A stretch of DNA of 38,325 nt from Alphaproteobacteria bacterium (lineage in GTDB: Bacteria; Pseudomonadota; Alphaproteobacteria; DSM-16000; Inquilinaceae). Below are positions 1 through 38,325 of the stretch, piece by piece; position 1 is the first letter of the stretch; each line of letters starts with the position of its first letter. The DNA is taken from contig JANQKE010000072.1 in assembly GCA_028281265.1 (NCBI GenBank), positions 1 to 38,325 of the forward strand, given 5' to 3'. Both the position numbers and the translations under genes were made by a program. The notes under the pieces are model-generated. The model saw only the letters and a list, made by a program, of their open reading frames with translations. It was not told where the DNA came from and searched no databases.

Positions 1-94
1 CGTCGAATATGCCCCGGCATGTCCTTCCTCCTCGCTCCTGGCATCAGGGCCCATCCCCCTCGGCAGATCGGCCCGATAGTCCCTGAAAACGCTC
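1..94. repeat. Element A, long copy (left end of window)
   Basis: This stretch is repeated in inverted orientation at 38196-38289; I count four mismatches in 94 positions (15, 34, 70, 71), with no gap. It may continue beyond the left edge. Its inner end carries the core AGCGTTTTCAGGGA (read on the minus strand) and runs directly into the TAG stop of the minus-strand hydrolase gene. Shorter core-only copies occur at 10345, 17404 and 25503. No coding function is evident. Confidence 0.85.
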
Positions 95-717
95 TAGCCG
101 GCCACGCCGTAATGGGCCAGGATCTCGTCCCGGGTCATGAGGTCGGCGTATTTCTGGCCCATGTCGAACAGGTTGGCCTCATGCGGGCCCATCGCCCGGT
201 CGCCGACGCAATCGGTCACCACGATGGTGCGGTAGTTGTGGCTGACGGCGTCGACCACCGTCGCCCGTACGCAGCCCGATGTGGTGCAGCCGGTGATCAG
301 CACCGTGTCGATGCCGTGCCAGGTCAGCCAGCCGGCGAGGTCGGTGCCGAAGAAGCCGGACGCCTGACGCTTGCGGACGATCAGTTCGCCCGGTTGCGGG
401 TCCATCTCCGCGACCAGCCGGCTCAGCGGGCTGGTTTCGGTCAGCTTCAACAGGCCCGGCGCCTTCTTGGTGAACGCGCCGCCGTCCGAGCCGTCATCGG
501 CGTAGACCACGCGGGTGTGGGCGATCGGCCAGCCTTGCGCCCGGGCGGCCGCCAGCAACGGCACTGTCGCCTGCACCGCGTCGGTGATGTTGCCGCCACC
601 GAAATGCTCCGGATCGGTGAAGGACAGCACGAAGTCGACGGTGATCAGCGCCGGCCGGTGTCCCAGGCCGACCCGGTTGGCGAAGTTCTGCTTCTTGTAG
701 ATGTCGAGCTCGTTCAT
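94..717 (-). CDS. Isochorismatase-family cysteine amidohydrolase (maleamate / N-carbamoylsarcosine amidase-like)
   Basis: This 207-residue protein has the cysteine-hydrolase triad in its usual order: D28 (in TVDFV), K116 (in IVRKRQAS) and C149 (in TTSGCVRAT). A cis-peptide-like stretch ITGCTTSGC precedes the nucleophile. The early segment FTDPEHFGGGN resembles N-carbamoylsarcosine amidases and maleamate amidohydrolases (NicF) more than true isochorismatases. Family members hydrolyse C-N amide bonds in the cytosol, releasing ammonia. It is the last gene of a minus-strand run with an FAD monooxygenase (17-bp gap) and a TAXI-TRAP transporter, so a catabolic deamidation step is inferred. The stop codon TAG is the first base triplet of repeat element A. 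The substrate cannot be told from sequence; nicotinamidase is less likely because its metal-binding histidine pattern is not apparent. Confidence 0.8.
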   Translation of the reverse strand: MNELDIYKKQNFANRVGLGHRPALITVDFVLSFTDPEHFGGGNITDAVQATVPLLAAARAQGWPIAHTRVVYADDGSDGGAFTKKAPGLLKLTETSPLSRLVAEMDPQPGELIVRKRQASGFFGTDLAGWLTWHGIDTVLITGCTTSGCVRATVVDAVSHNYRTIVVTDCVGDRAMGPHEANLFDMGQKYADLMTRDEILAHYGVAG

Positions 718-734
718 CCTTCTACCCCTTCGGC

Positions 735-1931
735 TCAGGCCACCTGATCGAGATCGCGCAGCGACTGCAGCATCGAGGAGCGGCGGACATAGGCCCGGTG
801 TGCGGTCTCGTCGGCCACGGTGCGGCGCAACTCGTCATGATAGGCGCGGCGGGCATCGGGATCGCGCTCGTTGAGGATCTTGCGGTTGCGCAAGGCCTGC
901 GCCTGCACCGTCTCCAGCGCGACCTTCCGGCGCTGCCGCTCGTACCGGCCGATGCCGGCGAGCGGGGCGCCGTGCCAGACGGCGGTGAGCTTCTCGGAGA
1001 GGTTCACCGCGTCGTGGATGCCGCCGTTCATCCCCATGCCCCCCAGCGGGTTGTTGAGGTGGGCGGCGTCGCCGGCCAGGAACACCCGGCCATGGACGTA
1101 GGCCGCCGCCACCCGCTCATGCACGCGATAGGCGGTCTTGTGGATCAGCTCGTAAGCGCCGTCCTTGGGGCACACCGCCTGCAGCCGCGCTTCCACCCGG
1201 TCCGGGGCCATCATCTCGGCCTCGGTCTCGTTCGGGTCGGTCGGCAGCAGCACCCGCCACAGGGTCGGGGTGCGCAGCAGGACGACCCACTCCTCGGGGT
1301 CGGAGATGTAGGCGATGTTGGTCAGCTCCGGGATCGTCCGATCGAACCGGAACGGGGTGGAGACGGTCAGGAAGATCTCCGGGATCGTCATGCCGTCGAA
1401 GGCGACCCCGACCGACTTGCGCACCATGCTGCGGGCACCGTCCGCCCCGATCAGGAACCGTCCACGGATGTCCTGCCGATGGCCGTCGGCGCCGGCGATG
1501 GTCAGCGTCACGCCGGTGTCGTCCTGGGTCAGATCGACCGCTTCGACGCCGTACAGGATCTCGCTGGCGGCTTCGGCCTCCAGCCGGTCGCGCAAGATTC
1601 GGGTCAGTTTCCACTGCTCGCATTGCAGGCGATAGGGATGCCGGGTCTCCCCGGCCAGCAGGCCCAGATCGAAGGTGGCGATCACCCCCTCGCGGCGGTC
1701 GCGGAACTGCCATTGCGGGCATTTCAGCCCCTGGGCCACGACGCTATCGGCCACCCCGAGCGCGTCGAGCATGTCGAGCGTCGGTGGATGGAAAGTCGAG
1801 GCGCGCAGATCTTCCGGCAGGTCGGTGCTGGCCTCGATCACCGTGACCTCGATCCCGGCCCGGGTAAGCGACAGCGCGGCCGTGAGCCCCACCGGGCCCG
1901 CCCCGACGATGACGACACCGGTCGACTTCAT
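735..1931 (-). CDS. FAD-dependent aromatic-ring monooxygenase (PF01494-like flavoprotein hydroxylase)
   Basis: This 398-residue protein has the three landmarks of single-component flavin hydroxylases: the dinucleotide fold GAGPVG at residues 10-15, the DG motif (GADGARS) at 162-168, and the GD motif (FLAGDAAH, G287-D288) that holds the FAD ribityl chain. The C-terminal helix after NPLGGMGMNGG is typical. Such enzymes use NAD(P)H and O2 to hydroxylate phenols, hydroxypyridines or similar rings. The ATG overlaps the stop of the upstream TRAP permease gene (ATGA), so the two are probably translationally coupled and the substrate is probably what the transporter brings in. Length agrees with the 6-hydroxynicotinate and salicylate hydroxylase group rather than the longer PheA/TfdB group. 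The exact substrate is unknown. Confidence 0.82.
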   Translation of the reverse strand: MKSTGVVIVGAGPVGLTAALSLTRAGIEVTVIEASTDLPEDLRASTFHPPTLDMLDALGVADSVVAQGLKCPQWQFRDRREGVIATFDLGLLAGETRHPYRLQCEQWKLTRILRDRLEAEAASEILYGVEAVDLTQDDTGVTLTIAGADGHRQDIRGRFLIGADGARSMVRKSVGVAFDGMTIPEIFLTVSTPFRFDRTIPELTNIAYISDPEEWVVLLRTPTLWRVLLPTDPNETEAEMMAPDRVEARLQAVCPKDGAYELIHKTAYRVHERVAAAYVHGRVFLAGDAAHLNNPLGGMGMNGGIHDAVNLSEKLTAVWHGAPLAGIGRYERQRRKVALETVQAQALRNRKILNERDPDARRAYHDELRRTVADETAHRAYVRRSSMLQSLRDLDQVA

Positions 1932-3892
1932 TTCTTGGCTCCTTCGCCCAGCGGGGCGCTCAGCGGGCTGCCGGCGGTGCCCTTGGCGCCCCGGCTCGCA
2001 AACCAGGCCGCCCCGGCGACGGCGGCAGCCACGAGATAGACCAGCGGCGCCATCGGGATCATCGCCGGCGGCAGCAGGAGCGCGATCCCGGCCGCGGCGA
2101 TCGTCAGCCGCAACAGCGGGGTCAGGAGGCCGCCGGCATAGCCGACGATGGCCGCCGTGATCAGCATGACCCCGGCCGCGGCGGTGACGGCGGCGGTCAC
2201 GTTCTCAACCGGACTGCCGGCCAACAGCAGGCTCGGCGACAGGGCGAACAGGAACGGCACCACATAGGCCGGCCAGGCGATGCGCACCGCCTCGAACCCG
2301 GTGCGCATCGGCGGGGCGCCGGCCATGTTGGCGGCGACGAAGGCGGCGATCGCGACCGGCGGGGTCAGCATCGACAGCATGCCGAAATAGAGCACGAACA
2401 TATGCGCCGACATCGGCTGGAGCCCGAGTTCGATCAGCGGCGGGGCGGCGAGGGTGGCGAGCAGCAGATAGACCCCGACCGTGGGCAGCCCCATGCCCAA
2501 CAGGATACAGACCAGGGCGGTGACGAACAGCAGCAGCAGCAGGCTCGTCTGGCCCAGCTGCACCAGGAAGAACGTCATCCCGAAGCTGAGCCCGGACAGG
2601 GAGAACAGCCCGATGATGATCCCGGCGGCGGCACAGATGATGACGATCTCCACGGCTGTCTGCCCGGTATCGGCCAGCGCCTTGATCAAGCCCCGCACCG
2701 TGATCCGGGGGCCGGCATAGGTGCGGAGCAGGGAGATCAGGAACAATGTGCCGACGGCGTACAGCGCCGCCGTCTCCGCCCGCATGGCAAAGGCGAATAG
2801 GCCCGTCAGCAGCACCGCGAACGGCATCAGCAGGAACCAGCCGCGGCTGACCGTGCTGCCGAGCTTGGGGATCCGGGTCGGATCGACCCGGCGGATGCCG
2901 CGCCGGCCGGCCTCGAGATCGGCGAAGATGAACAGGCTGAAGAAGTAGAGCAGCGACGGCACGATCGCCGCGACGATCACGGCCGTGAACGGCACCTGGA
3001 GGTTCTCGGCCAAGAGGAAGGCCGACGCGCCCATGATCGGCGGCATGAGCTGCCCGCCGGTACTGGCCGAGGCCTCGATCGCCGCTGCGGTCTTGGGCCT
3101 GTAGCCGTCGTTCTTCATCAGCGGGATGGTAATCCCGCCGGTCGAGGCGACGTTGGAGACGGCACTGCCGCTGATCGTGCCGAACAGGGCCGAGCCGACG
3201 ATGGCGATCTTGCCCGCCCCGCCGCGGTACCGGCCCATCAGCCCGGCCGAGAGATCGGCGAAGAAGGCCGACCCGCCGGTCGCCATCAGCAGGCGCGCCA
3301 AGAGGATGAAGGGGATCACCACCGCCACGGCGATGTAGAGCGCGGCCCCGGCCATGGCGGCGGAGTCCAGCACCATGAAATTGACCACCCGGCGCAGCGA
3401 GATCGCGCGACCCTCCAGCGGGCCGGGGAAGAGGTTGGCGTACAGGGCGTAGAAGGCGACCGCGAGCAGGATGGCGAGAAGGCTCCAGCCGATCGCCCGC
3501 CGTAGCGCTTCCACCAGCAATATCAGGCCGATCGAGGCGGTGACGATCGCCTGCGTGGGGCGGAAGAACACCGATTCGGACAGATCGGTGAACACGATCG
3601 TCAAATAGACACCATAGACCAGGGCAATGGCCGCCAGGAGATAGTCGTAGACCGGGATCGGTCGGGTGACTTCCGACGACCGGTCGACGCGACGGGTCAG
3701 AAAGCAGACCGCCAGCCCCATCATCAGGACTGCGATCAACGTCTGTTCGGCATAGATCCGGATGCCCAGACGGATCGGCCCGCCCAGCGACCAGAAGATC
3801 GCCACCGCCGTCATCGCCACCCCCAGCGCCGGCACCAGCCAGCGCCGGGTGAAGCGATCATGCGGGCACAGTTCCGCCAGACGGTCGGTCAT
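1928..3892 (-). CDS. TRAP transporter permease, fused 4TM/12TM type (TAXI family)
   Basis: This 654-residue, strongly hydrophobic protein has an N-terminal block of about four membrane helices followed by a long DctM-like region. That is the fused small-plus-large membrane subunit layout of TAXI-type TRAP transporters. DctM-like segments include SGSAVSNVASTGGITIPLM (about residues 242-260), GASAFLLAENLQ, and LLGMGLPTVGVYLL. It would sit in the inner membrane and use an ion gradient to import an organic anion delivered by the periplasmic binding protein encoded 51 bp upstream. The gene overlaps the downstream monooxygenase gene by four bases. The ATG has only a weak GA-rich ribosome site, so the precise start is less certain than the family. 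Confidence 0.9.
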   Translation of the reverse strand: MTDRLAELCPHDRFTRRWLVPALGVAMTAVAIFWSLGGPIRLGIRIYAEQTLIAVLMMGLAVCFLTRRVDRSSEVTRPIPVYDYLLAAIALVYGVYLTIVFTDLSESVFFRPTQAIVTASIGLILLVEALRRAIGWSLLAILLAVAFYALYANLFPGPLEGRAISLRRVVNFMVLDSAAMAGAALYIAVAVVIPFILLARLLMATGGSAFFADLSAGLMGRYRGGAGKIAIVGSALFGTISGSAVSNVASTGGITIPLMKNDGYRPKTAAAIEASASTGGQLMPPIMGASAFLLAENLQVPFTAVIVAAIVPSLLYFFSLFIFADLEAGRRGIRRVDPTRIPKLGSTVSRGWFLLMPFAVLLTGLFAFAMRAETAALYAVGTLFLISLLRTYAGPRITVRGLIKALADTGQTAVEIVIICAAAGIIIGLFSLSGLSFGMTFFLVQLGQTSLLLLLFVTALVCILLGMGLPTVGVYLLLATLAAPPLIELGLQPMSAHMFVLYFGMLSMLTPPVAIAAFVAANMAGAPPMRTGFEAVRIAWPAYVVPFLFALSPSLLLAGSPVENVTAAVTAAAGVMLITAAIVGYAGGLLTPLLRLTIAAAGIALLLPPAMIPMAPLVYLVAAAVAGAAWFASRGAKGTAGSPLSAPLGEGAKK

Positions 3893-3943
3893 GAACAGCG
3901 ATCTCTCTCGAAGCCGTCGCGTCGTCGGCGGGTCGGCGGCCGC

Positions 3944-4903
3944 TTACTCGGGCCAGACGCCCATTTCCTGGTAGAACCGGATCGCGCCCGGGTGGAACGG
4001 CACGTCCACGTCGCTGCCCATCCGGTCGCCCTCGAAGCCGTGCCAGAACGGACCCACGCCCAGCAGCTCTTCCTCGTTGTCGTACAGCGCCTTGACGACC
4101 TGGTAGACCCATTCGTCCGGGGTCGAGCTGTTGGCGAACAGGGTGTAGTCGTAGACCTTGATGTTGGTCGGCTCATCGATGCCGGGGATCTCCGCCTCCG
4201 GCCCGACTTCGGCCAGATACATCTGCGGCAGCCATTCCTGCATGGCCGCCAGCCGATCCTCACCTTCCGCGAAGCTCAGGAACCGCACGCCGCCGACGGT
4301 CTGGTCGAGCTCCCGGTTGGTGCCGCTGCCGACCACGACGACGGTCACATCGGTCGAGCCTTCCCGGAAGGAGTCCCACATCCGCGGGAAGTTCGGCACC
4401 GGCACCTCGACCACGTCATCATAGGTGAGACCGGCATTGGCGAGATAGGCGAGGGTGACGTGATATCCCAGGCTGCCCTCGGCGAAGCCCGGCACCCGGC
4501 GGCCTTCCAGATCGGCGACCGAGCCGATATCGCTGTCCTCACGCACGATGAAGCCGGCCCGGAACGGCATCAGCACCGCCACGGTGCGCAGATCGGGACC
4601 CGGCCGGCCCTCGGACATCCCTTGACCGTGATAGGCGTACCAGAGTTGGACCACGTTGGAGATGCCGAAATCGATCTCCCCGAAATTGACCAGCGGCATG
4701 TAGTCGGCCGTGTTGGCCATTTCCTGCGGCCGCATCGACAGCGGTGAATGCTCGGACACCGCGGCCGCGATCGACCGGCCGATCTGGCTGGTGCCGCCGG
4801 TGGCGGTCGAGGCGAGACCGACGACCTGGGCCGCAACCTCGGTCGTCGTCGCGGGCACCGCCAACGTAGCGGCCAGGCCGACGGCCAGAAGCATCTTCTT
4901 CAT
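3944..4903 (-). CDS. TAXI-family TRAP transporter solute-binding protein
   Basis: This 319-residue periplasmic protein starts MKKMLLAVGLAATLAV and has a classic signal peptide ending near residue 25 (EVAAQ). The mature start VVGLASTATGGTSQIGRSIA matches the TAXI (TRAP-associated extracytoplasmic immunogenic) family, where the Gly-Thr-Gly-like loop lies near the ligand site. I chose the ATG at 4903 because AGGGGAA lies just upstream and the signal peptide begins there; the frame is open further upstream but that part looks non-coding. It is first in the minus-strand run with the fused permease, monooxygenase and hydrolase. A perfect palindrome TTGTCCGGACAA lies about 160 bp upstream. TAXI proteins bind dicarboxylates, glutamate-like or other organic acids; the ligand here is unknown. 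Confidence 0.9.
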   Translation of the reverse strand: MKKMLLAVGLAATLAVPATTTEVAAQVVGLASTATGGTSQIGRSIAAAVSEHSPLSMRPQEMANTADYMPLVNFGEIDFGISNVVQLWYAYHGQGMSEGRPGPDLRTVAVLMPFRAGFIVREDSDIGSVADLEGRRVPGFAEGSLGYHVTLAYLANAGLTYDDVVEVPVPNFPRMWDSFREGSTDVTVVVVGSGTNRELDQTVGGVRFLSFAEGEDRLAAMQEWLPQMYLAEVGPEAEIPGIDEPTNIKVYDYTLFANSSTPDEWVYQVVKALYDNEEELLGVGPFWHGFEGDRMGSDVDVPFHPGAIRFYQEMGVWPE

Positions 4904-5063
4904 TCTGAATTCCCCTGTTCGGTTCGACCGCCATGCACCCCTTGCGGTCTTGGTTCGGATCGTGAGTTCGGGACGCGGAGCGGCGGGTGGTCTGCCGGCC
5001 GATGCGCGCTGATCGCATCGGACCCGGCCGGAGACCCCGTGACCCGGATACGCCGGTAGAGAT

Positions 5064-5075
5064 TTGTCCGGACAA
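5064..5075. promoter_or_regulatory. Palindromic operator TTGTCCGGACAA upstream of the TAXI-TRAP operon
   Basis: This is a perfect 12-bp inverted repeat in the 275-bp gap between the HMG-CoA-lyase-like gene and the TAXI gene. An extra half-site TTGTCC follows at 5082-5087. The identical 12-mer occurs at 6196-6207 in the other promoter region of this cluster. The GTC-GAC arms resemble operators of FCD-type GntR regulators, which is inference. No regulator gene is present nearby. Confidence 0.65.
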
Positions 5076-5178
5076 GCTTGGTTGTCCACCCCCCAAATTG
5101 CGCGAACACCGGAATCCGCGACATCTGATTGCGGTCACCGCCGCTCCGCAGAGGTTTTCTTCGGCGGCGCACGGGTGG

Positions 5179-6093
5179 TCAGGCGGCCAGGGGGGCGGGC
5201 GGAAACACGCCGGCGCGGCTGATCGCCCCGGGGGGACGCTTGCCGAGAACCTCTTCGAGCCAATGGGCGGCGGCGACCAGCGCGTCGACGTCGATCCCGG
5301 TCGAAATCCCCATGCGCTCGAGCATCCAGACGGTGTCCTCGGTGGCGATGTTGCCGGTGGCCGCCGGGGCGAAGGGGCAGCCGCCGACACCGCCGATGCT
5401 GGCATCCAGCGCATCGACCCCGGCCTCGACCGCGGCCGCCACATTGGCGAGGCCGGTACCCCGGGTGTCGTGGAAATGGCAGCGGAGGGCGGCGGTGCCA
5501 CCCATCGCCTTGAGGCCGGACAGCAGGGCCGTGACCTGGGAGGGGACACCGCAGCCGATCGTATCGGCCAGCGCGATCTCATCCGGCTCGGCGGCCAGGG
5601 CCCGTTCGGCGACGTCGAGCACGCGGGTGGCCGGCACCTCGCCCTCGAACGGGCAGCCGAAGGCAGCCCCGATGGTGATGGAGCAGCGCTTGCCGGCCGC
5701 CTTGGCCTGCCGGGCGATGGCCGACCAGGCCGCCAGCGACTCCTCGGTGCCGACCCCTTGGTTCTTGCGGTTGAAGGTATCGCTGGCGACGACGACGAAG
5801 TTGATCTCGTCGCACCCGGCCGCGATCGCGCGATCGACGCCCTTGGCGTTCAGCGCCAGGCCGATGAACGCGGCGTCATCGCGCCCTTTGAGACCGGCCA
5901 TGACGGCGTCGGCATCGGCCATCTGCGGCACGCGCTTGGGGTTGACGAAACTGGTCGCCTCGACCCGCCGGATGCCGGCCGCAAGCGCCCGGCCGACCAG
6001 TTCCAGCTTCTGCGCCGTCGATACGGGCTGCTTCTCGTTCTGCAGCCCGTCCCGCGGGGAGACTTCGACAATCTCGATTCTGCGTCCGCTCAC
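5179..6093 (-). CDS. Hydroxymethylglutaryl-CoA lyase family protein
   Basis: This 304-residue TIM-barrel lyase carries the HMG-CoA lyase hallmarks: SPRDGLQNE (R14-D15) at the start, HFHDTRGTG with metal-binding H206 and H208, and GGVGGCPFAP with the flexible-loop C239. These enzymes cleave a 3-hydroxy-3-methyl-acyl-CoA to acetyl-CoA and an oxo acid. In leucine catabolism the gene normally sits with methylcrotonyl-CoA carboxylase genes, which are absent here. It lies instead between a TRAP/monooxygenase operon and a CoA-transferase operon, so a related substrate (for instance a citramalyl-like CoA ester) is possible. The start is GTG, preceded by GGAGGGA at good spacing. It reads divergently from the CoA-transferase gene, sharing the intergenic palindrome at 6196-6207. 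Confidence 0.88.
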   Translation of the reverse strand: MSGRRIEIVEVSPRDGLQNEKQPVSTAQKLELVGRALAAGIRRVEATSFVNPKRVPQMADADAVMAGLKGRDDAAFIGLALNAKGVDRAIAAGCDEINFVVVASDTFNRKNQGVGTEESLAAWSAIARQAKAAGKRCSITIGAAFGCPFEGEVPATRVLDVAERALAAEPDEIALADTIGCGVPSQVTALLSGLKAMGGTAALRCHFHDTRGTGLANVAAAVEAGVDALDASIGGVGGCPFAPAATGNIATEDTVWMLERMGISTGIDVDALVAAAHWLEEVLGKRPPGAISRAGVFPPAPLAA

Positions 6094-6156
6094 GAGCGGG
6101 TCCCTCCATTCCCGGATCTACATCGGCCGATGGATGAGCCGGTCAACCGCCGGGGC

Positions 6157-6184
6157 TTGTCATCCGCCACCGGTCTGCTATCTA
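6157..6184 (+). promoter_or_regulatory. Predicted sigma-70 promoter of the CoA-transferase operon
   Basis: A TTGTCA box (6157-6162) is followed after 16 bp by TATCTA (6179-6184), preceded by TG to make an extended -10. The start of transcription would fall near 6191. The palindrome at 6196-6207 would then lie just downstream of it, a position suited to repression. Confidence 0.5.
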
Positions 6185-6195
6185 GCATGACGAAA

Positions 6196-6207
6196 TTGTC
6201 CGGACAA
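6196..6207. promoter_or_regulatory. Palindromic operator TTGTCCGGACAA upstream of the CoA-transferase operon
   Basis: This perfect 12-bp palindrome is identical to the one at 5064-5075. Outer bases add partial symmetry (AA at 6193-6194 against TT at 6209-6210). It lies between the divergent HMG-CoA-lyase-like gene (start 6093) and CoA-transferase gene (start 6223), and just downstream of a predicted promoter. A common regulator for both halves of the catabolic cluster is inferred. Confidence 0.7.
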
Positions 6208-6222
6208 CTTTGAGGACCGACG

Positions 6223-7467
6223 ATGACCGCAGCCCCCGCGACACCCCCGACCCGAGGCCCGCTGGACGATCTGCGGGTGATCGAAATGGGGCAGCTCCTC
6301 GCCGGTCCGTTCTGCGGCCAGTTGTTCGCCGATTTCGGTGCCGAGGTGATCAAGCTGGAGGCGCCGGGGACCGGCGACCCCATGCGGCAATGGGGCCGGG
6401 AGAAGCCGCACGGCCAGTCGCTGTGGTGGCCGGTGATCGCGCGCAACAAGAAGTCGGTCGAATTGAATGCGCGGGAGAAGGACGGCCAGGATCTGGTCAA
6501 GGCCCTGGTGGCGGAAAGCGACATCCTGTTGGAGAATTTCCGCCCCGGCACGATGGAGAAATGGGGTCTGGGCTATGACGAACTCGCCGCGATCAACCCC
6601 AAGCTGATCATGGTCCGGGTCTCGGGCTATGGCCAGACCGGGCCCTATGCCAGGAAGGCCGGGTACGGCTCGATCGGCGAGGCGATGGGTGGGCTGCGCT
6701 ATGTGGTCGGTGATCCGTCGACCCCGCCGAGCCGGATGGGGATTTCGATCGGCGACACGCTGGCCGCGACCTTCGCGTGCATCGGCGCGTTGACGGCTCT
6801 GCACGCGGTCCAGCGCACCGGCCGCGGCCAGGTGGTCGACAGCGCGATCTACGAGGCGGTCCTCACCGTGATGGAATCGCTGATCACCGAATACGACAAG
6901 GCCGACTATATCCGCGAACGCACGGGTCCGATCCTGCCGAACGTGGCGCCCTCGAACGTCTATCCGACTTCCGATGGGCTCTATGTGCTGATCGCGGCCA
7001 ACCAGGACACGGTGTTCGCTCGCCTGGCCGACGCCATGGGCCGGCCGGAACTGGCGACCGATCCGCGCTACGCCACCCATTCGGCCCGGGGGGCGGTGCA
7101 GCCGGAGCTTGACGCCATGATCGCGGCGTGGAGCCGGACGATGACGGCGGCCGAGCTGGGCCCGCTGTTGGACACCCACGGCGTGCCGCGCGGCGACATC
7201 TACCGCGCGCCCGAAATCCTGGAAGACGTCCACGTCAAGGCGCGGGAAGCGGTGGTGCGCATCGCCCACCCGACCTTCGGCGATCTGGCGATGCAGAACG
7301 TCGCCCCGAAGCTCTCCGGCACGCCGGGCGGCATCCGCCATCCGGGACCGGAGTTGGGGGCGCACAACGCCGAGGTGTTCGAAGGGTTGCTCAAGCTCGA
7401 TCCGGCGCGGCTGGCCGACTTGGCCGCCCGGGGCATCATCGGTGCGCCGCGCCGCGCGGCCGCCTGA
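6223..7467 (+). CDS. Class III (CaiB/BaiF) CoA-transferase
   Basis: This 414-residue protein is the usual length for family III CoA-transferases, which move CoA between carboxylic acids through an aspartyl anhydride. Visible family features are the N-terminal GPLDDLRVIEMGQLLAGPF, the ENFRPGTMEKWGLGY segment (about 104-118), SGYGQTGPYA (134-143) and the nucleophile D178 in ISIGDTLAATFA. The gene begins a plus-strand operon: the next gene starts at or before its TGA and the third overlaps the second. In this context it probably activates the dicarboxylate made by the oxidative genes to its CoA ester, making it a substrate for the HMG-CoA-lyase-like enzyme. Donor and acceptor are not deducible from sequence. 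Confidence 0.9.
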   Translation: MTAAPATPPTRGPLDDLRVIEMGQLLAGPFCGQLFADFGAEVIKLEAPGTGDPMRQWGREKPHGQSLWWPVIARNKKSVELNAREKDGQDLVKALVAESDILLENFRPGTMEKWGLGYDELAAINPKLIMVRVSGYGQTGPYARKAGYGSIGEAMGGLRYVVGDPSTPPSRMGISIGDTLAATFACIGALTALHAVQRTGRGQVVDSAIYEAVLTVMESLITEYDKADYIRERTGPILPNVAPSNVYPTSDGLYVLIAANQDTVFARLADAMGRPELATDPRYATHSARGAVQPELDAMIAAWSRTMTAAELGPLLDTHGVPRGDIYRAPEILEDVHVKAREAVVRIAHPTFGDLAMQNVAPKLSGTPGGIRHPGPELGAHNAEVFEGLLKLDPARLADLAARGIIGAPRRAAA

Positions 7468-7468
7468 C

Positions 7469-8242
7469 GTGACGGACGCGCCGCCGCGGCATCGCTCGGC
7501 CTATGCCTGGCGGGCCAAGCTGGGTCTGATCGTCCCGCCGACCAACACGGTCAACGAGGCCGAATGGGCACGGTTGATGCCGGACGGGGTCACCGCCCAC
7601 ACCATGCGGATGGTGCTGCACGACACCGCGTCGGCGGCGGGCGAAGCGGCGCTGTGGGCGGATCTCGAACAGGCGGTGGGCCATCTCACCCCCGCCCGGG
7701 TCGACGTGATCGCCTATGCCTGCACGGCCGGCTCCATGACCGTGCCGCCGACGGCGATGGCGGATCGGTTGAGCGGCCTGGCCGAGCGGCCGGCCGCCAC
7801 GACCGCGGCGGCGATCGTCGCGGCGCTGCAGGCGCTGGGTGTCGCGCGGCTGGCCGTGGCCACGCCGTATCACCAGGCCCTCGACGACCATGAGGTCGCG
7901 TTCCTGACCGGTTGCGGCTTCGCGGTGACCGCGATCGCCGGCCTCGGCCACGGGGCGGGCGGACGGCATGAATACACCCGCATCGCCGAGACACCGCTGG
8001 AGGCGGTCGCGGGCCATGCGCGCTCGGTGATGACGGCGGAAGCCGAAGCGCTGCTGCTGTCCTGCACCGACTTCCCGACCCTGAAGCTGATCCCCGACCT
8101 GGAGCGTGAACTCGGGGTGCCGGTGATCAGCTCCAACACCGCGACCCTGTGGCGGTGTCTGCGCCTGGCCGGGATCGCCGACGACCGGCCGGCCGGCGGC
8201 CGGTTGTTCGCCTGCCCATGGAGTGGAGTGACCCCCGCATGA
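7469..8242 (+). CDS. Maleate isomerase / Asp-Glu racemase superfamily protein
   Basis: This protein of about 257 residues has the two-domain racemase fold signature with both catalytic cysteines: C85 (in AYACTAGSM) and C199 (in LLLSCTDFPTL). The N-terminal LGLIVPPTNTVNEAEW is characteristic of maleate cis-trans isomerases and arylmalonate decarboxylases. Decarboxylases of this family keep only the second cysteine, so an isomerase or racemase is favoured. I place the start at GTG 7469, directly after the CoA-transferase TGA; another in-frame GTG at 7442 would add nine residues, and neither has a good ribosome site. Beside a maleamate-amidase-like hydrolase, a maleate-type product turned into its fumarate-type isomer is a reasonable inference. 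Confidence 0.82.
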   Translation: MTDAPPRHRSAYAWRAKLGLIVPPTNTVNEAEWARLMPDGVTAHTMRMVLHDTASAAGEAALWADLEQAVGHLTPARVDVIAYACTAGSMTVPPTAMADRLSGLAERPAATTAAAIVAALQALGVARLAVATPYHQALDDHEVAFLTGCGFAVTAIAGLGHGAGGRHEYTRIAETPLEAVAGHARSVMTAEAEALLLSCTDFPTLKLIPDLERELGVPVISSNTATLWRCLRLAGIADDRPAGGRLFACPWSGVTPA

Positions 8243-9081
8243 CCGTGACCGCCGATCCCTCCCTGGTCGATCGTATCGTCATCGTCACCGGCGGCAGCCG
8301 GGGGCTGGGCCGGGAGATGGCGCTTGCCCTGGCGGAGGCGGGGGCGCGTGTCGTCATCACCGGCACCGACCGGGCCGCCCTCGACCGCACGGTGGCCGAC
8401 GGGGAGGCCGCGTCCGCCCCGGGCCGGATGGTGGCGGCGGTCGCCGATGTGCGGGTCTTCGCCGAATGCCAACGGGTGGTGGCGACGACGCACGCGGCCT
8501 TCGGCCGGCCTGCGGTGCTGATCAACAATGCCGGCCGCGGCATGCGGCTGATCAGCGAGGCCTTCACCCACGAGCCGACCCGGTTCTGGGAGACCGACCC
8601 CGCGGCCTGGGCGGAGATCGTCGACGTCAACGTCAACGGCGCCTTCAACATGGCCCGGGCGGCGGTGCCGTCGATGGTCGAGGCCGGCTTCGGCAAGGTG
8701 ATCGGCATCTCCACCAGCGCCCAGACCATGGTGCGCCGGGGCTACGCCCCGTACGGCCCCTCCAAGGCGGCGCTGGAGGCCGCCTCCCGGATCTGGGCGC
8801 AGGATCTCGCCGGCACCGGGGTGGACGTGAACGTCTATCTGCCGGGCGGGGCGTCGGACACCGACCTGCTGCCCGACCGGCCGGACAAGCGCGGGGCGGA
8901 CGGCAATCTGCTGCCGCCGGCGATCATGCGCCCCGGCATCCTTTGGCTGGCCAGCGATCTCTCGAACGGCCACACCGGTGGCCGCTACATCGCCCGGCTG
9001 TGGGACACTACCCTGCCGCCGGCCGACGCCGCCCGTGCCGCCCGCGATCCCGATGCGGCCCCGCCGGTCGGGGTGCGGTGA
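8239..9081 (+). CDS. Short-chain dehydrogenase/reductase (SDR family)
   Basis: This 280-residue classical SDR has the cofactor motif TGGSRGLG near residue 18, NNAGRG after the fourth strand, a catalytic serine in STSAQTM, and the catalytic pair in YGPSKAALE (Y-x-x-x-K). A long insertion follows the NNAG motif. The ATG overlaps the preceding stop codon (ATGA at 8239-8242), marking tight translational coupling with the isomerase-like gene, so it should act in the same pathway as an NAD(P)-dependent alcohol/ketone oxidoreductase. It is the last gene of the plus-strand operon. Substrate is unknown. Confidence 0.87.
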   Translation: MTVTADPSLVDRIVIVTGGSRGLGREMALALAEAGARVVITGTDRAALDRTVADGEAASAPGRMVAAVADVRVFAECQRVVATTHAAFGRPAVLINNAGRGMRLISEAFTHEPTRFWETDPAAWAEIVDVNVNGAFNMARAAVPSMVEAGFGKVIGISTSAQTMVRRGYAPYGPSKAALEAASRIWAQDLAGTGVDVNVYLPGGASDTDLLPDRPDKRGADGNLLPPAIMRPGILWLASDLSNGHTGGRYIARLWDTTLPPADAARAARDPDAAPPVGVR

Positions 9082-9111
9082 TCGGGTGCCGATCCGGCGG
9101 CCTGATAGCAT

Positions 9112-9138
9112 GTCGCGATGAGCGTGCCTCATCGCGAC
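9112..9138. terminator. Perfect 10-bp inverted repeat after the SDR gene
   Basis: GTCGCGATGA (9112-9121) and its exact complement (9129-9138) are separated by seven bases. It lies 30 bp after the end of the CoA-transferase operon. No T-tract follows, so it is a terminator-like or mRNA-stabilising hairpin rather than a canonical terminator. The rest of 9082-9340 shows no gene that I can support. Confidence 0.4.
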
Positions 9139-9344
9139 GTCGCAAGCGCACCCGCACGCCCGAGCCGATGCAAGGCAAGCCTCGCGAGGCGCTTGAACGA
9201 AAGGGCGGTTGGGCGGGAGGCTTCCAGAAGACCGGACGCGTCGTCCCGGACATCGCCGGATCGATGATGGTCGTCTCCCCGCCGGGACCGGACCATCCGA
9301 TCGTACCGGTCCGGATGGAAGGGCGGGCGCGGCCGGACAAGGAA

Positions 9345-9374
9345 AAAGGGAAGGCTGGTGCCAGCCCTCCCTTT
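9345..9374 (-). terminator. Rho-independent terminator of rpsD
   Basis: Read on the minus strand, a 14-bp stem with one mismatch (GGGAGGGCTGG pairing with CCAGCCTTCCC, loop CA) ends in a run of five T residues. It starts 26 bp after the rpsD stop codon. This is the clearest factor-independent terminator in the window. Confidence 0.8.
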
Positions 9375-9399
9375 CGGATGCGCGCGGACCGGTGATCTA

Positions 9400-10014
9400 T
9401 CAGCGCGAATAGAACTCGATGACCAGGTTCGGTTCCATCTGGACCGGATAAGGGATGTCGGCGAGAAGCGGCGTGCGGATGAAGGAGCCTTTCAGGTCTT
9501 CATGGTCGACGTCCAGATACTCCGGCACGTCCCGTTCCGGGGAATGAATGCCGTCCTGCACCAAGGACCAGTCTTTGCACTTGGCCTTCAGCGAGACGAC
9601 GTCGCCTTCCTTGACCTGGTAGGACGGGATGTTCACCCGCGCGCCGTTCACCAGAACATGGCCGTGATTGACCATCTGGCGGGCGGCGAACACGGTCGGC
9701 ACGAACTTCATCCGGTAGATGACGGCGTCGAGCCGGCGCTCCAGCAGGCCGACTAGGTTCTCACCGGTGTCGCCGCGTCGCCGGACGGCTTCGTCATAGT
9801 ATTTGCGGAACTGCTTTTCGCCGATATTGCCGTAATAGCCTTTGAGCTTCTGCTTGGCCATCAGCTGAGTGCCGAAATCGGTCGGCTTCTTGCGGCGAGA
9901 GCCGTGCTGGCCGGGGCCGCTCTGCCGCTTGTTGATCGGGCTCTTGGCCCGGCCCCACAGGTTGACGCCGAGGCGTCGGTCGATCTTGTGCTTGGAGGCT
10001 ACGCGATTGGACAC
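9400..10014 (-). CDS. rpsD: 30S ribosomal protein S4
   Basis: This 204-residue protein has the full S4 layout: the N-terminal [16 protein letters not shown], the middle [17 protein letters not shown], and the S4 RNA-binding domain [15 protein letters not shown]...[14 protein letters not shown] (about 90-120), ending [15 protein letters not shown]4 nucleates 30S assembly on 16S rRNA and often represses its own synthesis. I chose GTG at 10014, preceded by GAGA about ten bases upstream; another in-frame GTG at 10029 has no ribosome site. As is common in alphaproteobacteria, the gene stands apart from the large ribosomal protein operons. It has its own promoter about 190 bp upstream and a strong terminator downstream. 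Confidence 0.97.
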
Positions 10015-10205
10015 GGGAACAGGTCTCACTTGATCGGGATCGGCTGCGCCTACCCGGCGGGTCGAACGACCGGGGCGCCGGCATGCTCAAGGGTGCCGAT
10101 CGGGTTGTCCCGGCAGGCCGGCCGCGTTTGCGGCCGACGGGGAAACGGCTTCAGCGGCCCGTATCGGAGCCGTGCACCGCACCCACATTTCCAGGAATGA
10201 CGGCG

Positions 10206-10233
10206 TTTATAGCCGCCTTCGCGGGCCTGTCAA
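10206..10233 (-). promoter_or_regulatory. Strong sigma-70 promoter of rpsD
   Basis: On the minus strand TTGACA (10228-10233) is followed after 16 bp by TATAAA (10206-10211), close to consensus and unusual in such GC-rich DNA. Transcription would start near 10199, giving a leader of about 185 nt. That leader contains GGCCGC-AAAC-GCGGCC and GGTCG-TT-CGACC hairpins and could host S4 autoregulation, which is inference. The rest of the 10015-10370 gap holds only repeat core A at its right edge. Confidence 0.7.
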
Positions 10234-10344
10234 AGGCGGGGAAGCGCATGGGTGGGGTGAAGCTCCGGCCCGCCTGCCCGCCCGCGGTCTCGACCCTCTG
10301 CGCCAGAAACGGTGCAGATCCGATGCTCTCCGGTCTTGGTATCG

Positions 10345-10373
10345 GTCCTCCGATCGCCCCTGAAACCGCTCTA
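10345..10373. repeat. Element A core at the trmJ stop codon
   Basis: On the minus strand the trmJ stop TAG is followed at once by AGCGGTTTCAGGGGCGATCG. This matches the element A core seen at 94, 17440, 25527 and 38196, with a few substitutions. Confidence 0.6.
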
Positions 10374-11156
10374 CGGCCCGAAGCGGTCCTTGCCGTCGGC
10401 GCGGATGCCGCTCATCGCGGTGATCATCCCGTGCAGGGTCCTGACCTCCTGCGCGGTCGGCGCGGCCCGCTGCAGCAGGGTGCGGAAGTTGCGGACGATG
10501 GTCGGCCGCTGCTCCTCGGTGCGGAAGAAGCCGCTGCGCTCCAGTGCCAGTTCCCAATGATCGAACAGGCGGAACAGCTCCGCCTTGCTGGCCGGCCCGC
10601 TGTCGCCGGGGTCGCGTTGCAGGGCCGGGACGTCGGCCAGGGCGGTTGCCCACTCCATCGCCACCAGCAGCACCGCCTGGGCGAGGTTCAAGGAGCTGAA
10701 GGCCGGGTTGAGCGGGGCGGTGACGATGGTATCGGCCAGGACGATGTCGTCATTGTCGAGCCCCTTGCGTTCGGAGCCGAACAGGACACCCACGGTTCGA
10801 CCGGCGGTGATCTCCGCCCGGATCTCGGCGGCGGCGGCCCGCGGGGTCATCACCGGCTTGACCAGGGTCCGGGGCCGGGCGGTGGTGGCGTAGACCCGCC
10901 GGCAGTCGGCGACGGCCGCCTCGACCGTATCGAACAGGGTGACGCCGTCGAGTACCGCATCCGCACCGGAGGCCGAGGCCACGGCCTTGGGGTTCGGCCA
11001 GCCATCCCGGGGGCGGACAATGCGCAGCTCCGTCAGGCCGCAGTTCAGCATCGCCCGGGCCGACGCGCCGATGTTCTCGCCCATCTGCGGGTCGACCAGG
11101 ATGATCACCGGCCCGGGCGGGAGGTCTTGGCTGTGCGGGCGATTGGTACCGGCCAT
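10371..11156 (-). CDS. trmJ: tRNA (cytidine/uridine-2'-O-)-methyltransferase TrmJ-like, SpoU/SPOUT family
   Basis: This 261-residue protein shows the three SpoU motifs: VDPQMGENIGASARAMLNCG (about 22-41, motif 1), GVLFGSERKGLDNDD (motif 2) and APLNPAFSSLNLAQAV (motif 3). A C-terminal helical extension of roughly 90 residues is typical of TrmJ, which methylates the 2'-hydroxyl at position 32 of tRNAs using SAM; the SPOUT knot also forms the dimer. I chose ATG 11156 because the motif-rich region begins there, although the frame stays open further upstream. It lies upstream of rpsD on the same strand with a 356-bp gap and a separate rpsD promoter. The stop codon abuts repeat element A. Confidence 0.9.
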   Translation of the reverse strand: MAGTNRPHSQDLPPGPVIILVDPQMGENIGASARAMLNCGLTELRIVRPRDGWPNPKAVASASGADAVLDGVTLFDTVEAAVADCRRVYATTARPRTLVKPVMTPRAAAAEIRAEITAGRTVGVLFGSERKGLDNDDIVLADTIVTAPLNPAFSSLNLAQAVLLVAMEWATALADVPALQRDPGDSGPASKAELFRLFDHWELALERSGFFRTEEQRPTIVRNFRTLLQRAAPTAQEVRTLHGMITAMSGIRADGKDRFGP

Positions 11157-11286
11157 GGAACTCGGTGGCTGTGCGGGAGGGGAGGCGCCGGAGGCTTGCG
11201 CCGGCCGCCCGATTGGCCGAACAGGTAGCCTCTGCGATCCCCGAACCCAAGCCCCCCTTGCGCATCCCCTCCTCGAGGCCCCGGCC

Positions 11287-12111
11287 ATGGACGCCTTCTT
11301 CGCCGCCAACCGCGCCACCTGGGACGAGCGGGTGGCGATCCATCTTAAGGATGAGACCGGGATGTACCGGATGACGGACTTCCGGGCCGGGATCGACACG
11401 CTCTTTCCGGTCGAGGCGGCGGAGATCGGCGATGTCGCCGGCCGCCGTCTGGTCCATCTGCAATGCCATTTCGGCAAGGACACGCTGTGTCTGGCCCGGC
11501 GCGGGGCGGTCGCGACCGGGCTCGATTTCTCCCCCGCGGCGATCGCCGCCGCCCGATCCTTGGCGGCCGAGGTCGGCGTGCCGGCCCGCTTCGTCCAGGG
11601 CAACGTCTATGATGCTCCCGATCTGGTCGGCCGCAGCGCCTACGATATCGCCTATGTGACCTGGGGGGCGATCAACTGGCTGCCCGATATCCGCCGCTGG
11701 GCCCGGGTCGTGGCGGAGACGCTGGTGCCGGGCGGCCGGCTCTACCTCGCCGAAGCCCACCCGACCATCCTCGCCTTCGACGAGATCGCGGGCGTCATCC
11801 GGCCCGGATACGACTACGTCACCCCTGCCGACCGGCCGATCGCCGAAGACATCGACACCACCTACACCGGTGCGCCGGACAGGTTGCGCTCGACACGGAC
11901 CTATGAATGGGTGCATCCGCTGTCGGCGATCCTGACCGGCCTGGCCGAGGCCGGTCTGCGTCTGACCTTCTTCCACGAACACGAGTTGCTGCCCTGGCGG
12001 CTGTTCCCGATGATGGTGGCGGGGGCGGCGGCCGATCAGTTCGTCCTACCCCGGGATATGCCGCGGCTGCCGCTCGCCTTTTCCCTCGGTGCGGTCAAGG
12101 AAGGGGGCTGA
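11287..12111 (+). CDS. Class I SAM-dependent methyltransferase
   Basis: This 274-residue protein has a Rossmann methyltransferase core: motif I as LVHLQCHFGKDTLCLARRGA (about 57-76; the usual Gly-rich loop is replaced by HFGKDT), then VTGLDFSPAAIAAAR-type motif II, a DIAYVTWGAINWLPD motif and a PGGRLYLAE strand. The family is widespread in alphaproteobacteria and the methyl acceptor is not known. It is transcribed divergently from trmJ across 130 bp and converges with the molybdopterin/pentapeptide gene, with a hairpin between them. The ATG at 11287 was chosen because it starts the conserved DAFFAANRATWDERV segment. Confidence 0.8.
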   Translation: MDAFFAANRATWDERVAIHLKDETGMYRMTDFRAGIDTLFPVEAAEIGDVAGRRLVHLQCHFGKDTLCLARRGAVATGLDFSPAAIAAARSLAAEVGVPARFVQGNVYDAPDLVGRSAYDIAYVTWGAINWLPDIRRWARVVAETLVPGGRLYLAEAHPTILAFDEIAGVIRPGYDYVTPADRPIAEDIDTTYTGAPDRLRSTRTYEWVHPLSAILTGLAEAGLRLTFFHEHELLPWRLFPMMVAGAAADQFVLPRDMPRLPLAFSLGAVKEGG

Positions 12112-12115
12112 GGCC

Positions 12116-12164
12116 GAGAGCAAGACGATATGAGGGTGATGCACCCATACATCGTTCTGCTCTC
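12116..12164. terminator. Long nested hairpin between convergent genes
   Basis: GAGAGCA at 12116-12122 pairs with TGCTCTC at 12158-12164. Inside, ACGAT pairs with ATCGT, and at the centre GGGTG-ATG-CACCC forms a tight hairpin. The structure is nearly symmetrical and lies between two convergent genes, so a bidirectional terminator is the simplest reading. There is no T-tract. I saw no second copy in the window. Confidence 0.5.
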
Positions 12165-12194
12165 AGAAGTGGGAGCCAGAGCCGGATTCGGGCG

Positions 12195-13292
12195 TCACGC
12201 GCGATCGCCGGAGCGATCGCCCCCAATGCCATCCCGCTCCAGGGCCCGCGCGACCAGCGCTTGCTGAGCGGGGCTGAGGCGGTCGAGCTGACCGGCTTCG
12301 AGCCGCGTCGTGACGTCCATCCGGGCCGGCGGTAGGGATCGGTCGCCATCCGGCGGCTCCGGGCCGAAGCTCGCGCCGAACAGGCTGGCACCGGTGAGAT
12401 CGGCGCCGCGCAGGTCAGCTCCGGCGAAGCTCGCCCCCTCCAGATCGGCGGTGACGAAACGGGCGCCGCGCAGGTCGGCCGTGTCCAGACGGGCGTTGGA
12501 GAGGTTCGCGCCCGAGAAATCGGCCCCCCTCAACCGGGACCGCCGGAAATCCGCGTTGCGCAGCTTGGCATCGGTCGCCCTCAACCCCGTCAAGTCGAGA
12601 TCGACCGCAACCAGCCCCAGCAGATCGAGGCCGACCATCGACCGGTCGGCCATCAGCTTCTTGACCCGCCGCCGGTCGAGATTGCGGGCGATGTAGCGCT
12701 CCTCCGCCCAGGGATCGGCATTGTTGTGGTATCCGGTCTCGCCCTCCCAATAGCCCAGCCTGTCTTCGGTGAGCAGGCTGATCCGCTCCAGCCATTTGAC
12801 CGATTTGTAGAAGTACTTGCCCGGAACGACCATCCGTACCGGCCCGCCATGCTCTTCGGGCAAGGGCGCACCGTCGGCGGCGAACGCGACCAGCGGATCC
12901 AGGGCCTCGACCTGGGCGAGCGGCAGCGACGTGCTGTGACCCCGGTCGCTGCGGGCCTGGAAGCTGACATAGCGCGCCCCCGCGGCGGGCCCACCGCCTT
13001 CCGCCAGCAGATCGGCCAGCCGCAGGCCCTCGAACGCCATGTCGAAGCGGGACCAGCGGGTCACGCAATGGACGTCCTGCACCCGGACGATCCGCGGCCG
13101 GGCCATCAGCACGGCGAGCGGCCAGGTGAGCGGCTGCCGCACGCACCCGTCGATCGTCACCGTCCAAGGCGATCCGTCATGGGTCCTGGGCCGTGCTTCG
13201 CCCACCACCGGCCAGCGCTCGGCCGGCAGCAGCGCCTGATTGGGGGGGAGCCGAGGCCGTTCCCCCGGCCCCGGCCGGGTCGGAGCGGTCAT
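12195..13292 (-). CDS. Molybdopterin-dependent oxidoreductase fused to pentapeptide repeats
   Basis: This 365-residue two-part protein begins (about 25-205) as a sulfite-oxidase/YedY-type molybdopterin-binding domain. Visible are WTVTIDGCVRQPLTWPLA, the molybdenum-ligand cysteine C76 in VQDVHCVTRWSRFD, EEHGGPVRMVVPGKYFYKSVKW and the WEGETGYHNNADPW motif. From about residue 222 to 310 it turns into some 17 pentapeptide repeats of A(D/N)LxG type (for example GADFSGANLSNARLDTADL), which would form a right-handed square beta-helix. A helical tail follows. No signal or twin-arginine peptide is visible, so it may act in the cytoplasm. Its ATG overlaps the stop of the upstream glucosidase gene (ATGA). 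Substrate and the role of the helix are unknown; I do not recognise this fusion as a standard family. Confidence 0.8.
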   Translation of the reverse strand: MTAPTRPGPGERPRLPPNQALLPAERWPVVGEARPRTHDGSPWTVTIDGCVRQPLTWPLAVLMARPRIVRVQDVHCVTRWSRFDMAFEGLRLADLLAEGGGPAAGARYVSFQARSDRGHSTSLPLAQVEALDPLVAFAADGAPLPEEHGGPVRMVVPGKYFYKSVKWLERISLLTEDRLGYWEGETGYHNNADPWAEERYIARNLDRRRVKKLMADRSMVGLDLLGLVAVDLDLTGLRATDAKLRNADFRRSRLRGADFSGANLSNARLDTADLRGARFVTADLEGASFAGADLRGADLTGASLFGASFGPEPPDGDRSLPPARMDVTTRLEAGQLDRLSPAQQALVARALERDGIGGDRSGDRA

Positions 13293-14917
13293 GCCGCCGG
13301 CTCCGCCATCAGGCCGCTCCAGGGCGGCAGATCGAGCACCCCCTCGCGCACGCACCCGGTAAGCCCGTCCACCGGTGCGGTCCGCCAGCGGCCATCCGGC
13401 GGGGTCCACATCATCGGCGCGCCGGAGGTGTTGAACGCGCACAGGATCCGGTCCGACCCCAGTCGCCGCTCGTAGGCGAGCAGGTCGCCGGGGCCGTCCA
13501 GGAAAGCGATATCACCGGTCTGCAGCGCCGGCCGGGTCCGGCGATAGGCGAGCAGGCGTTTCGCGAACGCCAGGGTCGAACCCGGATCATGGCGCTGCAG
13601 ATCCACCGCCAGCGGGCCATGGGCGGGATCGGCCGGCAACCAGGGCTCCGCGTCCGAGAAACCGGCATGGGGCCGGTCATGCGCCCAGGGCATCGGCGTG
13701 CGCGCGCCGTCTCGGCCGATGGCCTCCGGCCAGAAGGCGATCGCCTCGGGGTCCCGGAGCCGATCGAACGGGACACGGCCCTGCGGCAGACCCAGCTCCT
13801 CCCCCTGATACAGGAACGGGGTGCCGCGCAGGGTCAGCAAGAGGGTGAGCATGGTCCGGGCGAAGGCCGGCAGGTCCGCCTCCGGAACCCGGGTGCCGCC
13901 CCAGCGGGTGACCACCCGCGGAACGTCATGGTTGCTGAACGCCCAGCTCGGCCAGGCCGTGGCCGAGCGGGCGGGAAACGCCGCCACCCCGTCCCGAAGA
14001 TAGGGTGCGGAGAACGCATCCCGCAGAAAGGCGAAACTGTAGGCCGTATGCAGCCGGTCCGGCCCGTCGACATACTCGACCTGCTGGCGGACCGTTTCGT
14101 CTCCCGCGATCTCCGCCACCGTCATCCGGTCGCCATAGCCGTCCATCAGTGCCCGCAGCCGGGCGAGGAACGCGAACGTCTCGGGCTGGTTGACCGACCG
14201 GATCAACTGCTGGAACAGATACGGCTTGGCCGGAGGCCCCGATCCGCCCGGCCGATCCGCCGGGGGATTGTCCCGGAGGGCCGGATCGTGGGTGTAGAAA
14301 TTGGCCACGTCCAGGCGGAAGCCGTCGACGCCGCGGTCGAGCCAGAACTGTGCCGCGTCGAGCAGGGCGTCCTGGACCTCTGCGTTGTGCAGGTTCAGGT
14401 CGGGCTGCTGAGCGAGAAAGTTGTGCAGATAGTATTGTCGCCGGTGGCTGTCCCAGTGCCAGGCCGGCCCCCCGAACAGCGACTGCCAGTTGTTGGGCGG
14501 GCTGCCGTCCGGCTTGGCGTCCGCCCAGACATACCAGTCCGCGCGCGGGTTACTGCGGGTCCGCTGGCTCTCCTGGAACCACGGATGCCGGTCGGAGCTG
14601 TGGGAGTAGACTTGGTCGATGACGACCTTGAGACCCAGTGCATGCGCCCGGGCCAACAGGGCGTCGAAATCCGCCAGCGTGCCGAACTGGGGGTCGACAT
14701 CGCAGTAATCCGCGACATCGTAGCCGAAGTCGGCCATGGGGGAGCGGAAGAACGGCGACAGCCAGATGGCGTCGGCACCGAGGTCCGCGACGTGATCCAG
14801 ATGAGCGGTGATGCCCGGCAGGTCGCCCACCCCGTCGTGATTGCCGTCGGCGAAGCTGCGCGGATAGATCTGGTAGAAGACGGCACGCTGCCACCAGGGC
14901 GGGTCGGTCTCGGGCAT
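13289..14917 (-). CDS. GH13 alpha-glucosidase (oligo-1,6-glucosidase / alpha-amylase family)
   Basis: This 542-residue enzyme has the GH13 (beta/alpha)8-barrel regions: FYQIYPRSFADGNHDGVGDL at the start, DQVYSHSSDRHPW (region I), GFRLDVANF with nucleophile D203, VAEIAGDE with acid/base E269 and FSNHDVPRV with transition-state stabiliser D331. Length and the short second-strand DGVGDL motif fit alpha-glucosidases acting on maltose- or isomaltose-type oligosaccharides, in the cytoplasm as no signal peptide is seen. I chose ATG 14917, which leaves the usual short N-terminus; the ribosome site is weak. It is translationally coupled to the molybdopterin-oxidoreductase fusion gene, an odd pairing. 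Exact linkage specificity cannot be read from sequence. Confidence 0.92.
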   Translation of the reverse strand: MPETDPPWWQRAVFYQIYPRSFADGNHDGVGDLPGITAHLDHVADLGADAIWLSPFFRSPMADFGYDVADYCDVDPQFGTLADFDALLARAHALGLKVVIDQVYSHSSDRHPWFQESQRTRSNPRADWYVWADAKPDGSPPNNWQSLFGGPAWHWDSHRRQYYLHNFLAQQPDLNLHNAEVQDALLDAAQFWLDRGVDGFRLDVANFYTHDPALRDNPPADRPGGSGPPAKPYLFQQLIRSVNQPETFAFLARLRALMDGYGDRMTVAEIAGDETVRQQVEYVDGPDRLHTAYSFAFLRDAFSAPYLRDGVAAFPARSATAWPSWAFSNHDVPRVVTRWGGTRVPEADLPAFARTMLTLLLTLRGTPFLYQGEELGLPQGRVPFDRLRDPEAIAFWPEAIGRDGARTPMPWAHDRPHAGFSDAEPWLPADPAHGPLAVDLQRHDPGSTLAFAKRLLAYRRTRPALQTGDIAFLDGPGDLLAYERRLGSDRILCAFNTSGAPMMWTPPDGRWRTAPVDGLTGCVREGVLDLPPWSGLMAEPAA

Positions 14918-14930
14918 CGGGCGGCACCAT

Positions 14931-14971
14931 GCGGCAAGGGCGGAGGGCGGCAAGGGCGGAGGGCGGCAAGG
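14931..14971. repeat. Short 16-bp tandem repeat upstream of the GH13 gene
   Basis: Two perfect copies of a 16-bp unit (GCGGAGGGCGGCAAGG) at 14940-14955 and 14956-14971, preceded by a nine-base partial copy, lie between the GH13 start and the lipB stop. It is probably a simple slippage repeat, but it occupies the leader of the GH13 gene. Confidence 0.8.
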
Positions 14972-14984
14972 AAAGCGGGCGGGT

Positions 14985-15710
14985 TCAGCCGCAGGACCGT
15001 TCGCCCTCGAACACCGATCGCCAGCTTTCCTGAAGGGCGAGGTCGACATCGGTGAGCGTCACCGGCAGGCCGAGATCCGCCAGCGATGTGGCGCCGTGTT
15101 CCCGGATCCCGCAAGGCACGATGCCATCGAAATGGCTCAGATCCGGGTCAACGTTGAGGCTGATCCCGTGATACGTGATCCAGCGCCGGACCCGCACGCC
15201 GATCGCGGCGATCTTGTCCTCCCGACCGCCGCCGCGATCGACCCAGATGCCGACCCGCCCGTCCCGACGTTCCCCCTTGACCCCGAACCGGTCCAAGGCG
15301 GCGATGATCCAGGCCTCTAGGTCGTGGACGTAGCGCCGGACGTCCATCCGGCCGCGGCGTCTGAGATCGACCATCACATAGGCTACGCGCTGGCCCGGGC
15401 CGTGATAGGTGTATTGGCCGCCGCGCCCGGCCCGGTAGACCGGAAACCGGTCCGGCGCGACCAGATCGGCGGGATCCGCGCTGGTTCCGGCGGTGTAGAG
15501 CGGCGGATGCTCGAGCAGCCAGATCACCTCCGGCCCGGTGCCGGCATGGATGGCGGCAACCCGGGCTTCCATCTCCCGCAGCGCCAGATCGTAGGGCACG
15601 GCGGCGTCGCTGATTCGCCACGCCGGTCCCGCGACGAGGCGGTCGCCGTCGGACGGGATCCTGTTCGGGCTGTCGATTGCGACGAGGTCTGCGGGCAACG
15701 GTACGGACAT
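14985..15710 (-). CDS. lipB: Octanoyl-[acyl-carrier-protein]:protein N-octanoyltransferase (lipoate biosynthesis)
   Basis: This 241-residue protein is a clear Lip[13 protein letters not shown] (68-79), the [21 protein letters not shown] signature (about 96-116), catalytic lysine K166 in [21 protein letters not shown], and the acyl-thioester cysteine C200 in GIVPCGI. It moves octanoate from ACP to the lipoyl domains of 2-oxoacid dehydrogenases and the glycine cleavage H protein; LipA then adds sulfur. No lipA lies nearby. It stands between the GH13 gene downstream and a divergent tRNA-Leu gene upstream, with no obvious functional partner. Confidence 0.96.
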
Positions 15711-15820
15711 GGCTTCGGTGTGCGCGGGGGCGGAGCGCGGGGCGGGGGCGGCGCGGTCGGTCGTTGCGGGCCCGTGTTCCCGACGGGTCGGCGGGGCGGC
15801 CGCCGCATGGCGGGATCGGC

Positions 15821-15849
15821 TTGATCGCCCCGGGGGGATTTGCTATCGC
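15821..15849 (+). promoter_or_regulatory. Possible promoter of tRNA-Leu
   Basis: TTGATC at 15821-15826 is followed after 17 bp by TATCGC at 15844-15849, about 40 bp before the tRNA. The -10 box is a poor match, so this is only a candidate. Confidence 0.3.
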
Positions 15850-15891
15850 CTCCCACCCGTCGAGGCAATCCGTCCCCGGCGTCCTCCACGT

Positions 15892-15979
15892 GCGGTCGTG
15901 GCGGAATTGGTAGACGCGCAGCGTTGAGGTCGCTGTGGGCGATGAGCCCGTGGAAGTTCGAGTCTTCTCGACCGCACCA
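15892..15979 (+). tRNA. tRNA-Leu (anticodon GAG)
   Basis: An 88-nt tRNA with encoded CCA end. The acceptor stem GCGGTCG (15892-15898) pairs with CGACCGC (15969-15975), followed by discriminator A and CCA. The anticodon stem CAGCG/CGCTG encloses loop TTGAGGT, giving anticodon GAG at 15926-15928, which reads CUC and CUU leucine codons. A long variable arm (GGGC...GCCC) is present, as required for a class II leucine tRNA, and the T-loop is TTCGAGT. The D-arm contains the expected TTGGTAGACGC. No intron and no adjacent integrase or attachment-site duplication is visible. Confidence 0.96.
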
Positions 15980-16040
15980 TCGTTATGACGACTGATCCCG
16001 GGAAGATCGCGCCGTTCGCCCCGGAAGCGGCCGGCGCCGT

Positions 16041-16448
16041 TCAAGCCGCGGGCCGCATCATGCGGTCGAGCCGATGCACCCGGACATAGAGGCTGCGGGT
16101 TCTCGCCAGCAGGCTGCGGACCGCGGCTGGCAACCGGTCATCGTCGGTACGGCTGTCATCGAGGCAGACCGCTTCTCCGTTGACCGTCATCTCCTGCACC
16201 AGCGTGTCGCGCGCATCCACCTCTCCGGTCTGCACGGCCTTCTGCGCCAACAGCCATGCCATCGCCTGGGTCAGCCGGGAGGTCATGCGCAACGTCTCCT
16301 GGCTGATGATCAGCCGCACCTCCGGCGGCAAGCCGTCGGCATCTTTACGCTCCTGATAGGCGATGTAGTTGCGGGTCTCGATCAGCAACGCCATCGCCTC
16401 GTCATAGACGCGGTTGAGGAACGGCGCGTTACTGATCAATTGCGTCAT
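16041..16448 (-). CDS. DUF1465 / RcdA-family protein (cell-cycle proteolysis adaptor-like)
   Basis: This protein of about 135 residues is alpha-helical and ends RTRSLYVRVHRLDRMM. The stretches ARLTQ-like TSRLTQAMAWLLAQKAVQTGE and LDDSRTDDDRLPAAVRSLL match the DUF1465 family, whose Caulobacter member RcdA helps deliver CtrA and other proteins to the ClpXP protease. The conserved Asp-rich C-terminal segment and an arginine-rich last helix are present. I start it at ATG 16448, where family similarity begins; the ribosome site is poor and an in-frame GTG at 16481 would add 11 residues. It is somewhat short for the family. It stands alone on the minus strand between tRNA-Leu and the heat-shock gene. 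The role in CtrA turnover is inferred from family only. Confidence 0.75.
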   Translation of the reverse strand: MTQLISNAPFLNRVYDEAMALLIETRNYIAYQERKDADGLPPEVRLIISQETLRMTSRLTQAMAWLLAQKAVQTGEVDARDTLVQEMTVNGEAVCLDDSRTDDDRLPAAVRSLLARTRSLYVRVHRLDRMMRPAA

Positions 16449-16601
16449 GGTCGTTGGGACTTCCGACGGGACAACCGACACTGGGCGATCGGCGGCGACA
16501 TGACCGCCCGCACCCAATCCCAATACAGATACGGCGATCAGCCTGGCCGGCAAGACGTTAATTCTTGGTTGGCGCATCGAAACGGCGGTGCGGTGCACCC
16601 T

Positions 16602-16630
16602 CTTGCACGGCGGAACGGGGCTCCCCAGAT
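16602..16630 (+). promoter_or_regulatory. Predicted sigma-32 (RpoH) promoter of the Hsp20 gene
   Basis: CTTGCAC (16602-16608) and CCCCAGAT (16623-16630), separated by 14 bp, match the heat-shock promoter consensus CTTGAAA-N11-16-CCCCATNT at most positions. Transcription would start near 16637, giving a leader of about 114 nt that ends in the thermometer hairpin. The rest of the 302-bp gap 16449-16750 holds nothing else that I can support. Confidence 0.6.
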
Positions 16631-16720
16631 CCTGGATAGCCGGGCGCTGCGCATGCGGGTCCGGCGGAAAAGCAGCCGGGAATCATGCCCGATAGCGGGG
16701 TGGTTCCCTTGTCTTGACCG

Positions 16721-16747
16721 GATATCGCTCACCTGAAGGAGGGTATC
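16721..16747 (+). promoter_or_regulatory. ROSE-like RNA thermometer hairpin masking the Hsp20 ribosome site
   Basis: GATATCGCTC (16721-16730) pairs with GAGGGTATC (16739-16747), leaving one bulged G (the G of CGCTC) and an eight-base loop. The right arm holds most of the Shine-Dalgarno sequence AAGGAGGG, three bases before the ATG region. The left arm contains UCGCU, matching the U(U/C)GCU element with a bulged or mispaired G that defines ROSE thermometers. Heat would melt this weak stem and free the ribosome site. Confidence 0.75.
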
Positions 16748-16750
16748 TCA

Positions 16751-17227
16751 ATGCGTACCTATGATCTGTCTCCTCTGTTCCGGGCCACCGTCGGTTTCGA
16801 CCGCATGGGCCGCACCCTGGACAGCATGCTGAAGCTCGACGACGCTCAGCTCAGCTATCCACCCTACAACATCGAGAAGACCGGTGACGACAGCTACCGC
16901 ATCACCATGGCGGTGGCCGGCTTCGGCGAAGACGATCTCGACATCGTCCAGCACGAAAGCGCGCTCGTCATCAAGGGGAAGGCCCACCAGGCCGACGATG
17001 AGGGCGTGACCTATCTCTATCGCGGCATCGCCGGCCGGGCCTTCGAGCGCTGGTTCCAGCTTGCCGACTATATCCGCGTGGATGGCGCGGACCTGGTGAA
17101 CGGCTTGCTGCACGTGCGTCTGGTCCGCGAAGTGCCGGAAGCCATGAAGCCGCGCACCATCGCCATCGCCCGCGCCGACGGGCACAAGGCGATCTCTGCG
17201 GCGGAAGCTCCGGCCGTGGCGGCGTAG
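16751..17227 (+). CDS. Small heat-shock protein, Hsp20/IbpA family
   Basis: This 158-residue holdase has the class A proteobacterial layout: an N-terminal DLSPLFRATVGFDRMGRTLDS, the alpha-crystallin domain from PPYNIEKTGDDSYRITMAVA to about LHVRLVREVPE, and the C-terminal anchoring I-x-I motif in PRTIAIARA. IbpA-type proteins bind unfolding proteins during heat stress and pass them to DnaK/ClpB. Upstream are a good sigma-32 promoter and a ROSE-like hairpin over the ribosome site, so both transcription and translation look heat-controlled. It is monocistronic, followed by two hairpins, the second with a T-tract. Confidence 0.95.
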   Translation: MRTYDLSPLFRATVGFDRMGRTLDSMLKLDDAQLSYPPYNIEKTGDDSYRITMAVAGFGEDDLDIVQHESALVIKGKAHQADDEGVTYLYRGIAGRAFERWFQLADYIRVDGADLVNGLLHVRLVREVPEAMKPRTIAIARADGHKAISAAEAPAVAA

Positions 17228-17245
17228 GCGGGGTTCCGATCTTTG

Positions 17246-17315
17246 ATGCCGGGCACGCCGCCCCGCGTGTCCGGCATGCAGACCTTGCGGGGCGGCGTCC
17301 CGGCCGCCCCGTTTT
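17246..17315 (+). terminator. Double hairpin terminator after the Hsp20 gene
   Basis: The first hairpin has a 13-bp stem (ATGCCGGGCACGC with its complement at 17265-17277, one G-U pair, six-base loop). The second, at 17288-17311, is CGGGGCGGC-GTCCCG-GCCGCCCCG followed by TTTT. The second is a canonical factor-independent terminator; the first probably stabilises or assists. Confidence 0.7.
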
Positions 17316-17403
17316 GCCGTCTGATCCTGCTGGAGCGTTCCGCTTCGATGCGCCGCCGGCCCGATGGTGCGGCGCGGCGCGCCTTCAGGATCGATCCGGC
17401 ACC

Positions 17404-17442
17404 CGCCAACAGATCCACCCGGTAATCCCTGAAAACGCTCTA
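17404..17442. repeat. Element A core at the RNA methyltransferase stop codon
   Basis: Read on the minus strand, the stop TAG runs into AGCGTTTTCAGGGATTACCG and then GGTGGATC. This matches the right-end long copy over about 30 bases. The upstream part of the long copy is absent. Confidence 0.75.
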
Positions 17443-18795
17443 TCGCTCGAACACGGCGACCAGTTCCAGATGCGCCGACCAGACGAATTGGTCGATCGGG
17501 GTCATCCGGGTCAGCCGGTAGCCGGCATCGACCAGAATGCGGGCGTCCCGGGTAAAGCTGGCGGGCCGACAGGAGACCGCCACCACCCGCGGCGGACCCG
17601 CCTTGGCCAGGGCCGCCGCCTGGGCCCGCGCGCCCGCGCGGGGCGGGTCGAACACGACCGCCGCCAACCCGTCCAGCTCCCCGGCTTCCAGCGGCCGGTC
17701 GAACAGGTTGCGGACCTCGCCTTGCACCCGCTCGCCGAACCCGGCTCCGCGGGCCGCCGACAGCAGGCAGTCGATCGCCTCTGGATGGCTGTCGATGCCG
17801 AGCACGGGATGCGATCGGGCCAGCGGCAGGGCAAACGCTCCGATGCCGGCGAACAAATCGGCGATCGCGCCGCCGGCACCGGCAAGATCTGCCGTCACGG
17901 CCGTGCGGATCGCCGCTTCGCTGTGCTCGGTCGCCTGGAGAAACCCGCCGGGCGGCACCCGAACCGGGATACCGTCGAACAGCACGGTCCCGGCGCGGCG
18001 ATGGGCGATCGGTTCTGGGGCCGTCCCGGCGGACCGCCAGCTCAACCGCGCCAGATCGTTTGCATCCGCCCAGTCGGACAGCATCATACGATCGTCGAGA
18101 CCCGGTGGCCGGGGCATGTCCAGGACCAGATCGACCCCGTCGGACAGGCGGGTCAGGGCGACGGTCGCCGCCTCCCCCTCGACGAGCCGGTCACAAAGCA
18201 GTGCCCGCAGGGCCGGAAGCAACCCCACCAGGTGCGGATGGGCGACCGAGCAGGTCGCGACGTCGACGATCCGGTGGCTGCGCGGTTCGGTGTAGCCCAG
18301 CACGACGACCGAGGTCCCGCCGCGTGTGGTCTTGCGCGCCCGCAAGCCGATCCGGCGCCGGCTCTGCGGCGGGATCCGGACCAGCGGGTCGATCCGGTCT
18401 GCGGTGATGCCGGCCTTGGCCAGGGCATCGACCGCGAGACCCCGCTTCCAGTCGGCATAGGCGGGATCGGCGAGATGCTGGACCACGCATCCGCCGCAAG
18501 CCCCGGCATGGGGGCAGGGCGGATCCCGCCGACCGGGGCCGGCTGCCAGCAGCTCCCGCGGGGCGCCGTCAAGGCCGCCGCCGGGGCGGGGACGCAGTTC
18601 GACGCGGACGATGTCCCCCGATGCGGTCTGCGGGACGAATACCGGCACGCCGCCGTGCCGGGCGATCCCGTCACCCTGTCCGCCCACGGCATCGATCGTG
18701 ACGACGGCCTCGCCGAGACCGGCGGGCGGTGGCCCGGGATGGCGGCCGCTGCCGGATCTGCGGCGCGGGGAGGAGGATCGGCGACGGTGGCTCAT
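17440..18795 (-). CDS. 23S rRNA/tRNA m5U methyltransferase, RlmD/TrmA family
   Basis: This 451-residue protein has a TRAM-like N-terminal domain (about 28-70) after a basic, disordered start, then iron-sulfur cysteines C94, C100, C103 (CPHAGACGGC) and C182. The SAM-binding domain shows GFLQATEHSE, IADLFAGIGAFALPLA and FDPPRAGAR. The catalytic cysteine is C409 (VAVSCRPASFTRD) and the general-base glutamate lies in SAHLELVAVF at the end. Members put a methyl on C5 of uridine in 23S rRNA or tRNA. The Fe-S cluster favours an RlmD/RlmC type over TrmA; the exact target base cannot be set. It is monocistronic on the minus strand and its stop abuts repeat element A. Confidence 0.88.
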   Translation of the reverse strand: MSHRRRSSSPRRRSGSGRHPGPPPAGLGEAVVTIDAVGGQGDGIARHGGVPVFVPQTASGDIVRVELRPRPGGGLDGAPRELLAAGPGRRDPPCPHAGACGGCVVQHLADPAYADWKRGLAVDALAKAGITADRIDPLVRIPPQSRRRIGLRARKTTRGGTSVVVLGYTEPRSHRIVDVATCSVAHPHLVGLLPALRALLCDRLVEGEAATVALTRLSDGVDLVLDMPRPPGLDDRMMLSDWADANDLARLSWRSAGTAPEPIAHRRAGTVLFDGIPVRVPPGGFLQATEHSEAAIRTAVTADLAGAGGAIADLFAGIGAFALPLARSHPVLGIDSHPEAIDCLLSAARGAGFGERVQGEVRNLFDRPLEAGELDGLAAVVFDPPRAGARAQAAALAKAGPPRVVAVSCRPASFTRDARILVDAGYRLTRMTPIDQFVWSAHLELVAVFER

Positions 18796-18922
18796 GCGGT
18801 GCCTGTAAAGCGCTGGCCCGCGGCTTTTGGCAAGCGGGCTCCCACAATGCCCCTTGCAACCCTATGTGAAGGGAGCCGAGGAACCCCGGCCGACCGATCC
18901 GATCCGACACCAAGGGTGGATG

Positions 18923-19498
18923 ATGTCCACGCTCACCCAACTCGTCGCCCGCTGTCAGGGCATGGTGATGCAGCCCAGTGAGACCCTGCGCAATGATGCC
19001 GTGCCGCCCCCGCCATGGTGGGTCGTCATGGGCCAGCACCTCGCCCCTCTCACGGCCGCGACCGCGGCTTTTGCATTGGTGACGCGGCTGGTGTTCGGCC
19101 CGATGTCAGGGGACGGCGTTGCGGTCGCCCAGACGCTGTTTGCGATCCTGGCCTTCCTGATCACGACCGCCGCGGTGGCGCTGGTGATGAAGTCGGTCGC
19201 CGGCATTTCCCAGGGCAGAGGCGATTTCGACTCCGCCTTCGCCTTGCTGGCCCTGTCCCAGACGCCGGCCCTGCTCGGTCAGGCCCTTCAGGCGCTTGGC
19301 GGGATCGGTGCGCTCGTGGCGATCGCCGGGGCGATCTATTCTCTGGTCATTCTGTTCAAGGGCATCCCGATCGTGCTCGGTGTGCCCGAGGATGAGCGGT
19401 GGAAGGTGTTCGGCATCACCTTCATGGCCGCGGCGATGATCCAATTCATGTTGCTGTCGATCCACACCAGACTGTTCGGGGTTCCGGTCGCGGCTTAG
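18923..19498 (+). CDS. Yip1-family inner-membrane protein
   Basis: This 191-residue protein has a short soluble N-terminus (MSTLTQLVARCQGMVMQPSE) followed by about five membrane helices beginning near residue 40. The opening LVARCQGMVMQPSETLRN and the spacing of helices match bacterial Yip1-domain proteins, whose function is unknown. The fourth loop includes GISQGRGDFDSAFALLALSQTP, the usual conserved polar stretch. ATG 18923 is preceded by AAGGG at six bases; ATG 18920 is also possible. It stands alone, divergent from the RNA methyltransferase gene and convergent with lactate dehydrogenase. Confidence 0.72.
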   Translation: MSTLTQLVARCQGMVMQPSETLRNDAVPPPPWWVVMGQHLAPLTAATAAFALVTRLVFGPMSGDGVAVAQTLFAILAFLITTAAVALVMKSVAGISQGRGDFDSAFALLALSQTPALLGQALQALGGIGALVAIAGAIYSLVILFKGIPIVLGVPEDERWKVFGITFMAAAMIQFMLLSIHTRLFGVPVAA

Positions 19499-19517
19499 GG
19501 CGGGGAGGGATCCGGGG

Positions 19518-19534
19518 CCGGACCGCCGGTCCGG
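19518..19534. terminator. Hairpin between convergent Yip1 and ldh genes
   Basis: CCGGACC and GGTCCGG form a seven-base perfect stem around GCC in the 36-bp gap between two convergent stop codons. There is no T-tract on either side. A bidirectional transcription stop is the likely role. Confidence 0.4.
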
Positions 19535-20491
<957 letters not shown>

Positions 20492-20575
20492 TCATGGGAC
20501 GGCAGTCAGCCCCGGAAAGCTGTCTTTCCGAAGGTTGCGCTTGATCACGCTCCGCAAATGAGCAAAAGCAGGGGC

Positions 20576-21349
20576 ATGCCGTCCCTCCAAGCCACCCTGC
20601 GTCACAAGACCATCCTGGACATCATCCAGACCCAGGGAAACGCCCGGGTCGGTGATCTGGCCGATGAACTCGGCGTCAGCGCGGTCACGATCCGGGCCGA
20701 TCTCGACTATCTCGAAGGCCAGCATCTGCTGTCCCGCACCCGCGGCGGCGCGGTGCCGACCCGGCCGCGCCGGTTCGAGCTGCCGGTGGAGATCGCCAGC
20801 CAGGACAACCCCGACAGCAAGCGCCGGATCGGCGCCACCGCCGCCAAGCTGGTCCGGGACGGGGAGACGGTGATCATCGATGTCGGCTCGACCCTCATGG
20901 AGGTGGCGCAGGCCTTGCCGCGGTCGCTGACCGATGTGGTGGTGGTCACCAACGGCTTGAAGGTGGCGCTGTCGCTGGAGAACCATCCCGGTGTGACGGT
21001 GGTGGTGACCGGCGGCACGTTGCGGCCGACCCAGCATTCCCTTGTCGCCCCGTACGGCCAGCTCATGCTCAAGCACGTCAACGCCGATATCGCCTTCATC
21101 GGCTCCAGCGGCGTCGACCCGGTCAAGGGCTTCACCAACACCAATCTCGCCGAAGCCGAGGTCAAGCACACGATGATCGAGGCGGCGGGCCGGGTGATCT
21201 TCTGCTGCGATTCGACAAAGCTGATGCGGGTGGCGACGGCCCATATCTGCCCGATCGACAGGCCCGATCTTCTGATCACGGACCAGGCGGCACCGCCCGA
21301 AGCGCTGCGCGCGATCCGTAGAGCCGGGCTCGACATCCAGGTCATCTAA
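20576..21349 (+). CDS. DeoR/GlpR-family transcriptional regulator
   Basis: This regulator of about 257 residues opens with a DeoR-type helix-turn-helix (QGNARVGDLADELGVSAVTI, about 18-37, then RADLDYLE), and continues with a sugar-phosphate-binding domain of the ribose-5-phosphate isomerase-like fold (IIDVGSTLMEVAQAL, TNGLKVALSLE, TGGTLRPTQHSLVAP, KGFTNTNLAEAEVK). The effector would be a phosphorylated sugar. Its divergence from ldh suggests it governs ldh and itself. Two starts are possible, ATG 20558 and ATG 20576; neither has an ideal ribosome site, and I use the second. Its TAA stop runs straight into repeat element B. Confidence 0.87.
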   Translation: MPSLQATLRHKTILDIIQTQGNARVGDLADELGVSAVTIRADLDYLEGQHLLSRTRGGAVPTRPRRFELPVEIASQDNPDSKRRIGATAAKLVRDGETVIIDVGSTLMEVAQALPRSLTDVVVVTNGLKVALSLENHPGVTVVVTGGTLRPTQHSLVAPYGQLMLKHVNADIAFIGSSGVDPVKGFTNTNLAEAEVKHTMIEAAGRVIFCCDSTKLMRVATAHICPIDRPDLLITDQAAPPEALRAIRRAGLDIQVI

Positions 21350-21463
21350 AGCATCCCGGGTCCGACCGGACGCAGAACGCTCTCCCTCTTTTAGGACGCT
21401 CTCCCTCTTTGAAGTCGATCACCTTATCTGCGTTCAGATGAGGCCATCTGAACGCAAGGTCGA
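21348..21463. repeat. Element B copy after the DeoR gene
   Basis: This copy begins at the TAA stop with AAGCATCCCGGGTCCGACC and GGACGCAG. It carries the shared block GCTCTCCCTCTTTGAAGTCG and closes with TCTGCGTTCAGATG and CATCTGAACGCA. The CTCTCCCTCTT segment is duplicated internally. It matches the tandem copies at 30039-30241 over most of its length. Confidence 0.75.
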
Positions 21464-21568
21464 GCTGGCCGGTCGGCCGGTACGCCGGCGTATGCCGCGA
21501 CGGGCTTGACGGCATCCGCGGAGCTGTGGCGGGACTGTCTTCAGTCCAGCGCCGAGGGGAACCCCATC

Positions 21569-21919
21569 ATGGCCGCGCCGATCTTGGATACTGCGGTTCT
21601 CGATCAGATGGTCGAGGACCTCGATCGTGAAACGGTCGAAATGCTGATCGACACGTTTGTCGACGAACTGGCCGGGCGGCTGGACCGGATGGCAGACGCC
21701 ACGGACCCGATCGACGTGGCGGTGCTGCAACGCGAGGCCCACGCCCTGAAATCGTCGGCGGGGACGTACGGCCTGATGCAGCTTTACGAGATCGCGGTCG
21801 AGCTCGACCGCGTCACCAAGCGCGGCGATGCCGCAGCGGCCGCCCCGCTGGCGGCCCGGCTCGACGATCTGGGCGACGCAGCCGTCGATGCGTTGACGAC
21901 CTGGCAGGACGCCGGCTGA
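21569..21919 (+). CDS. Stand-alone histidine phosphotransfer (Hpt) domain protein
   Basis: This 116-residue protein is a single Hpt four-helix domain. The phosphorylatable H58 lies in QREAHALKSSAGTYGL, the standard Hpt signature. Such proteins shuttle phosphoryl groups between hybrid histidine kinases and response regulators. The ATG is preceded by GAGGGGA at eight bases. No kinase or response regulator gene is near, so its partners are elsewhere. Whether it could be a ChpT-like protein is unlikely: that family is longer and dimeric. Confidence 0.88.
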   Translation: MAAPILDTAVLDQMVEDLDRETVEMLIDTFVDELAGRLDRMADATDPIDVAVLQREAHALKSSAGTYGLMQLYEIAVELDRVTKRGDAAAAAPLAARLDDLGDAAVDALTTWQDAG

Positions 21920-22066
21920 GCACCGCCCGGAGTGGGGCTGGGGTCCAACCCGGCGTCCGGCTTGCGAACACGTGATCGGGCCGAACACGGCGAAAGCTTG
22001 TTCGGAATCGGGATTCGCTCTATCTTCCAGAGGGATGCAAGATGTTTCTGAGGTAGTGGCTAAACA

Positions 22067-22675
22067 ATGCGTCTGGCCTCGTTGCCGATCGTCCTCCGCG
22101 CGACCGTGGTCGCCGCGGTCATCGTCCTGGCGGGCTGCGGTCGCGGGCCGGAGGCACCGGCCCCCGGTGCCGCCACACCGCATGACCCTGCCGATCGGTG
22201 GGGCGTCTACATTGCCGAAGCATCGGCCCGGTTCGATGTGCCCGAGCAGTGGATCCGCTCGGTGATGTGGGTGGAAAGCCGCGCCGAAACCCATTGGGAC
22301 GGGGTGCCCGTGGTGAGCGCGGCCGGAGCGATGGGGCTGATGCAGATCATGCCCGCCACCTGGGCGGAACTCACCGCGACCCACGATCTCGGCGACAATC
22401 CGCACGATCCGCGCGCCAACATCCTGGCCGGGACCGCCTATATCCGGCAGCTCTACGACTGGTACGGGGCTCCGGGTTTTCTGGCGGCCTACAACGCCGG
22501 CCCCGGCCGGTATCTCCAGCATCTGCGGGACGGACGGCCGCTGCCGCGCCAGACCGAGGTCTATGTCGCCATGCTGGCCCCGCAGATCGCCGGGGGCGCC
22601 CCGCGCATCCGTGGCGACCGTATCCTCGTCCAGCGCTTCGGCCTGACCGTCCCCGTCGGCGCGTCGGCGAGCTAG
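22067..22675 (+). CDS. Lytic transglycosylase lipoprotein (SLT family)
   Basis: This 202-residue protein has a lipoprotein signal peptide (MRLASLPIVL... with lipobox LAGC, lipidated C24) and an SLT/lysozyme-like domain. Visible motifs are WVESR with catalytic E70, AGAMGLMQIMPATW and LAAYNAGPGRY, the standard soluble-lytic-transglycosylase set. It cleaves peptidoglycan glycan strands, making 1,6-anhydromuropeptides, and would be anchored in the periplasm to a membrane. It stands alone. The ribosome site before ATG 22067 is weak. A conjugal VirB1-type role is possible in principle but no secretion genes are nearby. Confidence 0.9.
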   Translation: MRLASLPIVLRATVVAAVIVLAGCGRGPEAPAPGAATPHDPADRWGVYIAEASARFDVPEQWIRSVMWVESRAETHWDGVPVVSAAGAMGLMQIMPATWAELTATHDLGDNPHDPRANILAGTAYIRQLYDWYGAPGFLAAYNAGPGRYLQHLRDGRPLPRQTEVYVAMLAPQIAGGAPRIRGDRILVQRFGLTVPVGASAS

Positions 22676-22981
22676 AACGCGGGCGTCGCCCGACGCGTCG
22701 GCCCTGGGCGCGCCGACCCGATGGTTCGTCGATCAACTAGGCTGGGGTTCGCTCTCGCTCTGCCCGGCTCACGCGCTCAAAGCTCTTGGGAGCCCGTCTG
22801 TTCCAGGCGTTGGAGACGTCAAGCGCGGTGGCTCGCCGAAGAACCGACGGGCGGACGTCCATGGCCGACATCCCGCTTGTCTTTCCGCGCGTGGAGACTG
22901 AAGAATGGACGCGGGCACGATGCCGTGAAGTGGGAAAGGACGGCCGGCGCCGCGACACCGGCCGGCAAACGGAGGGGACGC
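22676..22981. other. Intergenic gap without a supported gene
   Basis: About 306 bp between the lytic transglycosylase and the DUF418 gene. I see no tRNA, repeat-family member or convincing small gene. A GGAGGGG ribosome site for the next gene lies at its right end. Confidence 0.5.
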
Positions 22982-24124
22982 ATGACCGACCGCGCCTTGA
23001 TGCCGGATTATCTGCGCCTCTTGGCGCTGTTCGGGATTGTCGTGGTCAACGTCCAGTTCATGGCCTTCCCCATGAGCGAGGGCTTTGACGGGGCATCGCG
23101 GCAGGCGCCGGTCGATGGGGTGGCGGTCTGGCTCGTCAACGGGTTGGCCTATCTCAAGACCTACGGGCTGTTCTCGTTCATGTTCGGTGTCGGGCTGGCC
23201 TTTCAGATGCGCTCCGCCGAGCGTCGGCACCTGCCGTTCGGTTCGCTGTACCGCAACCGCATGATCGGGCTCCTGCTGCTTGGGGTCGCCCATGGCTGCC
23301 TGCTCTTTATCGGCGACATTCTCGCCGTCTACGCCATCGTGGGCACCGTTCTGTATTTCTGGCGCAGATGGCCTGTCGCGCGGCTCTTGCGCATCGGCGT
23401 GGCGCTCCTGGTGATCCAGCTCCTCATCAGCGCGGCGGTCATCGCCCTGGTCCCGTCGGCGCCCTCCGACATTGCCGACCTGGAGCGGCAGTTCATGACC
23501 GACGGGTCGCTGGTGGAGACCGTCGTGTTTCGCAGTATCGCGTTCGCGATCCTGATGCCGATCTTGCTGATCTTCCAGGGCTTCTCGGCGCTCGGTTGGT
23601 TCTGCCTCGGTTTGGCGGCGGTACGGTCGGGGCTGATCGACCGGCCGGATCATCCGCTTTGGCAGCGGGCCCGGCGCTTGTGCCTGATCCCGGGCGTCGT
23701 GCTGAGCCTCGGTGCGGCCGCTCTCATGCAGTGGTACGACGAGAGACTGGGGGAGATCCTGACGATCATCGTCGCGCCCCTGGCGACGGTGGGCTATCTC
23801 GGCCTCATCGCGGCCATCGCCCGTCTCCCGGGGCCGGTCCTGTCGCGCGTTCTGGCTGCCGGCGGGGCGAGCCTCAGCATCTATCTCGGCCAGTCGATCG
23901 TGCTGTCGACCCTGTTCGCCGCCTACGGGTTCGGCCTGTGGGATGCGGTCGGGCCGGCGGTCGCGGTGCTGATGGCGCTCGGCGTCACCGCTGTCCTGAT
24001 CGGCCTGCTGATCGTCTGGCGCAGCCGGTTCGCCCTCGGCCCGTTCGAATGGGTGCTCCGCAAGATCACCCGTTTTCGCGTCGTCGCCCGCAGCGAGACG
24101 CCGGTGACTCCCGGCTCCTCCTGA
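22982..24124 (+). CDS. DUF418-family integral membrane protein
   Basis: This 380-residue protein has about ten hydrophobic segments and the DUF418 pattern: LRLLALFGIVVVNVQFM at the start, FSFMFGVGLAFQMRS (about 60-74), YRNRMIGLLLLGVAHGCLLFIGDIL-type central helix, and a C-terminal block with SLSIYLGQSIV and FALGPFEWVLR. The C-terminal GPxEWxxR motif is the family's best mark. Function is not established for the family, which is related to acyltransferase-like membrane proteins. The ATG has a strong ribosome site, GGAGGGG. No operon partner is seen. Confidence 0.85.
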   Translation: MTDRALMPDYLRLLALFGIVVVNVQFMAFPMSEGFDGASRQAPVDGVAVWLVNGLAYLKTYGLFSFMFGVGLAFQMRSAERRHLPFGSLYRNRMIGLLLLGVAHGCLLFIGDILAVYAIVGTVLYFWRRWPVARLLRIGVALLVIQLLISAAVIALVPSAPSDIADLERQFMTDGSLVETVVFRSIAFAILMPILLIFQGFSALGWFCLGLAAVRSGLIDRPDHPLWQRARRLCLIPGVVLSLGAAALMQWYDERLGEILTIIVAPLATVGYLGLIAAIARLPGPVLSRVLAAGGASLSIYLGQSIVLSTLFAAYGFGLWDAVGPAVAVLMALGVTAVLIGLLIVWRSRFALGPFEWVLRKITRFRVVARSETPVTPGSS

Positions 24125-24428
24125 CGCGGCGGGGTGGGCCTTCCGGACCGGCCGGCGGCGGGCGAGGAACCGCTCCGGGCCAGGCGAGGCGGGGGTCACG
24201 GCAGTCGGTTCCGCGGGGCGGGTATGTAGGCCTCGGGGTCGTCGTCGGCATCTTCCCGGCCGCCGCGGTCGATCCGCCGCAGATACGCCCGGAGCGTGCC
24301 GACCGCAGTGATACGGGCTGCCGGCGCTTCGCTTCGACGCCCCCCTTCGCCATGGCGGGGACGGTGCCTATCTATGCACGGTGTGACCGACATCCGACGA
24401 TGGCGGTCTTGCGGGTGGAGAGGGAACC
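24125..24428. other. Intergenic gap with a doubtful small minus-strand frame
   Basis: No confident gene lies here. A minus-strand frame at 24196-24393 would encode 65 residues ending in the acidic stretch GREDADDDPEAYIPAP. Its second half has codon positions biased as in real genes, but there is no recognised family and no clear ribosome site. The plus-strand right end carries GGAGAGGGA for the next gene. Confidence 0.3.
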
Positions 24429-25262
24429 GTGGGCTACAAGTACTGGACGCTGGACGATGTGCCGTGGGACGCCTTCGATCCGTCCAGGGTCGATCCCGAT
24501 CATCTGAAGCTCGGCAAAGCCGCGGCGATGGTCGAGTTCAACGCCGCCGACTATGTCAGCTATCTGGAGAACGTGTTCCGGGAGGATCCGGTGTTCCTGG
24601 CGGCCGCACGCGCCTGGGGGGTGGAGGAAACCCAGCATGGCGAGGCGTTGGGGCGCTGGGCGATGATGGCGGACCCGGATTTCGACTTCGACGCCCGTTT
24701 CAAGCGGTTCCGGGAGGGATTCCGCCCCGACACCGAAGCGTCGGAATCGATCCGCGGGTCCCGGGCGGGGGAGCTGGTCGCCCGCTGCATGGTCGAGGTC
24801 GGGACCTCCAGCTACTACGGCGCGCTGGGCGATGCGACCCAGGAGCCGGTCTTCAAGTTCATCTGCCGCAAGATCGCCGCCGATGAGCTGCGCCACTACA
24901 AGCTGTTCTACGACCATCTCAAGCGCTACCTCGATATCGAGGGCCTGGGGACCCTGGGCCGGGTCCGGGTGGCCATGGGCCGGATTACCGAGACCGAGGA
25001 CGACGAGCTGTCCTACGCCTACTATGCCGCCAATATGGACCCCGATACGCCCTACGACCGGGAGGCCTGCAACAACGCCTATTTCCGGCGGGCCTTCCGC
25101 TACTACAAGGACCCGCATATCGACCGGGGTTTGGCCATGGTGTTCAAGGCCTGCGGCCTCAAGCCGCGCTCGACCCTGTTCCGGATCGCCGCCGGCGGGG
25201 CCAAGTGGCTGATGGTGCGGCGGCAGAAGAAGATCGAGCGGGACCTGGCGCGCGCCGCCTGA
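24429..25262 (+). CDS. Ferritin-like di-iron protein (acyl-ACP desaturase-like fold)
   Basis: This 277-residue protein carries two carboxylate-histidine motifs expected for a di-iron four-helix bundle, EETQH at about 66-70 and DELRH at about 156-160, each with partner glutamates upstream (YLENVFRED, CMVEVGTSS). This pattern is shared by acyl-ACP desaturases, rubrerythrin-like proteins and related oxidases. The start is GTG, preceded by GGAGAGGGA, which makes it convincing. A 71-residue basic protein follows 25 bp later and is probably cotranscribed. No signal peptide or membrane segment is visible. Without ferredoxin or fatty acid genes nearby, the substrate is open. Confidence 0.78.
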   Translation: MGYKYWTLDDVPWDAFDPSRVDPDHLKLGKAAAMVEFNAADYVSYLENVFREDPVFLAAARAWGVEETQHGEALGRWAMMADPDFDFDARFKRFREGFRPDTEASESIRGSRAGELVARCMVEVGTSSYYGALGDATQEPVFKFICRKIAADELRHYKLFYDHLKRYLDIEGLGTLGRVRVAMGRITETEDDELSYAYYAANMDPDTPYDREACNNAYFRRAFRYYKDPHIDRGLAMVFKACGLKPRSTLFRIAAGGAKWLMVRRQKKIERDLARAA

Positions 25263-25287
25263 CACCCGGTAGAGGGAGGAGCCGACC

Positions 25288-25503
25288 ATGCTCGCAGGAA
25301 TGCTCAGGACCTTCGTCATCAATGCGGTCAGCCGGGTCGCCCGGGATCCGCAAGTCCGGGCCGAAGCGATCCGGGTCGCCCGCGCGGCGGCACCGGTTGC
25401 CGGCCGGGCGGCCCGGGCGGCGGCGACCGGTGTCAAGCAGGCGGATCTGCCGCGCAAGGCGGGCCGGCTCGTCGGCTCGATCGCCCGCCACCTCAACAGA
25501 TAG
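25288..25503 (+). CDS. Small basic alanine/arginine-rich protein of unknown function
   Basis: This 71-residue protein has a very good ribosome site (GAGGGAGGAG) seven bases before the ATG and follows the di-iron gene at 25 bp. It is almost wholly predicted helix, rich in Ala, Arg and Val, with hydrophobic and arginine residues spaced to give amphipathic faces (VINAVSRVARDPQVRAEAIR). No known family comes to mind. It could be a membrane-surface or nucleic-acid binding partner of the di-iron protein, but that is only suggested by position. Confidence 0.68.
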   Translation: MLAGMLRTFVINAVSRVARDPQVRAEAIRVARAAAPVAGRAARAAATGVKQADLPRKAGRLVGSIARHLNR

Positions 25504-25527
25504 ACCCGATCGTCCCTGAAACCGCTT
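25503..25527. repeat. Element A core filling a convergent gap
   Basis: The whole gap between the plus-strand TAG (25501-25503) and the minus-strand TGA (25527-25529) is the element A core. Read on the minus strand, the stop is followed by AGCGGTTTCAGGGACGATCG. Confidence 0.7.
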
Positions 25528-26021
25528 CAGACCCCGGCGAGGCCTGTCAGGGCGAGCAACAGGCAGACGGCGGCCGCCAGGCTGGCCACCGCCCGCACCG
25601 AGTTGCCGGCCGTCCAGCGGCGCAGATAGCTTTGTCGCCAGAACGCCGCCGCATCGGCCGCGGTCGGATCCAGGGGCTGCAGCCGATTGTTGAGGGGCAC
25701 GTTCCACACCGCCGTCAGGCCGAAGACACCGATCAGGTAGAGGGTGGCGGCCCCGCCGACGAGCCAGGCCATCGAGCCATCCAGGGCCACCACGCCGTAG
25801 ATCCCGATGACGACGGACACCGGGACCAGGCCGATGAACACGACCATGAAGGCGGCCCGCAGGATCGTCCTGTTGATCGACTGCATCACCGTGATCGCGG
25901 CGTCGGCGTCGGTGTGCGCCAGCGACCGCATGACGATATCGGAGAACGCCCAGAACACCCCGCCCATGGCGGCGTAGCCGACGAGCGTGACCTGGCAGAG
26001 CGCAACGAACCCGTCGGGCAT
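25527..26021 (-). CDS. DUF1772 (anthrone-oxygenase-like) membrane protein
   Basis: This 164-residue protein has four membrane helices. The family pattern NVPLNNRLQPL followed by FWRQSYLRRWTAGNSVRAV is clear and marks DUF1772, a family that includes fungal anthrone oxygenases but is mostly uncharacterised in bacteria. GGAAGG precedes the ATG. It lies downstream of the NmrA-like gene on the same strand (75-bp gap), so the two may be cotranscribed. The stop codon abuts repeat element A. Confidence 0.8.
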   Translation of the reverse strand: MPDGFVALCQVTLVGYAAMGGVFWAFSDIVMRSLAHTDADAAITVMQSINRTILRAAFMVVFIGLVPVSVVIGIYGVVALDGSMAWLVGGAATLYLIGVFGLTAVWNVPLNNRLQPLDPTAADAAAFWRQSYLRRWTAGNSVRAVASLAAAVCLLLALTGLAGV

Positions 26022-26096
26022 GGGTCGATCCTTCCGGTGAGGTGAGATCGTGCGGGGAACGCCACCCGGAAGCGGCGTCCCCCGTCACAAGCGTCC

Positions 26097-26930
26097 TCAG
26101 GCCGCCTGTTCCCAGGCACCCGCCCGCGCCGCCGCCTGGCAGAAATCGGCGAAATCCCGCGGCTCCCGACCCAGGGCGCGCCGGACACCGTCACCCAGCT
26201 TCGCATTGCGGCCGTCCAGCGTCTCCCGGCAGACATGGGTCAGGACGTCGGCCATGACCGGTCCGGACATCGCCGCCATGGTTGCGTGGAACTGCGCCAG
26301 CGTGATCGGGGCGTATCGGACCGGACGGCCGATCGCGGCCGACAGCGTCGCGGCGATCTCCGTGAAGCTCATCAGGCGCGGCCCGGTCACGTCGTAGCGC
26401 TGACCGGCGTGCCGATCGTCGATCAGGCTGGCGGCGGCGACATCCGCGATGTCGCCGGCATCGACGATCGGCTCCAGCACGTCGCCGGCCGGGATCGGCA
26501 GCACGCCCTGCAGGACCGGGTGGACGAGTTCGCCTTCGGTGAAGTTCTGGGCGAACCAGGCGGCCCGGACCAGGGTGTACTCCAGGCCCGAGCGACGAAC
26601 GATGTCCTCGCATCGCTCGGCTTCGGTCTCTCCGCGGCCGGACAGGAGCACCAGGCGGCGAACACCGGCCCGGGCGGCTTCTTGGGTGAAGGCGGCGATC
26701 CGGTCCGGCGCCTCCGGCATGGCGAGGTCGGGATGGTAGGAGATGTACGCACTCCGGACCCCGTCCAGGGCGTCTGGCCAGGTTTCCGGCCGGTCCCAGT
26801 CGAACGGGATCGGTGCGGCGCGTGAGCCGGGACGGACCGCGTGGCCTCGAGCGGTCAGGGTCGCGACGATCCGGCGGCCGGTCTTGCCGGTCGCACCGAT
26901 GGCGAGGATCGGGGCGGTGGTGTCGGTCAT
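26097..26930 (-). CDS. NmrA-like NAD(P)-binding protein (atypical SDR)
   Basis: This 277-residue protein has the atypical-SDR nucleotide loop ILAIGATGKTGRRIVATL at its start, RLVLLSGRG strand motif, and TLVRAAWFAQNF, typical of NmrA/QOR2-type proteins that sense or use NAD(P)H. The YxxxK catalytic pair of classical SDRs is missing. I chose ATG 26930, where the Rossmann fold begins; the frame stays open upstream but overlaps the divergent AraC gene. It is divergent from that regulator across 135 bp, so regulation by it is plausible. Confidence 0.85.
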   Translation of the reverse strand: MTDTTAPILAIGATGKTGRRIVATLTARGHAVRPGSRAAPIPFDWDRPETWPDALDGVRSAYISYHPDLAMPEAPDRIAAFTQEAARAGVRRLVLLSGRGETEAERCEDIVRRSGLEYTLVRAAWFAQNFTEGELVHPVLQGVLPIPAGDVLEPIVDAGDIADVAAASLIDDRHAGQRYDVTGPRLMSFTEIAATLSAAIGRPVRYAPITLAQFHATMAAMSGPVMADVLTHVCRETLDGRNAKLGDGVRRALGREPRDFADFCQAAARAGAWEQAA

Positions 26931-27065
26931 GGTCGAGTGCCTATGTGAGGTGGAAGACACCGGTGACCTACGCCGCCGGGACTGGACGAACCATGGCTGC
27001 TGCTCCGCCATACTATGCAGATCGTCCACGGATGTGCGAAGGTGACGGCATGGAGGAGGATGACG

Positions 27066-28043
27066 ATGAGCTATCCCACCCCGGAATTGCCGCCGCCGGC
27101 CGACCCGCTGGGGGAAACCCTGCATCTGCTGCGGCCGATCGGAACCCTGTATTGTCAGGGGGCGTTCAGCGCCCCGTTCGGCATCGCGATCCCCGACCTT
27201 TCCGGTGTGATGACCTTCCTGGTCGTGATGTCCGGCCGCTGTTGGGTGGAGAGCGATGACGGCGAGCGCTGCCGGGTCACCGAAGGGGAGTTGGTGCTGA
27301 TCCCGCACGGCCGCCCCCATGTGATCAGCAGCGATCCGTCCGTGACCCCGGCGCGGTTGTTCGATCTGCCGGTCGAGAAGGTCAGCGATCGCTATGAACG
27401 CATGGTCTATGGCGGCGGCGGCGAGGTCGTCCGGACGATGTACGGCGTCGTCCGGTTCGACGACGTCGCTGCGCAGAACCTGATCCGGCTGTTGCCGTCG
27501 ATCATCCGGATCGATGCCGGGGATGGTGACGCCTGCGGCTGGCTGAACAGCACGGTCCGGTTCATCGCCGCCGAGGCGGCGGCGCTACGGCCGGGTGGGG
27601 AGACCGTGATCACGCGGTTGGCCGACATCGTCGTGATCCAAGCCATCCGCGCCTGGCTCGATCGCGCGCCGGAGGCCGATCAGGGATGGTTGGCGGCGTT
27701 GAAGGATCGCCAGATCGGTGGTGCGCTGGCCCTCGTGCATCGGGCCCCGGAGCGGGCGTGGAGCGTGGATGCCCTGGCCCGCCAAGTCGGCATGTCGCGA
27801 TCGGCGTTCGCCGCGCGGTTTGCGGACATGGTGGGGCAATCCCCCATGCGCTACGTCACCTGGTGGCGGATGCAACTCGCCCGTGCGCGGCTGCTGGAGG
27901 GCAAGCAGACCATATCGGCGATCGCCGCTGCCCTGGGCTACGAGTCCGAAGCCGCCTTCGGCCGGGCCTTCAAACGGGTGTTCGGCCTGTCACCCGGCGG
28001 GATCCGTCGTCAGCCGCCACCGACCCTGGCCTTGACCGCGTAA
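27066..28043 (+). CDS. AraC-family transcriptional regulator with cupin sensor
   Basis: This 325-residue regulator has an N-terminal cupin sensor domain (LVVMSGRCWVE, GELVLIPHGRPHV) and a C-terminal pair of helix-turn-helices (WSVDALARQVGMSRSAFAAR and ISAIAAALGYESEAAFGRAF). The layout matches the cupin_6 subgroup of AraC regulators. ATG 27066 is preceded by GGAGGAGG at six bases; ATG 27060 lies too close to that site. It is divergent from the NmrA-like gene, which together with the DUF1772 gene is the likely target. Confidence 0.9.
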   Translation: MSYPTPELPPPADPLGETLHLLRPIGTLYCQGAFSAPFGIAIPDLSGVMTFLVVMSGRCWVESDDGERCRVTEGELVLIPHGRPHVISSDPSVTPARLFDLPVEKVSDRYERMVYGGGGEVVRTMYGVVRFDDVAAQNLIRLLPSIIRIDAGDGDACGWLNSTVRFIAAEAAALRPGGETVITRLADIVVIQAIRAWLDRAPEADQGWLAALKDRQIGGALALVHRAPERAWSVDALARQVGMSRSAFAARFADMVGQSPMRYVTWWRMQLARARLLEGKQTISAIAAALGYESEAAFGRAFKRVFGLSPGGIRRQPPPTLALTA

Positions 28044-28200
28044 TCGCTCCGGTAGGCCGATCGCGCAGCACAGCCGGCCGGTCCGCGAGCGGGACCGATC
28101 GCCGCAAGCCGTGCCGACGCTTGTGCTCGGGCGCTCTCGGTCCGACCCTCCCCCCGGCAACCCCAAGGATGGGACGTTGGCGGACCGGAGTGAGGGACGA

Positions 28201-29505
28201 ATGGAGCGTCGCAAGACCGCCGTGGTGCTGGGGGCCTATGGCCTGATCGGGGCCGCCTGCGCCCGCGCGTTGATGGCACGCGGGGTGGCGGTCATCGGTG
28301 TTGGCCGCTCGCAGGTGGCCGAAAGGCGGGCGCTGCCGATGATCCGGTGGATCGAGCGCGACATCGCGCGGACGCCCGCGAGCACCTGGGCGGAGGATCT
28401 CGCGGACGCCGACATCGTGGTCAATGCGGCCGGTGCGCTCCAGGACGGGGCGCGGGACCGGTTGGCCGCGATCCACGAGACGGCCGTCTTCAATCTCGTC
28501 GCCGCGCTCGAAGGCCGGGCGGTGCGTTTCATCCAGATCTCCGCCGTCGGTGCGACGGTTGAGGCCTCGACCGCCTTCCTGCGCACCAAGGCGCGCGGTG
28601 ACGCAGCGGTGATGGCCTCACCTCTCGACTGGGTGATCCTGCGGCCGGCCCTCGTACTGGGGCCCCAGGCCTATGGGGGGACGGCCCTGTTGCGGGCCGC
28701 GGCGGCGATCCCTTGCATCGGCGTGAGCCTGGACGGAGATCCGCCGATCCAGACCGTCGCGCTGTCGGATGTGGCCGAGGCCGTGGTCGAGGCCGGGTTG
28801 GGGGCTATCCCAGCCCGCACGGTCGCAGATCTGGCCGAAGCGCGGGCGCGTCCGTTCTCCCAGGTCGTAGCGGCGCTTCGGGGGTGGCTCGGCCTCCCGC
28901 GGCCGAAGGTGACGGTGCGTCTGCCGATGTGGCTCCTCACACCGGTGGGGTGGTTGGCCGATGGCCTGGGATGGCTCGGCTGGCGCTCACCGGTGCGCAG
29001 CACCGCCCTGAGCGTCCTGCGTGGCGGTGTGATGGGACATCCGACCGCCTGGCCGGCAGCGGGCGGACGACCATGCCGGGCGCTGGAGGAGACGCTTGAC
29101 GCCCTGCCGGCCACAACCCAGGAGCGCTGGTTTGCGCGCCTCTTCCTCTTGATGCCGATCGCGGTCGCGTGCCTGGCGGTGTTCTGGATCGGGTCGGGGG
29201 CGATTGCTTTGGCGATGCGGTCGACGGCCGAGGGGGTCCTACTCGTGCGTGGGGTGCCGCCGGCCCTGGCCACCGCGACGGTGGTCGGCGGTGCGGCGGT
29301 CGATATCCTGCTGGGCGCTGCGGTGTTGGCGCGCCGCTGGGCGCAGCCGGCGTGCCTGGCGATGGTCGCGGTGTCGGCGGCTTATCTTGTCGGCGGCACG
29401 ATCGTCGCACCCGATCTGTGGGCCGACCCGCTGGGGCCGTTGATGAAGGTGTTGCCGGGGGCCGTGCTGGCGCTCGTGACCGCCGTCATGGTCGCCGAGC
29501 GATGA
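28201..29505 (+). CDS. SDR-type NAD(P)-binding protein with C-terminal DoxX-like membrane domain
   Basis: This 434-residue fusion starts with an atypical-SDR Rossmann domain (VVLGAYGLIGAACARALMARG, then VNAAGALQD and VILRPALVLGP) and ends with about four membrane helices from residue 305 on (LFLLMPIAVACLAVFWIG...), a DoxX-like domain. A middle segment with WLLTPVGWLADGLGW may also touch the membrane. Fusions of this kind are known; the reaction is not. Its TGA overlaps the ATG of the next gene (ATGA), indicating coupling to the DUF2269 membrane protein. Confidence 0.85.
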   Translation: MERRKTAVVLGAYGLIGAACARALMARGVAVIGVGRSQVAERRALPMIRWIERDIARTPASTWAEDLADADIVVNAAGALQDGARDRLAAIHETAVFNLVAALEGRAVRFIQISAVGATVEASTAFLRTKARGDAAVMASPLDWVILRPALVLGPQAYGGTALLRAAAAIPCIGVSLDGDPPIQTVALSDVAEAVVEAGLGAIPARTVADLAEARARPFSQVVAALRGWLGLPRPKVTVRLPMWLLTPVGWLADGLGWLGWRSPVRSTALSVLRGGVMGHPTAWPAAGGRPCRALEETLDALPATTQERWFARLFLLMPIAVACLAVFWIGSGAIALAMRSTAEGVLLVRGVPPALATATVVGGAAVDILLGAAVLARRWAQPACLAMVAVSAAYLVGGTIVAPDLWADPLGPLMKVLPGAVLALVTAVMVAER

Positions 29506-29972
29506 TCCTCTACGAGGCGCTGCTGTTCCTGCACGTGGTCGGGGCCTGCGTGCTGCTCGGCACCGGCGCGGGCATCGCCTTCTTCATGATGATGGCGCAC
29601 CGAACGGGCGACCCGGCCGTGATCGCGCATACCGCGGGGATCGTGGTGCTTGCCGACACGGTGTTCACCGCCACGGCCGTCGTGTTGCAGCCGATCACCG
29701 GTCTTTCCCTCGCACTGCTGGCGGGATGGCCGGTTTTGGAAGGCTGGGTCGCGGTGTCGATCGGTCTCTATCTGTTCACGGGTGCGTTCTGGCTGCCGGT
29801 GGTGGTCATTCAGCTCCGCTTGCGTCGGTTGGCCGCCGCGGCGCGTGACGGCGGCACGGCATTGCCGGCGGCCTATCATCGGCTCTACCGGATCTGGTTC
29901 GCCTGCGGTTTTCCGGCCTTCGCGGCGGTCCTGGTGATCGTCTGGCTGATGCTGACCAAGCCGGCATGGTGA
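29502..29972 (+). CDS. DUF2269-family integral membrane protein
   Basis: This 156-residue protein has four membrane helices. LLFLHVVGACVLLGTGAG in helix 1 and the polar loop RLYRIWFACGFPAF before the last helix fit DUF2269. The ATG overlaps the stop of the SDR-DoxX fusion gene by four bases, so both proteins are likely made together and may form one membrane unit. Function is unknown. After it, 29973-30238 holds no gene, only two copies of repeat element B. Confidence 0.78.
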   Translation: MILYEALLFLHVVGACVLLGTGAGIAFFMMMAHRTGDPAVIAHTAGIVVLADTVFTATAVVLQPITGLSLALLAGWPVLEGWVAVSIGLYLFTGAFWLPVVVIQLRLRRLAAAARDGGTALPAAYHRLYRIWFACGFPAFAAVLVIVWLMLTKPAW

Positions 29973-30038
29973 CGCTGAGGCCGGGCGGTGCGGGGCGAAC
30001 CGCCCCCGTGCCCCGCCGATCCCGCCATCCGACCGGTG

Positions 30039-30137
30039 AGAGCGTCTTACGTCCGAACGGACGCAGGAGGCTCTCCCTCTTTGAAGTCGATCAGCTTACC
30101 TGCGTTCACATGAGTCCATCTGAACATAGGTTGATCT
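30039..30137. repeat. Element B, tandem copy 1
   Basis: This copy has the same order as copy 2: an outer AGAGC...GCTCT stem enclosing GTCCGAACGGAC, the linker CCCTCTTTGAAGTCGATCA, then CTGCGTTCACATG...CATCTGAAC and the closing TTGATCTAG. Some stem positions have decayed relative to copy 2. Confidence 0.85.
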
Positions 30138-30241
30138 AGAGCATCCTGCGTCCTAACGGACGCAGATAAGATGCTCTAACTCTTTGAAATAGATCAACTT
30201 ATCTGCGTTCGGATGAGTCCATCTGAACGCAGGTTGATCTA
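30138..30241. repeat. Element B, tandem copy 2 (best preserved)
   Basis: It consists of two nested hairpins. The first (30138-30177) pairs AGAGCATC with GATGCTCT and CTGCGTCC with GGACGCAG around TAAC. The second (30190-30241) pairs TAGATCAAC with GTTGATCTA and CTGCGTTC with GAACGCAG around a 14-base loop. The last three bases are the complement of the sugar-binding protein TAG stop, so a hairpin forms straight after that stop. Confidence 0.88.
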
Positions 30242-31462
30242 GTTCGCCAGGATGGGCGCGACCTGCTCGGCCGCCAGCGTCAGCGCCTCCTCGGCCGTCG
30301 CCTGGCCGGTCAGCGCGGACTGGATCGCGTCCTGGATGGCCTTGGAGATCTGCGGCCAGTCCGGGTGCGGGCCGCGCACCCGGGCGGTCCGGAGCTGGGT
30401 GGTGAAGGTCTCGAAGGCGTCGGGCCAGTTGGCGTCGGAGACATCGGCGTCCCGGCGCGGCGGCAGGCGGCCGAATTCGTTCCACACCCGGTGGCTCTGG
30501 CTGAAATAGTACTCCAGGAACGCGAACGCCGCTTCCGGATGCTCGGAGGTCGAGAAGATGGCGTAGTTGAAGTCTCCCAGGGCGGAGGCGCGGGGGCCGC
30601 CTTCCTCCCGGGTCGGCATCAGGGTCACGCCCCAGTCGAAATCGGCGTCGGCCGACATGCGCGGCAGCTCCCACGGCCCCGAAATGGCCATGGCGGCCTG
30701 GCCGGTGTTGAACGTCGCCGTGGAGTCCCATTGCCCGCGGATCAGCGTGTCGCGGGAGGCGAGGCCGTCATCGAGAATGCGCTGCCAGAATGCGAGCGCC
30801 TGGACCGCGCCTTCGCTGTCCAGGCTGTCGATGCCGGCACCGGCCATCTGCAGCCAGGGCAGGAACTGGAAGGTCCCTTCCTCGGTGCCGATGGCGCTGA
30901 AGGCGAGGCCGAACTGCCCGGCCTCGGGGTCGGTCAGGGCTTCGGCGGCGGCGTACAGCTCGTCCCAGGTCGATGGCGGATCCTCGGGGTCGAGCCCGGC
31001 CGCCCGGAACAGGTCCTTGTTGTAGTAGAGCGCGATGGTGTTGCTGCCGCGCGGCATGCCGTAGATCCCGCCATCCCAGCTCAGCGACGCGCGCGGACCG
31101 TCGTAGAACAGGTCCGGATCGATGATCTCGGATCGCGCCATCAGATCGGTCAGGTCGAGGAACGCGCCGCGGGCGGCGAACAGCACGTGCTCCGGATTGT
31201 CGACCGCCATGATGTCGGGGGCGGTGCCGGTGGCGTAGGCCCGCATCGCCTGGCTGACCAGATCGGCGAAGGCGAGCTGGCGGACGTCGACCTCGATCTC
31301 GTCCTGCAGGGCGTTGAACTCGGCCGCCATGGTGGCCGCGGGGCCGGGGTCCGTCGCCTCGGTCCAGACGGTGACGACGGTCTGCGCCCCGGCCGGCCCG
31401 GCGGCCATGGCGAGGACGGCGGAAACGGCAAGGGTGCTGGCGATCGTGCGGGGCCGGGTCAT
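30239..31462 (-). CDS. ABC transporter sugar-binding protein (extracellular solute-binding family 1)
   Basis: This 407-residue periplasmic protein has a signal peptide ending near residue 26 (MAAGPAGAQ) and family-1 binding-protein features: a TVWTEATDPGPAATMAAEFN start, GTAPDIMAVDNPEHV, YNKDLFRAAGLDPEDPPSTW, and GPWELPRM. It would deliver an alpha-glucoside or similar oligosaccharide to an ABC importer. It is the last gene of the GH31 operon; GGAAAGG precedes the ATG. The two permease genes and the ATPase that normally accompany such a gene are absent. Directly past the stop codon lie two repeats, so the operon end may have been lost by rearrangement. Confidence 0.92.
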   Translation of the reverse strand: MTRPRTIASTLAVSAVLAMAAGPAGAQTVVTVWTEATDPGPAATMAAEFNALQDEIEVDVRQLAFADLVSQAMRAYATGTAPDIMAVDNPEHVLFAARGAFLDLTDLMARSEIIDPDLFYDGPRASLSWDGGIYGMPRGSNTIALYYNKDLFRAAGLDPEDPPSTWDELYAAAEALTDPEAGQFGLAFSAIGTEEGTFQFLPWLQMAGAGIDSLDSEGAVQALAFWQRILDDGLASRDTLIRGQWDSTATFNTGQAAMAISGPWELPRMSADADFDWGVTLMPTREEGGPRASALGDFNYAIFSTSEHPEAAFAFLEYYFSQSHRVWNEFGRLPPRRDADVSDANWPDAFETFTTQLRTARVRGPHPDWPQISKAIQDAIQSALTGQATAEEALTLAAEQVAPILAN

Positions 31463-31547
31463 GGCCTTTCCTTTCCCTGTTCTGCGGTTGTCGGGGGTCG
31501 GGACTTGAACGTCCTCTTGATGGGGGCGGCGGCGGTCCGCTGGCGGC

Positions 31548-33536
31548 TCACGGCACCACCGGGTTCGCGGCGTCTTCTCGGATGAAGAGCGGGATCTGGT
31601 CGAGCGGGGCGTCGACCGTGACGGTCTCGCCGCCGTAGCGGGCCTCCCCGGTCCAGGCGTTGGTCCAGCGGGCGCCGCGGGGCAGGTACACGTCCCGGCT
31701 CCAGGCGTGATAGGCGTACACCGGTGCGACCAGATAGTCGGGGCCGAACAGGTACGCGTCATCCACCCCGGCGGCGTGCAGGTCGTCGGGGAAGTCGAAG
31801 AACAGCGGCCGCATCACCGGATCGCCGGTGGCGTGCGTGCTCTCCATCTGCCGCAGCAGGTACGGACGCAGCCGCTCGCGTAAGAACAACAGGTCCTTGA
31901 TGATGGCGTACGCCTCATCCCCGAACGACCAGACCTCGTTGGCGTTGCCGGTCATCGGGATGTGGGCCTGGTAGGTCACCGGCTCGCGATTGCCGTGCAG
32001 CCGGAACAGCGGGCAGAAGGCGCCGTACTGGAACCAGCGGACGATCAGTTCCCGGAACTCCGGGTCGTCGGGATGGCCGCCGTGGAAGCCGCCGATATCG
32101 GTGGTCCACCAGGGGATGCCGCTCATCGCCATGTTGAGGCCGGCGCGGATGTTCCAGCCCAGCGAGGCGAAGCTCGACGGCACGTCCCCCGACCAGACGG
32201 CCGCGCCGTAGCGCTGGCTGCCGGCCCAGGCGGACCGGCAGAGATTGACCGGTGCCTCGACCCCGGCGGCCTTCATGCCCTCGTAGAAGGCCTGGGCCTG
32301 GCACAGCGGGAAGATGTTGGTGACCGCCGCGCCGGGCCCGGCATGGTAGCGCAGATTGTGGTGGTCGCGGGGATAGATCTCCGGCTCGTTGGCGTCGAGC
32401 CAGAACAGGGCGACACCCTGGTCGGCGTAGTTGCGCTTGCAGGTCCGCCACAGGAAGTCCCGGGCGTCGGGATTGGTAGCGTCGCAGTAATGCATGAACA
32501 CGGTGCCGGGCGCGTTCTTTTCGGTGAACGCGTTGAACACCGGCTGGCCGGACCGGGCGCGCACCAGCAGGCCACGGTCCTTGAGGGCCGGCGTGTTCTC
32601 CGAATGCGGATGGACGGTCGGCCAGATGGAGACCATCAGCTTGATCCCCAGATCGTCCAGTTCCCGGCACATCGCCGCCGGGTCGGGCCATTCGTGGGGG
32701 TCGAACTTCCAGTCGCCTTGCATCGACCAGTGGAAGAAGTCCGCCACGATCACCGACATCGGCAGGCCGCGGGCGGTGTGCTCCCGCGCCACGGCCAGCA
32801 GCTCTTCCTGGGTGCGGTAGCGCAGCTTGCACTGCCAGAACCCCAAGGCCCAGTCCGGCAGCTTGGTCGGATGACCGGTGGCGTCGGCGTAGCGACGCAT
32901 GACGGCGCGCGGGCCGTCGCCGACGACGATCCAGTAGTCCATCTGCCAGGCCGCATCCGCGATCCAGCGGGTACGGTCGAGGTTCAGCTCGACCCGGCCG
33001 GTGCCCGGATGGTTCCACAGGAAGCCGTAGTTCTTGGACGAGTAGTAGAACGGGATGCCGATCTCCCCGTTCTGCTGGGCCAGGGTGAAGGTCCCACCGC
33101 GCTGGTCGAGCCGGCCGGTATGGTGCTGGCCCAGGCCGTAGATGCGTTCCTCGGGATCGGCACCGAACACGACGTCCAGGCTCTGCAGATCGCCGTCGGC
33201 ATGGCGCAGGCCGCGGGCGGCGATGGGGCCGTAGACGTAGGGCCGGCGCTCGGCCAGCACGACCTCCCCGGTCGACACCCGGTGAAACGCGATCTCGCCG
33301 TTCGGCTCGACCCGCGCCTCGAGATCGCCGGACCGCAGGCGCGCACCGGCATCGGTGATCGTCACCTCCCCGCCGGTCGGCCGGCACGGCAGCAGGGCCT
33401 GGGGCAGGTCGTCCCGGATCGCCGGGGCCAGCGTGGCGCGGACGCGGATGCCATCCTCGTTCCAGGGCTCCAGACGCAGGGTCTCGCCGTCCCCGCGCCA
33501 GATCAACGCCCCGTCCTCGTGACCGAATATCGGCAT
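31548..33536 (-). CDS. GH31 alpha-glycosidase (first type)
   Basis: This 662-residue glycoside hydrolase shows the GH31 catalytic residues: nucleophile D381 in FWLDANEPEIYP and acid/base D451 in AAVWSGDVPSSF. Other family marks are EERIYGLGQHHTG (about 129-141), MSVIVADFFHW and GIPWWTTDIGGFHGGHPDD. The DANEPE nucleophile motif differs from the DFGE-type in its neighbour, so the two enzymes probably have different linkage or substrate preferences (alpha-glucosidase or alpha-xylosidase/transglycosylase type). No signal peptide is visible, so action is on imported sugar. GGGAGAGG precedes the ATG and a LacI-type operator lies 12 bp upstream. Confidence 0.92.
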   Translation of the reverse strand: MPIFGHEDGALIWRGDGETLRLEPWNEDGIRVRATLAPAIRDDLPQALLPCRPTGGEVTITDAGARLRSGDLEARVEPNGEIAFHRVSTGEVVLAERRPYVYGPIAARGLRHADGDLQSLDVVFGADPEERIYGLGQHHTGRLDQRGGTFTLAQQNGEIGIPFYYSSKNYGFLWNHPGTGRVELNLDRTRWIADAAWQMDYWIVVGDGPRAVMRRYADATGHPTKLPDWALGFWQCKLRYRTQEELLAVAREHTARGLPMSVIVADFFHWSMQGDWKFDPHEWPDPAAMCRELDDLGIKLMVSIWPTVHPHSENTPALKDRGLLVRARSGQPVFNAFTEKNAPGTVFMHYCDATNPDARDFLWRTCKRNYADQGVALFWLDANEPEIYPRDHHNLRYHAGPGAAVTNIFPLCQAQAFYEGMKAAGVEAPVNLCRSAWAGSQRYGAAVWSGDVPSSFASLGWNIRAGLNMAMSGIPWWTTDIGGFHGGHPDDPEFRELIVRWFQYGAFCPLFRLHGNREPVTYQAHIPMTGNANEVWSFGDEAYAIIKDLLFLRERLRPYLLRQMESTHATGDPVMRPLFFDFPDDLHAAGVDDAYLFGPDYLVAPVYAYHAWSRDVYLPRGARWTNAWTGEARYGGETVTVDAPLDQIPLFIREDAANPVVP

Positions 33537-33547
33537 CCAGCCTCTCC

Positions 33548-33561
33548 CAAAAGCGTTTTTG
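33548..33561. promoter_or_regulatory. LacI-type operator in front of the first GH31 gene
   Basis: CAAAAGCGTTTTTG is a 14-bp near-perfect palindrome centred on CG, 12 bp before the GH31 start. It matches the operator at 36170-36183 in 12 of 14 positions. Its place close to the ribosome site suggests internal control within the operon. Confidence 0.6.
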
Positions 33562-33621
33562 TTGTTGCGTGGACCGTATCAAGGCTCGGGGCGCGGCGTC
33601 CATCCCCTATGTCGGGCGGCG

Positions 33622-35937
33622 TCACGTCAGCGGCGTGACCGTCCCGACGGGCAGGTCCTTGCGGATATGCTGGGCACCGCCGGTCGTCCGCACCCGGGCA
33701 TGGTAGGCGAGGGTGTGCGGGCCCTCGACGCGCATGGTCAGGGGACCCCCATCGGCAGGGGACGCGGTCACCCGCACGGTTGCGCCGTCGGGGAGGGTGA
33801 AGACCCGGTCCACGCCGCGGTCGAGCAGGATCTCGAAGGTCAGACTGTCCCACCGCTCACCGGTGTGCCGGGTCGGCGGCGCGAGCGGCAGGACCCCGTC
33901 GGCCCGCAGATAGACCGGCATGTCGGCCAGGGGCAGCGCCTGACGGCGCAGCCAGCGGCCCCCCTCGGTCAGGCCCCCGTCGGGGAAGCCGGCCCAGATC
34001 CCGTCGGGCAGGTAGACCTCCACATCGCCGCGTTCGTTGGTCACCGGGGCGATCAGGAGATCGGGGCCCAGGCAATACTGGGTGTCGAGCGTTCGGCAGG
34101 TCGGGTCGTCGGGGAACTCCAGGAACGGGGCCCGCATCAGCGGCAGGCCGCTGCGTCCGGCCTCCACCCCCAGGGCGTAGAGATAGGGCAGCAGCCGGTA
34201 GCGCAGCCGCGCCCAGTCCCGGAAGATGGCACACGCCTGCTCGCTGAACTCCCACGGCTCCCGCGGGGTGGTGCCGTGCAGGCGGGCGTGGGAACTCATC
34301 AGACCGAACTGCGCCCAGCGCACGAACAGCGCGGGCGCGGGCGCGGGGCCGGCGAAGCCGCCGATATCGTGGCTCCAGAACGGCACGCCGGACAGCCCGT
34401 AGCTCAGCGCCGCGCGCACGGTGCTGGCGAGCGCGGCGAACGTGGTGACCGGATCGCCGCCCCAATGGATCGGAAAACGCTGGCCGCCGGCCCAGGACGA
34501 CCGGCCCCACACGACGTAGTCGCCGGTCACCTCGGCCGTCACCTCGGCCACGGCCTTGTGGTACAGAAGCGGGTAGAGATTGTGGACCTCCCGCCCGGTC
34601 CGGCCGTCATGGAAGCGGGCGCCCCGGGGCACGTCCTCCCCGAAATCGGTCTTGAACACCGATACGCCGTCGTTCAGTCGGGCGCGGTGGAGGTCCTGCC
34701 ACCAGGCCACCGCGTCGGGATTGGTGAAGTCGATCAGCGTGCCCGGGGTGACCAGCGGCTGCGTGTAGACATGGACCAGGGAGCCGACCCCGCGGAAGCC
34801 TTCCATATGATGGGTCGGCACGGGCAGCGTGGTCTGCACGTCGCAGGGCTGCCCGTCCTCGGTACGGACCAGATAGCCCTTGCCCCACGCCTCCTGCCAC
34901 AGCGGCGAGGTGCGGGAGAGGTAGGGGTACTCCCACACGCACAGCCGGAACCCCAGGTCCCGCAGCCGCGCGATCGCGGCCGCCGGGTCGGGGAACCGCC
35001 CTTCGTCCCACTGCATGTCGGACAGCCGGTCGCTGCCCATCCAGTAGGTATCGGTGTTGACCACGTCCGAGGGGATGTCGTGGTCCCGCATGCCTTGGCA
35101 GGCCTCGAACAGCGTGTCCCAGCTCTCGTAATAGAAGCGGGACAGCCACAGCCCGTAGGTCCAGAGCGGGGGCGGCGGAGCGTATCCGGTCAGCTCGCCG
35201 TACCGCAGCAGCACGTCCTTGGGCGTCGGCCCGTCGATGACGAAGAGGTCGAGTGCCGGCTCCTCGATCACCGCGACATAGGATAGGATCGACCATGTCG
35301 GGTTGGCGACCTCGTGCCGGACGGTGCAGGTCGTGTTGAAGAACACGCCGTAGCCCCGCGTGGAGATCGCGAAGGGCACGTTCTTGTAGGCCTGCTCGGA
35401 CGTCGCCCCGCCGGCGTTGGAGTTCGAGGAGACGATCGACAGCCCGGTCTTGTCGAGATGGGTGAACTTCTCCCCCAGGCCCAGGAACCGCTCCCCCTGG
35501 TCGACCTCGAAGGCAGCCGTCAGCCGGTCGCCGTCGGCGTGCAGGCCGAGCGGCAGCACCCGCTCCCGGCCCTTCTGGTCGACATCCCCGACCGAACTCG
35601 CCCACAGCAGCGTCCCGTCGGCGCGACGGGTGACGGATATCCGCCAGCGCGCCCGGTCGATGCGGATGTGCAACCCGCCGCCGGCGACGGTGACGGCCGT
35701 CTCGTCCCAGCCGACATCGAGGTCCGCGGGCGGCCGCGCCTCGGCCAGGTCCGGAACGCCGTTGCCGCTGTCGCCGACCCGGATGCGGACGACCCCATCG
35801 GCAGCGAGGGTGACAGCTCCGGCCAGCGGCCACACCCCATCGACGGCGATCGAGAAAGTGCACCCGTCGGGTCGGCGGACGGGGGCGTCGACCCGGCCGG
35901 CGATACGGTAGGCGGCGAACGCGGCGTTGAGCGGCAT
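33622..35937 (-). CDS. GH31 alpha-xylosidase, YicI-type
   Basis: This 771-residue enzyme is the length of E. coli YicI. Its nucleophile D431 lies in VFKTDFGEDVPRG, the KTDFGE form typical of YicI alpha-xylosidases, and acid/base D495 in WAGGQRFPIHWGGDPVTTF. It also has GLGEKFTHLDKTG (about 153-165), WTYGLWLSRFYYESWD and the final FLEFPDDPTCR block. Such enzymes release alpha-xylose from the non-reducing end of isoprimeverose-type sugars and xyloglucan fragments. It heads the minus-strand operon with the second GH31 and the binding protein, and is divergent from the LacI gene. No signal peptide is seen, so it is cytoplasmic. Confidence 0.93.
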   Translation of the reverse strand: MPLNAAFAAYRIAGRVDAPVRRPDGCTFSIAVDGVWPLAGAVTLAADGVVRIRVGDSGNGVPDLAEARPPADLDVGWDETAVTVAGGGLHIRIDRARWRISVTRRADGTLLWASSVGDVDQKGRERVLPLGLHADGDRLTAAFEVDQGERFLGLGEKFTHLDKTGLSIVSSNSNAGGATSEQAYKNVPFAISTRGYGVFFNTTCTVRHEVANPTWSILSYVAVIEEPALDLFVIDGPTPKDVLLRYGELTGYAPPPPLWTYGLWLSRFYYESWDTLFEACQGMRDHDIPSDVVNTDTYWMGSDRLSDMQWDEGRFPDPAAAIARLRDLGFRLCVWEYPYLSRTSPLWQEAWGKGYLVRTEDGQPCDVQTTLPVPTHHMEGFRGVGSLVHVYTQPLVTPGTLIDFTNPDAVAWWQDLHRARLNDGVSVFKTDFGEDVPRGARFHDGRTGREVHNLYPLLYHKAVAEVTAEVTGDYVVWGRSSWAGGQRFPIHWGGDPVTTFAALASTVRAALSYGLSGVPFWSHDIGGFAGPAPAPALFVRWAQFGLMSSHARLHGTTPREPWEFSEQACAIFRDWARLRYRLLPYLYALGVEAGRSGLPLMRAPFLEFPDDPTCRTLDTQYCLGPDLLIAPVTNERGDVEVYLPDGIWAGFPDGGLTEGGRWLRRQALPLADMPVYLRADGVLPLAPPTRHTGERWDSLTFEILLDRGVDRVFTLPDGATVRVTASPADGGPLTMRVEGPHTLAYHARVRTTGGAQHIRKDLPVGTVTPLT

Positions 35938-36169
35938 GGCGGAACCGACGTGAATGGCGGGATCAGATCGGATGCGGGGGCGAGGCGGGCGAGGGCCGAC
36001 CGCGCTCGCCGACGGGGCGCGGGCGCCGCCGCAACGGGTCTGCCGAAAGCGGGATCGGCCGTTGCCCGTCCCGTTCGATCCCGAACCGGTGTCCGATCAT
36101 GCGGCCTTACCCGTCGGCTTGCGGTGCTGCTGTTGGAACTATCGAACCAGCTTGGCCGGCACAGTGTAA

Positions 36170-36183
36170 CAGAAACGTTTTTG
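36170..36183. promoter_or_regulatory. LacI-type operator between the LacI and GH31 genes
   Basis: CAGAAACGTTTTTG is a near-perfect 14-bp palindrome centred on CG, in the 338-bp divergent gap 35938-36275. On the minus strand it fills the 15-bp space between a TTGCAT (36184-36189) and TACACT (36163-36168), a possible promoter for the GH31 operon. A weaker look-alike, CAGAAACCGTTGTTG, lies at about 36230. I see nothing else in this gap. Confidence 0.62.
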
Positions 36184-36275
36184 ATGCAATGCCGAACCGG
36201 CCTTCCCCGGTCGCTGTCGGGCAATCGCGCAGAAACCGTTGTTGCCGGGTGCGGGGCTCGGGCTAAGCAGGGGCG

Positions 36276-37382
36276 ATGACGGACGATGTCGCCCCCTCGC
36301 CGGCCCCGGAGCCGGCCGCCGCCGCCGCACCGGTTGCCGGGTACCGCCGACCGGGCACCGGACGGGTCGGGATTCGCGAACTGGCCCGGGCGCTCGACCT
36401 GTCGGTCAGCACGGTGTCCCGCGCGCTCAACGGCTATGCCGATGTCAGCGCGGCCACCCGGGCACGGGTCGAACGGGGGGCGCGGGAGCTGGGATATGCC
36501 CCCAAGGCCTTCGCCCGCAGGCTCGCCTCCGGACAGCCGCAGGCGGTCGCCCTGGTGCTGCCGGCGAGCCCCGACAGTTTCGGCGATCCGTTCTTCCTGA
36601 CGCTGATGTCGGGGCTGGGGGAGGTCCTGTCGGCCGCGGGGCTCGATATGGTGGTCTCGTGCGTGCCTTCGGGGCCGGCGGAGACGCAGCACTACGACGA
36701 TCTGATCCGGCGGGGCGCGGTCGACGGGGCGGTGCTGTGCCGGATGCGGCGCGACGACGCCCGCGTCCGCTTGCTGCACCAGGCGGGACTGCCCTTCGTC
36801 TGCCTGGGCTCCACCGACGCGGATCGGCCGGCGGCGCGGATCGATTTCGATCTGGAGACCGGGTTCCGCCGGCTGGCCGGCCGGCTGCTCGCCGCCGGGC
36901 ACACGCGGATCGCCTTCATCGAACCGCCGGCGGGCCTGCGGACGGGGGAGGACCGGAAACGCGGCGTGCTCGGCGCGTTCGCCGACCATCACCTCGCCCC
37001 CGACGAACGCCTGTTCGTGGCCGGCGGGTTCGACACCGCCAGCGGCTATCGGAAGACCCGGGAGCTGATGAGCCGGTCCGATCCGCCGACCGCGATCATG
37101 GCGGCCAACGATCTCTGCGCGCTGGGGGTCCTCCAGGCCCTGTCCGACGACGGTTTGCGGGCCGGCGACGATGTCGCGGTCACCGGCTGCGACGACATGG
37201 CGCTGGCCCGGTACACCAGCCCGGCGCTGACGACGTTGACGCTGCCGGTGGCCGAGGCCGCCCGGCGCCTCGGCGCGATGCTGCTGACCCGGATGCGGGG
37301 GCCGCCCGAGGTGCCGCCCGATCCGCTGGTGATGCCGGTCGAGCCGGTGTGGCGCGTCTCCCACCTGTGCGGCGCGCTGTAA
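36276..37382 (+). CDS. LacI-family transcriptional regulator
   Basis: This 368-residue regulator begins with a proline/alanine-rich tail of about 30 residues, then a LacI helix-turn-helix (IRELARALDLSVSTVSRALN) with hinge helix YAPKAFARRLASG, and a periplasmic-binding-like sensor domain (LVLPASPDSFGDPFF, GLPFVCLGSTD, TAIMAANDLCALGVLQAL, DVAVTGCDDMALARYTSPALTTL). It should bind a sugar from the GH31 pathway and repress the divergent operon and itself through the two CG-centred operators. It is typical in length apart from the N-terminal extension. The cysteine in VTGCDDM replaces the more usual phenylalanine in this family. Confidence 0.93.
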   Translation: MTDDVAPSPAPEPAAAAAPVAGYRRPGTGRVGIRELARALDLSVSTVSRALNGYADVSAATRARVERGARELGYAPKAFARRLASGQPQAVALVLPASPDSFGDPFFLTLMSGLGEVLSAAGLDMVVSCVPSGPAETQHYDDLIRRGAVDGAVLCRMRRDDARVRLLHQAGLPFVCLGSTDADRPAARIDFDLETGFRRLAGRLLAAGHTRIAFIEPPAGLRTGEDRKRGVLGAFADHHLAPDERLFVAGGFDTASGYRKTRELMSRSDPPTAIMAANDLCALGVLQALSDDGLRAGDDVAVTGCDDMALARYTSPALTTLTLPVAEAARRLGAMLLTRMRGPPEVPPDPLVMPVEPVWRVSHLCGAL

Positions 37383-37396
37383 CACCGAGATGTGCC

Positions 37397-37426
37397 GCGC
37401 TCGCCGCGTCCGGACGCAGCGAGCGC
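37397..37426. terminator. Strong cruciform after the LacI gene
   Basis: GCGCTCGC (37397-37404) pairs with GCGAGCGC (37419-37426), and between them GCGTCCGGACGC is itself a perfect palindrome. No T-tract follows. It lies 15 bp beyond the LacI stop, with the convergent stress-protein gene further right, so a transcription stop is likely. Confidence 0.5.
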
Positions 37427-37543
37427 GCCGGCGCGCCCCAAGGCGGCATCGTCGACGACACGGGGGCTCCCCGGTCATGGACCATTGCGGTTCGGCAGAC
37501 CGATACCCGGCCGGGATATCCCCTCAGAGCCCGGCGTGTCGGA

Positions 37544-37999
37544 TCACTTGACCGCGATGCAGGTGCACGGGGCCAGGTGCATCACCTTGTGCGATACGCT
37601 GCCCAGCAGCAGGCCCTGCACCTCGCCCAAACCCCGGCTGCCCAGAACGATGACGTCGGCCTCTTCGGCTTTGGCCGTGTTGACGATTTCGGTCGTCGGG
37701 TTGCCTTCGGCCACCCTGGTGCGGATCGTGCCGATGCCCAGGGTCTGCGACCGCGACACCGCCTCGCTGGTGATCTTGTCCCCCAAAGCCTTGCTGCCGT
37801 GGAACAAGGAGTAGTAGTCGCCGCGCGGGATCCCTTCGAGTTCGGCCCATTGCTCGAAGCCTTCGGGAATCGGTTCGACCGGAACCACGTGCAGGACCAG
37901 CATCTCGGCGTTCTCGGCCTTGGCGAGATTGGCGGCGAAGGCCAGGGCCTTCCATCCATGCTCCGAGCCGTCGACGGCGACGACGATCGTCTTGCTCAT
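37544..37999 (-). CDS. Universal stress protein (UspA family)
   Basis: This 151-residue protein has the Usp fold: the start SKTIVVAVDGSEHGWKALAFA, and an ATP-binding G-2x-G-9x-G-S loop in GSRGLGEVQGLLLGSVSHKV near the C-terminus, marking the ATP-binding subgroup. The final HLAPCTCIAVK matches the usual last strand. Such proteins help survive starvation or oxidative stress. GGGAG lies close to the ATG. It is monocistronic, followed by a gap with a cruciform and preceded by repeat DNA. Confidence 0.93.
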   Translation of the reverse strand: MSKTIVVAVDGSEHGWKALAFAANLAKAENAEMLVLHVVPVEPIPEGFEQWAELEGIPRGDYYSLFHGSKALGDKITSEAVSRSQTLGIGTIRTRVAEGNPTTEIVNTAKAEEADVIVLGSRGLGEVQGLLLGSVSHKVMHLAPCTCIAVK

Positions 38000-38133
38000 C
38001 TCCCGCGCCCTTTCCTTGTTCGTTGAAGACAGCCCGCCCCGGCGGGCGTTGCGTCACGGGCGGGTTTCGATACGGTGCAGCGTAGAACCGCCCGCCGGCC
38101 GGGAGAAGGCCGTCCCGCGCTATCGCCGGCAGG

Positions 38134-38190
38134 ATTGATCTAGAGCATCCTGCGTCCGAACGGAGGCAGGGAGGAGGCTCCAACCCTTTG
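38134..38190. repeat. Element B, half copy fused to element A
   Basis: It begins TTGATCTAGAGCATCCTGCG, matching the junction of the tandem copies at 30131-30150, continues GTCCGAACGGAGGCAG and ends with a GGCTCC-AACCCTTTGAT tract, then passes directly into element A. The second hairpin is missing. Confidence 0.75.
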
Positions 38191-38195
38191 ATCTG

Positions 38196-38289
38196 GAGCG
38201 TTTTCAGGGACTATCGGGTGGATCTGCCGAGGGGGATGGGCCCTGATGCCAGGAGGGAGGAGGAAGGACATGCCCGGGCATATTCGACG
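38196..38289. repeat. Element A, long copy (right end of window)
   Basis: This is the inverted counterpart of 1-94, four mismatches by eye. It starts GAGCGTTTTCAGGGACTATC and ends near TATTCGACG. The remaining bases to the window end show no gene I can support. Confidence 0.85.
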
Positions 38290-38325
38290 ACGAGCGACGC
38301 CGCAGCAGGGCCCATCCGCCCGGCC

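Follow-up and report, generated by a model that had tools for sequence, protein, structure and literature searches.

The DNA analysed here, the window, is 38,325 nt long and makes up the whole of contig C140 in the 4.33 Mb genome (232 contigs) of an alphaproteobacterium of the Inquilinaceae. Its left end carries a catabolic gene cluster with two copies of a 12-bp palindrome (Table 1). The operon behind copy 1 has the order TAXI–DctM–FAD monooxygenase–isochorismatase. The closest structures to the CoA-transferase are of family III, for example 4ED9, and the succinate-hydroxymethylglutarate CoA-transferase 9BR6. The true start of the Amdase-like protein is probably a little downstream of 7442. 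Judged from sequence, the gene mix hints at a nitrogen-containing ring or amide that is broken down to a dicarboxylate entering CoA chemistry.

Table 1. The catabolic cluster, its palindromes and the candidate regulator gene. Positions are those of the window unless a contig is given; bit scores are from a matrix built on sites beside related regulators.
Feature	Position	Strand	Remarks
Isochorismatase-family amidohydrolase	94..717	-	closest PDB 3OT4/3UAO
FAD-dependent monooxygenase	735..1931	-	closest PDB PnpA 6AIN, then HspB 7DA9
Fused TRAP permease (DctM)	1928..3892	-	TIGR02123 above cut-off
TAXI-type TRAP solute-binding protein	3944..4903	-	TIGR02122 above cut-off
Putative operator copy 1, TTGTCCGGACAA	5064..5075	.	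160 nt upstream of TAXI start codon (4903); 25.7 bits
HMG-CoA-lyase-like (HMGL-like) lyase	5179..6093	-	NF004283 above cut-off
Weak promoter-like stretch, TTGTCA-16 nt-TATCTA	6157..6184	+	found by eye; missed by consensus scan
Putative operator copy 2, TTGTCCGGACAA	6196..6207	.	between divergent lyase (-) and CoA-transferase (+), 15 nt to CoA-transferase ATG (6223) and 103 nt to lyase start (6093, opposite strand); 29.5 bits
Family III CoA-transferase	6223..7467	+	orthologues in L164 and L165 77-78% identical
Arylmalonate decarboxylase (Amdase)/maleate isomerase-like protein	7442..8242	+	longest ORF; closest structure maleate isomerase 2XEC
Short-chain dehydrogenase (SDR)	8239..9081	+	
Candidate regulator, GntR-UTRA (HutC-type), 262 aa	G000:C17:26114-26899		

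The preliminary description had reported these two identical 12-mers and no other in the window, and both the positions and the uniqueness hold: the nearest further match, TCGTCCGGACGA at 27427, has 2 mismatches. It had also called for a genome-wide count, which shows the 12-mer to be rare. A pattern search found 3 exact copies in the genome (the two in the window and one at G000:C11:8434). Markov models of order 0–4 trained on DNA from the genome expect 0.07–0.14, and chance is therefore a very poor explanation for a pair only 1.1 kb apart. With up to one mismatch allowed there are 8 sites, compared to 2 for a reversed control pattern. The flanks of the two window copies differ, with no duplicated block visible.

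A promoter had been predicted just before copy 2. A consensus scan of positions 4880–6260 found no sigma-70 promoter there, and a terminator scan was likewise empty, but the prediction is weakly matched by eye: TTGTCA at 6157–6162 is followed after 16 nt by a -10-like hexamer at 6179–6184 with TG before it (TGcTATCTA), and this -10-like stretch is partly kept in the orthologous cluster L164. With such a promoter, the copy 2 palindrome would cover about +5 to +16, where repressors commonly bind.

The spacing within the palindrome suggests which proteins may bind it. Operators of GntR-family regulators differ in the distance between GT and AC: 3 (sometimes 2) nt in the FadR/FCD subfamily, 4 nt in the HutC subfamily (PMC4494728). 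The window sites read TT-GT-CCGG-AC-AA; 4 nt separate GT from AC in this palindrome, as in HutC operators. The genome has four proteins with the UTRA domain, and one of them, encoded on contig C17, is our candidate.

We fetched 80 loci from named genomes by protein alignment of the subfamily of the C17 protein, with no use of the DNA motif, and included flanks of at most 10 kb in either direction. The fetch passed through a single peptide ([VL]SR[HY]TVREA), and mycobacteria account for about a quarter of the loci, which are therefore not all independent. When self-palindromic 12-mers were ranked de novo, TTGTCCGGACAA came first, at 25 of the 80 loci with 0.044 expected; the second, TTGTACGTACAA, occurred at 7 loci, and 59 other palindromes of the same half-site composition had a mean of 0.05 loci. 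Exact copies near regulators also occur in Aquibium, a Rhizobium bin, Roseomonas, Falsiroseomonas, Tepidamorphus, a Steroidobacteraceae bin, Stutzerimonas, Pseudomonas and others. Of the 75 motif copies listed from 385 genomes of the class, 19 have a C17-like gene no more than 15 kb away, where about 0.6 would be expected. Among the 55 genomes with the motif, 24 also have a C17-like gene (odds ratio 5, P = 8e-7, without correction for phylogeny).

In the mycobacterial loci (L180–L229) the site is found at about 8200, a constant 1.75 kb or so upstream of the regulator gene, which likely reflects a conserved mycobacterial regulon. Azospirillum and Bordetella relatives (L194, L196, L203, L204, L210, L213, L227) have TTGTACGTACAA nearby instead, possibly a shift of specificity inside the subfamily.

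Five other bacteria join orthologues of the window genes, a regulator gene and the site at one locus (L151, L152, L156, L164, L165). In L164, from a Beijerinckiaceae bin, TTGTCTGGACAA occupies the corresponding place between lyase and CoA-transferase, with 15 nt from site to CoA-transferase ATG as in the window, and the regulator gene directly follows the SDR gene. Protein identities to the window are 58% for the monooxygenase, 76% for the amidohydrolase, 78% for the CoA-transferase, 64% for the lyase, 62% for the SDR and 42% for the TRAP genes. The lyase and TAXI genes are contiguous in L164 and have one site; in the window 275 bp separate them and each unit has its own. L165 has TTGTCCAGACAA, the complement strand of TTGTCTGGACAA, between lyase and CoA-transferase, 13 nt before the ATG (a distance taken from the sequence; the MAFFT alignment shifts L165 by a few bases). 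The site precedes the lyase gene in L151 (exact) and L156 (TTGTCCATACAA) and the monooxygenase gene in L152 (TTGTCTGGACAA). In Tistrella the regulator gene is on one replicon piece and two sites, TTGTCCGGACAA and TTGTCCAGACAA, are on another with a distance of 51 nt between them, which repeats the arrangement of regulator and sites on separate pieces seen for the window. This pair (L293:9939 and 9990, in the Tistrella mobilis relative G273:C2) precedes a cluster of cupin, Amdase, CoA-transferase, HMGL, NIPSNAP-like and isochorismatase genes, which also contains an FCD-type GntR gene.

The preliminary description had placed the regulator gene outside the window, and the candidate on C17 is in keeping with that. 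Its product has an N-terminal GntR winged helix-turn-helix (PF00392, 77.3 bits, cut-off 27) and a C-terminal UTRA domain (PF07702, 74.6 bits, cut-off 23.8). Against NCBIfam equivalogs (HutC, PhnF, TreR, Rv0792c and others) every score is below cut-off, including PhnF (88.5 of 156.8) and HutC (83.2 of 220). The protein is 45–49% identical to subfamily members in three other genomes (G005, G006, G048), and the genome's other three UTRA proteins are outside the subfamily. A tree of 44 regulators groups it with those of L151, L152, L156, L165 and Tistrella (support 95/89), the other three UTRA proteins falling away from this group. It is also the genome's best match to the regulators of all five orthologous clusters.

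The C17 gene is not a neighbour of the cluster. It comes to within 517 bp of the end of its contig, and the cluster is likewise at a contig end; joining C17 to C140 by end overlap failed, as the ends share no sequence. There are no exact or one-mismatch sites on contig C17 and thus no sign of autoregulation. Strict TTGTNNNNACAA sites within about 1.5 kb on either side were found for 1 of 30 relatives, so as a rule the site is carried by neighbouring operons and not by the regulator's own promoter.

We consider it highly probable, from sequence comparison, that one HutC-subfamily (GntR-UTRA) repressor, most likely the C17 protein, uses both palindromes as its operators. That a single GntR-family regulator is common to both promoters, as first proposed, is well supported by the spacing, the UTRA association and the orthologous clusters. 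The sites, their rarity and placement, the cross-phylum link to the regulator subfamily and the clusters joining both were computed directly. DNA binding, repression over activation, an inducer and the C17 protein as the acting one are what we infer from them. A dimer would bind the palindrome of 12–16 bp (extended 16-bp consensus ATTTGTCCGGACAAAT) through its winged helix-turn-helix, with SRHTVREAL as the putative recognition helix. It would prevent transcription at two places: the divergent promoter between the lyase and CoA-transferase genes and the one ahead of the TAXI-TRAP/monooxygenase/amidohydrolase operon. Some metabolite of the pathway, bound in the pocket of the UTRA domain, would free the repressor from DNA, and uptake and breakdown genes would therefore be turned on together.

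Another HutC-type protein might bind both copies in place of the C17 protein, namely a closer orthologue encoded in DNA that the assembly lacks, perhaps immediately left of window position 1. The cluster stops 94 bp from the contig edge, and in L151, L152 and L156 the regulator gene comes after the isochorismatase gene, which is the edge gene here. We find this unlikely: the assembly is 99.4% complete, the C17 protein already clusters with cluster-resident regulators, and a second close homologue was not found.

Improbable, too, is the preliminary description's proposal of an FCD-type (FadR-subfamily) GntR regulator. The half-site TTGT/ACAA is common to both subfamilies, and the genome has 10 FCD genes vs 4 UTRA genes. 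In Tistrella relatives, a cluster with CoA-transferase, lyase and isochorismatase genes even includes an FCD gene, at a distance of 1.7 kb from a motif copy. However, neither the FadR/FCD spacing of 3 or 2 nt nor the FCD effector domain is found in the window sites and the C17 protein, respectively. Genes within 10 kb of the motif at 68 motif-bearing loci include 18 UTRA and 5 FCD genes, and a UTRA gene is present in 5 of 5 orthologous clusters. In motif-bearing relatives the regulators beside the 12-mer are UTRA genes of one subfamily, and none of the genome's own 10 FCD genes shares a contig with an exact copy (the surroundings of three, L041, L042 and L043, were inspected).

That the two copies are identical by chance, or as a remnant of a duplicated promoter with no regulatory meaning, can be dismissed even though a third exact copy lies where there is no catabolic gene: about 0.1 copies are expected per genome (0.07–0.14), the flanks differ with no duplicated block, the site is retained at the same place in orthologous clusters, and 25 of 80 regulator loci have it where 0.044 are expected and control palindromes average 0.05.

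Both the HutC regulators and the palindromes they bind are well known. Members such as HutC, NagR/YvoA, DasR, PhnF and TreR share with the proposed system a GntR winged helix plus UTRA, a palindromic operator with GT and AC 4 nt apart, and sites in the divergent and operon promoters of a catabolic pathway. The window operator differs in its centre, CCGG vs MTAK, and the genes are those of CoA-transferase, lyase and TRAP proteins rather than histidine or sugar genes. The TTGTACGTACAA palindrome near some relatives of the C17 protein presumably resembles the ara box of AraR, whose effector domain differs from UTRA. The AraR DNA-binding domain (4EGY) is a sequence match of the C17 protein. SRH in the C17 protein matches the Arg and His at helix-turn-helix positions 38 and 39 of Bacillus subtilis AraR (PMC4494728, Table 1).

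The mechanism is ordinary, but the regulator-operator family appears to be undescribed. In the papers searched, the 12-mer was not found printed in a bacterial context (the only match was a Drosophila paper), the matches listed for its 10-mer core were all eukaryotic work, and no paper was found linking GntR/UTRA with TRAP and CoA-transferase genes or with maleamate amidohydrolase. We favour, with some reserve, the broader reading of a new HutC-type subfamily with the near-invariant operator ATTTGTCCGGACAAAT, present in Alpha-, Beta- and Gammaproteobacteria and mycobacteria and controlling poorly known CoA-transferase/lyase/TRAP pathways. If this is correct, the 12-mer would be a genome-mining tag for such pathways, including the window's own with its HMGL-like lyase, CoA-transferase, maleamate-amidohydrolase-like and monooxygenase genes. 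With so little variation in the operator from phylum to phylum, searching for the bare 12-mer would flag catabolic units with TRAP/TAXI uptake, family III CoA-transferases, HMGL-like lyases and Amdase-like proteins. What was an orphan palindrome is now half of a regulator-operator pair that can be tested and for which a candidate gene can be named, and the corrected subfamily (HutC, not FCD) determines which protein is worth purifying. The inducer, once found, would also identify the pathway substrate.

The genome likely holds a small multi-site catabolic regulon, since the one-mismatch site TTGTCCGAACAA also precedes units on contigs C78 and C36. On C78, at 10358, it is about 150 nt before an operon of an Amdase-like protein and a FAD monooxygenase that shares 43% identity with the window enzyme, and genes for an aldehyde dehydrogenase and DctP-type TRAP proteins are close by; on C36, at 38409, it is about 90 nt before an HpcH/HpaI aldolase gene. 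In other genomes (L031, G006:C300; L158, G005:C42), the motif is found upstream of operons for transporters and for polysaccharide-deacetylase-like, SDR, PrpD-like and EthD-like proteins, which we read as further catabolic units under the same site. The exact copy on C11 has weak flanks (20.9 bits vs 25.7 and 29.5) and no catabolic neighbour. It (L001:1501, L004) has TTGTCCGGTCAA 146 bp away at C11:8580, in a gap with many GGTTACAG/CTGTAACC-like repeats next to a toxin-antitoxin pair of RES/Xre-like type. Elsewhere in the genome, CTGTCCGGACAA occurs at G000:C29:24225 (L251:1501), between citrate synthase-like and glutamyl-tRNA synthetase-like genes.
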